64,000 bases of DNA from positions 20,312-84,311 of IMG/VR virus record IMGVR_UViG_3300047491_001293; one strand, given 5' to 3'. Position 1 is the stretch's first letter. Each line of letters begins with the position of its first letter. Source of the stretch: a virus. The translations under genes were made by a program, and so were the position numbers. The notes under the pieces were generated by a model. The model saw only the letters and a program-made list of their open reading frames with translations. It did not search any database and had not been told where the DNA came from. This document shows, piece by piece, positions 1-64,000 of the stretch.

Positions 1-51
1 TTTTCTTTGCTCATTTTTACCTTCGATTGTTTTAATTTGCAGCATTTTCAT
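1..51 (-). CDS. N-terminal fragment of a CDS running off the window edge
   Basis: An ATG at position 51 on the minus strand opens a frame that is still open at base 1 (17 codons, Lys/Gln/Glu-rich). It lies 15 bases after the stop of the glycosyltransferase gene at 67-879, on the same strand. There is no clear Shine-Dalgarno sequence. Too short to assign a family. Confidence 0.35.
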   Translation of the reverse strand, partial: MKMLQIKTIEGKNEQRK

Positions 52-66
52 TGAGTAGATTTATTC

Positions 67-879
67 TCAAATATCCAGATTGACGCCATTTAACAAAGCT
101 TCTTCCCTTACCATTTTCAACCATGTCTTGGAATGAATGTGATCATCATATGTTCTCTGCCTGGACATGGTCATATGGCTGATCATCTTTTTGCCCTTAA
201 ATGAATAAAACTCAAATTGTGGATCTTTTGTTCTCATGCTGTCCAACAAAACAGTCCTATATCCATGTTTTGCCATCTCCCGTGGTATCCTGTATCCAGT
301 TTCCATGTAAACTTTAGATCCAACTGGCTTGTTCCAAATTGAGTTGTTTTCATCTGTTACATCAATCCACTTTCCACCCATTTTTTCAGGATCTGTGGTT
401 CTGTCATAGGATGCGCCTATTTCTAAGAATTTTTGCTTAGAAAAAACACAAGCCATGCTGCTTGGATAGCCCCTCCACAAATCATCAATGACTGGTTCTG
501 AGCCACAGGCAATTGTATCACCATTTATCTGGGCTGACATTGTTTGTGCCCAACCTTGGCACAGAAAAGCAACATCAAGGTCAAAAACCCCAGTTATTTC
601 TGATTCGGCCGCCATCCACAGCGCATCCAGCATCGCTCCATGCCTTAGGCTAGTGTATCTGTATGTTTTGTAATTTATATCTGTCGGCAAATTTAAACTT
701 TCAATGATTCTGTATTTTCCAGAAAATGGCTTTAAAGTTTCCATGACTGCGTCAGTGTCAGTCAATGGGTCTAAGATGAATACCCATTTTATTTTTGGCT
801 CAGTAATCGCCGATGAGTGCAATAAAAGTTTCAGATAACCTTCGCTGCCGGGTCCTATTGGCGCTCCAAATTCAAACAT
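67..879 (-). CDS. putative GT-A type glycosyltransferase
   Basis: 270 aa. Residues 80-110 look like the donor-site region of a GT-A glycosyltransferase: RHGAMLDALW followed by a beta-strand ending in DLDVAFL (D100, D102), a likely metal-binding DxD. An early strand (KWVFILDPLTD, about residue 31) fits a Rossmann-like start. The start is supported by a GAGGT Shine-Dalgarno just upstream and a TATAAATT promoter-like site at 889-896, so the gene is probably transcribed separately from the operon further right. Likely transfers a sugar to a phage or host glycan; donor and acceptor are unknown. The fold is inferred from motif pattern only. Confidence 0.6.
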   Translation of the reverse strand: MFEFGAPIGPGSEGYLKLLLHSSAITEPKIKWVFILDPLTDTDAVMETLKPFSGKYRIIESLNLPTDINYKTYRYTSLRHGAMLDALWMAAESEITGVFDLDVAFLCQGWAQTMSAQINGDTIACGSEPVIDDLWRGYPSSMACVFSKQKFLEIGASYDRTTDPEKMGGKWIDVTDENNSIWNKPVGSKVYMETGYRIPREMAKHGYRTVLLDSMRTKDPQFEFYSFKGKKMISHMTMSRQRTYDDHIHSKTWLKMVREEALLNGVNLDI

Positions 880-888
880 GTTTACCTC

Positions 889-896
889 AATTTATA
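889..896 (-). promoter_or_regulatory. late-promoter-like element TATAAATT
   Basis: The minus strand reads TATAAATT, one base from the T4 late core TATAAATA, 10 bases before the start codon of the 67-879 gene. The same 8-mer lies upstream of the minus-strand genes starting at 30051 and 61315. Confidence 0.45.
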
Positions 897-985
897 TATG
901 TTTTTTGAAACAATTTAACATGAGGCAAATTTCAGCAAATTCAAAGACTCACTGGCGTAAATTTTAAAAGAAAAAACTAAAAAAA

Positions 986-1012
986 GGCGACTAAGTTCAT
1001 AACTTAGTCGCC
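986..1012 (-). terminator. Rho-independent terminator of leftward operon
   Basis: A perfect 12-bp stem (GGCGACTAAGTT) with a 3-base loop. On the minus strand it is followed by a run of T. It sits just past the stop of the 1036-1338 gene, so it should end the leftward operon that begins near 4090. Confidence 0.85.
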
Positions 1013-1035
1013 AAAAATTCAAAGTTTTGTGAACA

Positions 1036-1338
1036 TCAATCATCAAGTGTGTGGAAAACCCAGTTTGGCTGGTACACCAACTCCACGGCATTAAGTGATA
1101 TTATCACCGATGAGCCAATTGGATCCTCGCTGTTTGGCCTCTCGCTGGAGCTTGCCCCGGATGACTCAACAGCCCGTGCTTGGGCAAGGACGACGCAATC
1201 GTCACAAACCTTGCTCAGTATGCCACGGTAGTTGAACCGAGCGCACAGTATTGCCACAGGTTGCCCTATGTAATCCTGCATGATCAACGCCATGTTTGCC
1301 CCCGTGGAGTTCTCCGGGGACACTCTCTTCTTCTTCAT
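1036..1338 (-). CDS. small LSm/KOW-like hypothetical protein
   Basis: 100 aa from the ATG at 1338, chosen because AGAAAGGAAG precedes it and it starts 13 bases after the stop of the RQGD-like gene. A longer in-frame start at 1461 lies inside that gene and is unlikely. The core (IGQPVAILCARFNYRGILSK, about residues 25-44, then CVVLAQARAVE and VIISLNAVELVY) has the beta-rich rhythm of small Sm-like barrels: 'x can be modified, effect on y'. A Ser/Glu-rich loop lies in the middle. Last gene before a strong terminator. Function unknown; the Sm-like fold is a weak inference. Confidence 0.7.
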   Translation of the reverse strand: MKKKRVSPENSTGANMALIMQDYIGQPVAILCARFNYRGILSKVCDDCVVLAQARAVESSGASSSERPNSEDPIGSSVIISLNAVELVYQPNWVFHTLDD

Positions 1339-1351
1339 GCTTCTTTCCTTT

Positions 1352-1672
1352 CTAATCCGCCACTCGGCGTTCCCTGTCGGCAGCAAGAGGGTCATACTCC
1401 CTCTGCCTGCTGACACATACCCATTCACCCTGTGGCAACACAATCTGGTCATGCTCGTCATGGCCGATGGTGATGCTTGATTTCATTGAGCGGACATAGA
1501 TGTCACCTCTCTCGTCAATCACGCTTTCCATCTCCGATATCGATGGCGACATGATTTTGTGGGAGTGCCCCGTGACCTCGCCATGGGCAAGGATGTTTGT
1601 CTCATGCTTTTTGTGGTTGCGTGGTGGCGACTTCACCGTCTTGAAAAAGATGTCTCCTTGTCTTGCCTGCAT
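1352..1672 (-). CDS. RQGD-type conserved small protein, partner of DUF6745-like gene
   Basis: 106 aa with a near-perfect Shine-Dalgarno (AAAGGAGG). Visible motifs are RQGDIFF (residues 4-10), ILAHGEVTGHSHKI (about 27-40), HDEHDQIVLPQGEW (about 70-83) and SRQREYDP (about 87-94). From memory, this pattern (RQGDv..., GEaTGHaHr, EH..i.lPpG.y.v.rQREY) marks a small uncharacterised bacterial family that often sits beside DUF6745 genes, exactly as here with the gene at 1685-2272, 12 bases upstream. The conserved His residues could bind metal, but that is speculation. Biochemical role unknown. Confidence 0.75.
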   Translation of the reverse strand: MQARQGDIFFKTVKSPPRNHKKHETNILAHGEVTGHSHKIMSPSISEMESVIDERGDIYVRSMKSSITIGHDEHDQIVLPQGEWVCVSRQREYDPLAADRERRVAD

Positions 1673-1684
1673 AAAAACCTCCTT

Positions 1685-2272
1685 TTAGGTTTCCTGGGTT
1701 GGGTTGTAATCGCTCGCATTAAGTCCGAAAGTCCAAGCCACGGCTTGCTTGCACTTTTTCATGTTTGGCGGCACGCATAGGTAGTAGTTCTTGAAGCTGC
1801 CATCTGGTTCCATGGTGCTGTTCACCACCTTGAGATAACTTACGGGCTCGGATAGGCCGCCATCAAACTGGAATAGGACCATGCCCTTGGATTCATCACT
1901 ATCTATGATTCTGGTCCTCTTATCCGCCATGACCTTCTCAAGGCCAATGATGCGCATGCCAACATAGCGAACCTCGGCATTGGGGTGTGAAAGGACATCA
2001 TCTATGGTAAGGGTCTCTGGCTTTGTGCAGTAGTGCGGTGGAACCCTTATGTTCTCATAGTAGTAGGTTATGGAGCCATGCTTGTCGGCATCAATTCCAT
2101 GCCTCCGCCCATTGATGTAGTGCGCTATCCTCGTGGGCGAAATGTAAGCAGGCCCATCATCACGGTGCAGCCTTCCATCCTCGTTCTTGAATGTTTGCAT
2201 CTGGCCAAACGGGAACTCCTTGCTGAAGTAATCCAGACGACTCCGCCAAGCTTCAAACCCCGAGTTCTTCAT
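1685..2272 (-). CDS. DUF6745-like protein
   Basis: 195 aa; GGAGG lies upstream of the ATG. The N-terminal part has EFPFGQ...EDGRLHRDDGPAY (about residues 19-42) and NGRRHG. The middle has PETLTIDDVLSHPNAEVR. The C-terminus has YLKVVNSTMEPDGS and QAVAWTFGLNASDY. These match, from memory, the conserved C-terminal blocks of DUF6745 proteins (NAEVRRV, VVNaTPEPDGS, EAVAWTFGL). Bacterial members are usually larger, so this is a short version. It forms a pair with the RQGD-like gene just downstream and has a shorter paralog in this window at 28381-28680. Function unknown. Confidence 0.75.
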   Translation of the reverse strand: MKNSGFEAWRSRLDYFSKEFPFGQMQTFKNEDGRLHRDDGPAYISPTRIAHYINGRRHGIDADKHGSITYYYENIRVPPHYCTKPETLTIDDVLSHPNAEVRYVGMRIIGLEKVMADKRTRIIDSDESKGMVLFQFDGGLSEPVSYLKVVNSTMEPDGSFKNYYLCVPPNMKKCKQAVAWTFGLNASDYNPTQET

Positions 2273-2317
2273 TTACGCCTCCAAAAGAAGTATACCACCA
2301 ATGGCGTAGATGTAAAC

Positions 2318-2560
2318 CTATTTTTTTGATCCTGCGATGGCGGACTGCAACTGGAATATCATCTCTTCGGATATTGCATTTTTTCGGCTGCTCTCGTGCA
2401 GATCCTTTTCGAGCGTGAACTTGTCCGAGTAAACCCTGACAAGTTCATCTTCAAGCTTGATGGCCTTCATGTGGTTTCCTAAGGCCACAAGGGACATGCC
2501 AAGAGTGATAGACAGTGAAGCAAGGGCAACATAAATCCTGTAATCAAAAAATCTTTGCAT
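2318..2560 (-). CDS. small membrane protein with coiled coil
   Basis: 80 aa from the ATG at 2560, preceded by AGAGG; the upstream extension of the frame is not credible. One hydrophobic segment (about residues 8-28, VALASLSITLGMSLVALG) is followed by a charged helical region (about 32-75) suited to a coiled coil. Topology is like phage spanin or inner-membrane accessory proteins, but no family is recognised. It lies in the leftward operon between glycosyltransferase and DUF6745-like genes. Confidence 0.65.
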   Translation of the reverse strand: MQRFFDYRIYVALASLSITLGMSLVALGNHMKAIKLEDELVRVYSDKFTLEKDLHESSRKNAISEEMIFQLQSAIAGSKK

Positions 2561-2627
2561 GTCAACCTCTTTGAAAAAGGGCATAATAGAAAAATTGATT
2601 AATGGTGTCAATTGCAAATGAAAAAAC

Positions 2628-3485
2628 CTACAACAATGTTTTTCTTGAAAGTCTTTTTTTATACAAATCCTCAAGCTTGCCAATGGCCTCAATGTTGTTG
2701 ATCTTCTTTGACTGCAACTCCCTAAAGACATGCTGCGATGCTGGGATGCCAAATATTCTGGTCGCCGTCTCCACATCAAAAAAGCCACTCTCAAGGTGGC
2801 CAAGTATTCTTTGTGGTGTGTCGCAGAGACCATATATGAAACTTGATGGGGCATGTTTAACATTGAGGCACTTGCAATGGTGCTCCATCAGCCATTCACT
2901 TATCCACTTTACATTGTGGACCAACAGGTAGTAGTCCATGAGGTCATAGCACGAGCAAAGCTTGTCCATAGTGGCGGAGTCTGACATGAAGCAGTTGTCG
3001 GTCATCATGGCGTGGAAGCAATTTTTCGGGAAGCAAACATCGCCTGGGCTCATCTTGGCGGGTGAAATTTCAAGTATTCTTGCGTCAGGTCTGCTCCTGA
3101 TGACGAGATCGTAAGTCATGAAGTTTTTGTACTCATGCTCCCTCTTGAGGTCGTTTGCCGCACGCATCATGAAGTAGTAGTTGTAGTTGTCGGCGCCACT
3201 TCTGCCCTTGTGGAATCCTGCATCGTAAGGTCTTCTCTGGCGCATGTTGTCGTACTTCATGACATGTGCGCTGTAAACAACATCATAGCAGTAGACCATG
3301 TGCGACTTTGGGTTGAGAACTTCCAGAGCTTCATTTATCCGTGCTGCAGACTTTGAGCCAACATCCTCGTTGTCCCATGTCGCAAGAAAGCAGTCAGCCT
3401 GTACGGTCTCAAAAAATCTCTTGTGGAATGGGGCCATTCTTTGCAACTCACGCAGGTGACCAGACATGCAGATAGCCACTTTCAT
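2628..3485 (-). CDS. putative glycosyltransferase (ICMSGHLR family)
   Basis: 285 aa. Starts KVAICMSGHLRELQRMAPF, the signature of a group of uncharacterised viral and bacterial glycan-synthesis proteins that open with 'CxSGxxR'. YDLVIRSRPDARI (about residues 125-137) is the conserved 'Y(D)xVxRxRPD' segment expected near the sugar-nucleotide site, and DNCFMSDSATMDKL follows. The ATG overlaps the stop of the upstream methyltransferase by 4 bases (ATGA), so the two are translationally coupled. Probably transfers a sugar to a polysaccharide; specificity cannot be read. Confidence 0.65.
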   Translation of the reverse strand: MKVAICMSGHLRELQRMAPFHKRFFETVQADCFLATWDNEDVGSKSAARINEALEVLNPKSHMVYCYDVVYSAHVMKYDNMRQRRPYDAGFHKGRSGADNYNYYFMMRAANDLKREHEYKNFMTYDLVIRSRPDARILEISPAKMSPGDVCFPKNCFHAMMTDNCFMSDSATMDKLCSCYDLMDYYLLVHNVKWISEWLMEHHCKCLNVKHAPSSFIYGLCDTPQRILGHLESGFFDVETATRIFGIPASQHVFRELQSKKINNIEAIGKLEDLYKKRLSRKTLL

Positions 3486-4090
3486 CTTTTGAACCTCTTC
3501 TTGACGATTACCTGTCCATGTGAGATCCTCAGATGGTCAATGCTTGATACCCCCTGGTTGGGAACCCTGTCGTTCCTGCCAGCCTCATCAACCAGATCCT
3601 TGACGAACCCAACCATCCCAGAGTAATGGCCTTTGGAAAATTGTTTTCCATCTATCCAGTTCGGCCAATAACCAGTGCCCCAGTCCTCAATTATGTAGAG
3701 ACCGCCTGGGCTGGTGAAATTGAAAAGAAAGTTGTATGAAAACCTTGCCACTTCACCAATGTGAGCCGCATCATCTATGATGATGTCGAATTGCTTGTGA
3801 TCATCTACGATTCTGCTGAGCACTTTGATGTCAGATTGGTCTCCGTGATAGAAAGCAGACCTATCCTCAAAGCCTTTTAAATTGGCGATGTTTAGGTTGT
3901 CAAGTCCAACAACAAATGCGTTTGGGAAATATGAAAGCCACATTTTCATGGATGCACCGTCATAGACACCGATCTCAAGAATTCTTACACTCTTCTCCCT
4001 GAGAGGCTCAAACAAGTCGGCATACACATCAATATACGACGCTATTTTGCCGTAACCATAGACTCTTGCTATGTCATGAAGTTTCTGCAT
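3482..4090 (-). CDS. class I SAM-dependent methyltransferase
   Basis: 202 aa. Motif I is RILEIGVYDGASM (residues 36-48), with a second strand ending VVGLDN (about 60-65) and FDIIIDDAAHIG (about 101-112) as motif IV. GLYIIEDWGTGYWP (about 129-142) matches the 'E-D' segment of metal-dependent sugar O-methyltransferases of the MycE/TylF type. Probably methylates a sugar or a glycan precursor. It is the first gene of the leftward operon and is coupled by an ATGA overlap to the glycosyltransferase at 2628-3485. No clear Shine-Dalgarno sequence. Confidence 0.8.
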   Translation of the reverse strand: MQKLHDIARVYGYGKIASYIDVYADLFEPLREKSVRILEIGVYDGASMKMWLSYFPNAFVVGLDNLNIANLKGFEDRSAFYHGDQSDIKVLSRIVDDHKQFDIIIDDAAHIGEVARFSYNFLFNFTSPGGLYIIEDWGTGYWPNWIDGKQFSKGHYSGMVGFVKDLVDEAGRNDRVPNQGVSSIDHLRISHGQVIVKKRFKR

Positions 4091-4297
4091 GAAATATCTA
4101 CATTGCCATGTTTATTTTTCATGTTGGATGATTACTTAACCACAAAAATTTCAAAGTAAAACAGCTATGTATAATCGTAAAAATAACACCAAAACATGAG
4201 GCGTTAGAGCGGTCAGACGACCTTGGGAGCATATATACATCAAGAATTGAATACAAGTGAAATGAAAGATGGGCATCCTTGATCGCAGGAGGCGAAA

Positions 4298-4903
4298 ATG
4301 GCTCTCAGATACTTTCTTTTCGATTTGGATGGCGTTCTCATAAACGCATGCGACTGGCATTATGAGTGCCTCAACATGGCCATGGAGCAGGTCGTCGGAT
4401 TCTCCATAAGCAGACAAGACCATGAAACAAAGTTCAATGGGCTTCCATCACAAACCAAGCTGAAAATGCTTGGTGTCATGCCACACCACCGAGAGATGAT
4501 ATGCGCCGAGAAAAGGCGGTTCATCCAGAAGAAGATAGACATGTACAAACAAGACCAATCAAAGATTGATCTTTTGAGCCACCTTTCTGGCATTGGCAAG
4601 GTGGCATGCGTGACAAACTCAATAAGAAGCAGTACAATAGCCATGCTTCGTGCGGTGGGTGTTGTGTCCAGCATGTCTCTGCTTGTGACAAACGAGGATG
4701 TCAAAAACCACAAGCCAAGCCCAGAGCCATACAACATGGCAATGGAAATGCTTGGTGCAAACCCAGAGGAGACCCTTATCGTTGAGGACTCTCCATTTGG
4801 GTTGCAAGCTGCGGTGTGCAGCCGTGCATCGGTGATCTGGAAGGTCAAAGATGCAAGTGAGGTAAACTTGAATGGATTCAAATCAAGGTTTGGAGGCCTA
4901 TGA
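4298..4903 (+). CDS. HAD-superfamily phosphatase / beta-phosphoglucomutase-like
   Basis: 201 aa, preceded by AGGAGG. HAD motif I is FDLDGVLI (residues 8-15, nucleophile D9 and acid D11), motif II lies at VTNS (about 107), the motif III lysine at KNHKPSPEPY, and motif IV at IVEDSPFG. The cap is alpha-helical (about 17-85), which is subclass I, as in beta-phosphoglucomutase and phosphoglycolate phosphatase. It begins a rightward operon and overlaps the next gene (a sugar nucleotidyltransferase) by ATGA, suggesting it makes or trims a sugar phosphate that the next enzyme activates. Confidence 0.85.
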   Translation: MALRYFLFDLDGVLINACDWHYECLNMAMEQVVGFSISRQDHETKFNGLPSQTKLKMLGVMPHHREMICAEKRRFIQKKIDMYKQDQSKIDLLSHLSGIGKVACVTNSIRSSTIAMLRAVGVVSSMSLLVTNEDVKNHKPSPEPYNMAMEMLGANPEETLIVEDSPFGLQAAVCSRASVIWKVKDASEVNLNGFKSRFGGL

Positions 4904-5628
4904 AACTTGTAATACCAATGGCTGGCGATGGGACCAGGTTCTCCCAATGTGGTTACGATCTGCCAAAGCCTCTGATAGATGCGTGCGGCAAACCAATCAT
5001 ATCCCATGTTATTGGCAATTTCAACTCATTGGCAATAGACGAGGTGGTGTTCATATGTCGCCAAGAGCATGAGGACAAGTATGGCATCTCTTCAAGGCTT
5101 GAGGTTCTATGCGGCAGGCGCAAGTCAAGATTTGTTTTCGTGAACAAGCTCACTGAGGGGGCTGCCTGCTCCCTGCTGTTAGCCAAGGATTACATCGACA
5201 TTGATGATTCGATCATAATCGCAAACTCAGACCAGTATGTGTCATGGGACATCAACAAGTTCCTGTCCTCATGCCAGGGTCTGGATGGGTGCATCCTCAC
5301 ATTTAGGTCAAGTGACCCAAAATGGAGCTATGCAAAATTGGGCAGCAACGGCCTGGTCAAGTGTGTTGCTGAGAAGGTCGCCATAAGCGACATGGCAACC
5401 GTTGGAATATACCACTGGGCTAGGGGCTGTGAGTTCGTCTCATGCGCCGAGCAGATGATAAGGAAGAACATAAGGACAAGGAATGAGTTCTATCTGTGCC
5501 CAGTGTACAATGAGGCGGTTGAGGCTGGTCTTTCGATAGGGATACACGAGATAGACAGCCATGACATGTGGGGGCTGGGAACTCCAGAGGATCTGGAAAA
5601 ATTCAAGTCAGGCTTCTGTGGGTCATGA
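4900..5628 (+). CDS. sugar-phosphate nucleotidyltransferase
   Basis: 242 aa. Starts MKLVIPMAGDGTRFSQ: the G-x-G-T-R-F loop of NTP-transferase folds at about residues 8-13. The LPKPLIDACGKPII segment (about 20-33) carries the conserved lysine of sugar nucleotidyltransferases. IIIANSDQYVSWD (about 106-118) supplies the metal-binding Asp. It lacks the C-terminal acyl- or acetyl-transferase domain of larger relatives. Overlaps the HAD gene upstream and the frameshifted GT gene downstream (ATGA at 5625). Likely activates a sugar phosphate to NDP-sugar for the downstream glycosyltransferases. Confidence 0.85.
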   Translation: MKLVIPMAGDGTRFSQCGYDLPKPLIDACGKPIISHVIGNFNSLAIDEVVFICRQEHEDKYGISSRLEVLCGRRKSRFVFVNKLTEGAACSLLLAKDYIDIDDSIIIANSDQYVSWDINKFLSSCQGLDGCILTFRSSDPKWSYAKLGSNGLVKCVAEKVAISDMATVGIYHWARGCEFVSCAEQMIRKNIRTRNEFYLCPVYNEAVEAGLSIGIHEIDSHDMWGLGTPEDLEKFKSGFCGS

Positions 5629-6454
5629 GGGTAACAATATATGTCATCACCTATAGGAATGACAGGATCCTGAATGAGTGGTTTCTTGCGTCCCTAGCAA
5701 AATCAAGCTACCCAAGGGAAAAGGTATGTTTGCAGATCCAGAACAACTTTTCCGACAAAGTCAGCATTGATGACGCACACAGGACGCTCATCAACTACAT
5801 CCACCACAACACCATGAGGCTGGATAGGTCTACAGGCCACTTGGCCAGAGACTGGAACCATGGTATCATGAATGGAATGGTCGATCTGGACAGGCCAAAA
5901 TCTGATGTGGTGATGCTTCTCCAGAATGACAATAGGCTTGAGCCAGACTGGTATGAGAGGGTTTGCAAGGCCATGTCAGAAAACACATTCGCCTCCTACG
6001 GCGCAGGCGACCAGTGCATGCTTGTCCGCCCAGCTTGCGTCAAGAGGGTTGGCATGTTTGACGAGAGATTCTGTGACATATACCTTCAAGAGGGTGATTA
6101 CTTCTTGCGGTGCATATGGCGCATACCAATGCACGCATATCGATCAATGACGACTACCATGGTAGGGTTCACAGGCCATCGCCTGACTTCTGCCCAGTGG
6201 TGCGAACCTTGACTGGATCGCAGAGGCGTGGGGGTTACCACATGGCATCTGTTGGCAACCACCAAGTATCGGTCGGCTTTTGGAGAAAGAAATGGCCATT
6301 CCATGACAGGGGTTGGAGATCAACCTGGAACCTTGCCAAGTCGGTGGCGCACAGTGGAGCCCCATTTGTACTCATGTACATGATGTACCCATACTTTGAA
6401 AGGGCGATTGATCGTAGCGTCTATGAGAAATGGTCGCCCTTCAAGCTGCAATAG
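5625..6454 (+). pseudogene. frameshifted GT2-like glycosyltransferase, copy 1 of tandem family
   Basis: The first frame runs 5625-6212 and matches copies at 6465 and 7301 up to ...RIPMHA. Homology then continues in a different frame (SINDDYHGR... to MYPYFE...KWSPFKLQ, ending 6454). Compared with copy 2, copy 1 has two extra bases at about 6138-6139. The break lies exactly at the end of a 91-bp stretch (6048-6138) identical to copy 2. Shared family motifs include RDWNHGIMNG, VVMLLQND, GAGDQC and VGMFDERFC. Either a real inactivated gene or a consensus/assembly error. Frame 0 would give 195 aa. Confidence 0.8.
6048..6138 (+). repeat. 91-bp direct repeat, left copy
   Basis: Identical, by reading, to 6888-6978 (offset 840). 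It starts at GTTGGCATGTTTG inside copy 1 of the GT family and ends at GCACGCAT, immediately before the frameshift. Flanking sequence of the two copies is only moderately similar, so the block stands out as recent gene conversion or a mis-join. Confidence 0.85.
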
Positions 6455-6464
6455 GTAACTAACC

Positions 6465-7289
6465 ATGAACATCACGGTCTATGTCGTAACATACAAAAAC
6501 GACATAATCTTGAATGAATGGCTACTTGCATCACTAGCAGAATCAAGATACCCAAAGGGCAAGGTGCGCCTACACATACAGAACAACTTTTCTGGCATGG
6601 TTGCAATTGACGAGCCATATAGATCACTCATAGATCACATCCACCACAACACCGTCAGGCTCGATCGCTCTCTAGGGCATCTGGCCAGGGACTGGAACCA
6701 TGGAATCATGCATGGGTTTGTCGATCTGAAAAATCCAAGGTCAGACATGGTTATGCTTTTACAGAATGACACCAAGCTGACAAGTGACTGGTATGAAAAG
6801 GTGTGCGGTGTCATGCGTGGCAACTATTTCGCATCATACGGGGCTGGTGACCAGTGCGTTCTAATCAGGCCAGAATGCATAAAGAAAGTTGGCATGTTTG
6901 ACGAGAGATTCTGTGACATATACCTTCAAGAGGGTGATTACTTCTTGCGGTGCATATGGCGCATACCAATGCACGCATCTATAAATGATGATCACCATGT
7001 CAGGACGCATAGGCCAATGCCAGATTCATGCCCAGTAGTCAAAACGGAAACTGGCTTGCAGAGGCGTGAGGAGTACCACACATACTCACCAGAGAAAAAA
7101 ATATCAGCTGAATTTTGGAACAAGAAATGGCCTTTTTATGACAGGCCATGGGGGTCAAGCTGGGAATTGGCAAAGTCTGTGTCTCAGAGCGGTTCGCCAC
7201 TCGTCCCCATGCACATCATGTACCCATACTTTGAGAGGGACATTGACAAAAATGTTTATGAAAATTGGTCTTCTTTCAAACTACAATAA
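6465..7289 (+). CDS. GT2-like glycosyltransferase, copy 2
   Basis: 274 aa and intact. A GT-A-like N-terminus (ITVYVVTYKNDIILNEWLL, residues 3-21) is followed by IHHNTVRLDRS, LARDWNHGIMHG, MVMLLQNDTKL (a DxD-like strand, about residues 100-110), GAGDQC and VGMFDERFCDIYLQEGDY. The last block resembles the GT2 'ED' acceptor region. Ten bases follow copy 1 and eleven precede copy 3, so the copies form one operon. The final 45 bases turn AT-rich, blending into copy 3. Probably an inverting transferase acting on a phage or host glycan. Confidence 0.75.
   Translation: MNITVYVVTYKNDIILNEWLLASLAESRYPKGKVRLHIQNNFSGMVAIDEPYRSLIDHIHHNTVRLDRSLGHLARDWNHGIMHGFVDLKNPRSDMVMLLQNDTKLTSDWYEKVCGVMRGNYFASYGAGDQCVLIRPECIKKVGMFDERFCDIYLQEGDYFLRCIWRIPMHASINDDHHVRTHRPMPDSCPVVKTETGLQRREEYHTYSPEKKISAEFWNKKWPFYDRPWGSSWELAKSVSQSGSPLVPMHIMYPYFERDIDKNVYENWSSFKLQ
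6888..6978 (+). repeat. 91-bp direct repeat, right copy
   Basis: Right-hand partner of 6048-6138; it codes for VGMFDERFC through RIPMHA in copy 2 of the GT family. Confidence 0.85.
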
Positions 7290-7300
7290 GTAATTAAATC

Positions 7301-8122
7301 ATGAAAATTACAATTTATGTTATAACTTATAAAAATGACAAAATTTTAAATGAATGGCTCCTTGCATCTTTGGCAAATTCAAACTATCCAAAAGATAAAA
7401 TTTGTTTACATATACAGAATAATTTTTCTGATAAAGTTGTTATTGATAAAGAATTTGAAACTTATGTAAATTACATTCACCATAATACAATAAGATTAAG
7501 TAGATCATTTGGTCATTTATCAAGAGATTGGAATCATGGAATCATGAATGGTTTTGTTGATTTAAACAAACCAAGATCTGACATGGTGATGCTTTTGCAA
7601 AATGATACAAAATTAACAAGTGATTGGTATGAAAAAACATGTGATGTTATGCAAGATAATTATTTTGTATCTTTTGGAGCTGGCGATCAGTGCATGATTA
7701 TTCGTCCAGAGTGTGTTAAAAAAGTTGGAATGTTTGAAGAAAGATTTTGTAGTCTCTCATGGCAAGAATATGATTATTTTTTGCGTTGTATTTTAAGAAT
7801 ACCAATGAAAACATCGATAAATGATGAATATCATCAAAGATTGCATAGACCATTAAATTATCTTTGCCCAATTAAAAAAACAGAAACTGGTATGGAGAGA
7901 AAAGAAAATTATTTTTTGGCTGGGACACATTACGAATCTGAAAATTTTTTAAAGAAAAAATGGCCTTGTCGAGATATGTGGGGCGAATCATCATGGCTTC
8001 TTGCAAAAAAAATTTCTCAAAGCGGGGCGCCACTCGTCCCCATGTACATCATGTATCCATACTTTGAGAAAGACATTGATCAAAGCGTCTACAAGCAATG
8101 GTCACTATTCAGGTTGGCCTAA
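7301..8122 (+). CDS. GT2-like glycosyltransferase, copy 3 (AT-rich mosaic)
   Basis: 273 aa, colinear with copy 2 (KITIYVITYKND, LSRDWNHGIMNG, MVMLLQNDTKL, GAGDQC, VGMFEERFC, MYPYFE). Base use differs sharply from its neighbours: from about 7246 to 8017 the DNA is strongly AT-rich with A/T third positions, then the last 100 bases return to local composition with a block (8028-8044) matching copy 2 at 7195-7211. This suggests a gene body imported or replaced by recombination between relatives. Same presumed role as copies 2 and 4. Confidence 0.75.
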   Translation: MKITIYVITYKNDKILNEWLLASLANSNYPKDKICLHIQNNFSDKVVIDKEFETYVNYIHHNTIRLSRSFGHLSRDWNHGIMNGFVDLNKPRSDMVMLLQNDTKLTSDWYEKTCDVMQDNYFVSFGAGDQCMIIRPECVKKVGMFEERFCSLSWQEYDYFLRCILRIPMKTSINDEYHQRLHRPLNYLCPIKKTETGMERKENYFLAGTHYESENFLKKKWPCRDMWGESSWLLAKKISQSGAPLVPMYIMYPYFEKDIDQSVYKQWSLFRLA

Positions 8123-8535
8123 AGATCCTGCCAATCACCATAGTATAGGACATCACCCTTGAACTCATAGAACCGACCAATCCTAAGGTTTTTCTCCCTG
8201 CTTCCATAGTAAACTATGATGTACGGCTCATCTGTCAGTAAAAGGTCACGCCCATCGGCGACAATGATGTACTCCAGCAGCGATCCATCCTCAAGTCCCT
8301 GGTATTTGGACTCAAAGCTCTCATCGAGCAGTTCCTTGGTGCTGATGTTCATGGGGGCCTGCCACATTAGCCCATCGTGCATCCTGACAAAACACATGGG
8401 CACAAGGGTTTTGTTCTTGGCTAGGTAATTGCAAGCTTGATTCTGTATATTGACCAAGTCCTCCAGAAGTGTCTCTGGGTATGGAAGGTCGCCCTTGCCA
8501 TTGCCATCCTTCCTTCCCTCAATTCTCCGTCCCAT
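8119..8535 (-). CDS. hypothetical protein
   Basis: 138 aa, AAGGAAG before the ATG. No family recognised. Alternating hydrophobic segments (LLEYIIVADGRDLLL, EPYIIVYYGSREKNLRIGRFYEFKG) suggest a beta-rich domain in the C-terminal half. It follows the coiled-coil gene at 8537-8851 with a single base between them and converges with copy 3, overlapping its stop by 4 bases. Confidence 0.6.
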   Translation of the reverse strand: MGRRIEGRKDGNGKGDLPYPETLLEDLVNIQNQACNYLAKNKTLVPMCFVRMHDGLMWQAPMNISTKELLDESFESKYQGLEDGSLLEYIIVADGRDLLLTDEPYIIVYYGSREKNLRIGRFYEFKGDVLYYGDWQDL

Positions 8536-8536
8536 C

Positions 8537-8851
8537 TTAATCTTCCTTGCGAGATATTTTGGGGAAGCTTTTTCCGAGGGCTTGCCACGCCAAGCTCTTC
8601 AAATAATGGACATTCTCCGACTTCTGCTGGAACTCATCTGGGTCAGATTTGGGAAGATTCTTCTGCGCAAATGAGATTGGATCTGCAATTTGCTCCAAGG
8701 CTGTGCGCAGCCTGGCTATCTCTGCGTACATGGCCTTGATGTCCTGCTCAAGATATTTGACCCTTTGGGACACATCACCATAAATGGTCACTTGCCCCCT
8801 CAGTTCCATGTAATAATCATCAAAAAACTCACTGACTGATTTTTCAAGCAT
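8537..8851 (-). CDS. small coiled-coil protein
   Basis: 104 aa from the ATG at 8851 (AGGTTGATC upstream); the in-frame extension to 8953 overlaps a divergent gene and was dropped. Residues 1-60 are charged and helical (VKYLEQDIKAMYAEIARLRTALEQI); the rest is Gln/Lys/Ser-rich. No family recognised. Likely co-transcribed with the downstream 138-aa gene. Confidence 0.6.
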   Translation of the reverse strand: MLEKSVSEFFDDYYMELRGQVTIYGDVSQRVKYLEQDIKAMYAEIARLRTALEQIADPISFAQKNLPKSDPDEFQQKSENVHYLKSLAWQALGKSFPKISRKED

Positions 8852-8933
8852 GATCAACCTCCAAATCAAGATTGTAACAAATTTGTGGAAATAGGCAAAC
8901 AATTGGTTGCTATATACATTACTGAGGTGAAAC

Positions 8934-9452
8934 ATGGGTGGGATTAGATTCAAGGGTTTTCTGCTACATCAAGAAGTCAAGGCCATTCTTGAGAATGTCT
9001 GGGCAAGCATTCATGACCAGCCGGCTCCAAGCCCGAAGATCCCATTGCAGACACAGATCAAAAATCTACAAGACTTCATTAAGAAGAGGGAAGAAAACCA
9101 GAATCTTCTGAGGCTGCAAATAAAGAGACTGGAGAGATATTCAAGTGAATTTCCTTCGGATAAGCAGTCATCTGATTTGCAGATTGCAGACGCCAACAGA
9201 ACCATAGGTGAATTATACAGCCAAATAACCAAGGCCAAAAAGGAACTTGAGAAGATAAGTTCTGGAGCCGCAACCCCACAACAAAGCGGTGACTGGACGG
9301 CATATGACGACAAAAAGGCAAAAGGCATATTTGGTGACATATCAAGAAATCTTAAGACTGGCGCCTTTGGAAGGACTGAAACTGGCGAGTACATAACCAA
9401 AGCCGACCCTCGTTGGGCAAATTACAACATTGTAAGAGGCAACAAAAGATAG
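8934..9452 (+). CDS. hypothetical coiled-coil protein, possible internal head protein
   Basis: 172 aa. The N-terminus (GGIRFKGFLLHQE, residues 2-14) has an F-x-x-F-L...E pattern like T4 capsid-targeting sequences. Residues 38-105 are heptad-rich and basic. The end is Gly/Asp-rich. A TATATAC element lies about 20 bases before the start and GAGGTG precedes the ATG. Packaging in the head is inference. Confidence 0.6.
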   Translation: MGGIRFKGFLLHQEVKAILENVWASIHDQPAPSPKIPLQTQIKNLQDFIKKREENQNLLRLQIKRLERYSSEFPSDKQSSDLQIADANRTIGELYSQITKAKKELEKISSGAATPQQSGDWTAYDDKKAKGIFGDISRNLKTGAFGRTETGEYITKADPRWANYNIVRGNKR

Positions 9453-9454
9453 GA

Positions 9455-10126
9455 TCAGATAAGCTTAACCAATGACAGCCACTGTATTGGCAAATCAATG
9501 CCTCCCGGTCTGTTGCTGTAGTCCAAATTTTTCATTGGGTATTTTCTCATGTCAAATCTGACATCATTAAATTGTTTTTTGTTGGCAAGAGTTATCTCCA
9601 CAGCAACAGGCACCATGCAATCAACATGACCATAATTGTTTCCATGGACATGAACAACATGGTGCGTTTCAAGCATCTTTTCCATAACTGAAATTGGAAT
9701 TCTTTTTGGATTCATGTGAAAGTGCAATTCAAAAGCAAAGCATGAAACATGTTTTGAAAAATGCTCTTGGTCTAGGGTGTCGAAGAAAGTCCATTCGGAT
9801 CCTTCGGTGTCTATTTTAAGTATGACATTATTTGATTTTGAAACCTCTTCAAGGCTTGAGAAATCACTATAACATTTCAATGTTTTCTGCCTTGCCCATG
9901 GGATATTGCGTTTGGCATGCATGTCGAAACCTATTACATTTATACCCCTTTTGATGATATCATTCTCAAATGTCACATTGTTGCCGAGACCGTATGACAC
10001 ACAAATGTCGGAGTTTTTTAGGCATTTTTCCGGGAAGACATAACCACCATCACAATTGTTTCCAAGACGAACCTTGTTTGTTTTGATTGGCCTTATGTGT
10101 TGCATCATCCATAAAAATCTTTCCAT
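9455..10126 (-). CDS. FkbM-like methyltransferase
   Basis: 223 aa from the ATG at 10126 (AAGGATGAGG upstream); an in-frame extension to 10297 runs into a divergent gene and is rejected. The strand pattern CDGGYVFP ... SYGLGNNVTFENDIIKRG ... VIGFDMHAKR is followed by VILKIDTEGSEWTFFDTL, the hallmark 'KxDxEGxE' of FkbM-type SAM methyltransferases (Methyltransf_21). FELHFH follows, as expected. Probably O-methylates a sugar in the glycan island. Converges with 8934-9452, 2 bases apart. Confidence 0.8.
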   Translation of the reverse strand: MERFLWMMQHIRPIKTNKVRLGNNCDGGYVFPEKCLKNSDICVSYGLGNNVTFENDIIKRGINVIGFDMHAKRNIPWARQKTLKCYSDFSSLEEVSKSNNVILKIDTEGSEWTFFDTLDQEHFSKHVSCFAFELHFHMNPKRIPISVMEKMLETHHVVHVHGNNYGHVDCMVPVAVEITLANKKQFNDVRFDMRKYPMKNLDYSNRPGGIDLPIQWLSLVKLI

Positions 10127-10204
10127 GGCATCCTCATCCTTAAAAATCAGCCTAACACTATTTAAGGCAGTTTGACACTCTTTTGCATAGATAAAATGTG
10201 AACC

Positions 10205-11071
10205 ATGAAGATAACACTGTTTGTTGTGACATATAAAAATGACAAAGTTTTGAATGAGATGGTGCTCAAGTCTCTGCATGATTCCAAATACCCACATGAT
10301 CTAGTAAATGTCAAAATACTGAACAATTTTGGAGACAGAATTGAGATAGATGACAAATTCAAGCCACTCATCAATGAGATTCACCACAACACCATAAGAT
10401 TAGACAATTCAACTGGTCACTTGGCGAGAGATTGGAACCATGGCATCATGAATGCATTTGTAAGCCTTAAAAAGCCAAGGTGTGATGCCGTCATCCTTCT
10501 GCAAAATGACACCATCATGAAAGAAGACTGGTACCTCATAGCAAAAAAATGCGTGAATGAATTTTCATATTGCTCCTTTGGATGTGGTGACCAGTGCCAG
10601 ATAGTTAGACCTGACGCAATAGCCAGAATAGGCATGTTTGATGAGAGATTCTGCAACATTGGCTTTCAAGAGTGCGATTATTTCATTCGTGCAGTATTAA
10701 GGGAGAAAGAAAGGTGCTCAATCAATGACCCAAGCCATGGTAGAATTTTCAACCAAAGAAGTGATTTAAACCCAATAGTACCAACAATTTCAGGTTTTTT
10801 AAGAAGAGATTCACACCATATGGAATCCTTTAATTTTCATCATGTTTCCAAAAGTTTTTTGATAGAGAAATGGGGAGCGCCTATAGTTCCACCATGGGGC
10901 AACACAAAGGATCTGGCAAGATTGCTGTTGGAGTCAAAGGCGCCTTTCAGAAAAATGTGGAAAATGTACCCATACTTTGAGAATGACATAGATCAAAATG
11001 CCTATTTAACCGATAATTATTTCCATGGAAAAAGTATTGAAAACGAAAAGAAAAGAATAAAACTTATATGA
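10205..11071 (+). CDS. GT2-like glycosyltransferase, copy 4 of family
   Basis: 288 aa, paralog of the 5.6-8.1 kb array (KITLFVVTYKNDKVLNEMVL, HHNTIRLDNSTGHLARDWNH, AVILLQNDTIMKEDW, VGxF-type IGMFDERFC, MYPYFENDIDQNAY). It is more diverged than copies 1-3 are from each other and has a longer, Lys-rich C-terminus. It is separated from the array by two inserted modules (8.1-10.1 kb). Followed after 17 bases by a TylF-like methyltransferase. Confidence 0.75.
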   Translation: MKITLFVVTYKNDKVLNEMVLKSLHDSKYPHDLVNVKILNNFGDRIEIDDKFKPLINEIHHNTIRLDNSTGHLARDWNHGIMNAFVSLKKPRCDAVILLQNDTIMKEDWYLIAKKCVNEFSYCSFGCGDQCQIVRPDAIARIGMFDERFCNIGFQECDYFIRAVLREKERCSINDPSHGRIFNQRSDLNPIVPTISGFLRRDSHHMESFNFHHVSKSFLIEKWGAPIVPPWGNTKDLARLLLESKAPFRKMWKMYPYFENDIDQNAYLTDNYFHGKSIENEKKRIKLI

Positions 11072-11088
11072 CCACATTAATTTAATTC

Positions 11089-11643
11089 ATGGAAACACTA
11101 CTTGGATACGACAGAAGAGACAAACTTAGACTTTACACTCAACTTGCCAATTTTTTACCTGGGAACATTGCAGAGGTTGGCGTTTACAAGGGTGGAAGTG
11201 CCGAGATAATCGCTGAAAAAAAACTACCAAAGAAAAAGCTTTTTCTGTTCGACACCTTCTGTGGCATGCCAGAGACCAGCCCAGAGGACAACTATCACAA
11301 AAAGGGCAACTTTTCCGATACAAGCTACGAGGCAGTACTCGGTGGCATGAGTAAGTTTGAAAATGTCCATGTCTTCAAGGGTGTCTTCCCTGAGGAAAAC
11401 AGCGATGTCGTCGCCTCGGAGTCCTTCTGCATGGTTCATATCGATGTTGACATCTACAAGTCATACATGGAATGCCTCAACTTTTTCTGGCCTAGGCTCG
11501 TCAAGAATGGGATCATGGTCCTCGATGATTATCACGAAAAGAACTGCCTTGGCGCAAAAAAGGCGGTCAATGAGTTCTTTGCCGACAAAATAGAGAAGCC
11601 AATCTGGCCATGCCATTCGCAGGTTTGCCTGATAAAATCCTAA
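11089..11643 (+). CDS. TylF/MycF-family O-methyltransferase
   Basis: 184 aa. Motif I is IAEVGVYKGGSAEII (about residues 27-41). FLFDTFCGMPETSPEDN matches the 'FDTFeGmP' signature of macrocin-O-methyltransferase (TylF) proteins. HIDVDIYKSYMECLNFFWP then NGIMVLDDY gives the metal-binding Asp residues. Expected to methylate a deoxysugar hydroxyl using SAM and Mg2+. Slightly shorter than typical TylF (about 200-250 aa). Sits in the rightward run between a GT and the DNA methyltransferase. Confidence 0.85.
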   Translation: METLLGYDRRDKLRLYTQLANFLPGNIAEVGVYKGGSAEIIAEKKLPKKKLFLFDTFCGMPETSPEDNYHKKGNFSDTSYEAVLGGMSKFENVHVFKGVFPEENSDVVASESFCMVHIDVDIYKSYMECLNFFWPRLVKNGIMVLDDYHEKNCLGAKKAVNEFFADKIEKPIWPCHSQVCLIKS

Positions 11644-11671
11644 TTGATTTAATTTGTGAACTACCCACCCA

Positions 11672-12679
11672 ATGAAAAGACCAACATCAATAGATCTGTT
11701 CGCTGGCTGTGGCGGTTTGACTCTTGGGTTCGAGATGGCAGGATTTGAGTGCATTGCCTGCAATGAGATTGACAAAAACACCTGTGATACCCTTCGTGCG
11801 AATCGGCCATCATGCAATCTCATAGATGGCGACATATGCATGGTCAACTTCAAGGAATTTAAAGGTGAGGCTGACATTGTGACTGGGGGTTTTCCATGCC
11901 AATCATTCAGCTCCGCCGGCAAAAGGCTGGGACTCGATGACATCCGTGGCACCATGTTCTACCAGTTTGCCAGGGCCATCGATGAGATAAGGCCGAGAAT
12001 GGCAATTGGCGAGAATGTCCGTGGCCTTCTGAGCCATGACAATGGAAAAACCCTTGAGACCATGCTTTCTGTTCTGGACTCGATTGGGTATCGGGTTGAA
12101 CAACCATACCTACTCAAGGCCGTTGATTATGATGTCCCACAGAAGAGGGAGCGCCTATTCATCATCGCCATCAGGAAAGATTTGGACATACAATTCAAGC
12201 CTCCACAAAAATCTACAAAAAAATGGACACTGTATGATGCCCTAAGATCAGGGGGGCTTTTCGCAACTGATGTGCCACCATCGGCTGGATCCAAATACCC
12301 AGAATCAAGAAGAAGTGTCTTGGACATGGTGCCACCTGGTGGCTGCTGGCGTAATCTTCCTCTGGACATACAAAAATCCTACATGAAAGGTTGTTTCTAC
12401 AACGATGGTGGCAAGACCGGCATAGCCAGGAGGCTGAGCTGGGATGAGCCAAGCCTAACACTGCTTTGCAGCCCGATTCAGAAACAGACAGAGAGATGCC
12501 ATCCAGATGAAACAAGGCCGTTGACAATAAGGGAATACGCAAGGATACAGACATTCCCGGACAGCTACACATTCTGCGGCCCTAACTCAAGCCAGTACAA
12601 GCAGATTGGCAATGCGGTTCCTGTGAACCTAGCCATGGCCGTTGGCAAGGCGGTTAGATCGTCACTTGGCGTGTTTTAG
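11672..12679 (+). CDS. dcm: C5-cytosine DNA methyltransferase
   Basis: 335 aa with all main motifs in order: I DLFAGCGGL (8-16), IV GGFPCQSFS (catalytic C76), VI GENVRGL (about 113), VIII QKRERLF (about 152), X YKQIGNAVPVNLA near residue 310. The target-recognition region (about 185-270) carries the specificity, which cannot be read. No restriction enzyme is adjacent, so it is an orphan phage methyltransferase, probably protecting phage DNA from host restriction or regulating its own DNA. Symbol given as a family name only. Confidence 0.9.
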   Translation: MKRPTSIDLFAGCGGLTLGFEMAGFECIACNEIDKNTCDTLRANRPSCNLIDGDICMVNFKEFKGEADIVTGGFPCQSFSSAGKRLGLDDIRGTMFYQFARAIDEIRPRMAIGENVRGLLSHDNGKTLETMLSVLDSIGYRVEQPYLLKAVDYDVPQKRERLFIIAIRKDLDIQFKPPQKSTKKWTLYDALRSGGLFATDVPPSAGSKYPESRRSVLDMVPPGGCWRNLPLDIQKSYMKGCFYNDGGKTGIARRLSWDEPSLTLLCSPIQKQTERCHPDETRPLTIREYARIQTFPDSYTFCGPNSSQYKQIGNAVPVNLAMAVGKAVRSSLGVF

Positions 12680-12706
12680 TTGCCATTGAAAAGCATAAAT
12701 AGACAC

Positions 12707-13348
12707 ATGGTCATAAACGACAGCCAAAAACTAATTTTTTTTATGACGCCACGATGCTCGTCCACCACCCTCCATGAACTGATAACAAGTAATTTCACGG
12801 GTTGTAGGACGATAACATCGACCACCAGCGCCGGGGTTGTGCACCACCACACCAGAATGGCTGGCATGTGGGAAAGCAAGTACTACAAATACACAGCAGT
12901 CGTGCCAACGAGGCCACTGCTGGAATGGGCGGTGTCTTGTTACAACAACTTCGTTGGCAACTTCCCGCACCACAACTTCTCGTCTTCTTTTGATGACTTT
13001 GTTGTCAACATGCGTGGCATCGACACTAGATATGGCGATGAAATGACTGGATTCAACTGGTTCCAGCATTCTCCACAGAACATGATTGCCCTTGGGCGTG
13101 GAAGGCTGCCGAATTTCACGAGAATAGTGACATTAAGGCATGATCACCTTCTGGAGGACATGTGGCAGATCATAGAGAGTGGGTTCCACAAGAACATGTT
13201 CATTCCCAATGTTCGAAGAAATTCATGCCATCCAGTCGCAAAGGTGAACATATCCGATGATGTCAAAAGAACCATCGTCAAGCTTTGCTGCCCATTTGGC
13301 GAAGACTGGGATGAAAAGCAAAGGGCAAAAATAGCAAAATTACCATGA
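12707..13348 (+). CDS. sulfotransferase-like P-loop protein
   Basis: 213 aa from the ATG at 12707; a TTG at 12680 is an alternative start and neither has a good Shine-Dalgarno. LIFFMTPRCSSTTLHELI (about residues 9-26) is a PAPS 5'-phosphosulfate-loop-like segment. VVPTRPLLEWAVSCYNNF (about 73-90) resembles the 3'-phosphate-binding 'R-x-P-x-x-x-xxSxYxxF' block of sulfotransferases. A late 'VTLRHDHLLEDM' matches the usual R..xLxxD segment. Probably sulfates a glycan, in keeping with the neighbours. The assignment rests on motif layout. Confidence 0.6.
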   Translation: MVINDSQKLIFFMTPRCSSTTLHELITSNFTGCRTITSTTSAGVVHHHTRMAGMWESKYYKYTAVVPTRPLLEWAVSCYNNFVGNFPHHNFSSSFDDFVVNMRGIDTRYGDEMTGFNWFQHSPQNMIALGRGRLPNFTRIVTLRHDHLLEDMWQIIESGFHKNMFIPNVRRNSCHPVAKVNISDDVKRTIVKLCCPFGEDWDEKQRAKIAKLP

Positions 13349-13360
13349 GAGGTTCAACCC

Positions 13361-13810
13361 ATGAAAATCATATCTCACAGAGGCAACTTGATCGGACCAG
13401 ATCCAAGCACTGAAAACACATTGAGGCAATTTGAGATAGCCATATCAAAAGGGTTTGAGATTGAGATCGATGTCTGGAAAATCGTTGAAGGAACCGTGTG
13501 GATTGGCCATGACCAGGGAGACAGCGTGATGCCAAAATCTTTCCTTGAGGACAACTCAAGCAGAATATGGGTTCATGCCAAAAGCCTACAGGCTGTAGAG
13601 TCTCTGCGTTTCATGCATGGCATAAACTGGTTCTGGCACGAAAACGACAGAATGACCATCACAAGCAAGGGTTACATATGGTGCTATCCAGGAACATACA
13701 TTGATGGCGGCATTAGCGTTGTAAACCAGAAGGATTTCCAGACCGATCATGACATACTTGGCATATGCACTGATTTCCCAGAAAACTTCAAGAGGTTTCA
13801 ATCTTTGTGA
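13361..13810 (+). CDS. glycerophosphodiester phosphodiesterase-like protein
   Basis: 149 aa; AGAGG upstream. ISHRGNLIGPDPSTENT (residues 4-20) supplies HRG and ENT; GFEIEIDVW (about 31-39) supplies the ExD metal pair; WIGHDQGD supplies the second His. These are the GDPD family's catalytic elements, but the protein is much shorter than a full TIM barrel (about 240 aa) and ends soon after a 'ICTDFP' strand. Such short viral GDPD-like proteins occur in large phages. Could hydrolyse a phosphodiester in a glycan or lipid precursor. Confidence 0.75.
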   Translation: MKIISHRGNLIGPDPSTENTLRQFEIAISKGFEIEIDVWKIVEGTVWIGHDQGDSVMPKSFLEDNSSRIWVHAKSLQAVESLRFMHGINWFWHENDRMTITSKGYIWCYPGTYIDGGISVVNQKDFQTDHDILGICTDFPENFKRFQSL

Positions 13811-14103
13811 TTTGATATTTTTTCAACGAACTTGGATATCACAGTATCAAAAAAACCATCACTTACATCCATGTGCATGGCGTGTTTGAACTCATCGCTG
13901 AGCATCTTCGACAAAACATGCCAGTCATCTTCATATACGCAAATTGGCGGCTTTCTGCTGGACAAGGCATTTTGCAATCTATCACTCAACATCCTAAACC
14001 CCTCCAAAAGACCATGACAAAGCGACTTAATGTCGCCCTCAAAAACCTCACCTGGGGTAATTTTTTCAAAAAATAATTTGCCCATGCTCATGAACGCCAG
14101 CAT
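13798..14103 (-). CDS. hypothetical protein
   Basis: 101 aa, mostly helical, no family recognised. Possible internal starts at Met5 and Met7 (MSMGKLFF); none has a clear ribosome site. It converges with and overlaps the GDPD-like gene by 13 bases. Confidence 0.5.
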   Translation of the reverse strand: MLAFMSMGKLFFEKITPGEVFEGDIKSLCHGLLEGFRMLSDRLQNALSSRKPPICVYEDDWHVLSKMLSDEFKHAMHMDVSDGFFDTVISKFVEKISNHKD

Positions 14104-14320
14104 ACGAAAAACGAGTTGCTTGTGTCAACACCTAAGCCTTTTTTTGCAAACGATTTATAACTTTTCTAAATGAAAATATGGGCAAAAAAACAAGGTCTTG
14201 GATATGTGGGCATTATGGGAAAATAAACTGCGAACAAGGTAAAACAGCTTGTTTTTTTGAAATGGTTAAGACATAGTAAGTTTGAGTTTTGTTTTTTTTA
14301 GCTCACAACAAGGGGAAAAG

Positions 14321-14725
14321 ATGAAGACTAACCTTTCGGTGGAAATGCGTGAGAAGTGCTTTAAGGCGCTTTCTGAACTGCGCTTCAAGATGGCTGTGGT
14401 GATGGCCTACCCAAACCACAAAAACAATGAGATAAAGCTGATCAGGACAACTGGCAAGTCAATTGACATGCTTGACATAACGGACGATGAGACATTCTGG
14501 GAGGTTGACAAGTACAAGGACTTCTTGCTTGAATGTCTTCCATGCCCATATTACCAGAAGAACAAGGTCATATTCACCGATGAGCACCTCAGCAAGAATG
14601 CCATCTTCTTCCTTGATCACGCCAAGATAGTTTGGAATGTGGTCGACAGGTCAATTACCATGTACGACATGGGAACCAGAGAGACAAAGGTCATTTATGC
14701 CGATCCAGTCAAACTGGAGGCGTAG
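14321..14725 (+). CDS. hypothetical protein
   Basis: 134 aa from the ATG at 14321, chosen for AAGGGGAAAAG upstream; a TTG-started extension to 14282 is unlikely. It follows a 217-base gap holding a small hairpin (AACAAG...CTTGTT then T run, about 14234-14262) that may be an attenuator or weak terminator. Mixed alpha/beta composition (FKMAVVMAYPNHKNNEIKLI early; HAKIVWNVVDRSITMYDMG late). No family recognised. Confidence 0.65.
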   Translation: MKTNLSVEMREKCFKALSELRFKMAVVMAYPNHKNNEIKLIRTTGKSIDMLDITDDETFWEVDKYKDFLLECLPCPYYQKNKVIFTDEHLSKNAIFFLDHAKIVWNVVDRSITMYDMGTRETKVIYADPVKLEA

Positions 14726-15266
14726 GGCTTTTGCATGTTGAAATGGCAATCACCGACTTTGGGTCAAAAACAAAGTGCAGACCCTGCTGTACGATGGTTC
14801 TCGCCCACTTGTCAGAGCTAATGCAATTGGGATGCAAGGGGTAGCGTGCAAAGACATCACGCCTGATGAAACAGAAGTCCATGCAAAAATCAAAAGCAGT
14901 GGTCTGTTCGCCCCTTAAGTTTTTTACAACCTCGATGCGTTCTGATTCAGAGCTTGAATCGCAGTTCAAGCATGCTCCAGTGACTGCAAAACATGCGTCA
15001 TCCTCAAAATGCTTAAGTACAGCGCTCCAGTCGATTCTAACCACATCAAAATCAAAGGATGAGAAGAAGCACAATATGTCAGAGGAACCGTTTTTTACCG
15101 CCATGCCATATTCATGCAATGTCGGCCTTTGACCATGGGGAACGCATGAAGATTTACCCTTTACATTTTCAATCAAATTACACAACAAGCAAAAAACAAA
15201 ATCTGTCTCTGTGTCGTTTTTAAAAATGTGAACATCAACGGTGGGCGATTCACCAAGTGTTCTCAT
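14709..15266 (-). CDS. glycosyltransferase-like protein
   Basis: 185 aa from the ATG at 15266, which has GGGGAGG at ideal spacing; the longer frame to 15296 lacks one. Layout resembles a GT2 core lacking its first strand: YGMAVKNGSSDILCFFSSFDFDV (a donor-site strand with D-x-D-like FDFD), ACFAVTGACL, and FDFCMDFCFIRRDVF (acceptor region). Its start overlaps the preceding gene by 17 bases. Likely belongs to the leftward run starting at 16510 with another GT. Specificity unknown. Confidence 0.55.
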   Translation of the reverse strand: MRTLGESPTVDVHIFKNDTETDFVFCLLCNLIENVKGKSSCVPHGQRPTLHEYGMAVKNGSSDILCFFSSFDFDVVRIDWSAVLKHFEDDACFAVTGACLNCDSSSESERIEVVKNLRGEQTTAFDFCMDFCFIRRDVFARYPLHPNCISSDKWARTIVQQGLHFVFDPKSVIAISTCKSPTPPV

Positions 15267-15909
15267 CAAGTAAATCCTCCCCATCGTAAAGCTCAAACTT
15301 GGCTGCTATTGGTATCGAGTCATATGGGACAAACACAAGCACCTTGTAGTAAACGGATGTGTCAGTTCCCTCGTCAATTTTAAACCATGACTCGACACCA
15401 CTATCTGCCCTGTGTATTTTCACAGACCTATTGCGGAACTTCAAAGCTCTTGCGACAAGGTTAGAAACAAATTCTTGTGAGAAGTTGAAGCTGGACACCT
15501 CTTGAGCGGCCATGGATTTGACCACCTTTGTCGGTGCCACTATAACTTTTCGCTTGTCAGAGGAAAGGCAGCAATAATACTGCGATTGCGTCCTGCAATC
15601 CCTGCCATCTATGGTCTCAAACCCGCCAGGTATCGGGTAAAATCTCATGGCCTCAAATATGATGTCTGACCTATTGTCACGGCACTTGAACTGCGCCGTC
15701 CTATTGTGCTTTGCGCAGCGGAAGTCTATCATCTCCCGCATATCCTCCTCCAGTGAGACCTCCTCAAACTGGTAGCCGAACCTTTTATTCATGTATCTGG
15801 CAAGTGTCGATGCAATTCCATTGCCAAACTTTATTCTGGATGATATTGAGTCGCTTTTCATTTTTGAATCGTAATTCCTTTTTGGAAAATTTTCAATAGT
15901 TGTTACCAA
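15250..15909 (-). CDS. hypothetical protein, possible PD-(D/E)XK-like fold
   Basis: 219 aa. Residues 55-95 (EDMREMIDFRCAKHN, TAQFKCRDNRSDIIFEAMRF) have an acidic residue, then a Q-x-K strand, then a second acidic helix, an order seen in PD-(D/E)XK nucleases and relatives. That is suggestive only. The C-terminal third is beta-rich (YYKVLVFVPYDSIPIAAKFELY). Overlaps the upstream GT by 17 bases and the downstream gene by 17. Confidence 0.55.
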   Translation of the reverse strand: MVTTIENFPKRNYDSKMKSDSISSRIKFGNGIASTLARYMNKRFGYQFEEVSLEEDMREMIDFRCAKHNRTAQFKCRDNRSDIIFEAMRFYPIPGGFETIDGRDCRTQSQYYCCLSSDKRKVIVAPTKVVKSMAAQEVSSFNFSQEFVSNLVARALKFRNRSVKIHRADSGVESWFKIDEGTDTSVYYKVLVFVPYDSIPIAAKFELYDGEDLLDENTW

Positions 15910-16510
15910 GAACCTCTGCTATGTGCTCCCACTTATTTCTGGAGCATATGTGCTCATAGATCTCACCATCGGATTGTTCATAGGTCAATGACCAGAAGCC
16001 AATGCTTGCCCAGACATCACGGTGAGCGACCATCTGCATTGCGTCTATATTGTATTGCTTTGGTGGAACACCAGCAAAGTAGGCTGGCGTTTCCATTTTG
16101 ACGCCACCGGGTTTGTAATGGTTTATGGAAAAAACTACGACATCAGAATTTGTGGCTTCAATCTTTTCATTTATCGTTTCTAGGGCATTGGGGAAGAGGT
16201 AATTGTCTATATTGAAATGGATGTAGTATTCGCAATCGGTGTTGGCATAGGCAAACCGCATGGCAGCATCTCTGGAGCTGTGCCCCCAATTTGCCATGCG
16301 GACACTTGTGTTCAGAAAGTAAGTATTCATTTTCAAGTCAACACCTGCAAGCTCATCAGAGTATGGTGTTGATTTATAGCCATCATGGCATATGAATACA
16401 TCAAAGCATCTGTAGGTCTGGGCTGATAAAGATTTCAAGCCGTTAACCATGCCATCCCTTGGCACATGGCCTTCGTAGTCAACAGCAATTATGCCAAACT
16501 TGACGCCCAT
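15893..16510 (-). CDS. GT2-family glycosyltransferase
   Basis: 205 aa. N-terminal strand KFGIIAVDYEGHVP, then SLSAQTYRCFDVFICHDG (the classic GT2 'SvlsQtyxxxEvivvdDG' with HDG), then FAYANTDCEYYIHFNIDNYLFPNAL, where the usual D-x-D is replaced by N-I-D-N. A final MQMVAHRDVWASIGFWS is the acceptor region. Full GT2 core length. Probably a sugar transferase of the glycan island; the N-I-D replacement is worth checking for activity. Confidence 0.8.
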   Translation of the reverse strand: MGVKFGIIAVDYEGHVPRDGMVNGLKSLSAQTYRCFDVFICHDGYKSTPYSDELAGVDLKMNTYFLNTSVRMANWGHSSRDAAMRFAYANTDCEYYIHFNIDNYLFPNALETINEKIEATNSDVVVFSINHYKPGGVKMETPAYFAGVPPKQYNIDAMQMVAHRDVWASIGFWSLTYEQSDGEIYEHICSRNKWEHIAEVLGNNY

Positions 16511-16726
16511 AAAATTTATTTCTGAGATAATGAGATAACTTAGTTACTCTCATCTGTTTTTTTGGGTTGTGTTCATTCGGTTCATTTCGGCCATGATGGA
16601 TTCCATTTTCTTATTTAGCCCAATGATTTCTTTGAAACTTTTGATGGAAATACTGATTTTTCACTGTTGGTGAGGTGCAAATTTACAAAAAAATCATTTT
16701 CAATATCATGTGATTGGAGGATTGAA

Positions 16727-17884
16727 ATGGCAAGTAAAGAAGAAAAGACAAGGAAGAAGAATGAATCCCAGGTTCTGGGAAGGTATCCAGGCTTGTCAAT
16801 TGTTGGTGAAGAGCATGTTGACCAACAGATCATATCCTCAATCAAAAAGGCCTACAAAAGCATCATTCTAACAGTTGACTCAAAAAGGAAGAGCGAAAGT
16901 GAGCTCATCGTCTGTGATTTTCTCAAACACATAAAAAAACATGGTTTCCACAGCCAGCAAAAAAGCAACAATGTGGTAAACAAGTTCTGGGACATTTACA
17001 AGCCGGGGGCTGGTAAACTTTTGAATGACATCTACGAAAGCATCAAGAGTAAGGAGAATGACAAGCTTGGCTTCTTCATATCAGCCGTGCACTACACAAC
17101 CACCATATTGACAAACAAGATATTCAAGTGCTGCAAGCTTGAAAGCATACTGCCGGACACATTCATGCTCTGCTCACTGTATAAGGATGTATTGCTCCTT
17201 AGGTTCCACCAAATACCAAGCAGAGCCACGCCATCTGGCAGGGTGTACAAGCACGAAAAAAGCATAGTGGTTGACGGGAAGGAATATGAAATATGGTTCA
17301 CCAAGCATGCACTGGAGCGGATCATGCAGAGGGTGGCAAGTTTCGATGTGATGAAAATCATGGGCGAATTCATGTTCCATGCCCATTTTGAGTTCAGTGG
17401 ATTCGGAAAGTTCCAGCACCTTCTTTGTGCCTATCTGGCAACAACCATATCTGGAAGTGTGGCACTCACGGATGAGGACGACATACCAACCATGAGTGGG
17501 CAGAATCCAGTTGACATGATATCCAAGTATTTGTACTTCCCATTTGTTGTCGAGGACAACAGGATCATATGCAAGAGCGGCTTGATACCTGGATTTTATG
17601 GCACCCCAGAGTTTTTGCTCAGGCAGGCCATAGAGAAGAACAATGTCGTGTTTGAAGGCGAGATGGTTGATCTTGACAAACCCATAAAAACCAATGGTGG
17701 CAAGATGATCACGCCATCGAAGGTTGTCAGGGATTTTTACGAGAAAAACTGCGATGGTCAAATGGTGAACACCAACAACTTCTATTTCATATCTTATATT
17801 TTCCACAAGCTTGGCATGACGCAGTACTACATGGGCGAGATGGAGAGCTTCTTCCCGATAATATCAAGAAATATCAAGGAATAA
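16727..17884 (+). CDS. large hypothetical protein
   Basis: 385 aa from the ATG at 16727 (GGAGG upstream). Lys-rich N-terminus. Near residue 207, YEIWFTKHALERIMQRV resembles the 'T-x-H-A-x-x-R-x-x-x-R' strand-helix of DUF4258-type small nuclease or toxin folds, but nothing else supports that. Contains several Cys. No family recognised. Stands alone between the leftward GT run and the candidate head-protein cluster; a 216-base gap before it holds no convincing gene. Confidence 0.6.
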   Translation: MASKEEKTRKKNESQVLGRYPGLSIVGEEHVDQQIISSIKKAYKSIILTVDSKRKSESELIVCDFLKHIKKHGFHSQQKSNNVVNKFWDIYKPGAGKLLNDIYESIKSKENDKLGFFISAVHYTTTILTNKIFKCCKLESILPDTFMLCSLYKDVLLLRFHQIPSRATPSGRVYKHEKSIVVDGKEYEIWFTKHALERIMQRVASFDVMKIMGEFMFHAHFEFSGFGKFQHLLCAYLATTISGSVALTDEDDIPTMSGQNPVDMISKYLYFPFVVEDNRIICKSGLIPGFYGTPEFLLRQAIEKNNVVFEGEMVDLDKPIKTNGGKMITPSKVVRDFYEKNCDGQMVNTNNFYFISYIFHKLGMTQYYMGEMESFFPIISRNIKE

Positions 17885-17900
17885 TTCATGCAATTGAAGA

Positions 17901-18197
17901 TTACATCCAGTCGTACCAAGTCAAACTCTTGCCATCAGCAAGCTTTTGAAGATGACGGATGTCAACATGATTACTATTGAAGTTGGAAACACTGGAATTA
18001 AAAGAATTTGGATTTTCTTGTTTGAATTTCTCAATTTTTGGCAGCAAGTCAGGGTTCTGGTTCAATATATCGGTAATTATTTTCATGCTTTGCTGATCTG
18101 TAACAGCCGAAAAAAGATCAGGAGGAATTTGTTCATTTAAAACATTGTCCTTAACTATCAAATTTTCACGAATCAAAAAATCATGGAAACTTATCAT
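17901..18197 (-). CDS. hypothetical protein with capsid-targeting-like N-terminus
   Basis: 98 aa from the ATG at 18197 (AAAGAGG upstream). Begins MISFHDFLIRENLI: F-x-x-F-L-x-x-E matches the pattern of T4 internal-protein capsid-targeting sequences, cleaved after [LI]-x-E. The remainder is Asn/Ser-rich and helical (LLPKIEKFKQENPN). Follows the HD protein gene on the same strand after 23 bases. Head packaging is inference. Confidence 0.65.
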   Translation of the reverse strand: MISFHDFLIRENLIVKDNVLNEQIPPDLFSAVTDQQSMKIITDILNQNPDLLPKIEKFKQENPNSFNSSVSNFNSNHVDIRHLQKLADGKSLTWYDWM

Positions 18198-18220
18198 TTC
18201 AACCTCTTTATTCAAATGAA

Positions 18221-18955
18221 TTAATCAGATTTACCACCGTTATTTTTTATTCTCTCGATCCTCTCAATGTGCTTCAGCCCGCTTTTTTTTATGTGGCCAA
18301 TTGTATCATCGACCTCTTTATCCGCATTCATTATACTGATTGCCTGCTTGTCCTTGAATGTGTTTATGCCGAAGTTGAAATCCTTGCCCTTGAGCCTTCC
18401 AGTCCTGTCCATCAATATAAAGGTGACAAGGAGCTTTGGCCTCCTCTCATTCCTTATCATGCCCTTGCCATCGTACATGGTGTTGTAGAGCTTCCTAGGG
18501 AATCCACTCTCTGGCTGCAGTGACATGTGGTTGTCTATGACAAAATGCAAGGTTTCCATGTCCTCGGGAGACAAGGATAGGTACATGTCCTTTATTGGCC
18601 CAGTCAGCTTTTCGATCATTGGCATGTAATGCTTTGGAGACTCGTGCCCGTGCGATTTCACCTTTCCGTCATCGCCAAACTTGCTGGCGCTGGCTTTGCC
18701 GATGTCATGGAACCACGCAGCAAGCTTGAGAACCCTAAGGTCTGAATCGGAAAGGTTCATGTCAAGATTTTTGAAAACACTGTCTGGATTTTCCTTGTCC
18801 CTTGCGATAAAATTCAAGGCCAGTGGGAGCCGGCTACGAACCATCCTGGTGTGCGTGAACACATCGCCCTCGGCGTGATGCTCGGGGTTCTGTGGCACTG
18901 GCTTCAAAATTTGCCTCAAGGAAACTTCTTTAATTAGGAACTGCTTGAAATTCAT
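18221..18955 (-). CDS. HD-domain phosphohydrolase with capsid-targeting-like N-terminus
   Basis: 244 aa. After MNFKQFLIKEVS, the HD metal ligands appear: FTHTRMV (first His, about residue 35), AAWFHDIGKASA (HD pair, about 81-82), HGHESPKHY, and DNHMS, ending in a basic helical tail. This layout is that of HD hydrolases acting on nucleotides or phosphodiesters. A short AT-rich divergent gap (TATATA at 18963-18969) separates it from the rightward gene at 18986. If processed and packaged it would be an injected nucleotidase or nuclease; substrate unknown. Confidence 0.8.
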   Translation of the reverse strand: MNFKQFLIKEVSLRQILKPVPQNPEHHAEGDVFTHTRMVRSRLPLALNFIARDKENPDSVFKNLDMNLSDSDLRVLKLAAWFHDIGKASASKFGDDGKVKSHGHESPKHYMPMIEKLTGPIKDMYLSLSPEDMETLHFVIDNHMSLQPESGFPRKLYNTMYDGKGMIRNERRPKLLVTFILMDRTGRLKGKDFNFGINTFKDKQAISIMNADKEVDDTIGHIKKSGLKHIERIERIKNNGGKSD

Positions 18956-18985
18956 GGTAACCTATATATCCAAAGGTGCAACAAT

Positions 18986-19354
18986 ATGAGCGTTTTTGAA
19001 TTGATATCCGACATCCAAAAGAAGTTTGAGAACCTTGACAAGACATGGGTTCGATTCGAGTCAAGGGAAAGGAACGCACTTCTATCAGAGGTGACATCCA
19101 AGATATCAATCCTTCAGAAAATCAGCCTTGCCGAGGATAATTGCATTGGTGACCAATCCATCACCATAAGCCCTCAAAACAGCCAGCCAGTTGCCCACGA
19201 CCCAGACTCCCAAGTGTTTGATAGGCTCTTGCAATGTGTCAAGATGCTCGCCTACAGTGGCAAGTTCGACCTCAACGCCATAGCAACATACCTTGACATC
19301 AATGTGGACAAGGCAAAATTGCTGATGGATCAGTGGAAATCGGAAAAGAATTAG
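18986..19354 (+). CDS. hypothetical small helical protein
   Basis: 122 aa, AAAGGTG upstream. Helical N-terminus (FELISDIQKKFENL), an acidic/Gln-rich middle, and a C-terminal FDLNAIATYLDINVDKAKLLMDQW that looks like a small three-helix or HTH-like unit. No family recognised. Converges by 4 bases with the next gene. Confidence 0.6.
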   Translation: MSVFELISDIQKKFENLDKTWVRFESRERNALLSEVTSKISILQKISLAEDNCIGDQSITISPQNSQPVAHDPDSQVFDRLLQCVKMLAYSGKFDLNAIATYLDINVDKAKLLMDQWKSEKN

Positions 19355-19950
19355 CTTGGTAGGCGCAATATCTTCTTGAAGGATTGCGCCATCTCATCCA
19401 TGGCAATCTTGCTTGCCTGGCTGGTTGGCATGCCTTGCTGCAGCTCATCAAACCTTGAAACATATCGTGAATATTGTCTCATGATGATTTGCTTGTCCAG
19501 ATTGTTGAAATCGGCAAGGTCATTGTCACTGAAATCACAAAGTTTTGTCAATATGGAGTAAACAAGACCAAGTGTGTACTCGCCGCCATCTCTTATGACA
19601 AGCGATTTACCGATGTCCATGAAAGATATGCTCTCTCGAATTTCATCAATCTGATCCTCAAAAAAACCAAATGTTTCATTTCTCATCGCAATGAGGACGG
19701 TCTCGTTGTGGCCGACATGCTCAAACTTCAAAATCGCAAAACCACTGTCGCTTTTTGTTTTTTTGAAAAACTTGTCAATGAGCATAACCGTGCGCTCATG
19801 GTCTACGCACACATCAACAATCTCTTCGCTTGAGTCATTGAACACACAAACATGCATCATCTCGCCATGGTATCTCTCGAGCACAAAGCTCTTTGCGTCT
19901 GAGCAAGCCTCAGATGGACTGGCATGCTTAATTATTGTCATGTCGCTCAT
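19351..19950 (-). CDS. hypothetical protein
   Basis: 199 aa. A beta-rich N-terminal half (MMHVCVFNDSSEEIVDVCVD, GFAILKFEHVGHNETVLIAM) and a helical C-terminal half. No family recognised. Placed among candidate virion proteins; it lacks the FxxFL N-terminus. Confidence 0.6.
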   Translation of the reverse strand: MSDMTIIKHASPSEACSDAKSFVLERYHGEMMHVCVFNDSSEEIVDVCVDHERTVMLIDKFFKKTKSDSGFAILKFEHVGHNETVLIAMRNETFGFFEDQIDEIRESISFMDIGKSLVIRDGGEYTLGLVYSILTKLCDFSDNDLADFNNLDKQIIMRQYSRYVSRFDELQQGMPTSQASKIAMDEMAQSFKKILRLPS

Positions 19951-19988
19951 AATGGTAGTTTACTTGAAAAATCACTTGTGTAAAGTGA

Positions 19989-20663
19989 TCACCATGTAAA
20001 TATGCCTTTTCTGACACTTTGCGGCTTTGTCGCAGTTGATGGACTTTCCCTCTTCTGAGCCTTTAGCTGTTTCTTACGATCAACATCCTTGGCCGAAAAT
20101 TTTGACATTTCAAACTCAAACCTTGCCCCCAGAAGCTCTTGCAGCAAGTCGGTGTGGACATAGTAATCCATACCAAGAGAATTTTCAACCAGTTGGTAGC
20201 CAGCTGGACGCAAGAAAATTGTGTACAGCTTGTGGTATACGGACTTTTGGTCAACTGTCGATCCATAAAACTGTAGGACTTTTGGCCTTTCAACCTCAAT
20301 CAAGGTTTTCACGGCACTGATCACCTCGGTTATGACATGGGTCGGACTTGCGCTTTTTCCAGTAGGCAGGTAGGCACGAACTGGGTGTGAATCGGATTCT
20401 TCCTTGAATGAAATGTTGAAACCCTTGACGCTTTTTATTTTTGACAATGCCTCATGGCCACGGATGCCAAGGTCATGACCCAAGTCGGCAGCCATAAATG
20501 CTTTTGGTATTGGCTGGATCATGACCTCAAAATATCCCATCTTGCCAGACTTGCTTGGTGAGCTGAATGTGTGCGTGAGGACATCACCATGCCTCTGCAG
20601 CGCAACGGGACTGCTGGATGCAATCACCTCGACAATGTGAAAAAACTCAAAGAAACGAATCAT
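19989..20663 (-). CDS. hypothetical protein with FxxFF N-terminus
   Basis: 224 aa from the ATG at 20663; this start gives MIRFFEFFHIVEVIASS, matching the F-x-x-F-[LIF] pattern of its neighbours. A start at 20693 is possible. Contains RHGDVLTHTFSSPSKSGKMGYF, whose 'GDVLTHT' recalls the GDVFTHT segment of the HD protein at 18221, but no HD pair follows. Basic, Lys-rich C-terminus. Shares an AT-rich divergent promoter region (20664-20714) with the next gene. Confidence 0.6.
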   Translation of the reverse strand: MIRFFEFFHIVEVIASSSPVALQRHGDVLTHTFSSPSKSGKMGYFEVMIQPIPKAFMAADLGHDLGIRGHEALSKIKSVKGFNISFKEESDSHPVRAYLPTGKSASPTHVITEVISAVKTLIEVERPKVLQFYGSTVDQKSVYHKLYTIFLRPAGYQLVENSLGMDYYVHTDLLQELLGARFEFEMSKFSAKDVDRKKQLKAQKRESPSTATKPQSVRKGIFTW

Positions 20664-20679
20664 AATGTATATATGGGGA

Positions 20680-20687
20680 CATAAATA
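20680..20687 (+). promoter_or_regulatory. late-promoter-like element CATAAATA
   Basis: CATAAATA, one base from TATAAATA, 27 bases before the ATG of the 20715 gene, with AGGGGAAG as ribosome site. Confidence 0.5.
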
Positions 20688-20714
20688 TTTCATCCATTAC
20701 AGTTAGGGGAAGAT

Positions 20715-21554
20715 ATGAAAGGCTTTACACATTTTATAGAGACACAAGAGTTGGCCCAAGAACTTTTAAAAATGGGACTGAACCCTTCAAATTATGATTT
20801 GGACAGGATGATAAATGAGGTCGACTGGAAAAAAGCCATTGCGACTGGGGTCTTGGCAGTGGCTCCATTCATAAGTGGCGCAAAACACAAGGATATTCCA
20901 GACAAGCAGCCACAGCCATACACATACAACATCCAGAGATCCTACGAGGATGAACTTTCCATAAAGGCAAAGCAGGATGACAAGAAATACCTTGCAGCCG
21001 GCGGCCCAAGGTTTGAGGGATCGGTTCCAGGCGCCAATCAATTCGTAAAGTTCAGGAAATCAGAGGCTCACCGTGACATTATCGAAAAGGCCGGTCTTGA
21101 TGCCGATTACATACCATCAAATGTGAAGGAATTCGTGTTTGGCTCAAAAATCCAAAGCGTGCACAAGCACTCGGAGACAAGCGGGAGGATTGAAGATTTC
21201 AAGAGCGGAGTGGTCAAGACCCTTGGAAGAGACAGCTTCGTTGAGATAATCAAATCAGAGAAATTGAAAAATGGTGGATCCTTCATATCCGCCAACATAA
21301 GCGGTGTCATCATGGCCATGGACCAGCAGGATGCCGAAAGAAGGGTGGAAAGCCAAATCGAGAACATAATCAGAGCGAATGGATTTGACTTGAATGGCAT
21401 GTCAGTGAAGGTCCATCGTGAATTCAAGCATGTTGAGCCAGCGCCAAGAAGCACCATAGACTACAAACAAGCACGAGAATGGTACACCGAGTCAAATGGT
21501 GTCAACAAGTTCAAATACAATGCAAGTGTGAGTTTCACCATCAAGCCAAACTAA
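20715..21554 (+). CDS. hypothetical virion-associated protein
   Basis: 279 aa. N-terminus KGFTHFIETQELAQELL fits the capsid-targeting pattern (F-x-x-F-I-E). One short hydrophobic stretch (AIATGVLAVAPFISG, about residues 41-55). The C-terminal part (about 150-275) is alpha/beta with GGSFISANISGVIMAMDQQDAE. No enzyme motif found. Late-promoter-like site upstream. Converges by 4 bases with the ADP-ribosyltransferase-like gene. Confidence 0.6.
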   Translation: MKGFTHFIETQELAQELLKMGLNPSNYDLDRMINEVDWKKAIATGVLAVAPFISGAKHKDIPDKQPQPYTYNIQRSYEDELSIKAKQDDKKYLAAGGPRFEGSVPGANQFVKFRKSEAHRDIIEKAGLDADYIPSNVKEFVFGSKIQSVHKHSETSGRIEDFKSGVVKTLGRDSFVEIIKSEKLKNGGSFISANISGVIMAMDQQDAERRVESQIENIIRANGFDLNGMSVKVHREFKHVEPAPRSTIDYKQAREWYTESNGVNKFKYNASVSFTIKPN

Positions 21555-22363
21555 AACATTTTATCAAGCCAGAGCATGGCTGGAAGATATTGTTTTGGCC
21601 ACAGATAATACCCGAATGCATTCAAGAATTCAACTTTTGGATTCCTGGATTTTTTTATTGTGTCTTTTATGTTCTTGAGATTTTCAAATTTCAAATATGG
21701 ATGCCTTTTCAATAGTCTTTCCCAGAAAACATCTGGATCAAATTTATCCTCTGGCATGAAAAGCTTATCTGATTTCTGCCCAGATCCATATTCATTGGCA
21801 AATTCATCTGGTGTGATTTTTTTACCTTTAACATAAAAAGCTTTTATTCTACTTGGATTCAAGTCGCCAACAAACAAGGCTTGGTTTTCCGTGGAAACGA
21901 AAAGCAAATAGGCCATGTATGGGTTGTCACTTTCCCTGACAAAGCTAGGCAAATCTTTGTTCTGCTTGAATTCCATCTCAAACTTTTTCTTTGCTTTTAT
22001 TCTTTCAATATTGCCCTTGAAAACTTGCACATACTGGCCTTGGATTCCATATGAACCACTTGGCCACACTGGCGGCTCAAGCTCTTCGTATTTGGCAACA
22101 AACTCAACAACAACACCATCAGAACCAATAAACTTCTCCGCCGTTTTTACATCAAGAGTCACGAAAAGACCTTTGGGGTTGGTGGCCGCCTCATAAGAGT
22201 ATCTTCTCTTGGCTCTGACTTTACCTGACAATCCTTGAGTTGCCAAATTGATGGCATCATTGATGTCGTTGAAACCATGATACACAGTCAGAGTGTCGCC
22301 TTTCTTCAAGGGTTCAGTGGAGTCAAGCTGGTGATGGGTTTCAAGCCATAGTTTAAAGTTCAT
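21551..22363 (-). CDS. ADP-ribosyltransferase-like protein with capsid-targeting-like N-terminus
   Basis: 270 aa. After MNFKLWLETHHQ, LTVYHGFNDINDAINLATQGLSG (about residues 25-47) is the strand-helix start of ART folds (YHG...A..I...GL). Then YSYEAATNPKGLFVTLDVKTAEKFIG and VVVEFVAKYEELEPPVW follow, as in PARP/RNA-phosphotransferase-like ARTs. T4 packages and injects its ART (Alt), so a processed, packaged ART would be a parallel. The catalytic Glu is not certain. No Shine-Dalgarno; an AAATAAAT element lies just upstream. Confidence 0.6.
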   Translation of the reverse strand: MNFKLWLETHHQLDSTEPLKKGDTLTVYHGFNDINDAINLATQGLSGKVRAKRRYSYEAATNPKGLFVTLDVKTAEKFIGSDGVVVEFVAKYEELEPPVWPSGSYGIQGQYVQVFKGNIERIKAKKKFEMEFKQNKDLPSFVRESDNPYMAYLLFVSTENQALFVGDLNPSRIKAFYVKGKKITPDEFANEYGSGQKSDKLFMPEDKFDPDVFWERLLKRHPYLKFENLKNIKDTIKKSRNPKVEFLNAFGYYLWPKQYLPAMLWLDKMF

Positions 22364-22425
22364 GATTTATTTACCCAACAACGGTTAACACCTGAATGTT
22401 TTATTGAGGTTTTCACAAAAAAGAC

Positions 22426-22434
22426 GATAAATAC
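22426..22434 (+). promoter_or_regulatory. late-promoter-like element GATAAATAC
   Basis: GATAAATA, as in T4-like late promoters, 23 bases before the ATG of the 22457 gene; AAAGGA follows as ribosome site. Confidence 0.55.
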
Positions 22435-22456
22435 CATCAACGACAAAGGAAAAACC

Positions 22457-23230
22457 ATGGCGAACTTTCTGCGAAAAGAATACATCTATGATGATGGCTA
22501 CTTAATGGATGCCGACAGCGACATCGACAAGGGTCATGAGGAGCATGTGATTGATGCCATCTGTAGGATGTATGCCTATGATTTTGCTGAAATCGCAGAA
22601 GAAATATTGGATAAAAAATTCAACAGAGAAGACCTAAGTGGTGATGAAAACAAAATAAAGATGGAAATTGAAGATTACATAAATCAAATAAAAGAATACG
22701 GGGAAGGACAAGAACCCGGCGCAATATACGGAATTTACAAAATCATAAGATCTATAGAACCAAGACTAGTTTCAAACCCAAAACTGCAGGAGGCCATGAA
22801 TGCATTGTACGGCGACTCAAGGATGTTTGGGTGCAAACATCTTGGATACATAATCATCCGTGGCAACAATTTTGAGGTCTGGAGACTTGATCCGGGAACA
22901 TCGAAAAAAATCGTTGATGCCGTTCACGAAATTGCCAATCAGGATGGATATGGGGTCAGTGACGATGAGATTTCAGAACAAGAAATAAATGTATACTCAT
23001 ATGAGACAGAAAAATCAAGAACCTACACGGTAGGAGAATTACAAGGGGGCGGCCTTTTAAAGACAGCATCAATACCAAGCACAAAGGCAAATGTGTACAT
23101 ACCACCGCTCAAAAAGAAACAATCATTCACCACGAAAAGATTGGGCGGAATGCCTCAAAGCATGTATCATAGCATGGTAAGCACGAGCGAATGGCTATCA
23201 TTCAAAGAATGGATTTCAAGGTTTGAGTAA
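22457..23230 (+). CDS. hypothetical protein with FxxW C-terminal motif
   Basis: 257 aa. N-terminal half acidic and helical (DIDKGHEEHVIDAICRMYAY...). The middle (FGCKHLGYIIIRGNNFEVWRL) looks like a beta-sheet core. The last residues, STSEWLSFKEWISRFE, carry an F-K-E-W-I motif like the N-terminal FxxFL motif of its neighbours, but at the C-terminus. No family recognised. Driven by the GATAAATA site; probably a late, virion-associated protein. Confidence 0.6.
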   Translation: MANFLRKEYIYDDGYLMDADSDIDKGHEEHVIDAICRMYAYDFAEIAEEILDKKFNREDLSGDENKIKMEIEDYINQIKEYGEGQEPGAIYGIYKIIRSIEPRLVSNPKLQEAMNALYGDSRMFGCKHLGYIIIRGNNFEVWRLDPGTSKKIVDAVHEIANQDGYGVSDDEISEQEINVYSYETEKSRTYTVGELQGGGLLKTASIPSTKANVYIPPLKKKQSFTTKRLGGMPQSMYHSMVSTSEWLSFKEWISRFE

Positions 23231-23231
23231 A

Positions 23232-23993
23232 TTACAAACCGTTGCCGCCATTGTTGAAACCACCACCAAAACCGAATTGATTGTTGCCAAATTGGTTGTT
23301 CCCAAACTGGTTATTGCCAAACCCACCATTGTTAAATTGTCCAAATTGACCATATCCAAACTGCCCACCGCCAAATTGTCCACCACTTGAAAAAGCACTT
23401 CCGCTTACTCCGGCGGTAATTCCTTGCATTGCCATCTGATAATATGGATTGTCAAAACCAATTGGCCTTCCACTCATGCCCATGCCATTTCCTTGAAAAA
23501 AACCACCATTGTTTTGATTAAATCCTCCACCAAACTGACCACCTCCAAATACGCCTTGGTTTAATACACCACCAAACTGACCTCCAAATCCACCTTGATT
23601 GAATCCCCCTCCAAATTGATTGCCTTGATTAAACACGCCTCCAGACTGGACGAATCCAGTAGACAGTGGAATTTGGTAAAGCTGATGTATTCTCATGCCA
23701 GGCGTGTTGTTTTGTGTGTACTGTATTGTCCCCTGGACACCACCTGAATTTTGGCTAAAAACACCGCCACCAATACCAGTGGAGCCACCAATTATGCTGT
23801 TCCCTGTGTTGAAATTTACATTCTGGTTGGCGATCTGTGGCTGAACTGTGTTGTTTAAAGGCGGTGGCATAAGCGGCGCTGGCGGCAGAATCATTCTGTA
23901 GCGCTGAGCCAATGTTGCCTTGTTTGTGCCAAACAATAAGGTAAAAAGAACCAAAATTTTCAGTATTGCTTTGATTGTGTTATTTGCATGCAT
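23232..23993 (-). CDS. secreted Gly/Asn/Gln/Phe-rich repeat protein
   Basis: 253 aa from the ATG at 23993. A basic N-terminus with the hydrophobic run AILKILVLFTLLFG and a likely cleavage near TLAQ is a signal peptide, unusual for a phage protein. The rest is low complexity: many GGxFGGGFNQ-type and FGNNQFG repeats (residues about 115-250). Could be an adhesive, self-assembling or outer-surface protein, or a host-derived gene. No enzyme domain seen. Lies 1 base from the converging gene at 22457. Confidence 0.7.
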   Translation of the reverse strand: MHANNTIKAILKILVLFTLLFGTNKATLAQRYRMILPPAPLMPPPLNNTVQPQIANQNVNFNTGNSIIGGSTGIGGGVFSQNSGGVQGTIQYTQNNTPGMRIHQLYQIPLSTGFVQSGGVFNQGNQFGGGFNQGGFGGQFGGVLNQGVFGGGQFGGGFNQNNGGFFQGNGMGMSGRPIGFDNPYYQMAMQGITAGVSGSAFSSGGQFGGGQFGYGQFGQFNNGGFGNNQFGNNQFGNNQFGFGGGFNNGGNGL

Positions 23994-24022
23994 TTTGCCC
24001 CATGTTGCTGTAAATGTGTCTA

Positions 24023-24568
24023 TCACGACCCGAGGCCGCAAAGACTGTAAAGGTTTTCAAAAGCCAATTGGTCTGCATTCTCAATTATGTGCAGGCCACC
24101 ACCAATGTATTTACTCAGGAAGCCATCCATCCTCAATCGCAGTTCGTCAAGCTGGGCCTCATTGTGGTGCCTCCCAGAGGCGCTGTACGAGCTGTTGCTG
24201 TTCTTGCGTATGTAAAAATTGACACTGGGAAATGTGGACTCAAAGATTGCATGGAGGTCGATCAGTGGCTCAAGGAATTTACTGTTGTGAATGTCTGAAT
24301 AGAATGCGTTCAACAGAATTGGTGAGTCTGTTATCACAAATTCAACCTTATTGCGGTGAAGAAGCGTGTCCTCACGGTGCATCTGGCTGGCGGTCAAGTA
24401 TATCTGGTCAAATGACTTTATCTGCCTGTCTGTGTACGCCCAATCCCTTGCAAGCTCAGAAATGAGCTCACAGATGTGCCCATTTGACTTGCAGAAATGG
24501 AAGAAACCCGTGGCCACGGTTGTCTTGCCAACCGATGGAACGCCAAAAAAATTGATGCGCTTAACCAT
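24023..24568 (-). CDS. P-loop ATPase/kinase (AAA_28, NadR-like)
   Basis: 181 aa. Walker A is FFGVPSVGKTTVA (about residues 7-19: GxxSxGKT). Walker-B-like VEFVITDSPILLNAF (about 73-87). ISELARDW after the first helix matches the NadR/AAA_28 nucleotide-kinase group. Probably phosphorylates a nucleotide or nicotinamide-type ribonucleoside for phage metabolism; substrate not readable. Codes leftward ahead of the secreted repeat protein, 29 bases away. Confidence 0.75.
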   Translation of the reverse strand: MVKRINFFGVPSVGKTTVATGFFHFCKSNGHICELISELARDWAYTDRQIKSFDQIYLTASQMHREDTLLHRNKVEFVITDSPILLNAFYSDIHNSKFLEPLIDLHAIFESTFPSVNFYIRKNSNSSYSASGRHHNEAQLDELRLRMDGFLSKYIGGGLHIIENADQLAFENLYSLCGLGS

Positions 24569-24652
24569 TTTAACCGCTCCCCCTTAGATGATAACCAGAT
24601 AATAGCAAAAACTTGCAAAGTCAACAAATGATATAAAAATTTATAAATGAAA

Positions 24653-24660
24653 CATAAATA
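24653..24660 (+). promoter_or_regulatory. promoter-like element CATAAATA
   Basis: CATAAATA 78 bases upstream of the HSP20 start, with TTTATAAATG just before it. The 70-base leader between contains GGTC/GACC short inverted arms and ends in AAGGAGGT. Confidence 0.4.
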
Positions 24661-24737
24661 GGGCAAGGTCTGGACCTGAGTAGGACGGACCAACTGGGCG
24701 TAAAACGACAGTTTAACCAACAAAAAGGAGGTGCGCA

Positions 24738-25208
24738 ATGCACTTGTTACCGTCACGCCGAGATGATTTTCTTTTCCCAATCGAAGCCCACTTCAACAAG
24801 ATTTTTGACCAGTTCCTCACTGGGAGCAGCCTCAAGGACTCGCTAAAGGCGACACAAGGCTACCCCAAGATGGACATGTATGAGGATGGCGAATCCCTCA
24901 CCGTAAAGGTTGCCGTTCCTGGCCTCAAGCTTGAGGATCTATCCGTTGATCTGGACAGGTCAAAGGGTCTGGCTGAGCTAACCATAGCCGGCAAGCTGTC
25001 CGAGGTTTCAAGATCAAAGGCATCGGCATTCTATGTCAAGGAGCTTCGCCAGTCCGCCTTCAAGAGGACGGTGGCGCTGCCAGACTATGTCAAGGATGAC
25101 CCAGATGCAATTCTTGAGGATGGTATCCTGACCCTGCGGTGGGATCTGCCAGAGAGGCAAAAAGATGTCGAGGTTAAGAGGATTACCATCAAGCAGAAGC
25201 CAAAATAG
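24738..25208 (+). CDS. small heat-shock protein, HSP20/alpha-crystallin
   Basis: 156 aa. The alpha-crystallin domain spans about residues 45-150: MDMYEDGESLTVKVAVPGLKLEDL, LTIAGKLSEV, FKRTVALPDYV, DGILTLRWDLPE. The final 'IxI'-type tail is RITIKQK. Short N-terminal arm (about 40 aa). An excellent Shine-Dalgarno (AAGGAGGTG) and a strong terminator (25230-25258) make it a single-gene unit. HSP20 proteins in T4-like phages probably help virion protein folding or assembly. Confidence 0.9.
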   Translation: MHLLPSRRDDFLFPIEAHFNKIFDQFLTGSSLKDSLKATQGYPKMDMYEDGESLTVKVAVPGLKLEDLSVDLDRSKGLAELTIAGKLSEVSRSKASAFYVKELRQSAFKRTVALPDYVKDDPDAILEDGILTLRWDLPERQKDVEVKRITIKQKPK

Positions 25209-25229
25209 GTTTCATAGTAGAAATTTGCA

Positions 25230-25258
25230 CGGGCGCCAGGATGGTGCCCGTTTTTTTT
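25230..25258 (+). terminator. Rho-independent terminator after HSP20
   Basis: A 9-bp stem (CGGGCGCCA / TGGTGCCCG, one G-T pair) with a 3-base loop and eight T. Confidence 0.9.
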
Positions 25259-27542
25259 ACAATGTAGATCCAATGTTCTGACTGGTGGACACGACTGGAA
25301 TCAGCGTGGACACCTTGGCTGTGAACTGCTGCCCATCATCTGTGGATATCACGGCGGATTGTGCGCCACGGATCATTCTGAATGAAGCGATCCTTCCACT
25401 TTTTCCATAGTTCAATCCACTGGAAACAAAAACCTTATCGCCAATCCCAAAGTTTCCACCGTCCAAACCTTGCTGCCTCTCACTTGGCTGGTTTGCAGCA
25501 CTGGATGTATCCCTCTGAATGTATGTCACTGGCAGCTCAACAGCTCTTGACACACCTGGTCCTGATCTTGCGTTAAGGACCCTCAGCGATGCATAAAGAA
25601 TGTTGTTCTTTATTCTCATGCTGGTAATGACACCCTTCTTCTTGTTGCCAACAGAGAAATGCGAAACTATGAAGTGATCACCAGGCTTTAACCTCTCCCT
25701 ATTGTGCGGGTGCGAAAGTATTGCATCAAGGTTTGCCGGGGTTTGAATCTTTATCTCCTCTTTTTCACCGTCATCCATATTTTCAATGTCGTCCCTCTTG
25801 GCTCTCCTATCTTCCTTCTTTTCCTTTCTCAAGAGATCGGCATCGATTTCGGCGTCTGAACTCAAAAACCTTGGCCACATCTTGACAGTCTCATCATCCC
25901 ACTGGACCTTGACTCTCAAATCAAACACAATGTCGTCCAGTGAACCAACGCCTCTTGTGCGCAGCGAGAACGACAAAACCTTGCCCCTTTGCTTCAATTC
26001 CCTCCGCATTGGATCAATCGACCCAATCACGGTGTCGCCTTCCTTGTAGTCGATTCCTTCTGACCTCCTCTTCTCCTCAATCTTGCCCTTGTACCATTTG
26101 ATGTGATCTCGGACAGAATCAACCTTGGTCAATAGCAACAAATCAACCTGATTGTCAGACTCCTCCTCAATGTCAAACTCGGCGCTGGTTGGGTTTTTTT
26201 GGAACTGCAGTTTGGCCATGACCTGATCTGATCTCTCGTTGATGATTGAAAACCCAAGAACCTTGAAGCACTTCAATGCATATGGGGCGAACTCACGCCT
26301 TATATAGTTGAAACGGGCAATGTCGCCAACCTTGATTCCACTTGGATTGTTGGCTCTGTCCGCAGCAAGCGCATTGGCACGAGCCGCCATGCGTTCAGCC
26401 CTGTTGCGCCGTGCGACTTGCATTGACCTCTCAATGTCATCGTCAATGTCCTGCATCATATCCGTGCGTATTCTTGAGAGCAATCCAAATGGGTTGCTCA
26501 TGGAGTTTATCTTTTGGCTCAGCACCTCAAATGCCTTTGACTTGACGAAGCCGTCACTGTCTGCGTTGACATCGATGCTGCTGTACACTGTTTCGCCAGA
26601 GTCATTCTTGACTATGTCGCCATCCTTGTTCCTCTTGGGGATCAAGATAGTTTTTGGAACCTCTGGGAAACCTTGAGGTACAAAATTTTTGTCATACGCA
26701 TCACGGTTGATCCAATTGCCAAAGATGCCAACAAACTTGTCGGGGAAAAGGTTCTTTATGCTCCATGTCTCATACACATTTTTTCTTGCCGAAACTGTCT
26801 GGCTCCTAAACTTATCAATCTGCTCTGGCGTCCTTTTTATCTTTGCTGCACGCACGGCCCCAGATATGTCGGTCTTTTCGACTGGCGTCCAAGACATGCT
26901 AACAGGTTTCAATGTCTTTATGTACTCACCAACGGCATGCATGACCCCGGCAAAGACACCTGGGCCGATTGGAACCTTTATGGTCTCCACGGATCCATCA
27001 CTCTTCTTTCGGTACATCTTCCTTGTGATCTTCATATCCGTGTATTCACCGCCACGGAAGAATGATATTGACACGACACGCCTTGGGTCGCCAGATATGT
27101 TGACTGAGTAACAGGTGGGATTGTGGCCTCGGTAGCTAAGGCACCGACATGGATTCTCATTTCTTTCACTACATCCATCACCAAGAACATTGAACCTATA
27201 TGTGTAACTGTTACTTGGCACGACCTCACCAGAGTCAATGTCTGATCTTTTTGGCAGTGGCTCCAGCCAGTGTCCATCGTAAAACTTTTTGTCAAACTCC
27301 AGATCGCCAACCTTGGCCATGACGACATCGCCAGAATCCCTGTATACCTCCGCATCGTCACCATCTATGGACTTTATCACCCCATGGATCGTCTCGCCAT
27401 CAGCCTTGGCAATGACATCATCGCCAACCGCAAAGCTGCCAGATTTTTCCTCATGAAGGAGGCGCATCTGGCAATCAATAACTTCGGCAAGAAAATCAAA
27501 CTTTGACTCTTCGTTGGCGAGGAATTTCCTGAAATCACGCAT
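25257..27542 (-). CDS. large virion-associated protein with KOW-like domains
   Basis: 761 aa. Begins MRDFRKFLANEESKF, a capsid-targeting-like sequence. Several segments read like small SH3/KOW barrels: VGDDVIAKADGETIHGVI (about residue 40), GDTVIGSIDPMRRE (about 505), GDHFIVSHFSVGNKKKGVI (about 625), IGDKVFVSSGLNYGKSGRI (about 715). A Cys cluster (CSERNENPCRC, about 125) may bind metal. An Arg/Ala-rich helix (about 370-395) and a charged Lys/Glu region (about 575-605) lie between. The largest protein here; probably structural or injected, function unknown. TATATA precedes the start. Confidence 0.7.
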   Translation of the reverse strand: MRDFRKFLANEESKFDFLAEVIDCQMRLLHEEKSGSFAVGDDVIAKADGETIHGVIKSIDGDDAEVYRDSGDVVMAKVGDLEFDKKFYDGHWLEPLPKRSDIDSGEVVPSNSYTYRFNVLGDGCSERNENPCRCLSYRGHNPTCYSVNISGDPRRVVSISFFRGGEYTDMKITRKMYRKKSDGSVETIKVPIGPGVFAGVMHAVGEYIKTLKPVSMSWTPVEKTDISGAVRAAKIKRTPEQIDKFRSQTVSARKNVYETWSIKNLFPDKFVGIFGNWINRDAYDKNFVPQGFPEVPKTILIPKRNKDGDIVKNDSGETVYSSIDVNADSDGFVKSKAFEVLSQKINSMSNPFGLLSRIRTDMMQDIDDDIERSMQVARRNRAERMAARANALAADRANNPSGIKVGDIARFNYIRREFAPYALKCFKVLGFSIINERSDQVMAKLQFQKNPTSAEFDIEEESDNQVDLLLLTKVDSVRDHIKWYKGKIEEKRRSEGIDYKEGDTVIGSIDPMRRELKQRGKVLSFSLRTRGVGSLDDIVFDLRVKVQWDDETVKMWPRFLSSDAEIDADLLRKEKKEDRRAKRDDIENMDDGEKEEIKIQTPANLDAILSHPHNRERLKPGDHFIVSHFSVGNKKKGVITSMRIKNNILYASLRVLNARSGPGVSRAVELPVTYIQRDTSSAANQPSERQQGLDGGNFGIGDKVFVSSGLNYGKSGRIASFRMIRGAQSAVISTDDGQQFTAKVSTLIPVVSTSQNIGSTL

Positions 27543-27545
27543 GAA

Positions 27546-27752
27546 CTATATATTTTTTTTGCCAGAAGATTTGCGAATATATTTGCGAAGGAAGAAAAAT
27601 GCCTGGTCAATTGTCATTCTCTCCTCATCTTTTCCAGACCTGTGCTCTGGCATGATTATGTAAAAGCCATCGGAGTCAACCGTGGCGATGCCACGGCCAA
27701 CTAGGAATGAGTCAACCACGCTTTTCCTCACACTGTCAATCATGCTTTCCAT
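27546..27752 (-). CDS. hypothetical small protein
   Basis: 68 aa from the ATG at 27752 (a start at 27743 is equally possible); longer frames overlap the BPSL0761-like gene extensively. Pattern DGFYIIMPEHRSG...MTIDQAFFFLRKYIRKSS. No family recognised. Overlaps the upstream gene by about 17 bases and lies 3 bases before the 25257-27542 gene. Confidence 0.55.
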   Translation of the reverse strand: MESMIDSVRKSVVDSFLVGRGIATVDSDGFYIIMPEHRSGKDEERMTIDQAFFFLRKYIRKSSGKKNI

Positions 27753-27975
27753 TGTTGCGCCCACTGAGATCAAATCTGTACTTGTCTGAGAACACGCTTG
27801 GCGCCATTTCCCCAGCATTCTCTATGTCCAATGGGGTCGGGAAATGGCGCAAGGCATCCGCAGCTCTCTTCCTGATCTCCCTTGGAACCCTTGGAGTGGC
27901 CTTGGTGTCAAGAAGCTCAATCAAGAATTGCCTTGCCTTCAATATGCTGTTTGTTCTCTCATGCGGAAGGGTCAT
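27736..27975 (-). CDS. BPSL0761-family small protein
   Basis: 79 aa. MTLPHERTNSILKARQFLIE then TPRVPREIRKRAADALRHFP then PSVF matches, from memory, the BPSL0761 family (M-T-x-P-x-E-R-T, L-L-x-x, P-x-x-[IV]-R-x-x-A-x-x-[LA]-L-R-H-[YF]-P). The family is found in proteobacteria and mobile elements; function unknown. One of five tiny genes in a leftward strip. Confidence 0.75.
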   Translation of the reverse strand: MTLPHERTNSILKARQFLIELLDTKATPRVPREIRKRAADALRHFPTPLDIENAGEMAPSVFSDKYRFDLSGRNNGKHD

Positions 27976-27978
27976 GCT

Positions 27979-28230
27979 TCACTCCCATAGCCTGTACTTG
28001 TTGTATATGAGTTCCTCGCAATCCATCACAGCGGTTCTTTTTGCGTACTTCACTGGTGTGTAGAATTGCATGCCAGACTCATCGGTGTAATCTGGCTTTG
28101 TTTCACGCTCATGTATATAAAGTATGTCAATTATCTCAAGAGCAGTTCGCTTCCTAATGTGCGAAAGCTTGTAGAAATGGTATGATATAAGGCCAAAAAC
28201 CAGGACACCAAGCGTCACGACCCTGATCAT
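27979..28230 (-). CDS. small membrane-anchored protein
   Basis: 83 aa from the ATG at 28230, directly after the stop of the 44-aa gene. One N-terminal transmembrane segment (VVTLGVLVFGLISYHF, residues 3-18), then a charged cytoplasmic or periplasmic domain with YIHERETKPDYTDESGMQFY. Ribosome site GGTGG. No family recognised. Confidence 0.6.
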   Translation of the reverse strand: MIRVVTLGVLVFGLISYHFYKLSHIRKRTALEIIDILYIHERETKPDYTDESGMQFYTPVKYAKRTAVMDCEELIYNKYRLWE

Positions 28231-28231
28231 G

Positions 28232-28366
28232 TTACCACCCATCATTCTTGCTGCGAAACCATGTGTTCTGCCTATCGGAGATCCGACGCAACAGTATGCA
28301 GGTTCCAATGAATGCAAAAAAAACAGCACAAGAAGCACCCAGCAAAAAGCCAATGATGAATTCCAT
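28232..28366 (-). CDS. 44-aa single-span membrane protein
   Basis: Short ORF with GAGGAG at good spacing. Residues 2-26 are a transmembrane helix (EFIIGFLLGASCAVFFAFIG...), followed by a basic tail (LRRISDRQN) and stop, and the next gene's ATG follows immediately (28230). Size and topology recall small phage membrane proteins such as holin or antiholin accessory proteins, but that is guesswork. Confidence 0.6.
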   Translation of the reverse strand: MEFIIGFLLGASCAVFFAFIGTCILLRRISDRQNTWFRSKNDGW

Positions 28367-28380
28367 GTCATCTCCTCAGA

Positions 28381-28680
28381 TCAAACAACCAGACCTTCCA
28401 TGATTCCATATATTGTTTTGCTATTTAGGAACTTGGGATTTATGTGGCTTGGAATTTTTATGCCACGGAAGAAATACTCCACCTTGCCACCCTTTGTCAA
28501 ATGCAAACCATGTTTGAGTCCGTGGCAATACCAAGTCGCCGTTGTGTCGGTCACAAGTGCTGGCTCTGTGTCGGAATGGAGACGGCCTTCTTCATCATAA
28601 ATTTCACGATTCTGGCCAAATGGGTATTCTAGGAAGCATGGGGCTACTCTTTCCTTCCATGACTCAATAATTTCATCCAT
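28381..28680 (-). CDS. short DUF6745-like paralog
   Basis: 99 aa. EYPFGQNREIYDEEGRLHSD..PA, GLKHGLHLTKGGKVEYFF and IKIPSH align with the N-terminal half of the 195-aa protein at 1685-2272 (EFPFGQ...EDGRLHRDDGPA, NGRRHG, ITYYYENIRVPPH). It lacks the C-terminal NAEVR/EAVAWTFGL part and the RQGD partner. Either a stand-alone N-terminal module or a truncated duplicate. Function unknown. Confidence 0.7.
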   Translation of the reverse strand: MDEIIESWKERVAPCFLEYPFGQNREIYDEEGRLHSDTEPALVTDTTATWYCHGLKHGLHLTKGGKVEYFFRGIKIPSHINPKFLNSKTIYGIMEGLVV

Positions 28681-28744
28681 GATTCACCTCACTTCACAAA
28701 AATTATACTACACAAAGTGAAAATATAAAGTACATGATGGCTCT

Positions 28745-29038
28745 CTAAGCGAAATTGACTTCACCAGACTTTACATTCGCTATCGTGGCTATCTCTTGAA
28801 GCTTGATTTCAAGTACTTGATTTGTTGTCTCAAGGCTGGAAACCTTTTCACGCAATTTTTTGGACTCATTTTGAGATTTTAACACTTGTTGCTGCAAGTT
28901 TCCATTGTCATTGGTCAAAAGATTGATTTCATTCTGCAAATCTAAAATTTGCTTCTCAAGTTTGAAAACCTTGTCTTCAAAATCCAATATGACATTGTTT
29001 GCTGTGTTTTTTTCAAAAACCTTAAATATGTTGAACAT
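28745..29038 (-). CDS. coiled-coil protein
   Basis: 97 aa. Residues 18-85 form a nearly continuous heptad coiled coil (VFKLEKQILDLQNEINLL...). Short hydrophobic N-terminus (FNIFKVF). AAAAGGGGG upstream. Function unknown; may be a scaffold or tail-associated rod. Confidence 0.65.
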   Translation of the reverse strand: MFNIFKVFEKNTANNVILDFEDKVFKLEKQILDLQNEINLLTNDNGNLQQQVLKSQNESKKLREKVSSLETTNQVLEIKLQEIATIANVKSGEVNFA

Positions 29039-29054
29039 ACAATCCCCCTTTTAA

Positions 29055-29219
29055 TTAAAGGAGTTTGTCGTCCAAATCTTCCACGATGTTTTCATCTGAG
29101 GCGAACCCATAAGGGCAGTTTTTACAGCCACCATGGCAACACCTTCCCCTGCGGAGGAGGAATTCACTCGTCAAAACCATGAGGCCATCCTCGTAATAAA
29201 AATCAATGCCCTCAACCAT
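29055..29219 (-). CDS. DUF5522-like Cys-rich protein
   Basis: 54 aa from the ATG at 29219; starts at 29249 and 29282 are also in frame. FYYEDGLMVLTSEFLLRRGRCC then GGCKNCPYGF (C-C-x3-C-x2-C) matches the pattern of DUF5522 (GxxVFTxxYHLxRGxCCxxxCxxCPY). Probably binds a metal or cluster. In bacteria this is a stand-alone small protein of unknown role. Confidence 0.7.
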   Translation of the reverse strand: MVEGIDFYYEDGLMVLTSEFLLRRGRCCHGGCKNCPYGFASDENIVEDLDDKLL

Positions 29220-29274
29220 ATTGATTTTCCCATGCGTCAAGAGTATCATGTCCCTAGAAAGAAGGGAGTCTGAC

Positions 29275-29559
29275 ATGTACATTTTTTCGGCAATTCTTTT
29301 CCTTGTTGGCCTATTGAGCGTCCCAATGGCTCTTGCATGCGTTTATGCCTCACATGGTCTCCTTGAGAGGAAAGATGGGAGTTTAAACTTCACACACATC
29401 ACAGTGTGGCTCTGTACCACACCACTGCCAGCGATATGCTTCATTGGGATGGCAGAGTGCTTGCTGAACGGGTCTTTCTATGTTGGGTGCTTTGGGGCCA
29501 TATTGGCTATAGTTGATGCGGCCATCATAGCGCCACTGTTGATAAGCAAAGAAATGTGA
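29275..29559 (+). CDS. small multi-span membrane protein
   Basis: 94 aa from the ATG at 29275 (GGGAG upstream). Three hydrophobic segments: IFSAILFLVGLLSVPMAL (about 3-20), ITVWLCTTPLPAICFIGM (about 43-60) and CFGAILAIVDAAIIAPLLI (about 72-90). No family recognised. Overlaps the upstream ends of the opposite-strand DUF5522-like frame if that uses its longest start. Its stop codon lies inside a 13-bp hairpin. Confidence 0.6.
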   Translation: MYIFSAILFLVGLLSVPMALACVYASHGLLERKDGSLNFTHITVWLCTTPLPAICFIGMAECLLNGSFYVGCFGAILAIVDAAIIAPLLISKEM

Positions 29560-29586
29560 AACAGCGGGTAAAAACCCGCTGTTTCA
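29557..29586. terminator. 13-bp perfect hairpin between convergent genes
   Basis: TGAAACAGCGGGT and its exact complement with an AAAA loop. It contains the stop codon of the rightward gene. No T run follows on either strand, so it may work as a processing or weak bidirectional terminator site. Confidence 0.6.
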
Positions 29587-29610
29587 AAAAATAACTGGAT
29601 AAAATTAAAA

Positions 29611-30051
29611 TTAGGGCTTTACGCCAGATGGATCAAAATCCGCACCAGGTGCTGGTTTGGCAGCCGTGGTCGGTATGGTTCCAGGCATCTGTTTGTTCTG
29701 GACTTGTGATGCTTGGCTTTCCAGTTCCTTGATAGTTTGATCAAGCCATCTGACCATTGGCATTGCTTTAACGCCACCGGCAACACCAGTGGTGGTTGAA
29801 TCCTTCCAATTAGGATCTTTACTTATAGCATCCAAGGCCTTTTTCAATGCGTCAACGGCATTGTCATATTTCACCTTGGGGCCAGCCACTTGGCTATAGG
29901 CAGCTTGGCTGCCCTGCTTAACACCTTGCCAAAGCTGCTTTGCGCCCTGCCAAAGGTTTTTGCCAAAGTCCATGAGTCCAGCCTCATCAATGCCAATGCT
30001 TTCATACAACTTCGGATCACGATGTTCAAGATATTCACTAAATTTGTACAT
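29611..30051 (-). CDS. hypothetical virion protein with capsid-targeting-like N-terminus
   Basis: 146 aa. MYKFSEYLEHRDPKLYESIGIDEAGL: F-x-x-Y-L-E near the start. A tryptophan repeat (NLWQGAKQLWQGVKQG) forms an amphipathic helix, followed by Ala-rich helices and a Pro/Ala tail. TATAAATT upstream. Probably a late structural or internal head protein. Confidence 0.65.
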   Translation of the reverse strand: MYKFSEYLEHRDPKLYESIGIDEAGLMDFGKNLWQGAKQLWQGVKQGSQAAYSQVAGPKVKYDNAVDALKKALDAISKDPNWKDSTTTGVAGGVKAMPMVRWLDQTIKELESQASQVQNKQMPGTIPTTAAKPAPGADFDPSGVKP

Positions 30052-30105
30052 GTTATTTCTCCAATTCTTGGAACTAAAGCTAGTTATGGTTCCTCACGCA
30101 AAAAT

Positions 30106-30120
30106 AGTTTAATTTATAAA
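30106..30120 (-). promoter_or_regulatory. late-promoter-like 15-mer shared with 61347-61361
   Basis: The minus strand reads TTTATAAATTAAACT, identical to the element before the sigma-70-like gene at 61315. It contains TATAAATT. Located 55 bases before the ATG at 30051. Confidence 0.55.
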
Positions 30121-30197
30121 AAAATATCACTTGATTTTTGACCCAAAAAGAATTTTGATGAAGTGGCATATTTCATCAATCCATGGAGGTCAATGTC

Positions 30198-31004
30198 ATG
30201 AAAAGAGGATATGTGCGTGAAGATGGAATGGTGTACGCAAGGATGCTCGATGGTAAACCTCTCTGGCTCACAAGAGAGCAGTACGACAAGAGAGAGGTGG
30301 CCAGAAAGAAGTATGTCAAGGAATGTTTCGCCATGTACAAGAGGAGAAGGCAGTGCGTCAGGAAGATAGGCGAGTATGATCACAGGAGGAACCTCTATTT
30401 TGTTGGGGTGTCATCCTCTGGCAAAGAGGTTTGGAGGGGTCGTGCCTTTTACGAGAGATTTCTTGACAAGGTCAAGAGAAGCAAGTCAAGGTACAACCAG
30501 AGGTGCAAGGATCTGCCACCAACAGACCTTGTCATAGGTTCGCCACACCCAACAAAACCGGGCATTTTCGTTACAAACAAGGTTGGGAACAAATGCTTCT
30601 TCGGCAACAAGGCAAAACTGCAGAAGCGCCTTGAGAGCATTAGGATGGCATACACAAAGAGGCACTACAAGGCCAAGAAGCGCCGTGCTCTGGCCCTTGA
30701 GGGAATAGTCAGAAAAAGGCGTGGTGAGACTCGATTAGAGGACAGCAAGATTTTCTTCGAGTATGACAGGATCGGCAAGGAGATATGGCTTGACCCAGTG
30801 GAATTCCACAGAAGAAGAAACAAGGACTGTGAGCGTCGAAGGCAATATCGTAAATTGCGGAAGCAGAAAACATGCCAGGAATCGAACTCCCAAGCATCAT
30901 CACCCCTCCATTCAGTGGATTTGCTGTCTCCAAGCACAACGGGCAGCTCATGTTTGTCGAAGGAAGAAACTATGAGCAGCGCAACCAGTGCACAAGGCAG
31001 CTGA
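30198..31004 (+). CDS. basic hypothetical protein, 3' end overlapping GT90 gene
   Basis: 268 aa from the ATG at 30198 (GGAGG upstream). Very Arg/Lys-rich, with three similar blocks: Y-x-R-x-L-x-G-K-x-L-W-L-T-R-E-Q-Y (about 11-27), YFVGVSSSGKEVWRGRAFY (about 69-87) and FEYDRIGKEIWLDPVEFH (about 192-209). These look like a repeated module of a beta hairpin 'G-K-E-[IV]-W' plus helix. The last about 42 residues (Ser/Thr-rich) are read out of frame from the next gene, a 133-base overlap. Nucleic-acid binding is plausible. Confidence 0.65.
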   Translation: MKRGYVREDGMVYARMLDGKPLWLTREQYDKREVARKKYVKECFAMYKRRRQCVRKIGEYDHRRNLYFVGVSSSGKEVWRGRAFYERFLDKVKRSKSRYNQRCKDLPPTDLVIGSPHPTKPGIFVTNKVGNKCFFGNKAKLQKRLESIRMAYTKRHYKAKKRRALALEGIVRKRRGETRLEDSKIFFEYDRIGKEIWLDPVEFHRRRNKDCERRRQYRKLRKQKTCQESNSQASSPLHSVDLLSPSTTGSSCLSKEETMSSATSAQGS

Positions 31005-31726
31005 TCGCAGATGTAGTTTCCAAGTTCCAAGTGCCAGACTTCGGGTGGACAATAGTCAACACCGATGACATGGACCTCTACAAGACCTACTTTGGCTACA
31101 GGGTCTTGTGCTTCTCGACATTCAATGGTGACTTCAGCCAGACCGTCCCGGACTTCACATATGGTGGGTGGCCAGAGGTTGGCATAGACAGCTTTGAGGG
31201 AACCTGCGCCAGCATGGAGGCCGGTGGCATGGATCCATATGCAATGAACGCAATCGGCTGGCGTGGGGCTCTTACACATTACAACAGGCGCCTAATTGTC
31301 CAGATGCACGATGGAGCAAACATAGACGCCATCTGGATCGAGTGGGACACGACAAACCCAGAGAGGCTGGTGTGCAGGAACAACTTTGTCAGCCTCCCAG
31401 ACCACCCAAGGCGCTGGAGGTTCCTCATCGATGTTGAGGCGCATGGTTGGAGTGGCAGGCTAAAGTTCTTTTTCTTTGCCAACAGGCCAGTGTTTATACA
31501 GGACAGGCCGTACAAAGAGTGGTACTTCCAGCACTTGAAGCCATGGGTGCACTATGTGCCAGTTGCAAGGGACATGTCAGACTTGCGTGCCAACATGGAA
31601 AGGGTCAGAGCAGACCATGCCCTTGAGATGTCACTACGCCGCAACGCCCTTGAGTTCGCCAAAACAAGACTGTCACGGGATGCTGCACATGAGCGATGGG
31701 CAGAGGCCCTAAGGTCACTTGCTTAA
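30872..31726 (+). CDS. GT90 (CAP10-like) glycosyltransferase
   Basis: 284 aa, GGAAG upstream of the ATG. The C-terminal half carries the CAP10/POGLUT signature: RFLIDVEAHGWSGRLKFFF, RPVFIQDRPYKEWYFQHLKPWVHYVPVARD and LRANMERVRADHALE. The central region (GGWPEVGIDSFEGTC, NAIGWRGALTH) is also typical of GT90. Usually transfers xylose, glucose or another sugar to protein or polysaccharide. Its first 133 bases overlap the 3' end of the preceding gene in another frame. Confidence 0.85.
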   Translation: MPGIELPSIITPPFSGFAVSKHNGQLMFVEGRNYEQRNQCTRQLIADVVSKFQVPDFGWTIVNTDDMDLYKTYFGYRVLCFSTFNGDFSQTVPDFTYGGWPEVGIDSFEGTCASMEAGGMDPYAMNAIGWRGALTHYNRRLIVQMHDGANIDAIWIEWDTTNPERLVCRNNFVSLPDHPRRWRFLIDVEAHGWSGRLKFFFFANRPVFIQDRPYKEWYFQHLKPWVHYVPVARDMSDLRANMERVRADHALEMSLRRNALEFAKTRLSRDAAHERWAEALRSLA

Positions 31727-31875
31727 TTGAAATATTTAAACAATTTTTGCTAGAATAATATCAACTTCAAACTTAACGATCATTGTTTCACATAAATTTG
31801 CCTTATGTTAAATTTGAGAAGTAAATTCAATTGTTGAAACCAAACCATTCAGAGATTGATTTTTAGCATCGTTCA

Positions 31876-31883
31876 TATAAATA
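31876..31883 (+). promoter_or_regulatory. T4-type late promoter TATAAATA
   Basis: Exact TATAAATA, 16 bases before the strong ribosome-site region AAAGAGGAG and the ATG at 31900. The 173-base gap before it is AT-rich and holds no gene. Confidence 0.75.
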
Positions 31884-31899
31884 AAAAGAGGAGATAATC

Positions 31900-33543
31900 A
31901 TGTCAAATGGAATAACAAGTCAATCTGGACCAGCATATAAATCAGTTGTAGTTGAATACAAAGACGGGGCATCCAACATAACCGTAACTCCAGAAACACC
32001 CTTGCCAGTTACTGGGACTATTACAACTGGAGATTCTGGTTTACCAGAAGCAGATCCGCTTCCAGTATTTCAACCAGTTTCACAAGGAGCTTTTGGTGAT
32101 CAAATAGTAGCAAATCTAAGTCAAGAAATTTCATTAATGTTTAATTATCATGTAGATTCAGATGTGTTAAGCACTTTAACACAGAGCAGTGCCAGTGTAA
32201 CCACAGCTAATTCAAAAATGATTTTAGCAACTGGTGGTGTTATGGGGTCTTTAGCCGTTGTAAAAAGCAAAGATTATTTAAGATACAGACCCGGATATGG
32301 TGGACTGGCTAGATTTACTTTGGGAGTAACAACAGGATACACTGGCACCGAACAAACTGCTGGAGTTGGAAATGAAGAGGATGGCTTTTTTTTCAGCTAC
32401 AGAGATCATGATGAGTCTGGAAATCCAGATATGTGTATTGTAAGAAGATCTTTTGGTGCAAGAGAAATAAGATACCTTACGATAACAAATGGATCAAGCT
32501 CCGCTGCCAACACAACAATTACTCTTAATAGTGTTGCTGTAACCGTTGCTGTAAGCAACAATTCTAATGCAGTAAATCAAACTGCAACCAATATAGCAAA
32601 TAATTTTACCTCTACTGACTGGACAGCTTCAGCACATGGCAACATAGTTGTGTTTCGTGCTGTGCATGCTGGTGTAAAAAGTGGAACATATAGCTTTTCC
32701 GCTGGCACATCTGGAATTACCACAAGTCCATCTGGAGAACTCACTCAAAAAGTAGCTGGTGTCAACAAAAACGAAGAAGTCATTTCAAGTGCCAACTGGA
32801 ATTATGATAAAGCTGATGGTACGGGAACTTTGCCAGATTTAGATTGGAGCAAAGGAAATGTGTACCAGATCAAATATCAGTGGTTGGGATATGGTATGAT
32901 TCAGTTTTATATTGAAGATCCAACTTTGGGAAGATTTATTAGAGTTCACGCTATAGAATATGCAAATACAAGCACCATTCCAACCGTGGGCAATCCCACA
33001 TTTCCATTTTACTTTCACGCAAGTAATTCCAATTCAGTACAAAATATAAGCATGTTTACTTCATCATGTGGTGGTTTTGTGGAAGGAAATACTGGCAGAA
33101 GCACTGGAGGAAATCAAAAAACATATACTGTATCAGATAGTTGTGGAGATTCTGGGACCCTAATAGCAACTCTGTTTAATCCAAATAACTTTAAAAGTAA
33201 AAATTCCAGAGTTCAAGTGTCCATTTCTGATATTTCTGCTTCGGCTGCCTCGCCAGTAACATTTAGATTTTACAGAAATGCAGCTTTGACTGGGACAGCA
33301 AGTTGGACTTCTATAGGAACCAACAGTTGCATGTATTATGACGAGGGATCTACAAGTTTTTCTGGTGGTGATTTAGCCTGTGCGATACGAGTAGAACATC
33401 AATCAAACAATAATTTAACTGCCAGAGACATTAGCGATGGCATTTTAACATTACATCCGGGTGACACATTAAGCATTGTCGCCACTTCAGATTCTGGCAC
33501 CGTTAAAGTTGGATGTTCAATCAACTGGGTTGAATACTTATAA
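31900..33543 (+). CDS. fibre- or head-decoration-like structural protein
   Basis: 547 aa. Beta-rich and Ser/Thr/Gly/Asn-rich throughout, with few charged residues. Residues about 160-290 (EDGFFFSYRDHDESG, REIRYLTITNGSSSAANTTITLNSVAVTVAV) match a domain seen in fibre-like proteins of large phages and algal viruses ('LTIT..s...n.titLNg.av.v.vt'). It ends in jelly-roll-like strands. DNA is clearly more AT-rich than the flanks. It has the only exact TATAAATA late promoter in the window, so it is very likely an abundant late virion surface protein. Confidence 0.75.
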   Translation: MSNGITSQSGPAYKSVVVEYKDGASNITVTPETPLPVTGTITTGDSGLPEADPLPVFQPVSQGAFGDQIVANLSQEISLMFNYHVDSDVLSTLTQSSASVTTANSKMILATGGVMGSLAVVKSKDYLRYRPGYGGLARFTLGVTTGYTGTEQTAGVGNEEDGFFFSYRDHDESGNPDMCIVRRSFGAREIRYLTITNGSSSAANTTITLNSVAVTVAVSNNSNAVNQTATNIANNFTSTDWTASAHGNIVVFRAVHAGVKSGTYSFSAGTSGITTSPSGELTQKVAGVNKNEEVISSANWNYDKADGTGTLPDLDWSKGNVYQIKYQWLGYGMIQFYIEDPTLGRFIRVHAIEYANTSTIPTVGNPTFPFYFHASNSNSVQNISMFTSSCGGFVEGNTGRSTGGNQKTYTVSDSCGDSGTLIATLFNPNNFKSKNSRVQVSISDISASAASPVTFRFYRNAALTGTASWTSIGTNSCMYYDEGSTSFSGGDLACAIRVEHQSNNNLTARDISDGILTLHPGDTLSIVATSDSGTVKVGCSINWVEYL

Positions 33544-34320
33544 AAGTTTTATCGGCCTTGCGGGTATCTCGGCGACAATTCCACGCTTGTGCATCCTGAA
33601 ATTTGGGTACATGAACTTGTAAGCGACCTCGACGCTGTCGCTGAACTGGTTTGTGGTGGCCTGTATGATTATATCGCCATCAACACCAAGAGTTCCACTA
33701 AGGTGCGACATTCCAGAGTCTATCCCAAAGAATGACTTACAAGAAAGAAGGAATTTTGCTTGCTCATAAAGTGTAGTGAAGTTAACTGGCATGTCGGGAA
33801 AGAAATTCCTGCTTCCAGGTCCGCCAATTGCATAGGTGTTGCCTCCACTGAACTTTTTTATGGCCCTCTCCATCTCTTGTAGTGTGAACCTTGGCTTGTC
33901 ATGCCTGGGTGAATGACCATTCAATTGGAAGCATTTGTGCCCCCTTTTTTCTGGCATTGGAATGCGTGGCCTTGGAAGCGAAAATGTTTCCAGCGGGTCT
34001 GGCCTGCATGATGAGTGCCCGAAATTTAGTGCGCACCAATAGGCAGTTCCAAGGCGGCCAAGGTTGAGCATCCTGCCAAATCTAAAGTCATGCTTCAAAC
34101 CATCGACCTTCGTTACTGGCTCTATGTAACCCTCATAGTCAAATATGCTCATTATCTGTCTGCCGATCTCTTGCCTTACGAAGTGTATCTTGGCCTTGAA
34201 GCCATCCCTCTTTGCGCAGTTGTAGACAATGTTGGTGAACACCTGGATGTCGCCATAGTGGACGGGCTCTATCTTGAACATTTCAACTCTGTCGCACTGC
34301 AAATCGATGTCTTGGTTCAT
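33538..34320 (-). CDS. GT9-like glycosyltransferase (heptosyltransferase fold)
   Basis: 260 aa; start at 34320 or 34281. The C-terminal half (NTYAIGGPGSRNF, TTLYEQAKFLLSCKSFFGIDSGMSHLSGTLGV) follows the GT9 donor-site pattern: 'G..D.....L...A...l.s...fig.DSG..HlA'. The N-terminal half (VEMFKIEPVHYGDIQVFT) has the first Rossmann strand. GT9 enzymes use ADP-heptose or similar donors. Fits the glycan island; acceptor unknown. Confidence 0.65.
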   Translation of the reverse strand: MNQDIDLQCDRVEMFKIEPVHYGDIQVFTNIVYNCAKRDGFKAKIHFVRQEIGRQIMSIFDYEGYIEPVTKVDGLKHDFRFGRMLNLGRLGTAYWCALNFGHSSCRPDPLETFSLPRPRIPMPEKRGHKCFQLNGHSPRHDKPRFTLQEMERAIKKFSGGNTYAIGGPGSRNFFPDMPVNFTTLYEQAKFLLSCKSFFGIDSGMSHLSGTLGVDGDIIIQATTNQFSDSVEVAYKFMYPNFRMHKRGIVAEIPARPIKLL

Positions 34321-34341
34321 AGATATTCCGAAGGATTAAAA

Positions 34342-34653
34342 ATGAGCGCCCGTGAAAACACATTTTTTTGGCTTGTATTCACCATCGTACTAAGTGTAAG
34401 CACAGTAGACCTGTATCTCCTGATCAGGTTCCAAAATGTCATAGCCGAGGAGGAGAAGAACATAGTCGGACTGTGGCTGATCCACCTAGATAGTGGTTCA
34501 ACCGCTCTATTTTCAGCCGTCAAGATGTTTGGGACATGCCTCAGCCTCATGCTCTTGAAGAAGATATTTCTGGCGCACCGAAGGATTGGCTATATTGTCG
34601 GGAGCCTCATGGCCACCTTCCAGATCTGCCTGATCATATACCTTCTGAGTTGA
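34342..34653 (+). CDS. DUF5658-like small membrane protein
   Basis: 103 aa from the ATG at 34342 (AAGGA upstream); the longer frame to 34090 is a shadow of the GT9-like gene. Three transmembrane segments (WLVFTIVLSVSTVDLYLL; FSAVKMFGTCLSLMLL; VGSLMATFQICLIIYLLS). The NxxxLWLIH..SGS segment between them resembles DUF5658 proteins. Converges with the transporter-like gene. Confidence 0.65.
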   Translation: MSARENTFFWLVFTIVLSVSTVDLYLLIRFQNVIAEEEKNIVGLWLIHLDSGSTALFSAVKMFGTCLSLMLLKKIFLAHRRIGYIVGSLMATFQICLIIYLLS

Positions 34654-34655
34654 TG

Positions 34656-34979
34656 TCATTTTCCAGAAAACTTTATCATGCAAAAGCCGACAAATATGAC
34701 GGCCATGCCGGCGATCTGAAGTGCTGTCAGTCTAAAGCCAAATATGGCCATCGGCAGTATGTAGCCTATGAACATGATCATCATGTCCCAGTATGCGCTA
34801 TTCAAGAGGACGGCCTCCTTGTCTGGGAGGCTTTTTGCAAGTGTGTACCAGAGAAGGCATGCGACTATGTTGCATGCAGTGCTTGCTGGTATGTAATAGT
34901 TCGATGACCTAGCCGTGTCAAGGAAGGTCAACATCATGATAACCAGATATAGCATGGCAGCCGTGATGTAGAAACTCAT
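34656..34979 (-). CDS. small DMT/SMR-like four-span membrane protein
   Basis: 107 aa with four hydrophobic segments. The last (LTALQIAGMAVIFVGFCMI, about 83-101) matches the final helix of small multidrug resistance and EamA-type transporters, though the family's conserved Glu14 is not evident. May be a co-opted transporter fragment. Between the DUF5658-like gene and the AAA ATPase. Confidence 0.6.
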   Translation of the reverse strand: MSFYITAAMLYLVIMMLTFLDTARSSNYYIPASTACNIVACLLWYTLAKSLPDKEAVLLNSAYWDMMIMFIGYILPMAIFGFRLTALQIAGMAVIFVGFCMIKFSGK

Positions 34980-34994
34980 GCCATATCTATGGCA

Positions 34995-36068
34995 TCAGAC
35001 TCCTATATCGAGCCTATGCCTCGCTTGCTCAAGTGTGTCACCCTGTGATTTAAACTCGGATATCCTCAAGAGCTGGTCGAGGTTCACGCCATCAAGCGAT
35101 TGCGCCCATGAGCCAACAATTGATTCACGCATGACAATGTCTGGGTTGTCAAAGTTCCTGACAAACTTGAACCTGCTTGGCCTCTGCTTGAGGGCTATGT
35201 CAACCTTGCCTATGTCATTGGCCGTCAAGAAGAAGGCGACCTTGTTGTAACTGTTGTAAACCCCATCAAGGCAATTCAATATGCTGTCAAATGTGAACTT
35301 GATTCCCATGTTGTTGGTGCCACCTGGGCTCTCGCCGATGATGCAGCGCCGACAGCAAAAGTAGTTGTCAAAGTCCTCCAGAAGGACAATGCACCTCTCA
35401 GGAACATTGGAGAACATGAACATGATGTCCATGTTGGAAAACTCTGGCGAAAATGTGATTATGACAATTGGAACCTTGTGCTTGACAGCAAGGTACCTTA
35501 TCAACGATGTCTTGCCGTTGCCTGGCTTTCCATAGAGTATAGCACCAGTTCTTGGCTTCTTGCCGTCCATGACCATGGAAACATCCATTTCTATGTCGTT
35601 CCACAGTGACTTGTCAAGGATGGGATCATCGGCACCCTTGATGGATCCTATCTTGTCGGTGTGCCATGGCGTCGCAACAAGGACTGGTATGCCAAATTTC
35701 TCAAGTTGAACGGCGTGCAACTGGTTGACAAGAAATGATTTTATCGATTTGTATGACCATCGGAAGCAAATTATGACCGTGGTGAAGTCCTTGCCCTGGA
35801 ATCCAGCTTGAAGCATGCGCTCTTGATGAGCCAAATAAAACAATGGTGTGCCATCATACTTGCAAAAAGCCTTGTAAACCACTGGGTGCCTTGATTCCGT
35901 GAAAAACTCCTCCTCCATGACAAACTTGGTCACATCATCAAGCGTCTCATAGATCGTCCTAAATGTATTCTGGTCAACCCTAAGATCAACAAGGATGACG
36001 AACCGCAATACAGCCCATATGCCGACCAAAGTTCCACCAACAGCAAGCAAACCAGTAATCCAAGACAT
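34995..36068 (-). CDS. BCS1-like AAA ATPase with N-terminal membrane anchor
   Basis: 357 aa from the ATG at 36068 (AGAGGAA upstream). Transmembrane helix at residues 3-24 (WITGLLAVGGTLVGIWAVL). Then a domain of about 130 aa, then the AAA core: Walker A ILYGKPGNGKTSLI (about 175-188), Walker B CIVLLEDFDNYF (about 225-236), sensor FFLTANDIGKVDIAL and arginine-finger RPSRFKFV. This architecture is that of mitochondrial BCS1 and bacterial/phage relatives that move folded proteins or remodel complexes at membranes. Role in the phage unknown. Confidence 0.8.
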   Translation of the reverse strand: MSWITGLLAVGGTLVGIWAVLRFVILVDLRVDQNTFRTIYETLDDVTKFVMEEEFFTESRHPVVYKAFCKYDGTPLFYLAHQERMLQAGFQGKDFTTVIICFRWSYKSIKSFLVNQLHAVQLEKFGIPVLVATPWHTDKIGSIKGADDPILDKSLWNDIEMDVSMVMDGKKPRTGAILYGKPGNGKTSLIRYLAVKHKVPIVIITFSPEFSNMDIMFMFSNVPERCIVLLEDFDNYFCCRRCIIGESPGGTNNMGIKFTFDSILNCLDGVYNSYNKVAFFLTANDIGKVDIALKQRPSRFKFVRNFDNPDIVMRESIVGSWAQSLDGVNLDQLLRISEFKSQGDTLEQARHRLDIGV

Positions 36069-36114
36069 TAAAATTCCTCTCAAAATGACACTAGATAATG
36101 TAAGAGGTGAACAA

Positions 36115-36504
36115 ATGAGAAGTATAAATGAATTCAAGGCTGGCAACAAGATTAAAGGTTTTTTAAACAAGCTTTTTGAGGCTCGACAAGTGGCGCATAT
36201 AGCCCACCTTCAAACCAAGAGTTATGCCGAGCACAAGGCTTTGAACTCATTCTATGACAGCATCTTGGATCTCACTGATGGTTTCATTGAGGCCTACCAG
36301 GGGCAATATGGCATCGTGACTGGGTATGAATCCATATCATCAACAGCGCCAGATTCGATAGACAAATACATCTCAGATTTTGCCGACGATGTCAAGGCCG
36401 CAAGAAAAAATCTTGATGAAAATGACACTCATCTCCAGAACATGCTTGACGAGATTATCAGCCTTGCCTATTCAACAGTTTACAAATTAAGGTATTTGAA
36501 ATAA
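36115..36504 (+). CDS. hypothetical helical protein
   Basis: 129 aa from the ATG at 36115 (AAGAGGTG upstream). N-terminus MRSINEFKAGNKI is loosely like the FxxF motif. Almost wholly helical. The pattern (LFEARQVAHIAHLQTKSYAEHKALNSFYDSI...) resembles DUF5856/ferritin-like phage proteins with spaced His/Glu residues, and that resemblance is weak. Stop and next start overlap as TAATG. Confidence 0.6.
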   Translation: MRSINEFKAGNKIKGFLNKLFEARQVAHIAHLQTKSYAEHKALNSFYDSILDLTDGFIEAYQGQYGIVTGYESISSTAPDSIDKYISDFADDVKAARKNLDENDTHLQNMLDEIISLAYSTVYKLRYLK

Positions 36505-37196
36505 TGTCCTATGATGACCTCATTGCCGAGATTGGCATAGGACATCCTTGCCAAAAATTCAATGATGCCTGGTCTAGGGTGGAGATGGCGCTTAGCCAAC
36601 ATTATGTGAAAACCTTGACCCAAGAAGAGGCTGCTATAGCTTGGTTGGTGGTCATGCGTGTCCGACCAAAACTTTTTGTAGAGCTTGGAGGACAGCATGG
36701 CCACTCCAGCATGATATTCTCGGAGGCCATGAAGGTTGTTGGCGGCAGGTTCATTAGTGTCGAGCTTGGCATTTCCCCAGAAAACAAGTACCCACCAGAG
36801 GTCTGCGGAACCTTGAAATTTTTGCCAGAGGAAGGCCATGTCACAAAGATATTTGGCAATGCCGAGGTTGAGCTCCCAAGGATTTTGGAAAACAACAAGG
36901 TTGACATGGTGTTCCACGATTGCGCCCACACATGGGACCATGTGGAATTCTGCCTAAATGCCGCAGAGAGGTCAAACCCAGATGTCGTTCAGATGTGCCA
37001 TGATTGCGCAAGCTTCATGTGGAACCCAGAGAGGGAAACACAGTATGGGGTCATCTGCGCTGAGAGGCCTGTCTTTGACAAGCACTTCCTCAACAACGAT
37101 AGATACATGTACCGTGTCTATGAGGGCAAGTATGGGTTAGGATTTGCCATACCGAAAACTAGATTAGTTAATGATTGTGCCACCAAAAAGGATTGA
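36504..37196 (+). CDS. class I SAM-dependent methyltransferase
   Basis: 230 aa. LFVELGGQHGHSSMIFSEA (about residues 56-74) is motif I (E-x-G-x-x-x-G), RFISVEL is the acidic end of strand 2, and VDMVFHDCAHTWDHVEFCL (about 135-153) is motif IV with the 'D-x-x-H' of Methyltransf_24/cephalosporin-hydroxylase-like sugar methyltransferases. Overlaps the next GT gene by 26 bases. Probably methylates a glycan. Confidence 0.75.
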   Translation: MSYDDLIAEIGIGHPCQKFNDAWSRVEMALSQHYVKTLTQEEAAIAWLVVMRVRPKLFVELGGQHGHSSMIFSEAMKVVGGRFISVELGISPENKYPPEVCGTLKFLPEEGHVTKIFGNAEVELPRILENNKVDMVFHDCAHTWDHVEFCLNAAERSNPDVVQMCHDCASFMWNPERETQYGVICAERPVFDKHFLNNDRYMYRVYEGKYGLGFAIPKTRLVNDCATKKD

Positions 37197-38022
37197 TTGG
37201 AAGATACATGTGCCCGTGCCAGATGGCATAGGAAATGCAGATTTCACGCCGCCATCACTTAGATCACAGCCAAAAGTGAATTTCATAATATCAACTTGCG
37301 ACAGGCCAGCGGCATATATCCACAAAATGCTTGCGACAATGTTCATGGGTGGATTCCCAATTGAATACAAACTAAACCTTGTCGTATCTGGAGACGAAAC
37401 AAAATACCTTGACTGCTACAAGCACATGCCAAACATCAGGATATACAAGTGGAACTCGGATGAATGGGGCAGAGTTAAGTCGTTGCCGGTAAAGTTCAGG
37501 GCGAGCTACAACTACCTGCAGTGCTTAGGCATAAACGATTACGAGAACAGCTTGATATTTGAGGATGACTTGGTTTTCCAGCACAATTGGCTTGGCAAGC
37601 TATTCAAGTGCATCACTGCCGCAGAGATTGATGGATACGACAATTACATGATGACACTGTTCTGCCAAAACAAATGCAGAACCACAAAATTATACGCAAA
37701 GGTTCCACGCATAACATGGGCTGGAACACAGGCAATGTACTACCCAGAGAAAGTGCTGCGGGTCATAAGGCCATTCGTGCAGCAAGTCACTGAAATTGTT
37801 TCAAAGGTCCAGTCTGAGCCCAGCAACCCACTCTACCTCAACGCATACGACATGCTTGTTAAGGAGTGCGCCATAATGGATGGTGTTGACATACTTGCCC
37901 CATGCGAGTCTCTGGTGCAACACATAGGCTCACAAACAGCGGGCGGCACTGGCCAAGATATAATGAAAAGCCCAATTTTCCATTCATGCAAGCTTGATGG
38001 TGTCGGTGGCGATGCCCCTTGA
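37171..38022 (+). CDS. glycosyltransferase with EDD motif
   Basis: 283 aa. VNFIISTCDRPAAYIHKML (about 36-54) starts the GT-A fold; NSLIFEDDLVFQHNWLGKL (about 125-143) has the metal-binding E-D-D; TWAGTQAMYYPEKVL is the acceptor side. Similar to N-acetylglucosaminyltransferase-like and GT25-type proteins of large viruses. Translationally coupled to the methyltransferase. Convergent overlap of 39 bases with the next gene. Confidence 0.7.
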   Translation: MIVPPKRIDWKIHVPVPDGIGNADFTPPSLRSQPKVNFIISTCDRPAAYIHKMLATMFMGGFPIEYKLNLVVSGDETKYLDCYKHMPNIRIYKWNSDEWGRVKSLPVKFRASYNYLQCLGINDYENSLIFEDDLVFQHNWLGKLFKCITAAEIDGYDNYMMTLFCQNKCRTTKLYAKVPRITWAGTQAMYYPEKVLRVIRPFVQQVTEIVSKVQSEPSNPLYLNAYDMLVKECAIMDGVDILAPCESLVQHIGSQTAGGTGQDIMKSPIFHSCKLDGVGGDAP

Positions 38023-38883
38023 CCATTGAAAGCTCTTGAAGCTTACTGGTGGGTTGCTTCTGTTGACAAAACCAAAAGGCTTCTTCTCATAGTACAGCCA
38101 TGCTGGATTCTCTTTTGATTTCTGGCTCGTCACAAAATGAAAACCCTCCATTTCGTCTGTTCTTTCTTTTATTCTGTAAATGTGCTCTGGATACTTTGAG
38201 AAATATGTGGTCAATATGCCTGGTTCAGAGTTGTGATAGTTGAAGATTACGGGATCTGGTATGACATAGTGATCTATTGTCATTACAAGTCTTGCCGTAA
38301 GACCCTGCTCATCAAACCAATTGTCCCAGTTGTTGGAGTTCTCAATGATAGCACCAGTTATGTCATAATTTGGAGGAAAGCCAAAAATCCCTGCATTGAT
38401 CGGTTGCATAGGGATATTTTTTTTTATCATGTCCAAGGTGTTGGATCCAAGACTCGTGTTGATTCCCCTATTTGCAAAAGCCTTGTTTGAGGAAAAAAAC
38501 TTGTTGATATGGCTTCCACGAGCCAGAAGAACAAGGTCTGAGTCAATGTAAACCTCATGGCTCTGCATGCGAAGTCTGGGTGGGTAAAATTTCCATCCCG
38601 TATTCTTTGGAGCTAGTGGAAGGCTGCCAGTGTCTGCAGCAACACAAGAAACTCCATACTTACCAAGCTCATCTTGGAACCTTGCAAGCGCATCTGGCCT
38701 AAAGCAAGTGTTGAATACAGCGACACCGTCGGCGATGTCGCCGTAAAGAACGCTGAATGTTCGGCAGCTTTCAAATAATATTTTGTTTCCAAATGGACTT
38801 GGTCCAACCGTCCACCTAAAAAGAGGTCTATTGTTGCCCTTGTTTTTTTCTATGAACTCTGATGCCGAAAATTTATGTGGCAT
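37984..38883 (-). CDS. putative GT-A glycosyltransferase
   Basis: 299 aa from the ATG at 38883. HEVYIDSDLVLLARGSHINKFF (about residues 110-131) gives the D-x-D with the usual 'I-D-S-D' strand of GT8/GT32-like enzymes. QPINAGIFGFPPNYD follows, the 'N-x-G' acceptor element. A late HxxxxG-like 'DHYVIPDPVIFNYHN' segment fits the metal-binding His. Likely retains the donor nucleotide sugar; donor unknown. One of three GT/methyltransferase genes in this 2.4-kb block. Confidence 0.7.
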   Translation of the reverse strand: MPHKFSASEFIEKNKGNNRPLFRWTVGPSPFGNKILFESCRTFSVLYGDIADGVAVFNTCFRPDALARFQDELGKYGVSCVAADTGSLPLAPKNTGWKFYPPRLRMQSHEVYIDSDLVLLARGSHINKFFSSNKAFANRGINTSLGSNTLDMIKKNIPMQPINAGIFGFPPNYDITGAIIENSNNWDNWFDEQGLTARLVMTIDHYVIPDPVIFNYHNSEPGILTTYFSKYPEHIYRIKERTDEMEGFHFVTSQKSKENPAWLYYEKKPFGFVNRSNPPVSFKSFQWSRGIATDTIKLA

Positions 38884-38886
38884 CAA

Positions 38887-39333
38887 CTATTTAGATTCTA
38901 TGTTGTACTTTTCCTTGAGATAGGAAATTAAGACTTTTTGTTCAGTGTCCATGTCCTTGTGTTGATCATAAAGATCTTGGTATCTTTTTTGCAAGTTGTC
39001 CATTTTCTCCCTCTGCTTCCTCAGTGGGAATTCAGTCTTAAAAAAATCATCCGAACCAATCTTTATTGACTCAAGAAAATCGGCATACTCAGTTGCCAGC
39101 TTGATCCGCTTCTCACTGTACATCAACACAAGGGAATCAACATTTTTTGTTGACATTGATCGTATTTTTGCGATGGCATTCTTTATTTCCATAGATGCCA
39201 TTGATGGCTTAGAATTAACCGCTGTGTTGAACTTGTGTATTATGTCATTTAGGCCAATCCAGTACCTTTTTGTGGCTATCTCTTGCTCTGGCGTAATTGC
39301 AAACATCACCAATTGAAACAATAAAACTGTCAT
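38887..39333 (-). CDS. hypothetical helical protein, possible signal peptide
   Basis: 148 aa. The first 13 residues are hydrophobic (MTVLLFQLVMFAI), possibly a short signal sequence; the rest is helical and Lys/Asp/Gln-rich with coiled-coil potential (about 95-140). Ends 3 bases before the GT start. Function unknown. Confidence 0.55.
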   Translation of the reverse strand: MTVLLFQLVMFAITPEQEIATKRYWIGLNDIIHKFNTAVNSKPSMASMEIKNAIAKIRSMSTKNVDSLVLMYSEKRIKLATEYADFLESIKIGSDDFFKTEFPLRKQREKMDNLQKRYQDLYDQHKDMDTEQKVLISYLKEKYNIESK

Positions 39334-39470
39334 TTTATGATCCTCCCTATAGATAATACTTGGATCTTAGCATGAATTGCTAAAAAAAATCAATAGCGAT
39401 ATCACCATCAATATGCCTTATCAAATGGGAGGCATGGATAATATATAATGAACGAACCATGAGGTGAAAA

Positions 39471-40019
39471 ATGAAATTTGAAGAATATGCTGCCATGAGG
39501 GAGGCGACCACTCCCATGATCCTAAAAGAAAGTACAAATGGCCTTTCAGAGAACATAAAATACCATCTGGAAAACAATTTGTCTCTTTCGGACAGTGTAT
39601 TTAGAATTGGTTCCACCGCATACTTAGATCTTGTCAATGAGGTGCGTGACTTGCACCTTGATGGCAAACTGGAACTCAATGAAAATGATCTATTCATCAT
39701 CATGACTGAGGCTGGGCGTACTGGCGTATATCAAGGAAAACAAGTTCCACTCGACAGCCCAAAAAGAGGCGGATCAAAGAAATTCTATGTTTTTGTCAAT
39801 AGCGGCAGAAAAAACGCAGATGGCCGTGTTGTGGCCAAAAAAGTCAGTTGGGGAGACCGAAAACTTTCAGTCAAAAACCAAAGCGACAAGGCCAGAAAGA
39901 GCTTTTTGGCACGGCACAAATGCTCACAGAAATCAGATAGGAAAACCGCTGGATGGTGGGCATGCAATGTAAACAGATATGCCAAACAGCTCGGTCTTGT
40001 AAGCACAAAAAAATGGTGA
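39471..40019 (+). CDS. DUF5872-like phage structural protein
   Basis: 182 aa, GAGGTG upstream. N-terminus MKFEEYAAMRE is capsid-targeting-like. The C-terminal half (KRGGSKKFYVFVNSG, GRVVAKKVSWGDRKLSVK, ARKSFLARHKCS, AGWWACNVNRYAKQLG) matches a conserved phage domain (DUF5872-like: basic, 'ARxSFxARHxC...WWAC...Y') found in T4-like phages near head genes. Two Cys and one His may bind Zn. Starts a rightward operon of four genes. Confidence 0.7.
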   Translation: MKFEEYAAMREATTPMILKESTNGLSENIKYHLENNLSLSDSVFRIGSTAYLDLVNEVRDLHLDGKLELNENDLFIIMTEAGRTGVYQGKQVPLDSPKRGGSKKFYVFVNSGRKNADGRVVAKKVSWGDRKLSVKNQSDKARKSFLARHKCSQKSDRKTAGWWACNVNRYAKQLGLVSTKKW

Positions 40020-40023
40020 TCAA

Positions 40024-40296
40024 ATGCTGCCATTCAAGCAAAAGAAAGTTTCCAGTGATAAGGTCATAAGGACATTCAGCCAGGACACACCCAGCGAGGA
40101 ATTCAAGTGGCATAGAGATGCCGAAGACAGGATCATAAAACCACTGCAGGAAACAGATTGGAAAATTCAAATTGACAATCAATTGCCAGTGGCCATCAAA
40201 GGCATCATGGAAATACCAGCGGGTGTATATCATAGGGTCATCAAGGGCACTGGAAACCTGCACCTTGAGATAGAAATGAATCCAAAAGAGGTTTGA
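40024..40296 (+). CDS. cupin-like phage protein
   Basis: 90 aa. FKWHRDAEDRIIKPL...TDWKIQIDNQLPVAIKG and IPAGVYHRVIKGTGNLHLEIE (about residues 60-80) form a single small beta-barrel with the cupin 'P-x-G-x-x-H' turn. Seen as a conserved small protein in T4-like phages. Coupled to the next gene by TGATG. Confidence 0.65.
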   Translation: MLPFKQKKVSSDKVIRTFSQDTPSEEFKWHRDAEDRIIKPLQETDWKIQIDNQLPVAIKGIMEIPAGVYHRVIKGTGNLHLEIEMNPKEV

Positions 40297-40964
40297 TGTT
40301 CAAGCCTGGGCCGCTCTACAACAAGCGATACCACATCATGGAGCGACTGAGAAAAGTTTCGCTTGAGACTGGCGATGTCTTTTACAATGGCTCAAATGTC
40401 CGTGGGCCACTTGGAATTCCATTTGGTGGTCTCATACAGTTGTTCACAAAATCCGTCTACAGCCACGCAACAGTAGCTCTTGTTGAAGAGGGTGAATACT
40501 ACGCCATAGATGTCTCAGATTATGGGTGCAGGAAGTTACGCATCATTGACTGGTTTGACAACTGGGGGGTTGAGGACTTTTGTGTGGTTCGTTTGAAGGA
40601 AAAAAAGACTGATGATGAGGAAAGATTTAAAGTCGCCATCAAGAAATTTCTTGATGAAGACCCAAGCTATGATTTCACCTTCAACGACCCAAAAGCATAC
40701 TACTGCACCGAGTCGGTCAAGCGCATATATGGCGAGCTTGGCTATGATCTTGGAGGTAGCTATCTCATCAAAGACATAGTTCCATGGTGGTTCTACCCGC
40801 TGTTGCGAATTGGCTCAGTGATGACAAAAATTGCAAGCGGTGCATCGCTGCCAACCGATGTCAAAATATCGATAGTCGGCAATGAAGAAAAAGGCATGCT
40901 CGCAAGTACGCTTACTAGGAAACTGATCGCATATGATGGCAAAGATTTCACTTATTTTTCTTAG
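40296..40964 (+). CDS. YiiX/YebB-like permuted NlpC/P60 protein
   Basis: 222 aa from the ATG at 40296 (AGAGG upstream). GDVFYNGSNV, FTKSVYSHATVALVEEG with the catalytic-type S-H, VSDYGCRKLRIIDWF, and YYCTESVKRIYGELGYDL supplying the Cys after a long insert. This order (His before Cys) is the permuted NlpC/P60 group that includes YiiX, and its members act on peptide or lipid amide bonds. In a phage it could cut a cell-wall or membrane amide. Overlaps the lipoprotein gene by 32 bases. Confidence 0.75.
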   Translation: MFKPGPLYNKRYHIMERLRKVSLETGDVFYNGSNVRGPLGIPFGGLIQLFTKSVYSHATVALVEEGEYYAIDVSDYGCRKLRIIDWFDNWGVEDFCVVRLKEKKTDDEERFKVAIKKFLDEDPSYDFTFNDPKAYYCTESVKRIYGELGYDLGGSYLIKDIVPWWFYPLLRIGSVMTKIASGASLPTDVKISIVGNEEKGMLASTLTRKLIAYDGKDFTYFS

Positions 40965-41418
40965 TGCCATGCTGGCAGCTGGCTGCCCGAGTCACCAAGA
41001 CACTAGCTGGAAAGACATCAAGCCTTGGGACGAAAGCGCACCAGGCCACGATGATGCGGCCAAGGATGGCACAAGTTCCAAGCTTTTGTCACTTCACAAC
41101 AAGCAGAGGGAATTGCGTGGCAGGACAGGACTTGCAATCGACAGCTACCTTGAGAAATATGCGCAAAAGCACGCAGAGTGGATGGCAAACAAGCATAACC
41201 TACAGCATTCTGACATATCGGTTCTGATGGGGAGATACCACACAGCCGGTGAAAACATAGCTTGGAACCAAGAGGATGAGCTGGAAGTTGTCAACGCATG
41301 GATGAAATCGCCTGGCCACAGGGATAACATTATGAATAGGCAGTTCAGCAAGGTTGGTTTCGGTGTGGCGCAAGCTGGCGATGGAAGCCTATTCTGGTGT
41401 ACGGTATTCGGAGACTGA
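40933..41418 (+). CDS. CAP-domain (SCP/PR-1) lipoprotein
   Basis: 161 aa. Signal peptide with lipobox LAAGC (Cys about residue 18), so a predicted lipoprotein. The CAP domain follows: LHNKQRELRGRTGL, AQKHAEWMANKHNLQHS, TAGENIAW, VVNAWMKSPGHRDNIMNRQFSKVGFGVA, WCTVFGD, all canonical. Bacterial secreted CAP proteins are poorly understood. A lipoprotein CAP in a phage is unusual, possibly acting on the host envelope, or in superinfection exclusion. Start at 40933 or 40936. Confidence 0.85.
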   Translation: MMAKISLIFLSAMLAAGCPSHQDTSWKDIKPWDESAPGHDDAAKDGTSSKLLSLHNKQRELRGRTGLAIDSYLEKYAQKHAEWMANKHNLQHSDISVLMGRYHTAGENIAWNQEDELEVVNAWMKSPGHRDNIMNRQFSKVGFGVAQAGDGSLFWCTVFGD

Positions 41419-41850
41419 AACCATCTGCAAGTAGAGCGTGCTTGGTGGCTCTGGGTAGTAAAACCGTATGTAGGGACAAAGCCATGTCTGTTGGCCTGGC
41501 ATAACGCCAGAAAGGTTCTCGGAGTGGACATCATAGATCCACCCGTCATAGAGCGGCTCCTTGTAGGTTATCCTGACATCACATCCAGGGAAATACCCAT
41601 CAGACACCAGCAGCACAAAGCCCTTTTCATAGTTCTCTATGCTTTTAATTTTACAACCGTGATTAATGAGCCTATCGGCGCCAATGATGACAGGGCTCAG
41701 TGCCGCATCTGTCATCCCGGCTGGCGCAAAATCATAAAGCTCATCCTCATGCTCAAAGACCCATCTGTCCTTGGATTTGAGGACAAAGAAAGGCTTTATT
41801 CCCATTTTCTCATAGTCGCTGCGTGTGTCTGAATTTTCAAAGAATCCCAT
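41389..41850 (-). CDS. DUF6717-like hypothetical protein
   Basis: 153 aa from the ATG at 41850 (AAGG upstream); GTG at 41856 is possible. KSKDRWVFEHEDELYDFAPAG, INHGCKIKSIENYEKGFVLLVSD, YFPGCDVRITYKEPLYDGWIYD and TWLCPYIRFYYPEPPSTLYL follow the layout of DUF6717 (WxFDD..GL..EPF, GF.LLFS..PFPG, W....GNWY, GWLCPAL..YF..AP..lY). Function unknown. Convergent overlap of 30 bases with the CAP gene. Confidence 0.6.
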   Translation of the reverse strand: MGFFENSDTRSDYEKMGIKPFFVLKSKDRWVFEHEDELYDFAPAGMTDAALSPVIIGADRLINHGCKIKSIENYEKGFVLLVSDGYFPGCDVRITYKEPLYDGWIYDVHSENLSGVMPGQQTWLCPYIRFYYPEPPSTLYLQMVSVSEYRTPE

Positions 41851-41852
41851 AT

Positions 41853-42269
41853 TCACACCTTGCCATGGTTTTTGCTTTTTATTTTCATAGACATTGTCAT
41901 TGCCTTAACAGGGGCGGTGAACAAGTGAAGCAGCATGTTTGACCTGCCATTCTTGATCTCAAATGCAATGGCCGGGCACTCAAATTGGTTCTTGCCACGA
42001 CTTAGCAGAACAATGTCCTTAACAATTATTCCTTTAGACTTGCACGCCTTTGTGAACTTATTGATCCCAAACAGAAATGAGAAATACCCAGTCTTTCCAT
42101 CCTTGGGACCGCCAACAATCTCATGCCTCATTGGGCAAACAAAAATGTGTGTAAGCCCATCAAACGACTGGACTGAATGTGGCAGAAAGTTTACTTTTTT
42201 TTCCCTTTTTGTAAACCAACACTCAGACAGTGTTGACAAAATTGCCTTTATCGCTTGTTTCTTTTTCAT
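41853..42269 (-). CDS. hypothetical basic protein
   Basis: 138 aa, Lys-rich, with a beta-rich centre (THIFVCPMRHEIVGGPKDGK, YFSFLFGINKF). No family recognised. Directly before the DUF6717-like gene. Confidence 0.6.
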   Translation of the reverse strand: MKKKQAIKAILSTLSECWFTKREKKVNFLPHSVQSFDGLTHIFVCPMRHEIVGGPKDGKTGYFSFLFGINKFTKACKSKGIIVKDIVLLSRGKNQFECPAIAFEIKNGRSNMLLHLFTAPVKAMTMSMKIKSKNHGKV

Positions 42270-42280
42270 TTATGCATTCC

Positions 42281-42514
42281 CTAAAATGGTAGTTCTGGGT
42301 CTTGTATATCGTAAATAATTGGGGCAGCAACCTTATAGTCACGGCCTATCGCCTCAACAATCTTTTGTTTCTCATGGTCATCAACTTGCTCCAAAGCGAC
42401 AATGAACATGTCCAAAATGGCGTTTTTCTCATCCTCTGGATATGTCGAAGCGCTTTTGGCAACCTTTGAAAGAAATTCAATCAAAATCTTTTTGTGTCGC
42501 AGAGAAACTTTCAT
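42281..42514 (-). CDS. hypothetical small helical protein
   Basis: 77 aa from the ATG at 42514 (GGGG upstream). Three or four predicted helices (HKKILIEFLSKVAKS, NAILDMFIVALEQV). No family recognised. Confidence 0.55.
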   Translation of the reverse strand: MKVSLRHKKILIEFLSKVAKSASTYPEDEKNAILDMFIVALEQVDDHEKQKIVEAIGRDYKVAAPIIYDIQDPELPF

Positions 42515-42580
42515 AGGCGGTGCCCCTTCGGACACATTATAGCATCAATTGCAAATTGCTAAAGTACATTTGGAAAAAAC

Positions 42581-43417
42581 TCACCAAACAATTGATTCGC
42601 CCTTGCAAAGGTCATGTTTGTAGTCAAATATCTTACGGTGCAAAAGTTCGGCAAAAACAGCCGGGTTCACAAATTCATTCATATTGCACTGTTTTGAATT
42701 CTCTGCGATAAGACTCTCAACTTGATGGATGAAGCTTGTCTTGCCGAGAAAACTCTGTGTGGATATCAATCTGCCATGCAAGTCATTGTTTATCCATTTT
42801 TTTCTCAACAAATCATCACAAATCATTACGAGTTTTTCACTTGCATCAACCCATTCTGGATGCATTGGCGAAATAAGGTCAATGACATAAATTTCTGGAT
42901 TTTTTTCAAGATAAGAAAAGACAAATCTCAAACTGTGAAAATAATTTCTTTGCTGGGTAAAACCAAGGCTCTTGCCAATGTCCTCTATCTCATCCATCTG
43001 CGGGTTCGTGTGGAGAATGACTTGGTATTTGGCCCACGGTGAGCAATCAAGAACCTCATGCTCTTGCCCCCACTCCAACTGCCCAGGATCCACAAATGAA
43101 TATGGGAAAATCCTTAACTCAAGTGATTCTGGCTGTACCTTGAGAACCGAAAGGCTTTCGCCGGCACAGTTTGTCCTAATGTCTCCATCAACACCAATCG
43201 CAAATGATTTAATGCCAGCACCAGTGCGCAAAGCCCTGGCTGTTGTCTCAATTAAATCATTTGATTTCAAAAGAATTATCGCATTGCAAACACCTTCTGA
43301 TGTGATCAAGATGAAGGAAGGAATAATCTTGCTGCCAGAGTGCTCACTCCAGTAGACCTTGAATAATCTGGAAAACTCAAAAACATCCTTTTCTAACTTA
43401 TCACGAAGACGAAACAT
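42581..43417 (-). CDS. hypothetical protein
   Basis: 278 aa from the ATG at 43417 (AAGGAAGGA upstream). The N-terminal third is alpha/beta (IIPSFILITSEGVCNAIILL); the C-terminal third is helical. No motif recognised. Likely co-transcribed leftwards with the sigma-like gene and the 98-aa gene upstream. Confidence 0.6.
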   Translation of the reverse strand: MFRLRDKLEKDVFEFSRLFKVYWSEHSGSKIIPSFILITSEGVCNAIILLKSNDLIETTARALRTGAGIKSFAIGVDGDIRTNCAGESLSVLKVQPESLELRIFPYSFVDPGQLEWGQEHEVLDCSPWAKYQVILHTNPQMDEIEDIGKSLGFTQQRNYFHSLRFVFSYLEKNPEIYVIDLISPMHPEWVDASEKLVMICDDLLRKKWINNDLHGRLISTQSFLGKTSFIHQVESLIAENSKQCNMNEFVNPAVFAELLHRKIFDYKHDLCKGESIVW

Positions 43418-43459
43418 AGATTCCTTCCTTGGTAGTGCACCCAAGGAATTATAAAGGTT

Positions 43460-43756
43460 TTATCGCATTTGTACATAGATCATTTGTGGCCACATGCCAA
43501 ATTTCTTCAAAAAATTAATTGGCATGAAAAACTTATCGCTTGGCTTTCCACCAAGTATACTATATTCATTGTCAGCATCATGTTTCTCGAGCACAAAATC
43601 AGTGCTGGGTAATTTTCCAGCACTTACCACCATGCAGCCTCGATTATCGCAACCATTGATTAATTTAGCCAAGTTTTTTGGCACAATTGACTGCCACTCG
43701 GAGAATGTCAATTGGCAACCTTCAGACTTCAATGGGATAACAACAAGACTATTCAT
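43460..43756 (-). CDS. hypothetical protein
   Basis: 98 aa, beta-rich (LVVIPLKSEGCQLTF, GCMVVSAGKL). Its start overlaps the stop of the sigma-like gene by 8 bases. No family recognised. Confidence 0.6.
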   Translation of the reverse strand: MNSLVVIPLKSEGCQLTFSEWQSIVPKNLAKLINGCDNRGCMVVSAGKLPSTDFVLEKHDADNEYSILGGKPSDKFFMPINFLKKFGMWPQMIYVQMR

Positions 43757-44675
43757 TGCTCAAACCCATGTAGTTCCTAATGGCCTCAATTGCCGATTTT
43801 AAATTGTTGTTGATGCTCATTTTTGAGTATGGCTTTCCAGTCTCTGGATTTATCGTCTCAGATGCAAGCCTAGTCTGCCATCCCCATTCACAGTGCATGA
43901 ACGCATTGATTGACCTGCGTTGGAGATCGGTGAGTGGCACATCACTTAAATTAATTCCAAGATTTGGAATTTGCTCGGAAACCTTGTCTTGAATGACCCT
44001 GTCACAATCGGACATGCTCATTGTTGATGTTATTTCAATCTGCTGTTTGAGGTTGTTTTTCTGCTTCTTTGTCAGACCCATGGAGTTCATAACCTCTTCG
44101 ACGGACATGGTTGGGTTTTTGCACATGTTCTCATCAAACCGCAAACGCAAAAGATTCCACTTCTCAGGGTATTTGATGATACCACTTTCCTCTGCGGTGA
44201 ACCTTGTCGACATCGATCTGTGGCACTTTTTCAAATACTCTATCAAACTCAAGCGTGGCTTGGTGTAGAGGTAGATTGAATCCATAATCTTGAGTATAAA
44301 CTCAGATAACTTATCTTGGTTGCCATTGCACCAGGATGTGAAAAGTGGAATGTAGCCAGAGACCAAGGCATCTTCAATAGTTTGGCCATCCAGCATCTGA
44401 TGTGGGCTTTTAACGATGTAAACCGTCTTGAGATCCTCAAGAAATTGCTCATGTTCAGAAAATGGCACAACATCCAGAGCCTTGGCGAGCCTATCCATGT
44501 CAATTGACCCATTGCGCCATGCGCTCAAGACAATGGCTCTAAACTGGACTCTTTCCTTCTTTTTAACCATGGCTGTGTATTTCTTTAAAGCTCTTGCGCT
44601 CTTGGATAAATGTTTGCGGATGTAAAGAAATTGTTCTTTTGTCAATTTTTTATACTTAATTATGTTAGCAATCAT
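43749..44675 (-). CDS. divergent sigma-70-like factor
   Basis: 308 aa. LVSGYIPLFTSWCNG...LSLIEYLKKCHRSMSTRF (about residues 105-155) resembles sigma region 2. NPTMSVEEVMNSMGLTKKQKNN (about 187-208) resembles region 3. LTDLQRRSINAFMHCEWGW...NPETGKPYSKMSINNNLKSAIEAIRNYM (about 248-303) resembles region 4 with its HTH. Overall size is right for a phage sigma. The order is convincing but each match is weak. May recognise the late-type promoters, as T4 gp55 does. A 216-base gap upstream contains inverted repeats. Confidence 0.5.
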   Translation of the reverse strand: MIANIIKYKKLTKEQFLYIRKHLSKSARALKKYTAMVKKKERVQFRAIVLSAWRNGSIDMDRLAKALDVVPFSEHEQFLEDLKTVYIVKSPHQMLDGQTIEDALVSGYIPLFTSWCNGNQDKLSEFILKIMDSIYLYTKPRLSLIEYLKKCHRSMSTRFTAEESGIIKYPEKWNLLRLRFDENMCKNPTMSVEEVMNSMGLTKKQKNNLKQQIEITSTMSMSDCDRVIQDKVSEQIPNLGINLSDVPLTDLQRRSINAFMHCEWGWQTRLASETINPETGKPYSKMSINNNLKSAIEAIRNYMGLSNE

Positions 44676-44787
44676 TGCTTTCTCCTACATGGTTTACAAA
44701 TGAAACAACATAGTAAATGTAACAAGTGATTGAATTAAATCAATAGTTTTTTTACAACTATTTTTGTAAACAATGCATTTATTGACA

Positions 44788-44812
44788 TAAATCTTTAAAC
44801 AACAAAGATTTA
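44788..44812. promoter_or_regulatory. 9-bp inverted repeat in divergent intergenic region
   Basis: TAAATCTTT ... AAAGATTTA with a 7-base spacer, in the AT-rich gap (44676-44891) between the sigma-like gene and the HAD gene. Could be an operator or a hairpin. Confidence 0.4.
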
Positions 44813-44862
44813 AAAAAACAAATAAGCTTGCCGAACGATCTTAAAAAGAGATAAAATAGATA

Positions 44863-44880
44863 ATTAGACATGTGTCTAAT
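44863..44880. promoter_or_regulatory. palindromic operator-like site ATTAGACA-TG-TGTCTAAT
   Basis: Perfect 8-bp arms with a 2-base spacer, 11 bases before the ATG at 44892. Position and symmetry fit a repressor site or translation-control hairpin. Confidence 0.5.
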
Positions 44881-44891
44881 GAAAGGTTTAT

Positions 44892-45296
44892 ATGAATTCA
44901 ATCCATCTTTACGAATCTACAGTCGGAAGAATCAGTTTTGATTTTGATGATACCCTATGCATGTCCAACGGCAAGCCAAACATGGCCATGGTGGAAAAAC
45001 TCAAAATGCACCATAGGAATGGCCATGAAGTAGTCATAGTTACAGCCAGAAACAGAGATCATGAAAGCGACTCATGGATTAAAGAAAATGAGCCAAATAG
45101 AGTTAAGGTCATGGACTTCATTAAAATTCACAATCTACCCGTAACCTCCGTTTACTTCACCAACCACGCCCCAAAAGGTCCAATACTGCAACAACAAAAC
45201 ATTTTTGCTCATTATGACGACGATAAGGATCAATTGCATTCAACTCAATCGCATGGAGTCCAAGCAATCGGAGTGGGAATAGATGCAAAGAGTTAA
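44892..45296 (+). CDS. HAD-like phosphatase
   Basis: 134 aa. ISFDFDDTLC (about residues 14-23) is HAD motif I; HEVVIVTAR (about 44-52) is motif II; APKGPILQQ contributes the Lys; FAHYDDDKDQL is the motif IV acidic pair. No cap domain, as in small phage 5'-nucleotidase or polynucleotide-phosphatase types. The stop overlaps the start of the next gene by 14 bases. Confidence 0.75.
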   Translation: MNSIHLYESTVGRISFDFDDTLCMSNGKPNMAMVEKLKMHHRNGHEVVIVTARNRDHESDSWIKENEPNRVKVMDFIKIHNLPVTSVYFTNHAPKGPILQQQNIFAHYDDDKDQLHSTQSHGVQAIGVGIDAKS

Positions 45297-45972
45297 AACA
45301 ATTGATGGACGCCTTCCAATCATTGTATTTGCGCCGCACGGTTTTGACGGGAATGATGAAAATACCTCAATTGTTGCCGAAGCGATAGCTAAGCAAATAA
45401 ACGCAAGCGCTGTGATCAACCTTGGGTGGGAGCGCTCCGACACAGTTGACTGTCTAAATGACAAGGCGGATTGTAACAATGTGCACCATTGCCACGAAGA
45501 TGTAGTCAAAGATGAAATACTTGACCCGATCATGAGGTTTGTGCAAAGGGCAAAGGCAACAAGTAAATCTGTTTACATATTGAACATACATGGAATGAGT
45601 GACAGTCACAGAATCACGGCGAAGGATAAGCTCGATCTTGTGATAGGATTTGGCGAGGGCGACCCGCCAAGTTTCAGCATGGACATCTGGAGAAAGAACT
45701 TCATGATGTCACGGCTCATGGGCTTTGGAATAAACGCCTATGAAGGCAAGCCAGGTGGCAAGTTTTCTGGATGGGCCAAGTCAAACATGAACCAGCTCTT
45801 CCGTAAGTGGTACCCAGACCAAAGGGTTCAGAGCGTACAAGTTGAGCTGACACACGAGATAAGAAGCACTAAAACCATGTGTTTGCTAACTGCCGACTAT
45901 CTAGCGACTACCATTGAAGACCTCATGAACACAACAAACTTCTCAACCATGACAACATTTAAGTCTTATTAG
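45283..45972 (+). CDS. N-formylglutamate amidohydrolase-like protein
   Basis: 229 aa. IVFAPHGFDGNDENTSIVAE (about 14-33) has the first His and acid of the HutG/FGase fold. INLGWERSDTVDCLNDKADCNNVHHCHEDV (about 45-74) and YILNIHGMSDSH (about 100-111) complete the Zn site, and VQVELTHEIRS is the late conserved strand. The family are zinc amidohydrolases related to carboxypeptidases. In a phage it may cleave an amide or ester in host metabolites or cell wall. Confidence 0.7.
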   Translation: MQRVKTIDGRLPIIVFAPHGFDGNDENTSIVAEAIAKQINASAVINLGWERSDTVDCLNDKADCNNVHHCHEDVVKDEILDPIMRFVQRAKATSKSVYILNIHGMSDSHRITAKDKLDLVIGFGEGDPPSFSMDIWRKNFMMSRLMGFGINAYEGKPGGKFSGWAKSNMNQLFRKWYPDQRVQSVQVELTHEIRSTKTMCLLTADYLATTIEDLMNTTNFSTMTTFKSY

Positions 45973-46442
45973 TCTGGTTGCTTGCTGTTGTTGTCAATGA
46001 AATCCTTGTCCTCGCCATCAATCTTCAGGTTTTTTGGTGTCCTGCTCATTGTCCAGTCGTGGTTCAGCATGATGAGATCTTTGCCAGAATTAGCACCAAT
46101 TATGCTGAAGTTCTCATTGCTTGTTATCCCCAACACCCCAATTTTTCTTGAATTTTTTTTTAATTCATCTTCGATCTTGCCAATTCTTTCAATGAGACCA
46201 TCATCTTTCTGGCTTTTTTCTAAAAAATCATTGGTTGCTTTCTGAATTTTCTCCAGATGAAAATGCCCAGAAACCCACTGTTTAAAGCCAGAAATTTTTT
46301 TGTATGCGTAAACAGACGCTATGGCCAAAATTAAAATGAAAGCCATGGTCAAGAGGCCACCATTACCACGCCTTTGTTTTTTTATGATGATGATTGGCTG
46401 TTGATCAATTACCTTCTGTAGTTCTTTTTCCCACTTTTCCAT
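45969..46442 (-). CDS. single-span membrane protein with coiled coil
   Basis: 157 aa from the ATG at 46442 (AAGGTGG upstream). Basic stretch then a transmembrane helix (GLLTMAFILILAIASVYAY, about residues 30-48), then a Lys/Glu coiled coil (about 58-100) and a beta-rich tail. Type II topology likely. No family recognised. Overlaps the HNH gene by 38 bases. Confidence 0.6.
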   Translation of the reverse strand: MEKWEKELQKVIDQQPIIIIKKQRRGNGGLLTMAFILILAIASVYAYKKISGFKQWVSGHFHLEKIQKATNDFLEKSQKDDGLIERIGKIEDELKKNSRKIGVLGITSNENFSIIGANSGKDLIMLNHDWTMSRTPKNLKIDGEDKDFIDNNSKQPD

Positions 46443-47346
46443 GATTGCCACCTTTAATCTCATTCTGGCCAAGTATTGATCGTGGCAGAGTGACGCTTAC
46501 GCCGCCAACATGACACTCCAAAAGCTGGCCGAAGCAAAACAATGGCAAAACGGCAGTCCCACGCCTAATGTTGCCGATGTATTTGTGCTTAAAAACCTTT
46601 GGGCCAACCAAAGGTCTGCCAAGCAGCCTTGCCCTATCATCCCTATATATTGCCAAGTCGGTCATAGTCACCAAAGCACCATCGCCATGTGTCGCATCTA
46701 AGTGACAATTTATTGGACTTGACAGTTTGTTTCGTGCATCTTCCAGAACCAAATGCAAAACCTTACTGTTAGACTTGCCATTCTTGTCATGGATTTTTTT
46801 GAGTTTTTTCAAATCTTCAAGCCTCAAACTAGAATGTCCCTTAAGGCTGTTGCAGACACTGCACATAGTCTGATAATTACTGATATGGTCCTTGCCGCCA
46901 CGGCACCTTGGATGGATGTGATCCCTAGTCATCAAGACAAGATCTCCACCAGATTCTGCGTACAAATTTAGGTGTGGGCTCTCATCACCATCATGCATCT
47001 CCACAAGAACAACACAACCAGTGACGCCACAGCATACACATTTGTTGTTCTCACGGAAAAGAGAAAACCTATGACTGTTCATCCTTGCCCGTGTTTTCTT
47101 GCCTAACATTGGCACGCCTATAGACAGCTCGCCATCTATTTCTTTGAGCAATTTATTCCATGAAAGCTTTTTAATGCCCTTTGGCTTTTTTCTGCCGCTG
47201 GTAGATTTGACCGATACTTCGGCATGGTGAATGCCAGCAATGCCAAGTGATTCCAATATGGATTCAGTGGCAATCCTATCCATATCCTCACGAGGGCCGG
47301 AAAACCTTGTCCTGTATTTTATGGTTGCCTCGACCAAGTACCTCAT
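46405..47346 (-). CDS. HNH endonuclease
   Basis: 313 aa. An HNH core lies at about residues 100-170: CVCCGVTGC (Zn Cys pair), LVLMTRDHIHPRCRGGKDHISNYQTMCSVCNSLKG (H-N-H with D-H-I-H-P and C-x-x-C). The N-terminal part is basic, the C-terminal part (about 220-310) is unassigned, perhaps DNA binding. May be a homing-type or nicking nuclease, or a restriction-like defence enzyme. Stop of the 85-aa gene overlaps its start (ATGA-type, 4 bases). Confidence 0.8.
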   Translation of the reverse strand: MRYLVEATIKYRTRFSGPREDMDRIATESILESLGIAGIHHAEVSVKSTSGRKKPKGIKKLSWNKLLKEIDGELSIGVPMLGKKTRARMNSHRFSLFRENNKCVCCGVTGCVVLVEMHDGDESPHLNLYAESGGDLVLMTRDHIHPRCRGGKDHISNYQTMCSVCNSLKGHSSLRLEDLKKLKKIHDKNGKSNSKVLHLVLEDARNKLSSPINCHLDATHGDGALVTMTDLAIYRDDRARLLGRPLVGPKVFKHKYIGNIRRGTAVLPLFCFGQLLECHVGGVSVTLPRSILGQNEIKGGNHGKVGKRTTEGN

Positions 47347-47600
47347 GAGAACATCTCATTCATCATGTCGGCCTCGGCTTGACTGTAAAGAAGCTCATAT
47401 ACCATGAGGCCGCAATAGGCGGTGAGGAGCCTGCTCTTGGATGTCTTTGAAAAGCTTTTTATCCAATTGCTTATGATGGGATTTACCTTTTCTATCTCCT
47501 CAAGGCGACGCTCTATGTACTCGAAGTCATCTGCGTTCTGCAGGTTGCCTATCAAGGAGTATGTCGTCTCCCGCTTGACTATAGGGAGGTATTTGTTCAT
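47343..47600 (-). CDS. hypothetical helical protein
   Basis: 85 aa, helical throughout. Directly upstream of and coupled to the HNH gene, so it could be a partner. No family recognised. Confidence 0.55.
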   Translation of the reverse strand: MNKYLPIVKRETTYSLIGNLQNADDFEYIERRLEEIEKVNPIISNWIKSFSKTSKSRLLTAYCGLMVYELLYSQAEADMMNEMFS

Positions 47601-47611
47601 GTTGCCTTTGC

Positions 47612-48538
47612 TTACGCTCTCACGAGCACATAATCGTTAAAAACTTGCCCCAGTTGATGGTCTGGGAATCCCCTGTTGTATGGCGGCCTCATGATCCTTG
47701 ACTTGACCATTTCATTCTGCTTGAAGAAAGGGTCAATGTCAGACCTCACACAGTCATGCGATATGGCCTTGAGCTTCGCCTGGCCAAACCACCTGTTGTT
47801 GTCAACTTGGGGGAAATATGTCCGTTGCTTTATGTCATTCTCATAGCCAAGCTGCTTTAGCTCATCGTCGGTGAAAACAAGATGAATGTAGGCCTTGTTT
47901 ATCTTCTTGTACAAATGTGTCGCATGCCTTGATGATATGGGATGGCATCGAACATAGATTCTTCCCTGAGGCGCAAGCATATCTCTGGCTGTCGCAAGTA
48001 TGTTGACAGGATCCTCAGAGTGGTCAAGGACATCATACAACAAAATCAAATCATATGGGCCTCCAGCCTTGGCCTTTTCAATGTCCGTTGTAAGCAGGCA
48101 ATTTCCAGTTTGTGAATCCCAGGTTAGCCCGCCCAGCTGCTTGGTGTCGTAGCCTATGGCACTTTCGGCGCCAAGCTCAACAGCCTTCTGAGCCACATGG
48201 CCTTCGCCGCATCCAAAATCCAAGAATTTTTTGCCCTTTATGTCCTGACCCATGTAGGCCAGAATGCCCTCTGCTCTCTCATACTTGTCCTTGTCGGACT
48301 CCTCGCAAATAAGAAAGTCTGGGGCCGCCTGTGGCCACTGCCCACTTCCCAAAAGATCCTTAAGAGCCTCAAATGTGGCAGCCGTAGGCTGCGTTTCTGG
48401 TTTTGTTTCTGGCTTAGTTTTAGACTCTGGCTTTGAATCTTGAGGCGTCTGAATAGACCCTTGATTTGAAGCCCTAGACCCTTCCTTCAAGATCGCAATT
48501 ATTTCCTCGAGCTTTTTTACAAGCAAATCCACATTCAT
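47612..48538 (-). CDS. class I SAM methyltransferase with N-terminal coil
   Basis: 308 aa. A helix (about 1-20) and a low-complexity linker of P-E-S-K-T repeats (about 35-52) precede the methyltransferase domain: GKKFLDFGCGEGHVAQKAVELG (about 102-123, motif I), AIGYDTKQLG, DLILLYDVLDHSEDPVNIL (about 165-183, motif IV). Family resembles Methyltransf_11/23-type enzymes acting on small molecules or glycans. The repeat linker suggests tethering. Rightward gene at 48580 lies just upstream. Confidence 0.75.
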   Translation of the reverse strand: MNVDLLVKKLEEIIAILKEGSRASNQGSIQTPQDSKPESKTKPETKPETQPTAATFEALKDLLGSGQWPQAAPDFLICEESDKDKYERAEGILAYMGQDIKGKKFLDFGCGEGHVAQKAVELGAESAIGYDTKQLGGLTWDSQTGNCLLTTDIEKAKAGGPYDLILLYDVLDHSEDPVNILATARDMLAPQGRIYVRCHPISSRHATHLYKKINKAYIHLVFTDDELKQLGYENDIKQRTYFPQVDNNRWFGQAKLKAISHDCVRSDIDPFFKQNEMVKSRIMRPPYNRGFPDHQLGQVFNDYVLVRA

Positions 48539-48579
48539 GAAAGTCTCCTAAGTTATCTAAACATATAATAGATACTGCT

Positions 48580-49218
48580 ATGAAATTATTTGTAGTACAC
48601 ACACATGTATGCACCCTTAAGTTTGTGCCAAAGCTGCACTTCATACAAAAGCACGACTTAAATCAGCTTCAAATGGACAGATTCACTGAAAACTGCCTTG
48701 CCGAAAATAGGATGCTGTACTATTTATCGCAGAACATTCATCTTTTGGACGACATCCATGTTGGCCTCGCCAGCGCTAGATGGAATGAAAAATATAGATG
48801 CATGAGGATACACCAGCTTCAGCTGCTAAAACCAGATGAAGAAACTGTTTATGCCGCTGAGCCAACGAACCGATGGTACGATGACAGCGAGTCAAACCAC
48901 CCAGGCATGCAGGGTTACATGCATGAGATAATGGACAGAAATGGGTGGAAAGAAACCAGTGGCATGTCATTTTACTCGAACAACTTTGTGTGCCACAGGA
49001 ACACCATGGTGGCGTTCCTGAAATGGTGGGTTGACAATTTTCAACACTTTTACGCAAAGCACAACAACCAATTCCATTTCAACAACAACTACAGAAGATA
49101 CAACCCAAAATTGCACCAGGCGTACTTCTACGAGCGACTTACCATCTTGTACTTTGCTAACCAAAAATATAAAATCAAGCCGATTGGCAACATTGAAGGC
49201 CACATCAAACTTTTATAG
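48580..49218 (+). CDS. DUF4422/glycosyltransferase-like hypothetical
   Basis: 212 aa. 'HVGLASARWNEKY' (about residues 62-74) resembles the 'VGvvsaRWn.Ky' block of viral and bacterial sugar-transferase-like proteins; many aromatic and His/Asn residues (YAKHNNQFHFNNNYRR). No DxD that I can place confidently. A polysaccharide role is likely from context only. Confidence 0.5.
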   Translation: MKLFVVHTHVCTLKFVPKLHFIQKHDLNQLQMDRFTENCLAENRMLYYLSQNIHLLDDIHVGLASARWNEKYRCMRIHQLQLLKPDEETVYAAEPTNRWYDDSESNHPGMQGYMHEIMDRNGWKETSGMSFYSNNFVCHRNTMVAFLKWWVDNFQHFYAKHNNQFHFNNNYRRYNPKLHQAYFYERLTILYFANQKYKIKPIGNIEGHIKLL

Positions 49219-49225
49219 GCGAAAA

Positions 49226-50446
49226 ATGAAAGAGTCGCAGGGAAAATTGCTAATTCTTGGCGCAAACTTAGAAACAATACCATTGGTTCAAGTCGCCAAT
49301 GAAGTTGGCGTTTACACAATCGTCACTGACTACGATCCAAACGCACCTGCGAAAAGATTTGCCAAAAAAAGCTTTAATATTGACGGAATGGATATCGAAA
49401 AAATTGTCAATCTTGCCAGAGCAGAAAATATAAACGGAGTTTTGGTTGGAGTTGCCGATTTACTTGTGCCAACTTACCAGAAGGCTTGCCAAATTCTCAA
49501 ACTTCCATGCTATGCCAATACTAGATCCATAACAGTTTTGTCCAACAAGCGCAATTTTAAGATGGCTTGTGAAAAAAATAACATTCATGGTGTGCTTGAG
49601 TTTTCAGAATCGAACATTGAATACCCAGTGCTTGTAAAACCTGTTGATAGCTGTTCAGGTCAAGGCATCACAGTGTGTCGCCAAAAAGAAAGTTTGCCAC
49701 AATCAATAATAAAGGCAAAGTCAGCATCAAGATCTGGACAATTCATAATTGAGAAATACATGAAATGCGACAATGTCGCCCTGTATTACACATTCATGGA
49801 TGGAAAGTGTCACTTATCAGTTATGGGCGACATGAAAACATTGGAGATTGAGAGGGGAAGCCCTGTGAACCTTGGAAATATCTACCCATCAAAGCACACC
49901 AATCTCTATCTTGAAAAATTTCATGATAAATTCAAAAGATTTTTCAGCAATTTGGGCATAGAGAATGGCGTAATGCTCATCCAAGCGTTTGTGGAGAACA
50001 ACGAGTTTTATGTCTATGACCCTGGATTCAGGCTGCAGGGTGAAGCGCCACATATACTTTTGAATGCAATAAATGGATTTGACCATAGAAAGATGCTGGT
50101 AAAATTCGCATTGACTGGTCGTATGGAAGATGCAAATTTTCCTGGTGGCAATGATTGTTACCTAAAAGGAAAAATGGCAGCAACCATCTGGATTTTGTTA
50201 TCAGAGGGAAAAATTGAAAGAATAGAGGGCATGTCAAGTGAAGATCCAAGAGTGGTTCATGTGGCGCAACGCCTTCATGAAGGAGATATAGTTGAAGAAA
50301 AAATGATTGGAACAGAGAAGCAAGTATTTGCAAGATTGTTTGTTGTTTGCGATTCTAGAGAAGAGCTGGAAGATTTAAGAAGCTATTTGAAAGAAAAAAT
50401 CAAAGTGTTCGACAAATTTGGAAATAGCTTGATTTATCCAACATGA
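49226..50446 (+). CDS. ATP-grasp ligase
   Basis: 406 aa from the ATG at 49226 (longer frame to 49031 is a shadow). Rossmann-like preATP-grasp strand LLILGANLETIPLVQVANE (8-26) and DYDPNAPAKRFA. ATP-binding region LVKPVDSCSGQGITVCRQKESL (about 138-160) has the flexible Gly-rich loop; FIIEKYMKCDNVALYY and YVYDPGFRLQGEAPH give the Mg2+ ligands. Related to carbamoyl-phosphate/PurK/alanine-anticapsin type ligases. Probably attaches an amino acid or carboxylate to a sugar in this glycan module. More AT-rich than flanks. Confidence 0.8.
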   Translation: MKESQGKLLILGANLETIPLVQVANEVGVYTIVTDYDPNAPAKRFAKKSFNIDGMDIEKIVNLARAENINGVLVGVADLLVPTYQKACQILKLPCYANTRSITVLSNKRNFKMACEKNNIHGVLEFSESNIEYPVLVKPVDSCSGQGITVCRQKESLPQSIIKAKSASRSGQFIIEKYMKCDNVALYYTFMDGKCHLSVMGDMKTLEIERGSPVNLGNIYPSKHTNLYLEKFHDKFKRFFSNLGIENGVMLIQAFVENNEFYVYDPGFRLQGEAPHILLNAINGFDHRKMLVKFALTGRMEDANFPGGNDCYLKGKMAATIWILLSEGKIERIEGMSSEDPRVVHVAQRLHEGDIVEEKMIGTEKQVFARLFVVCDSREELEDLRSYLKEKIKVFDKFGNSLIYPT

Positions 50447-50448
50447 AT

Positions 50449-51150
50449 TTAATTTGGCTTATGTGACAAATGCAGCACTGTTTCTCTCGGGACATGAATT
50501 ATTTTGAAATCATGCAACCTTTCCATCCTTTCCCACAAATCCGCATCGGCTGGCCTATTTTGCCTCACGCAATTTCTAAACCTTAAGTTTGTCTTGTCCA
50601 ATCGCCAACTTACGCTTGAAAACAGCGTGTTTGCGTACATCATTGGGTTGTTTCCGTATTTTATATCACTCACAATTTCACGGGGAACCTTGCCCAATTT
50701 TTTTTCGCTTCCCCTTGTATAGACAAGACAAGCGTCTTGATAATTTTGATATGCAAAAGCCAAACAGGAAAGATGGTTTGGCATCCAAATGTCACAATCT
50801 GTCATCACACAGAGAAAAACAACACCATCAGAAATCATTAAGTCAAAGGCAAAATCGCCAGCATTAATGCCACCACAATGCCACAAGTCGACGCCAGTAT
50901 ACTTATACCTTTCAGATTCGACCTTGGCATTCCTTATGGTTATCTTGTCCTTTGGGACAAATGAAGAAATTTCATAAAGCTCATCTATTGGATCATAATT
51001 GTCGCCTATGAGGTATATGTGCCAATTCTTATAAATCTGCGCACATACCGAGGCAAGCGTCTTGGAGAGAAAATTTTTATTTGTCCCATTTCTCGGATAA
51101 GTAAGTATCCTCACATGAAACTTTATTTCATTAGTGTAAATTTTTAGCAT
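50449..51150 (-). CDS. GT2-family glycosyltransferase
   Basis: 233 aa. VRILTYPRNGTNKNFLSKTLASVCAQIYKNWHIYLIGD gives the GT2 start ('SvcaQxyxxwxiyliGD'), and DGVVFLCVMTDCDIWMPNHLSCL (about 110-132) is the D-x-D with 'TDCDI'. SVSWRLDKTNLRFRN and RPADADLWERM are the acceptor side. Convergent with the ATP-grasp gene, 2 bases apart. Confidence 0.8.
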   Translation of the reverse strand: MLKIYTNEIKFHVRILTYPRNGTNKNFLSKTLASVCAQIYKNWHIYLIGDNYDPIDELYEISSFVPKDKITIRNAKVESERYKYTGVDLWHCGGINAGDFAFDLMISDGVVFLCVMTDCDIWMPNHLSCLAFAYQNYQDACLVYTRGSEKKLGKVPREIVSDIKYGNNPMMYANTLFSSVSWRLDKTNLRFRNCVRQNRPADADLWERMERLHDFKIIHVPRETVLHLSHKPN

Positions 51151-51167
51151 ACAAAGGTATTAGAGTC

Positions 51168-52274
51168 ATGATAGGAATTTCATCATCATCGTGCGAACCA
51201 CATGATTTCGACCACATCAATGAAGTTGTTGAAAGTGGCTGGCTTGGCCCTGGGAAGTATGTCAATGCTGTTGAGAGCCTCATGGAGAAAAGACTTGGAC
51301 GCCCGTTCGTTCTGGTCAACAATGGAACGAATGCCATACAACTATCTTTGAGAATGCTTGGATTGCCACATGGCTCAAAGGTTATAGTGCCAAGCTTTAC
51401 ATTTGTCGGTTGCGTTAACGCTATAATCCTTGAGGGTTTAATCCCAGTATTCTGTGATGTATCTGAAGATGATGGCAATATCACAAAGAAAACCGTAAAG
51501 GACTCTTGGCGACGGGGCGTCCGAGCAATTCTTGCCGTTCATTATGGCGGCAAGCCATGTTGCGTATCAGACATATCCAGCCTTGGAGTACCAATTATAG
51601 AGGATGTGGCACACGCCATTGACAGCAAAATTGGAGACAAATTTTGTGGAACAATTGGTGATTCCGGATGCTTTTCTTTCGATCCCATAAAAAATGTATC
51701 AAGTCCTGACGCTGGTGGGATCGTCTTTAAAGATGAGAAATCAGCATCCATGGCAAGATCGTTAAGGCACTGCGGTTTGAATCAAACCTCTTATGACGCA
51801 TCCCTAAAAAAGAAAATATGGTGGCAACATGAAGTTGTTGGCACTTTTCAGAAATGCATACCTAACGATATTTCAGCTGGTGTAATATTATCTCAAATGA
51901 AGAGACTTAATGAACTTCAAAAAAAAAGGAAAGCCATATGGAATTTTTACCAAGAAAATTTAAATGGGACAAAAATTAGGCTTCCTTCTCCACCTGAAAA
52001 AGGAACACAGCATAGTTATTTCACATATCTTATAAGGCACAATAAAAGAAACGAACTGGCGAGTTTTTTGCTGAAGAACAACATATACTCAACACTACGG
52101 TGGTATCCTCTCCACAAACAAAAAATATTTAAAAGTTTTTCTTATTCTGATCTTAAAGCCACCAATAGACTTTCGCAGACTGGCTTGAATATACCAGTCC
52201 ACACAAGAATGACGGAAAATGACGCACTTAAAGTTGTTCGTGCCATAAAAATGTTTTTGGGGAATGTTTCATGA
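51168..52274 (+). CDS. DegT/DnrJ/EryC1/StrS-family sugar aminotransferase
   Basis: 368 aa, full family length. LVNNGTNAIQLSLRMLGL (about 48-65), SKVIVPSFTFVGCVNAIILEGLIPVFCDV, PIIEDVAHAIDS (PLP-stacking D, about 145), CFSFDPIKNVSSPDAGGIV (PLP lysine K, about 170), HSYFTYLIRH and STLRWYPLHKQKIF near the end. Makes 3- or 4-amino sugars from keto-sugar nucleotides with glutamate and PLP. Downstream GT overlaps by 4 bases, so the pair likely makes and transfers an amino sugar. Confidence 0.9.
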   Translation: MIGISSSSCEPHDFDHINEVVESGWLGPGKYVNAVESLMEKRLGRPFVLVNNGTNAIQLSLRMLGLPHGSKVIVPSFTFVGCVNAIILEGLIPVFCDVSEDDGNITKKTVKDSWRRGVRAILAVHYGGKPCCVSDISSLGVPIIEDVAHAIDSKIGDKFCGTIGDSGCFSFDPIKNVSSPDAGGIVFKDEKSASMARSLRHCGLNQTSYDASLKKKIWWQHEVVGTFQKCIPNDISAGVILSQMKRLNELQKKRKAIWNFYQENLNGTKIRLPSPPEKGTQHSYFTYLIRHNKRNELASFLLKNNIYSTLRWYPLHKQKIFKSFSYSDLKATNRLSQTGLNIPVHTRMTENDALKVVRAIKMFLGNVS

Positions 52275-52978
52275 AAATAGCATCAACCATGATAGTCAGA
52301 AATGAAGCCGACATAATATCAACTTGTGTAGAAAACACTCTTGAACAATGTGACAAAATAATGGTTGCCAACAATGGCTCAAACGATGAAACATTGTCCA
52401 TACTAGGAAATTACAAAGAAGTTGAAGTTTACGAATTTGATGGTTTATACAAGCATGGCGAGGCGCACAACATGCTAATAAGCAAATGCTCCGAATACGA
52501 CTGGGTGGTTCCAATTGATGCCGATGAGATATGGCATGGCATAGTCAATGCCTGTTCATCGGCAAGCACACACACGCTTGTTGTGCCAACCATAAAGCAC
52601 TACATGGCAATGGTTGATGAATGCATATTCAAGCAAGAAAACTTCCCTTACTTTAAGATGGAGGGAATACTTGAATACCCAAGGCTAATATTCAAGCCTA
52701 CACACATGGGAAGGCCAGTTTGCGTTGACGATGGATGCCACAACAATGGCATCAAGGATAGTTCAGTAACCAATTTGGTCGCAATAGATCACTTTCCAAA
52801 GAGATCTTCCAACCAATACCACAAAAAGATAAGCCATGGATATGGCTCATTCATCAAAAGGAAGACACCAGACCAGGTTGGGAGGCACTGGAAACCATGG
52901 TATGAATCCATAGATGATGGGTCGTTTCATGAAAAATTCAAAATGGAATTGAATGCCAACAGAAGTTTGCTTTTATGA
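52271..52978 (+). CDS. GT2-family glycosyltransferase
   Basis: 235 aa. STMIVRNEADIISTCVENTLEQCDKIMVANNGSNDET (5-41) is the 'nEe..i..~l......d.iiv.DngS.D.T' GT2 start with NNGSND replacing DDGSTD. DWVVPIDADEIWHG (about 79-92) is the D-A-D metal motif. Coupled to the aminotransferase by ATGA. Likely transfers the amino sugar made upstream. Confidence 0.85.
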   Translation: MKIASTMIVRNEADIISTCVENTLEQCDKIMVANNGSNDETLSILGNYKEVEVYEFDGLYKHGEAHNMLISKCSEYDWVVPIDADEIWHGIVNACSSASTHTLVVPTIKHYMAMVDECIFKQENFPYFKMEGILEYPRLIFKPTHMGRPVCVDDGCHNNGIKDSSVTNLVAIDHFPKRSSNQYHKKISHGYGSFIKRKTPDQVGRHWKPWYESIDDGSFHEKFKMELNANRSLLL

Positions 52979-53023
52979 GGCGCATAAATTTGCCCAATTA
53001 ATTCTTGAAACTTAAAATATTTC

Positions 53024-53329
53024 ATGAAAAGAAGTTGGGTTTCAAGATATAAGTCTACGATGAGTTGTGTGTATTGCGGCATAAGCAATCCAGTGCTGCT
53101 CGACTTCCACCATCTTGACCCAGGCAAAAAGACCAGAAACATATCCAGTATCAAAGACAAGCATGGAATCATGGATGAGGCATCCAGGTGCGAGCCTGTG
53201 TGCGCAAATTGCCACAGGAAGATACATAGTGGGGTTAACCTATGCCGTTCAAAGACATCGAAAAAAGAAGAAAGTACCACAGCGAATACAACAAGGAGTG
53301 GTACATTAAGAACAAGAAATCAAGAATAA
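53024..53329 (+). CDS. HNH endonuclease, tail frame overlaps second HNH gene
   Basis: 101 aa. CVYCGISNPVLLDFHHLDPGKK then CEPVCANCHRKIHSG: the C-x2-C, DFHH and C-x2-C-H of compact phage HNH proteins. The last about 30 residues are read out of frame from the 5' part of the next HNH gene (88-base overlap). So the true domain ends near residue 72. Confidence 0.75.
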   Translation: MKRSWVSRYKSTMSCVYCGISNPVLLDFHHLDPGKKTRNISSIKDKHGIMDEASRCEPVCANCHRKIHSGVNLCRSKTSKKEESTTANTTRSGTLRTRNQE

Positions 53330-53577
53330 AAAGAATTAGGGAACGCAAAAGAGAGATAAGGGAAGAGCTCAAGAGATACAAGCATGAAAACAAATGCGAG
53401 GTTTGCCGTGAGGATCACCCAAGCGCACTGGACTTCCACCATGTAGGCGACAAGAGTCACCTTGTGAGCGTCATGATTGGGGATGGTTACAGCATTGAGT
53501 CAATAATGAAGGAAGTCGCAAAGTGCAAGCTCTTGTGCGCAAACTGCCATCGTTTGGAACACTACAACAAGCAATGA
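53242..53577 (+). CDS. HNH endonuclease
   Basis: 111 aa. Basic N-terminal helix (FKDIEKRRKYHSEYNKEWY, KKSRIKRIRERKREIREEL), then CEVCREDHPSALDFHHVGDKSH and CKLLCANCHRLEH. Homologous to the gene before it, with an extra basic arm. Probably a DNA nickase or homing nuclease spreading within the phage genome. Lies just before the leftward HTH-array gene. Confidence 0.8.
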   Translation: MPFKDIEKRRKYHSEYNKEWYIKNKKSRIKRIRERKREIREELKRYKHENKCEVCREDHPSALDFHHVGDKSHLVSVMIGDGYSIESIMKEVAKCKLLCANCHRLEHYNKQ

Positions 53578-53587
53578 TCTTATAGAT

Positions 53588-54334
53588 CTATAGATCATCA
53601 TCATTTTTAGAGAATTTAAAACCAGAATTTATTGCGGCAATACGAATTTGACTCACATATTGGTTTGAAACCCTCATATCTTTGGCTATATCAGACCCAC
53701 GCTCGCCATCAAGCATGCGCCTAACTATCTCCAATGTCCTGTTTGGTTTGTCCTTGCGTGGGTACTGCGATAAAACTCTGTTAATTGTTCGCCCACTCTC
53801 AATAACTGCGGAGTGGACTGTAACCTTTGTGACATGGTATTTGGCGCATAGCTGATCGACACTAGCGCCAGCATTGTATTCATCCGCAATTGCCTTTCTG
53901 CGATTGGCTCTCTGTTCATGTGAAAGCTGCGGTATGGTGTCCTTGACAGTACCCTTGCAAACAGAGTGTTTTTTGCATATCTCATCAATTGGAATGCCCT
54001 GTATGTAATCATTCACAATCTTAGATCTTCTGACAGACCTATCTTTCCTACTCATCCTAGGGATCGCAAGGTGTTTGACATATTCTTTTGATACCGAAAA
54101 TTTTTTTGCTATTTCATCAATTTTCATTCCACAATTGAAAGCTTGAACAATCTCAAGCCTTCTCTTGGCTCTCTCTGGATGGGAAAGTTTTTTTGGTTTT
54201 ACACAAGAAATGATCTTGTTGATCATCGCAAGCGGTACCTTGTGTTTTTTGACCAAAACATCAATCGTCATGCCATTTTGACAATCAGAAACAATGGCAT
54301 CATGGATTGCCTTCGTGACTTGGTAGTTAGGCAT
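53588..54334 (-). CDS. tandem helix-turn-helix repeat protein
   Basis: 248 aa. About five units of 40-50 residues, each with a 'G-x-x-[IV]-D-x-[IL]-x-K-K-[FHY]-x-V' HTH core: NGMTIDVLVKKHKV (about 20), CGMKIDEIAKKFSVSK (about 69), QGIPIDEICKKHSVCK (about 112), AGASVDQLCAKYHVTK (about 155), DGERGSDIAKDMRVSN (about 213). Middle linkers share P-x-[LM]-S-[HR]-x-x-R-x-x-R-R. The units resemble resolvase/invertase-type HTHs. Could bind long DNA sites; modular design is unusual for a phage protein. Start overlaps upstream stop as TAATG. Confidence 0.8.
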   Translation of the reverse strand: MPNYQVTKAIHDAIVSDCQNGMTIDVLVKKHKVPLAMINKIISCVKPKKLSHPERAKRRLEIVQAFNCGMKIDEIAKKFSVSKEYVKHLAIPRMSRKDRSVRRSKIVNDYIQGIPIDEICKKHSVCKGTVKDTIPQLSHEQRANRRKAIADEYNAGASVDQLCAKYHVTKVTVHSAVIESGRTINRVLSQYPRKDKPNRTLEIVRRMLDGERGSDIAKDMRVSNQYVSQIRIAAINSGFKFSKNDDDL

Positions 54335-55047
54335 TAGGATCTCCGCAGTGAAGAGATTACCTCTTCAAGTTCCTTATTGGTTTTGTTGAATACCTTGAAC
54401 AGCCTTTTGCCAGATGTCTTCTTTGATCTTCTCAAACGCTTGACAAATCCAAATGAATCTAAAAACCGAACTGCTAATGCATGATTGCCAGATATAAGTG
54501 GAACCGTCTTTTCACCAATTATGGCAGGTTCCTCTTGTGTGGACTTTCTCATGGCATTGATTAAGTCAGTAAAATTAAAAAGACCAATTTGCCTAAGGAA
54601 GCCCCAGGTTTTGATGACTGTTTCAATCGAAATGGATTTATTTCCCTTCCTTGAAACAAATATTACTTTGTCATTATCCATAGTCCAACAGTTCTTGGAA
54701 AACCGTCTCACCGAACGACCATGGAATCTTGTCCCATTGCTTGAATTGACCATTTTCCTTGGAGTCTTGGTTTGCTCACGACCTATCTTCCTTGGAATTT
54801 GAATATGCCCATAATTCTCAAATGACTTAAGCTCATTTTCAATCAAATTTAAAATGTTTGTACGCAGATCAGAGACTTTTTCCTCCAGCTCAAGAGCATG
54901 TCTTTGCCCAGCTATCTGGTCGTCAATTGTCCTTGCCTGTTTGATGTGGCCAGCAGCATCCACAAGGATTTTCATCCTCACTTGATTTAAATCTTTGGAC
55001 AGACCATCGACTATGTCACGAATCTTCCTAATCACTTCCTTGGCCAT
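54334..55047 (-). CDS. hypothetical DNA-binding-like protein
   Basis: 237 aa. Helical N-terminal half with coiled-coil tendency; the C-terminal half (IETVIKTWGFLRQIGLFNFTDLINAMRKSTQ ... FLDSFGFVKRLRRSKKT) has a winged-helix feel. Coupled to the HTH-array gene by TAATG. Function unknown. Confidence 0.55.
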   Translation of the reverse strand: MAKEVIRKIRDIVDGLSKDLNQVRMKILVDAAGHIKQARTIDDQIAGQRHALELEEKVSDLRTNILNLIENELKSFENYGHIQIPRKIGREQTKTPRKMVNSSNGTRFHGRSVRRFSKNCWTMDNDKVIFVSRKGNKSISIETVIKTWGFLRQIGLFNFTDLINAMRKSTQEEPAIIGEKTVPLISGNHALAVRFLDSFGFVKRLRRSKKTSGKRLFKVFNKTNKELEEVISSLRRS

Positions 55048-55059
55048 TTCTAAACTCCT

Positions 55060-55091
55060 AAAAAAAAGGCCACCAAGCTTCCCTAGTGGCC
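55060..55091 (-). terminator. Rho-independent terminator after 55100-55975 gene
   Basis: GGCCAC/GTGGCC stem with a 12-base loop, followed on the minus strand by eight T. Confidence 0.75.
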
Positions 55092-55099
55092 GAAACCAA

Positions 55100-55975
55100 T
55101 TAAATGTCAGTGCTGGTACCCAATATCTCTGCAGCAGCTTGGATTTTTCGATCTCCTTGGGCGACAGGAGTGTCGTTCATGGCAAACTTAGGATATGAAG
55201 GGTAAACAACTGGGGAGATGAGTCGAAATATGATCATCAGATCATTGACGCTCTTGGCATAGCCACACACTCTTTCCAGAAACCCTGGACGGACAGTCAC
55301 ACCACTGTCACGCTGGATTGCAGCAATTTTTTCTTCATCGGTAAGCAACTCTAAGGAAGATGTGCCACTGAGGAACGCAGCAATCTTCATGCCAGCTGAT
55401 TTTTCCGTGTCCGTGGCCGGCACAAACTCCCGACCATGACCAAAATGACCATTTAACAGATCGTTCAACGGCTTGATGCCAATGACTGGATTGAGAATCA
55501 GCTCTTGATGTATGAGCTTTTCAGCGTCAGTTTGGTGCAGCCCAGCCTCAACAAACGCCTCAATGTAGACAGTCCTTGCGTCGTGGCCTTCTGGAACCTC
55601 TGGAAAACGAAACTTGAACTTGTCTGTGAAAATCCAAGAGGCAGTGTGATCATCCTTGCCGTCCTTTTGGCTGACAAGCTGCGGATTGCTTGGCTTGTTC
55701 TTTTGCTCAAAATATTTTTGGGCAAATTTTGTCAGACAGATTTCATTCAGCGTGTCCTTGGTGTGCTCAAGCCTTTGCATCACAGGCTCACTAACTGTCT
55801 TTGCCTCGATCCAACGGGCGAATGCGGCCTCCTCTGTCGGTGTAAAATCAAGTCTCCATTTCGCAACCTTACCCTTGGGCGCTGGGGTAGCCTTTGGCAG
55901 ATTGTCCATGAGATTTTCAAGCACATTGGTCGCTGTCTGAACAGCGGAAGTAGACTTGGCCTTCTTAGTAGCCAT
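55100..55975 (-). CDS. conserved-looking hypothetical protein
   Basis: 291 aa from the ATG at 55975 (GGAG upstream). A Lys/Ala/Thr-rich N-terminus (about 1-40), then an acidic helical body with LDFTPTEEAAFARWIEA and DHTASWIFTDKFKFRFPEVPEGHD. No family recognised. Followed by a strong terminator; a 7-bp inverted repeat (56033-56055) lies upstream, so it may be a single-gene unit. Confidence 0.65.
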   Translation of the reverse strand: MATKKAKSTSAVQTATNVLENLMDNLPKATPAPKGKVAKWRLDFTPTEEAAFARWIEAKTVSEPVMQRLEHTKDTLNEICLTKFAQKYFEQKNKPSNPQLVSQKDGKDDHTASWIFTDKFKFRFPEVPEGHDARTVYIEAFVEAGLHQTDAEKLIHQELILNPVIGIKPLNDLLNGHFGHGREFVPATDTEKSAGMKIAAFLSGTSSLELLTDEEKIAAIQRDSGVTVRPGFLERVCGYAKSVNDLMIIFRLISPVVYPSYPKFAMNDTPVAQGDRKIQAAAEILGTSTDI

Positions 55976-56032
55976 GATGTTCTCCATTTCTTTCCATTCT
56001 TTGAGCTGAGCCCACTGCCCCGCTCTGAAACA

Positions 56033-56055
56033 AGTTTACGACTGTTATGTAAACT
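56033..56055. promoter_or_regulatory. inverted repeat AGTTTAC...GTAAACT
   Basis: Perfect 7-bp arms with a 9-base spacer, 58 bases upstream of the ATG at 55975, just below the stop of the DUF5131 C-terminal fragment gene. Operator or hairpin. Confidence 0.4.
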
Positions 56056-56069
56056 GTAAAGTAAAAATT

Positions 56070-56597
56070 TTAAATTTGTTTAAGTTCCATTTTAAATTTT
56101 GGAAATTCATCGTAAGTCCTTCCAAGTAAAAGCCTTCCGTTTTTCTTTTTGTTCTTTCCTCCCCATTGCTTGAAGAAAAATGCAATGTTTTTTTCTTCAC
56201 ATTGGCTTTTGATCGACAAAACCCAAGATTCATGCATTGGTCTTGATTTGGCGCCACTTTCACCACCAACTATTACCCAGTCTATACCACTAAAATCAAC
56301 TACACCAAGATCCTCAAGCAATGGCTCTATGGACAGAAATTTCACGCTTGCTGGTGTGTTTTTCAAGTCTTCAATCCGTGGCAGACCATCATTCTGCCAA
56401 TGATATGATAAGCTACCTTTCCAAGTATCATGCCACAATTTATTTGTAGACCAATTTCTCGACACATAAACAAATGAATTAAATGGCAAAAAATTTACTG
56501 TCGTATATCTGACTATGTGATTTTTCCAATTACATGACAAATCAAAACTAATATTCCAGCATTCAATGTCAGAACAGTTATTTTGTTTTAATATCAT
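56070..56597 (-). CDS. small-repeat unit fused to DUF5131 C-terminal half
   Basis: 175 aa from the ATG at 56597; an in-frame start at 56615 also exists. Residues 1-30 ([25 protein letters not shown]) match the ORF at 57045-57251 (MILKQNNFSHIRCWN, FDLSHHWKNH). From about residue 65 it is clear DUF5131: [64 protein letters not shown]. The DUF5131 N-terminal half with its Cys motif is missing here and is found at 59333-59464. So this is a chimera, probably not an active DUF5131 enzyme. Confidence 0.7.
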
Positions 56598-56646
56598 CTT
56601 TTTTATACCATTCATCCAGACAAATAAACTTTACACGACTATCCAT
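56578..56646 (-). CDS. 22-codon ORF in the array
   Basis: Starts in a TGATG overlap with the stop of 56646-56828 and ends in TAA inside the next unit ([12 protein letters not shown]). Could be a leader that keeps ribosomes moving into the fused unit, or chance. Confidence 0.25.
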
Positions 56647-56828
56647 CACGCATGCCTCCTTTCGTAAGCATGAGCATTCATATAAAAAGCCGCCTCTTCC
56701 GCTGTAAGAAACAGCTTGCAATTATTGGATTCAGTAAAAATTCTAGCTTGCTTAATGTCTTTATAATTAGCACTTAACAACCGAAAATTGCTAAATTTAT
56801 CCCCAAAAACAAAATAACACCTAATCAT
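56646..56828 (-). CDS. hypothetical 60-aa protein inside the array
   Basis: MIRCYFVFGDKF... LFLTAEEAAFYMNAHAYERR: ordinary alpha/beta composition without the Trp/Cys excess, so it looks like a normal small protein embedded in the array. Confidence 0.5.
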   Translation of the reverse strand: MIRCYFVFGDKFSNFRLLSANYKDIKQARIFTESNNCKLFLTAEEAAFYMNAHAYERRHA

Positions 56829-56838
56829 GACTCAAATC

Positions 56839-57048
56839 CTAAACATATTGTGAAAAAAGTGAAAACCTACAGCCACTAGAAAACATTTTTGATCTCCATG
56901 CTATTTTTGCATTAAAAATACACCTGTCTCTTCTTGATGCCCAACAAATCGAACTAGGATGGCAATTATTCCAACATTCATCGTTGCGATATCCAAGCCT
57001 ATTCCAGCAAACCTTGTCACCATCGTTTGAAATGTTTTTAAAGATCAT
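56839..57048 (-). CDS. array ORF L, 69 aa, Cys/Trp-rich
   Basis: MIFKNISNDGDKVCWN, DECWNNCHP, SICWASRRDR; three CW pairs. Start overlaps the stop of ORF K as ATGA, 203 bases after K's start. Confidence 0.5.
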   Translation of the reverse strand: MIFKNISNDGDKVCWNRLGYRNDECWNNCHPSSICWASRRDRCIFNAKIAWRSKMFSSGCRFSLFSQYV

Positions 57049-57251
57049 ATGTTCCGCATCCAACAAAGTGACCAAAAATTCTTTTTATCCCAAAGTTCAG
57101 ACCAAGGTCCAGACCAAGACACGGACCAAGAAAAACAAATAGAAAAAGACAAATGCCAAGACCAAGCCATATGATTTTTCCAATGATGCGATAAATCAAA
57201 ATTATCATTCCAACATCGAATGTGAGAAAAATTATTTTGTTTTAATATCAT
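57045..57251 (-). CDS. array ORF K, 68 aa
   Basis: MILKQNNFSHIRCWN, FDLSHHWKNHMAW, then SWSGPWS from the hexanucleotide repeat, ending SLCWMRNI. Same length as ORF J and the same start and end patterns. About 80% DNA identity (by eye, 85 bases) to the first part of the 56070-56597 fusion. ATGA coupled on both sides. Confidence 0.6.
   Translation of the reverse strand: MILKQNNFSHIRCWNDNFDLSHHWKNHMAWSWHLSFSICFSWSVSWSGPWSELWDKKNFWSLCWMRNI
57088..57170 (+). repeat. degenerate GACCAA hexanucleotide repeat, block 1
   Basis: Plus strand runs of CAGACCAAGGTCCAGACCAAG and variants. On the minus strand it encodes the SWSGPWS-type segment of ORF K. Confidence 0.7.
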
Positions 57252-57454
57252 ATGTTTTTGTTCCAACAAAATGATTTACAACTGGACGCAGACAAAGACG
57301 AAGACCAAGGTCCAGACCAAGGTCCAGACCAAGACCAAGACCTAGACCAATACTTACACCAAGGCTTAGAACCAAAACCAGACCAAGATACAGACATAGA
57401 CCTAGACAAAGACCAACATTTTACAGAAGAAAAAATATTAGTTTTGATAATCAT
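57248..57454 (-). CDS. array ORF J, 68 aa
   Basis: MIIKTNIFSSVKCWS, then SWSGFGSKPWCKYWS and SWSGPWSGPWS from the hexanucleotide repeat, ending SFCWNKNI. A tandem duplicate of K by length, start and end. ATGA coupled. Confidence 0.6.
   Translation of the reverse strand: MIIKTNIFSSVKCWSLSRSMSVSWSGFGSKPWCKYWSRSWSWSGPWSGPWSSSLSASSCKSFCWNKNI
57290..57415 (+). repeat. degenerate GACCAA hexanucleotide repeat, block 2
   Basis: About 20 variants of [AG]ACC[AT]A in near-tandem order (CCAGACCAAGGTCCAGACCA...). In plus-strand frame it reads Asp/Gln repeats; in minus-strand frame it is the Trp/Ser part of ORF J. Confidence 0.75.
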
Positions 57455-57672
57455 ATTGCTTGATTCCAATGTTCAGATCGTGTGCTTGGAAAAGTCCAGC
57501 AAATACTTGCTATATCATTATCTCTACCAAACTTAGAAGTTCCAAAATATCCTGTATTTCCATCAAAATCATAACTGGACAGGCACATACCATCTCTCGT
57601 AACTGGATGTGTCTTAATCCAATCGTTTGCAAATATTTGCACCAATGATGAAGACCAGATTTTTAAAATCAT
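57451..57672 (-). CDS. array ORF I, 73 aa
   Basis: MILKIWSSSLVQIFAND ... GMCLSSYDFDGNTGYFG ... SICWTFPST ... SEHWNQAI. The CxSYxFDGxxTG segment recurs in ORF B. Start overlaps the 57669-57857 gene's stop as ATGA. Confidence 0.55.
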   Translation of the reverse strand: MILKIWSSSLVQIFANDWIKTHPVTRDGMCLSSYDFDGNTGYFGTSKFGRDNDIASICWTFPSTRSEHWNQAI

Positions 57673-57857
57673 GTCGTCTTCTTTATATTACTATCCCTTT
57701 GCTCCAAAAAGATTTTACTCACCCTTTCATGTCTTTTCCAAAATTGCTCACGATTGCCATAATATTCTCCGTTTTCTTTAACCATTTCTAAAGCACAAAT
57801 GATATGATCCAACTCTGACAAGGTTAATTTAATGTTCCACGATAATTTAATGGTCAT
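57669..57857 (-). CDS. hypothetical 62-aa helical protein
   Basis: Normal composition: LSWNIKLTLSELDHIICALE then NREQFWKRHERVSKIF. Looks like a real small phage protein. Overlaps 57847-58254 by 11 bases and is coupled to ORF I. Confidence 0.6.
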   Translation of the reverse strand: MTIKLSWNIKLTLSELDHIICALEMVKENGEYYGNREQFWKRHERVSKIFLEQRDSNIKKTT

Positions 57858-58254
57858 TTCTCCTATATCTTAAAATGTTGTCTAATTTGTGATCAAATGA
57901 TGAATGCCAGCTATTGTGTGCAATTTTGACTGCATTTGGCAAGTGATCATATTCATCTTTGTCCAAATCAACAATATCATCAGGATGGTTGATAGATCCA
58001 TTCAATTTACTACCCATTGCTATTCTGATGATTCCTTCAGGAGCAAAGCGTAATCTATCTGCTCCACGACTATGACCAATCCACACATCAGCAGATACAT
58101 CGGGAATAGTGAAAGGCAACCCTTCGTCAAAAAACACATGATATCCTCTTTTTCTCATGAATTTTTCTAAATTGGCATACAGGTTCCCTGCTATAACTCT
58201 GTCTGGATTTCCTTTTATAATGACGACAGTCTTACCGATTCCATCTATACTCAT
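57847..58254 (-). CDS. alpha/beta-hydrolase-like or Rossmann-like small protein
   Basis: 135 aa. KTVVIIKGNPDRVIAGN, GYHVFFDEGLPFTIPDVSADVWIGHSRGADRLRFAP; G-H-S-R-G is the nucleophile-elbow pentapeptide of alpha/beta hydrolases. The fold is too short for a full hydrolase. GGAGG upstream. A normal gene inside the array, probably once a neighbour or passenger. Confidence 0.6.
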   Translation of the reverse strand: MSIDGIGKTVVIIKGNPDRVIAGNLYANLEKFMRKRGYHVFFDEGLPFTIPDVSADVWIGHSRGADRLRFAPEGIIRIAMGSKLNGSINHPDDIVDLDKDEYDHLPNAVKIAHNSWHSSFDHKLDNILRYRRNDH

Positions 58255-58402
58255 ATATATTCATCCTCCAATTAGAACAACCAAACGGATTATTGCATAC
58301 TTTTTCTTTCCAATTCATTGACATTGTAATGCCACCATTAATTTTCCAAAAAATAGTAGGCCAATTATAAGATCGTGGATAGGAATGATTTTTATGTATC
58401 AT
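58232..58402 (-). CDS. array ORF F, 56 aa
   Basis: MIHKNHSYPRSYNWP, FWKINGG, MSMNWKEK, CSNWRMNI: Asn/Trp-rich. Overlaps the 58254 gene start by 23 bases. A 12-codon ORF (58404-58442, MIFKMFTH...) precedes it. Confidence 0.45.
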   Translation of the reverse strand: MIHKNHSYPRSYNWPTIFWKINGGITMSMNWKEKVCNNPFGCSNWRMNIYEYRWNR

Positions 58403-58438
58403 GTCATAACCCAGTGTCGTGAGTGAACATTTTGAAGA

Positions 58439-58651
58439 TCATATATTAAACTTCCAATTGCGTGATCGTGGATTATTACTTGCATTGATAGATTCAGCTT
58501 TGTCCTCACGCCAAACTCCAGATAAATACATATAATTCCAGCAAGGAAAACAAATTTCACCAAACCAAAGATCCTTAGCACTACCAAAAGTATTGGAACC
58601 ACCTTGATGGCTAAAAACTTCAATTATAGAATTGGGTGTTTTAATATTCAT
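58439..58651 (-). CDS. array ORF E, 70 aa
   Basis: MNIKTPNSIIEVFSHQGG ... EICFPCWNYMYLSGVW ... NPRSRNWKFNI. Ends in the W-x-x-x-I pattern, stop in ATATGA. ATGA-coupled to ORF D. Confidence 0.5.
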   Translation of the reverse strand: MNIKTPNSIIEVFSHQGGSNTFGSAKDLWFGEICFPCWNYMYLSGVWREDKAESINASNNPRSRNWKFNI

Positions 58652-58809
58652 GGTAACCTTTCAAAAATAAAACATAGCCGATCCCAGCTATAATCATCTG
58701 TTTTGTTTTGGCTCCAACATGCAGATGACCATATGTTATAGGCTGGAAAGCAAAAACATCTTCTGTAATTAGATTTAAAAATCTCAGACCTACAAGAGGT
58801 TGTTCTCAC
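58648..58809 (-). CDS. array ORF D, 53 aa, GTG start
   Basis: GTG start. CFCFPAYNIWSSACWS ... DDYSWDRLCF. Shares C-F-P-x-[YW]-N with ORF E. Confidence 0.4.
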   Translation of the reverse strand: MRTTSCRSEIFKSNYRRCFCFPAYNIWSSACWSQNKTDDYSWDRLCFIFERLP

Positions 58810-58814
58810 TTTGA

Positions 58815-58952
58815 CTACCTAAAAAGTAGAGAGCCATACATGTAAAAATCAAACAATACTGATCTTTTTGCCACAAACCACATCGTACTGCAATGCCATG
58901 GTCTGGCTAATTCATGGTGTTTCGACCAACAATGACTTTTATCAACTATCAT
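58815..58952 (-). CDS. array ORF C, 45 aa
   Basis: MIVDKSHCWSKHHELARPWH ... FDFYMYGSLLF. GGAG lies 10 bases upstream, the only array ORF with a visible ribosome site. Confidence 0.4.
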   Translation of the reverse strand: MIVDKSHCWSKHHELARPWHCSTMWFVAKRSVLFDFYMYGSLLFR

Positions 58953-58972
58953 CTAAAAAAATCTCCATAATT

Positions 58973-59122
58973 TCAGAATAGTACGCAGTAATATCCACCA
59001 AAAAGTCTAGTTCCATGCCATGACATAATATGACCACCCCAACATAAACAATGAGATTGACCTGTAAAATGTCCATCAAATGCATAGGAACATAACATCT
59101 TGTTTTTATTTGCAAATATCAT
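58973..59122 (-). CDS. array ORF B, 49 aa
   Basis: [21 protein letters not shown] ... CLCWGGHIMSWHG. CSYxFDGxxTG shared with ORF I. ATGA-coupled to ORF A. Confidence 0.45.
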   Translation of the reverse strand: MIFANKNKMLCSYAFDGHFTGQSHCLCWGGHIMSWHGTRLFGGYYCVLF

Positions 59123-59343
59123 GATTTTAAAATCCATGCCTTTCGCAACCATGCTTTGTTAAAATCAGAACTCATAAAATCATAAATATGATACGAACAA
59201 CAAAAACCAAATACCCCAAAATCGCAAGAATAACAATCCTTTATATTGCGACTGTGACAAAATTCATCAAAAAAACATCTTGAACTATCAAGATTATTTT
59301 GCCAAAAATCTGCATCAGAATAATAAAATGATTTAAACAACAT
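59119..59343 (-). CDS. array ORF A, 74 aa
   Basis: [21 protein letters not shown] ... [14 protein letters not shown] ... KAWILKS. The [13 protein letters not shown] part aligns with CWNxxFDLS of K and of the fusion. Its ATG lies within the last codons of the DUF5131 N-terminal fragment. Confidence 0.45.
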
Positions 59344-59464
59344 TTTGAAAACTCATGTTTTGTTGCCAATTAAGTGACCGGGCGCATCCAGGCGAAACCT
59401 TGGTGCAGCCACGAACTGGGTTCCAGGTTGCGCTGGTCCATTCAATTGTGCTTTTCTCAGACAT
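59333..59464 (-). CDS. DUF5131 (Gp37/Gp68) N-terminal fragment
   Basis: 43 aa with GGAG upstream. [20 protein letters not shown] (residues 2-21) then KVSPGCARS is the family's N-terminus (TWNPv.GCtkvSpGC.xCYAE), but the third Cys of C-x6-C-x2-C is replaced by Ser30 and the frame drifts into array-like sequence ([10 protein letters not shown]) and stops. Radical-SAM-like Fe-S binding would be lost. Its partner half is at 56070-56410. Confidence 0.8.
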
Positions 59465-59535
59465 AGTCAGTCTCCTTTTTTCTTGAATTTTCATTCAATT
59501 TAAGGTTACCGACATATTCCGATTTGTAAAATTGG

Positions 59536-60399
59536 CTAAATCAAATTGTTGGAGATGAGAGTTAGATTTTGCTCAGCCATGAGATTGTAGGTTGTCAAAA
59601 AGAAGGCATGTGGCATGCCACGATTCTCAAAGTGCGGAAGCATTTCCTTGCCACGCTTCAAGGTCTTGGCAAGAAGCTCCGCATCTTTGCAACCCAAAAG
59701 TATCTTGATTGTGTCAACAAGGTCATAGTATGAAAGCAACAGGGATTCATGTGTCTCCTGTGGATCCAAGAAGAAATACTTGAGTGTCCTTTCAACGGCG
59801 TCATTGCTAAAGATGGTTCCATCGGTGTGATGCAGCCAGCCAGCGCATATGAGGTCAACCTTCTCGGATTCCTTGAGGCCATAGTCATAGGCAACCTCCT
59901 GGGTGGTTGACATGAGGTGGGAGACAACCGTGGTGCCGCCAAACAATTTCTCGTCTCCATGGTATTCAATTGCCTTGTACTTGCTGAAATGTATGTCCTT
60001 GTTCAGCATCAGCTCTGGAATCATAATCCCACACTTGGAGCATCTGGCATCACCACCCATCCCATCATCACACCTCTGAAACTTGTGTGCGCAATTGGAT
60101 ATGTCCACAAGCCTAGAAGCCGCCGACATCTCCGACTGCCCAAGCGTTTCACCATAGCCAACAACCCACATCCTTGGCCGCTGCCACTTTCCAAACATGA
60201 AACTGTCTGGCATCTCTATGTTTTCGCTCACAGGATGGAAAACGGAAAACATATACCTCTCTGATGTTGGCTTTTTTGAAACCACCATTTTGTCTTTGAG
60301 GCATGAAATCTCTGGCTCAGAAATCTGTATCATGCATTCTTTTGGCCATTCATGAATGCAATCATAGAACTCGCCATTGTGCTGAACTCTAAATGACAT
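59536..60399 (-). CDS. hypothetical zinc-ribbon-like protein
   Basis: 287 aa from the ATG at 60399, which has the perfect ribosome site GGAGGTGAT lying within the end of the sigma gene. NCAHKFQRCDD ... ARCSKCG (about 105-130) contains C/H spacing of a zinc ribbon. No other match. Because it is coupled to the sigma-70-like gene it may have a transcription role. Confidence 0.6.
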   Translation of the reverse strand: MSFRVQHNGEFYDCIHEWPKECMIQISEPEISCLKDKMVVSKKPTSERYMFSVFHPVSENIEMPDSFMFGKWQRPRMWVVGYGETLGQSEMSAASRLVDISNCAHKFQRCDDGMGGDARCSKCGIMIPELMLNKDIHFSKYKAIEYHGDEKLFGGTTVVSHLMSTTQEVAYDYGLKESEKVDLICAGWLHHTDGTIFSNDAVERTLKYFFLDPQETHESLLLSYYDLVDTIKILLGCKDAELLAKTLKRGKEMLPHFENRGMPHAFFLTTYNLMAEQNLTLISNNLI

Positions 60400-61315
60400 C
60401 GAGATCACCTCCAGAACGCTTCAAGGTCTCACGCATGGCCCTAAGGAACTTTTCCTTGAGCTGGCGAACCCTCTCTTTTGTTATTCCAAGGGTCGAGCTT
60501 ATCTGTTCAAGGTTTTTCCTTTTTCTGCCGTTGATTCCATAGTATTCTTCAATGATCCTTATCTGGCGGGCTATGTCATTGCACTTGACCACCTTCTTGA
60601 CCATGCCTATGACCATGTTTATGAAATTTGCATTCTCACGCTGGTGCATCTCAATGCATTCAGAGCTATCCTCCGATTGTGGAAGATTGTCCTCGTAATT
60701 ATCATCAAGTGATATGTGTTTTCCACCCTTGATCCTCTTCATCTTAACCCCACGGAAGAAATTCTTTTTCAGCACCCATACACAATATGTGCAGAACTTG
60801 TTGCCTAGTGTGTAATTGAAATAGTCAACACTCTTAAGAACATCAAAGTAAGCATCGGAAAGTGAAAGATCTGGGGTTGCCTCGCCAGAGTGTCTGAAAT
60901 CACTCTTTAATATCATCCCAGCCAGCCTGAAGTTGCTGCTGGCAAGCTGATTCCTTATGGAGTAAATGTCGTTCAGCATGGATTCAACCTTTGCCACCAA
61001 TGACTTATCGGGTCGTGATGGCCTTATCTTCTTTCTAAGCCTTCCTGCCATAAACTTTAGGTAATTCATTTTCTTGAAAAGATGGTACTCTTGTTCCCTC
61101 GTGAGAAGTGGCTCCTCATAACAAGGCCTCATCGCCGGAAGCTTGTTTCTGACCCTTAGATTCTCAACCTTGCGTCGTTCTTGGTCATATCTATCCTTGT
61201 CTGGCATTTCTGCCAGTATTTTCCCTGCCAAGGATGGTCTGTCAAAGTCTGGATGGTGGAAATGCTTGAGCTTGCATGAAAGGATAGCGACGAAACTGCC
61301 AGGTGCTTTACCCAT
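60389..61315 (-). CDS. sigma-70 family RNA polymerase sigma factor
   Basis: 308 aa. LLTREQEYHLFKKMNYLKF (about 70-88) is region 1.2/2.1-like. IRNQLASSNFRLAG (about 118-131), DLSLSDAYFDVLKSVDYFNYTLGNKFCTYCVWVLKKNFF (about 147-185) is region 2.2-2.4. NLEQISSTLGITKERVRQLKEKFLRAM (about 268-294) is the region 4.2 HTH. The best-defined regulator in the window. It would bind host RNA polymerase and direct it to phage promoters, perhaps those carrying TATAAATT/TATAAATA. Has such an element itself at 61347-61361. Confidence 0.85.
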   Translation of the reverse strand: MGKAPGSFVAILSCKLKHFHHPDFDRPSLAGKILAEMPDKDRYDQERRKVENLRVRNKLPAMRPCYEEPLLTREQEYHLFKKMNYLKFMAGRLRKKIRPSRPDKSLVAKVESMLNDIYSIRNQLASSNFRLAGMILKSDFRHSGEATPDLSLSDAYFDVLKSVDYFNYTLGNKFCTYCVWVLKKNFFRGVKMKRIKGGKHISLDDNYEDNLPQSEDSSECIEMHQRENANFINMVIGMVKKVVKCNDIARQIRIIEEYYGINGRKRKNLEQISSTLGITKERVRQLKEKFLRAMRETLKRSGGDLDVI

Positions 61316-61346
61316 AATATAGTCCCCAGAAAGGAGTTATGGGTAA

Positions 61347-61361
61347 AGTTTAATTTATAAA
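61347..61361 (-). promoter_or_regulatory. late-promoter-like 15-mer TTTATAAATTAAACT
   Basis: Minus strand, 32 bases before the sigma-70-like gene's ATG; identical to 30106-30120. Confidence 0.55.
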
Positions 61362-61399
61362 ATAAATTATTTCAATGCCAATATATGTACATTCATTCA

Positions 61400-61570
61400 T
61401 TAATTTGGTGGGCCACCCCAGTAGAAGTAACTGTACTGGTTGGTGTCATGCACATAGGACCATATATATGAATCGTTCCACTCAGATAGACCTCTGAAGT
61501 CCTTGAATGAGTATGAGAACTGCTGGTTAATCCATGTGGATTCTTGCAAGTGATGAATTTTGAAAATCAT
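61400..61570 (-). CDS. small aromatic-rich MIFK protein, relative of the array ORFs
   Basis: 56 aa: MIFKIHHLQESTWINQQFSY, then FKDFRGLSEWNDSYIWSYV, ending QYSYFYWGGPPN. Rich in Trp/Tyr/Phe/Asn/Ser with the MIFK start and a W-x-N-Q-x-F-x-[YL]-S element like CWNxxFDLS of the array. Codon use is like neighbouring genes, and it stands alone 10 bases after the 61581-61913 gene, so it may be the intact form of the family. No ribosome site visible. Confidence 0.6.
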   Translation of the reverse strand: MIFKIHHLQESTWINQQFSYSFKDFRGLSEWNDSYIWSYVHDTNQYSYFYWGGPPN

Positions 61571-61580
61571 TTGCGACTAT

Positions 61581-61913
61581 TTAGCCAAGGTCTTCAAGGC
61601 TGCCCCTGATCTTTTCACGGACAATCTCCGCCGATTTCTCAAGGATTTGCACGGATAAGGCCGGTGGTATGTTGAAGCAGTCAACCAGGATCCCGCCCTC
61701 TACCATCTTGACAAGGATCACTGGCATGTTATCACGCTTGTTGATCTCATCGCATAGCTGGTCGGTGGTTGCGAGCTCAAGGTATTCTGGGAGGCTCTTG
61801 TTGACAACGGAATTGAGCTTCTGAACCTCAAGTGTAAGGCTTGTGATTAACAGATATGATATGGAAATGACAAGCAGCAGAAAGCAAACCAGGAGGACAA
61901 ACACTGCGTCCAC
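61581..61913 (-). CDS. single-span membrane protein
   Basis: 110 aa from a GTG at 61913, placed directly after the stop of the GGCT gene with GAGG upstream. Transmembrane segment at about 3-26 (AVFVLLVCFLLLVISISYLL), then a soluble domain (DQLCDEINKRDNMPVILVKM ... VDCFNIPPAL). A TTG start at 61943 is less likely. No family recognised. Confidence 0.6.
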   Translation of the reverse strand: MDAVFVLLVCFLLLVISISYLLITSLTLEVQKLNSVVNKSLPEYLELATTDQLCDEINKRDNMPVILVKMVEGGILVDCFNIPPALSVQILEKSAEIVREKIRGSLEDLG

Positions 61914-61915
61914 AG

Positions 61916-62332
61916 TCACCTCGATGACCAGAAGATGCCACAATCCTTTTTGTCAGACACGCTCCTGAGATATATGTATGCCAACGCAACCTTCCTTTGG
62001 AGCGCTTGAAAAGTACTGCTATATAGGGGCAGAGCGACTATATTGACCTCATCAAGGATTATCTCCTCCCTGGAATAAAGGCCGTGCTCAACACCCTCTA
62101 TCTGGTCAAGCTGCTGCATGCACTCATCGCTGACCTCGTACAGCTCCCCATAAACACGCTTTCCGGCAGCCTTGTCAGGTGTGGCATGCACAAGACCTGG
62201 ATAGCCCCCAAGGTTGAACATGGCGAATTTGCCATCAGTTCGTCCCACCCCAAGATATTTCTGGTCTGAAAGCGCAAGCTCACGGCTATGACCCTGCTTG
62301 AGTGTGCCATAAACAAATAAAAGATTTCCCAT
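61916..62332 (-). CDS. gamma-glutamylcyclotransferase (GGCT/AIG2-like)
   Basis: 138 aa. FVYGTLKQGHSRELAL (6-21) is the G-T-L/K-x-G substrate loop; GGYPGLVHATPDKAAGKRVYGELYEVSDECMQQLDQIEGVE supplies the catalytic Glu region (E-x-Y-x-v...LD..EG). Would cyclise gamma-glutamyl amines to 5-oxoproline; in phages the substrate is unknown, perhaps reversing a gamma-glutamyl modification. Confidence 0.85.
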   Translation of the reverse strand: MGNLLFVYGTLKQGHSRELALSDQKYLGVGRTDGKFAMFNLGGYPGLVHATPDKAAGKRVYGELYEVSDECMQQLDQIEGVEHGLYSREEIILDEVNIVALPLYSSTFQALQRKVALAYIYLRSVSDKKDCGIFWSSR

Positions 62333-62339
62333 AACAACC

Positions 62340-62873
62340 TCATATCTTAGTCACACTATAATCATAAAGTGAGATGCACATGTTTATCAATAGGTTAAGG
62401 TAATTTGCGTCCGGCATGGCAAGTCTTTCACGGATCAGCCTAGCGTGAATCATGAATATTTTTCCCCAGAAATCACCATGCGCAACCATTGTCTGCACCG
62501 CAATTATATCACGATTTGAATTCATTAGCTCCTTGGCTACAAGCGCCCGCATCTTAAGGTTGACAAGGGATAGAACTATAGTGTCAACCTCAAGGTTATT
62601 CAGCGAAGAAACATACACAGTCTTTCCAGACGGTTTCAAGTCCCAGATTTTTGCGCCATTTCCCACAATGGCCATGTAATCTGAATGCAGGCTGTTCATG
62701 ATCGTGATAATGTCGCCGCTGAAAAAACTGTACTTCTCCGTCAATCCCTTGCGGCTGCTTTCCAAGCCATGCCTTGAAACCATGGCGCACTTCCACCCAG
62801 ACTCGACCGCATCATGGAGTGAGACCTCAAGTCCATATTCAACTGGTGAATCAATGTTGAAAAATGCATTCAT
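62340..62873 (-). CDS. hypothetical protein coupled to ClpX
   Basis: 177 aa from the ATG at 62873, in an ATGA overlap with the stop of clpX. Alternating strands and helices ([54 protein letters not shown]) suggest a Rossmann-like fold. The longer frame to 62945 is an overlap artefact. Could be a ClpX adaptor by position. Confidence 0.6.
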
Positions 62874-63958
62874 GCTGCTGTGTCTCGATTGGTGGTCTTG
62901 TCTACATACTGCTTGTCGACCATGATTTTCTTTCCAAGTTCGCAAGCCTCAAACATCAAATCGTTCATCACCGTCTCAACAACGGATCTGAGAGCCCTTG
63001 CGCCAGTTCCCTTGGTAAAGGCTATTTTTGCCATCTGGCGTATCGCATCATCACTAAATTGGAGATCAACATCCTCAAGAAACATGAGTTTTTGATACTG
63101 GCGTAAAAGTGCGTTTTTTGGCTCGATGAGGATCTTGCACAATGCATCCTCCGTCATGGGATGCAAAGAAACCTGAACTGGAACCCTGCCTATAAATTCC
63201 GGTATCATGCCAAACTCAATCAAGTCCTCTCCTGTTATGTTGTTAAGTATCTCGACCTCATCAAATTCTTTTCTGCCTGATCCAATGAACCCTATCGATG
63301 ATTCCCCGGACTGTTTGCGGAGCCTATTGGATACAATCTTGTCTATGCCAACGAATGTTCCACCACAGATAAAAAGTATGTTGGTTGTGTCAACAGGAAT
63401 AAAGCTCTGCTCTGGGTGCTTTCTGCCGCCCTTTGGAGGAACATTGCTGACTGTTCCATCAATCATCTTCAAAAGCGCTTGCTGCACACCCTCGCCACTC
63501 ACATCACGGCTGATTGAAACATTGTTTCCAGACTTTGCAATCTTGTCCACCTCATCAATGTACACAATCCCGTGTTGAGCTTTGACAACATTAAATTCTG
63601 ACTCGACCAAAAGTTTTGTAAGAAGATTCTCTACATCTTCCCCAACATAACCAGCCTGCGTCAAGACTGTTGCGTCACCAATCGCAAACGGAACATCAAG
63701 AAATTCAGCCAGGCTTTTTGCCAGAAGTGTCTTACCACAGCCAGTCGGCCCAACCATGATGATGTTCGATTTCTCAATGACAACATCTTGGAGATTCTTG
63801 GGAAATGCCGAGTTATTTGCATCATTGATTCGCTTATGATGGTTGCATATTGCCACAGCAAGCCTTTTCTTGGCTGTTTCTTGGCCAATAACATACTGGT
63901 CCAGATGTGCCACAACAGTCCGTGGGCTTATGGAAATCTTTGTTACAGTCGTTTGCAT
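62870..63958 (-). CDS. clpX: ClpX-like AAA+ unfoldase without zinc domain
   Basis: 362 aa. Walker [17 protein letters not shown] (about 66-81), pore loop [15 protein letters not shown] (about 103-117), Walker [13 protein letters not shown] (about 130-141), [22 protein letters not shown], and [19 protein letters not shown] (sensor 2). The host zinc-binding domain (about 60 aa) is absent. Probably a phage unfoldase for a phage protease or for remodelling host proteins. Confidence 0.9.
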
Positions 63959-64000
63959 CTTTGAACTTTTGCCTTTTTTTTCAAAAATGCACCCATAAAT

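Follow-up and report, generated by a model that had tools for sequence, protein, structure and literature searches.

The 56-codon ORF (ORF56) that lies just upstream of a sigma factor gene in this phage is very probably a real gene, and comparison with related genomes makes its acquisition in a variable slot the best reading. On balance we favour the view that the phage has recently gained ORF56 as a genuine accessory gene, placed between a ClpX/GGACT/membrane-protein string and the sigma promoter, with a probably host-directed product and an origin in the gene pool of arrays of small Trp-rich ORFs. Its resemblance to those array ORFs is real as style and is not demonstrable as homology.

The window is the whole stretch of DNA that was analysed, 64,000 nucleotides that make up bases 20312-84311 of the record of an uncultured virus (84,311 bp in all). 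Its genes for a ClpX-like protein, a sigma factor and structural proteins suggest a large phage. Along the minus strand the genes run from a ClpX-like ATPase through a 201-aa ORF, GGACT, a 120-aa protein, ORF56 and the sigma factor to a 290-aa protein. ORF56 begins 10 nt past the stop codon (TAA) of the upstream gene and ends 84 nt short of the sigma-factor start. The features of this region are as follows.

62870..63958, minus strand: ClpX-like AAA+ ATPase in the gene string upstream of ORF56 (PF07724, 6e-29; relatives L007-L026)
61916..62332, minus strand: gamma-glutamyl cyclotransferase-like protein (GGACT) of the same gene string (PF06094, 1.5e-18)
61581..61943, minus strand: 120-aa protein with an N-terminal hydrophobic stretch, the upstream neighbour (55-56% identity in L007/L019, where the next gene is sigma)
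61568..61577, minus strand: left edge of the insertion, GTCGCAAATG, matching the empty site GTTGCAAATG of L019 in a direct comparison and including the ORF56 start codon
61400..61570, minus strand: ORF56, ATG...TAA, 56 aa, MIFKIHHLQESTWINQQFSYSFKDFRGLSEWNDSYIWSYVHDTNQYSYFYWGGPPN; codon score within that of real genes, probable relative at G020:10040-10207
61347..61375, minus strand: promoter-like site of the sigma gene, TTGAAA-N17-TAAACT, conserved and intact downstream of the insertion
60389..61315, minus strand: phage sigma factor, 308 aa, the downstream neighbour (phrog_351, 2.1e-9; Sigma70_r4, 4.4e-6; 51% identical in L007 and L019)

The sequence-only reading had described a stand-alone small gene next to a sigma factor gene, with the style of the array ORFs and normal local codon use, and in these respects it was borne out: the ORF is there, the neighbour has the family matches listed above and both elements of the style are rare. 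ORF56 starts with MIFK, and an MI[FLIV]K start is found in 3 of 1675 ORFs of at least 120 aa. The protein is rich in Trp, Tyr, Phe and Ser, contains no Cys and ends in YFYWGGPPN. W, Y, F and H make up 32% of its residues, which is equalled by one of 1764 56-aa segments of longer genes, so that ORF56 encodes an odd protein, yet a real one. Since the chance of an ATG-initiated ORF of this length in a random 265-nt stretch is about 5%, length by itself is weak evidence; the strong evidence comes from codon use. When 52 genes of the window serve as the training set for a codon model, ORF56 scores 0.145 bits per codon, corresponding to the 32nd percentile of equal-length segments of real genes and exceeding 99.4% of spurious ORFs (n = 162). 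When amino-acid composition was removed and synonymous choice alone was scored, it exceeded all 162 of them. Array ORFs, by the same model, score like non-coding sequence.

Syntenic phages were located through relatives of the ClpX neighbour; a scan with the sigma factor found no relatives. The two nearest syntenic contigs, L007 and L019, have the same gene order as the window, with a gap between the 120-aa gene and the sigma gene of 73 and 77 nt, respectively, compared with 265 nt in the window. ORF56 therefore appears as an insertion of about 190 nt upstream of the sigma promoter, nearly all of it occupied by the ORF itself (171 nt) and ending before the promoter. ORF56 is thus absent from syntenic relatives in which the flanks are kept, the close empty site being known from two genomes only, in both of which loss is also possible. 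In L010, a more distant relative, the slot is occupied by a glycosyltransferase-like gene (a name read from its sequence and not from a family search), which indicates that the slot is variable. The pattern TTGMAA-N17-TAAAMT precedes the sigma gene in all three genomes (the window, L007 and L019), reading TTGCAA-N17-TAAACT in L007 and with a TAAAAT variant in L019. The AT-rich core of this promoter, in the form shared by the relatives, has an exact match in the window, where 0.22 matches with at most three mismatches are expected by chance. No promoter or terminator belonging to ORF56 itself was found, and tRNA and Rfam scans of the window gave nothing.

These observations suggest how ORF56 might have been acquired and expressed. 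It lies after the last gene of the ClpX/GGACT/membrane-protein string and before the sigma-factor promoter, and was probably inserted there. Since a stop codon lies 10 nt upstream and no clear Shine-Dalgarno sequence precedes the ATG, ORF56 is most likely translated by termination-reinitiation, as the final cistron of the string that precedes it. Small phage genes that are specific to one lineage and occupy variable slots usually have host-directed products, and judging by this type of gene the product is likely to be a small host-directed protein, for example a takeover or counter-defence factor. Like the morons and host-takeover genes of tailed phages, ORF56 is a small ORFan in a variable slot with conserved flanks and is absent in near relatives; it differs from them in that no promoter or terminator of its own and no match to a described family could be found. 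Comparison with Pfam, PHROGs, NCBIfam, PADLOC and PDB gave no significant match, and so no function can be transferred to ORF56. DUF6709 (0.13) and phrog_22876 (0.2) were rejected as families for ORF56, their scores being at chance level. Nothing was found by tblastn against phage isolates with E up to 10, in 18 related contigs, or with peptide patterns, used alone and as a two-member alignment, in viral contigs and genome contigs. Taken alone, ORF56 adds one to the lineage-specific small genes of phages. Its clean empty site and the intact promoter nevertheless make it well placed to show how such genes are gained.

The arrays to which ORF56 had been likened occur in six uncultured phage contigs and consist of ORFs of 40-85 aa, rich in Trp, Ser and Cys, that start with MI[LIF]K and whose stop and start codons overlap as ATGA. 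They are located as follows.

56391..59376 of the window, minus strand: array of coupled small ORFs rich in Trp, Cys and Ser, accompanied by a few ordinary small genes and lying within a broken DUF5131 gene
G004: L010 11093-11512 and L162 1762-1983
G019: L116 934-2109 and L161 1059-1772
G020: L189 6852-14865
G022: L172 2557-8835
G023: L175 3236-6549

One candidate relative of ORF56 was spotted while the arrays of other phages were being read. This is G020:10040-10207 (IMGVR 3300032288_006545), a 55-aa ORF, MIFTHARHSSELNMCEFS...IWSYAAPKRYRYFNWKFNETN, which is identical to ORF56 at 19 of 52 positions (37%) in a nearly full-length alignment. The pair reaches a Smith-Waterman score of 70, whereas shuffled sequences average 26.4 (sd 5.3), and when all 64 array ORFs tried are taken into account, 2 of 4000 shuffles were as good. 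In a set of 35,312 ORFs the match has E = 0.002 with phmmer and E = 0.34 with composition-adjusted blastp. The two ORFs are alike in length, in the MIF start and in standing alone without ATGA chaining, and they share co-linear FSxxF, W-x4-IWSY and YxYFxW residues. The G020 ORF differs in having a Shine-Dalgarno-like AAGGAA of its own and a borderline codon score. Its neighbours are a 75-aa ORF on one side and a HAD-hydrolase gene on the other, and array ORFs lie in both directions. On this sequence evidence the homology of the two ORFs is probable, not certain.

Kinship of ORF56 with the array ORFs themselves was examined using array ORFs from the window and the five other contigs (G004, G019, G020, G022 and G023). 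A comparison of separately built profiles had been put forward as a check on the proposed relationship, and it turned out negative. Only the four columns of the MIFK/MILK start align between the ORF56 profile and two array profiles, with hhalign probabilities of 1.3% and 0.9%, and 9 of 150 column-shuffled controls were as good. A profile search fared no better, as an HMM of 56 array ORFs gives ORF56 10.2 bits, a score that 149 of 2000 shuffles equal. If the G020 match is set aside, the best score of ORF56 against the other 63 array ORFs is 45, which half of the shuffles reach. As a positive control, the array ORF at window 57248-57454 scores 154 against G023, where the null maximum is 102; several array ORFs of different phages match each other far beyond shuffles in this way, showing that the method can detect kinship. 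Several more degenerate array ORFs of the window, however, fail the same shuffle test, and the failure of ORF56 is therefore no proof of unrelatedness. The AlphaFold models (mean pLDDT 54 for ORF56 and 48 for one array ORF) are too poor for a comparison of folds.

The array ORFs of all six contigs share with ORF56 the MIFK-type start, an aromatic-rich composition, a similar length and the phage setting. In contrast to them, ORF56 lacks the CW/CFGF core, the W-x-x-x-I/Q C-terminal end, the TGGTCT repeats and ATGA coupling, and has normal codon use. All that still speaks for kinship is the start motif, together with the composition and the surroundings of the one relative. The suggestion that ORF56 may represent the parental family is consequently unsupported, because the profiles align at MIFK only and no parent-child direction can be demonstrated. 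Nor does ORF56 let a function be assigned to the arrays, as had been anticipated, given that there is no detectable kinship beyond the first residues and no database match.

It is nevertheless conceivable, if doubtful, that ORF56 truly belongs to the array family, perhaps as its parent, and has become adapted to the codon use of the phage. Just as doubtful is the view that it represents, in single copy and with adapted codons, an undescribed class of small phage proteins, aromatic- and Trp-rich, whose genes otherwise form translationally chained, repeat-shuffled arrays in uncultured large phages. The start motif, rare in long ORFs and usual in array ORFs, speaks for membership, as do the extreme aromatic content and the position of the probable relative between array ORFs in G020. 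That relative, however, fares no better than chance when other array ORFs are compared with it (68 of 400 shuffles), and the second-best array match of ORF56 is at chance level. The negative profile comparison, an array-HMM score no higher than that of shuffles and the want of a demonstrable parent-child direction weigh in the same sense. Furthermore, the TGG-N11-ATG junction of the arrays chains neither ORF56 nor the G020 ORF; ORF56 follows a TAA by 10 nt and there is no TGG at that point. Membership of the array class would raise the importance of ORF56, making it a tractable, non-repetitive representative of a class whose ORFs are hard to study because they are so repetitive and divergent.

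Two further readings dispense with a functional protein product of this kind. The codon and synonymous-codon scores, which resemble those of real genes, make it improbable that ORF56 is an untranslated chance ORF and that the insertion, lying ahead of the sigma promoter, serves only as a spacer or as regulatory DNA. That reading would account for the very odd amino-acid composition and the missing Shine-Dalgarno sequence, and the 5% frequency of such ORFs gives it some room; against this, the insertion is close to the length of the ORF, and the G020 phage has an ORF of similar sequence and the same length. Less probable still is a leader peptide whose Trp/Tyr-rich reading would control expression of the sigma factor by attenuation. 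There are indeed four Trp and six Tyr codons just upstream of the sigma gene and on the same strand, but the Trp codons do not form a consecutive run, ORF56 is far longer than classical leader peptides, the gap has no terminator-like hairpin on this strand and the sigma gene's own promoter-like site sits downstream of ORF56. Moreover, ORF56 is missing from L007 and L019, both of which keep the sigma gene and its promoter, and the leader-peptide reading was rejected on these empty sites.

With regard to the origin of the accessory gene that we favour, ORF56 would form a very small family with a second probable member that sits among the array ORFs of another phage. This position suggests that ORF56 draws on the gene pool of the arrays, without detectable membership of the array family itself, and it looks like an accessory gene from that same pool.

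The arrays are a more interesting and more unusual object than ORF56. They appear to be an undescribed kind of gene arrangement: a literature search on tandem Trp-rich small ORFs in phages found nothing on such ORFs, and tblastn with array ORFs in 50,697 phage records gave chance-level matches at best. In 27 of 59 units with an ATGA start, a TGG codon, usually within TGGA or TGGG, has its end exactly 11 nt upstream of the following ATG, and the junction pattern TGG-N9-ATATGATHHTHAAAA occurs three times in the window against 0.00 expected. It seems probable from these patterns that the conserved C-terminal Trp codon of one array unit doubles as the Shine-Dalgarno sequence of the next, chaining translation. 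In the CFGF-type array ORFs (L116 934-2109, L161, L162 and L010) the first 24 codons are conserved, with pN/pS of 0.17/0.30, which suggests that the start is under selection on the protein; past codon 24 there is a middle region of TGGTCT-like hexamer repeats, variable in number.

The gene broken by the window array, DUF5131 (PF07505), spans 56070-59494 on the minus strand. Its N-terminal piece (59333-59494) covers profile positions 1-26, and its C-terminal piece, an in-frame fusion with the last array ORF, covers positions 127-243; in place of the middle stands the array of about 3 kb, with a G+C content of 34% compared with 43%. In L007 and L019 this entire block, which lies between the 290-aa and 295-aa genes, is missing. 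A parallel is seen at L010 11071-11199, where the G004 array truncates an apparent metallophosphoesterase gene (identified by motif only) just after its MKPHLRLIGDVHGG start. Within the window array, a 135-aa gene (57847-58254, minus strand) has relatives in the large phages PhiPA3 (gp373), FLC9 and D6, near which no array ORFs were seen. A 60-aa ordinary gene of the same array (56646-56828, minus strand) is 45% identical to L172 5687-5899 (minus strand) in the G022 array, indicating that ordinary small genes travel with the arrays.
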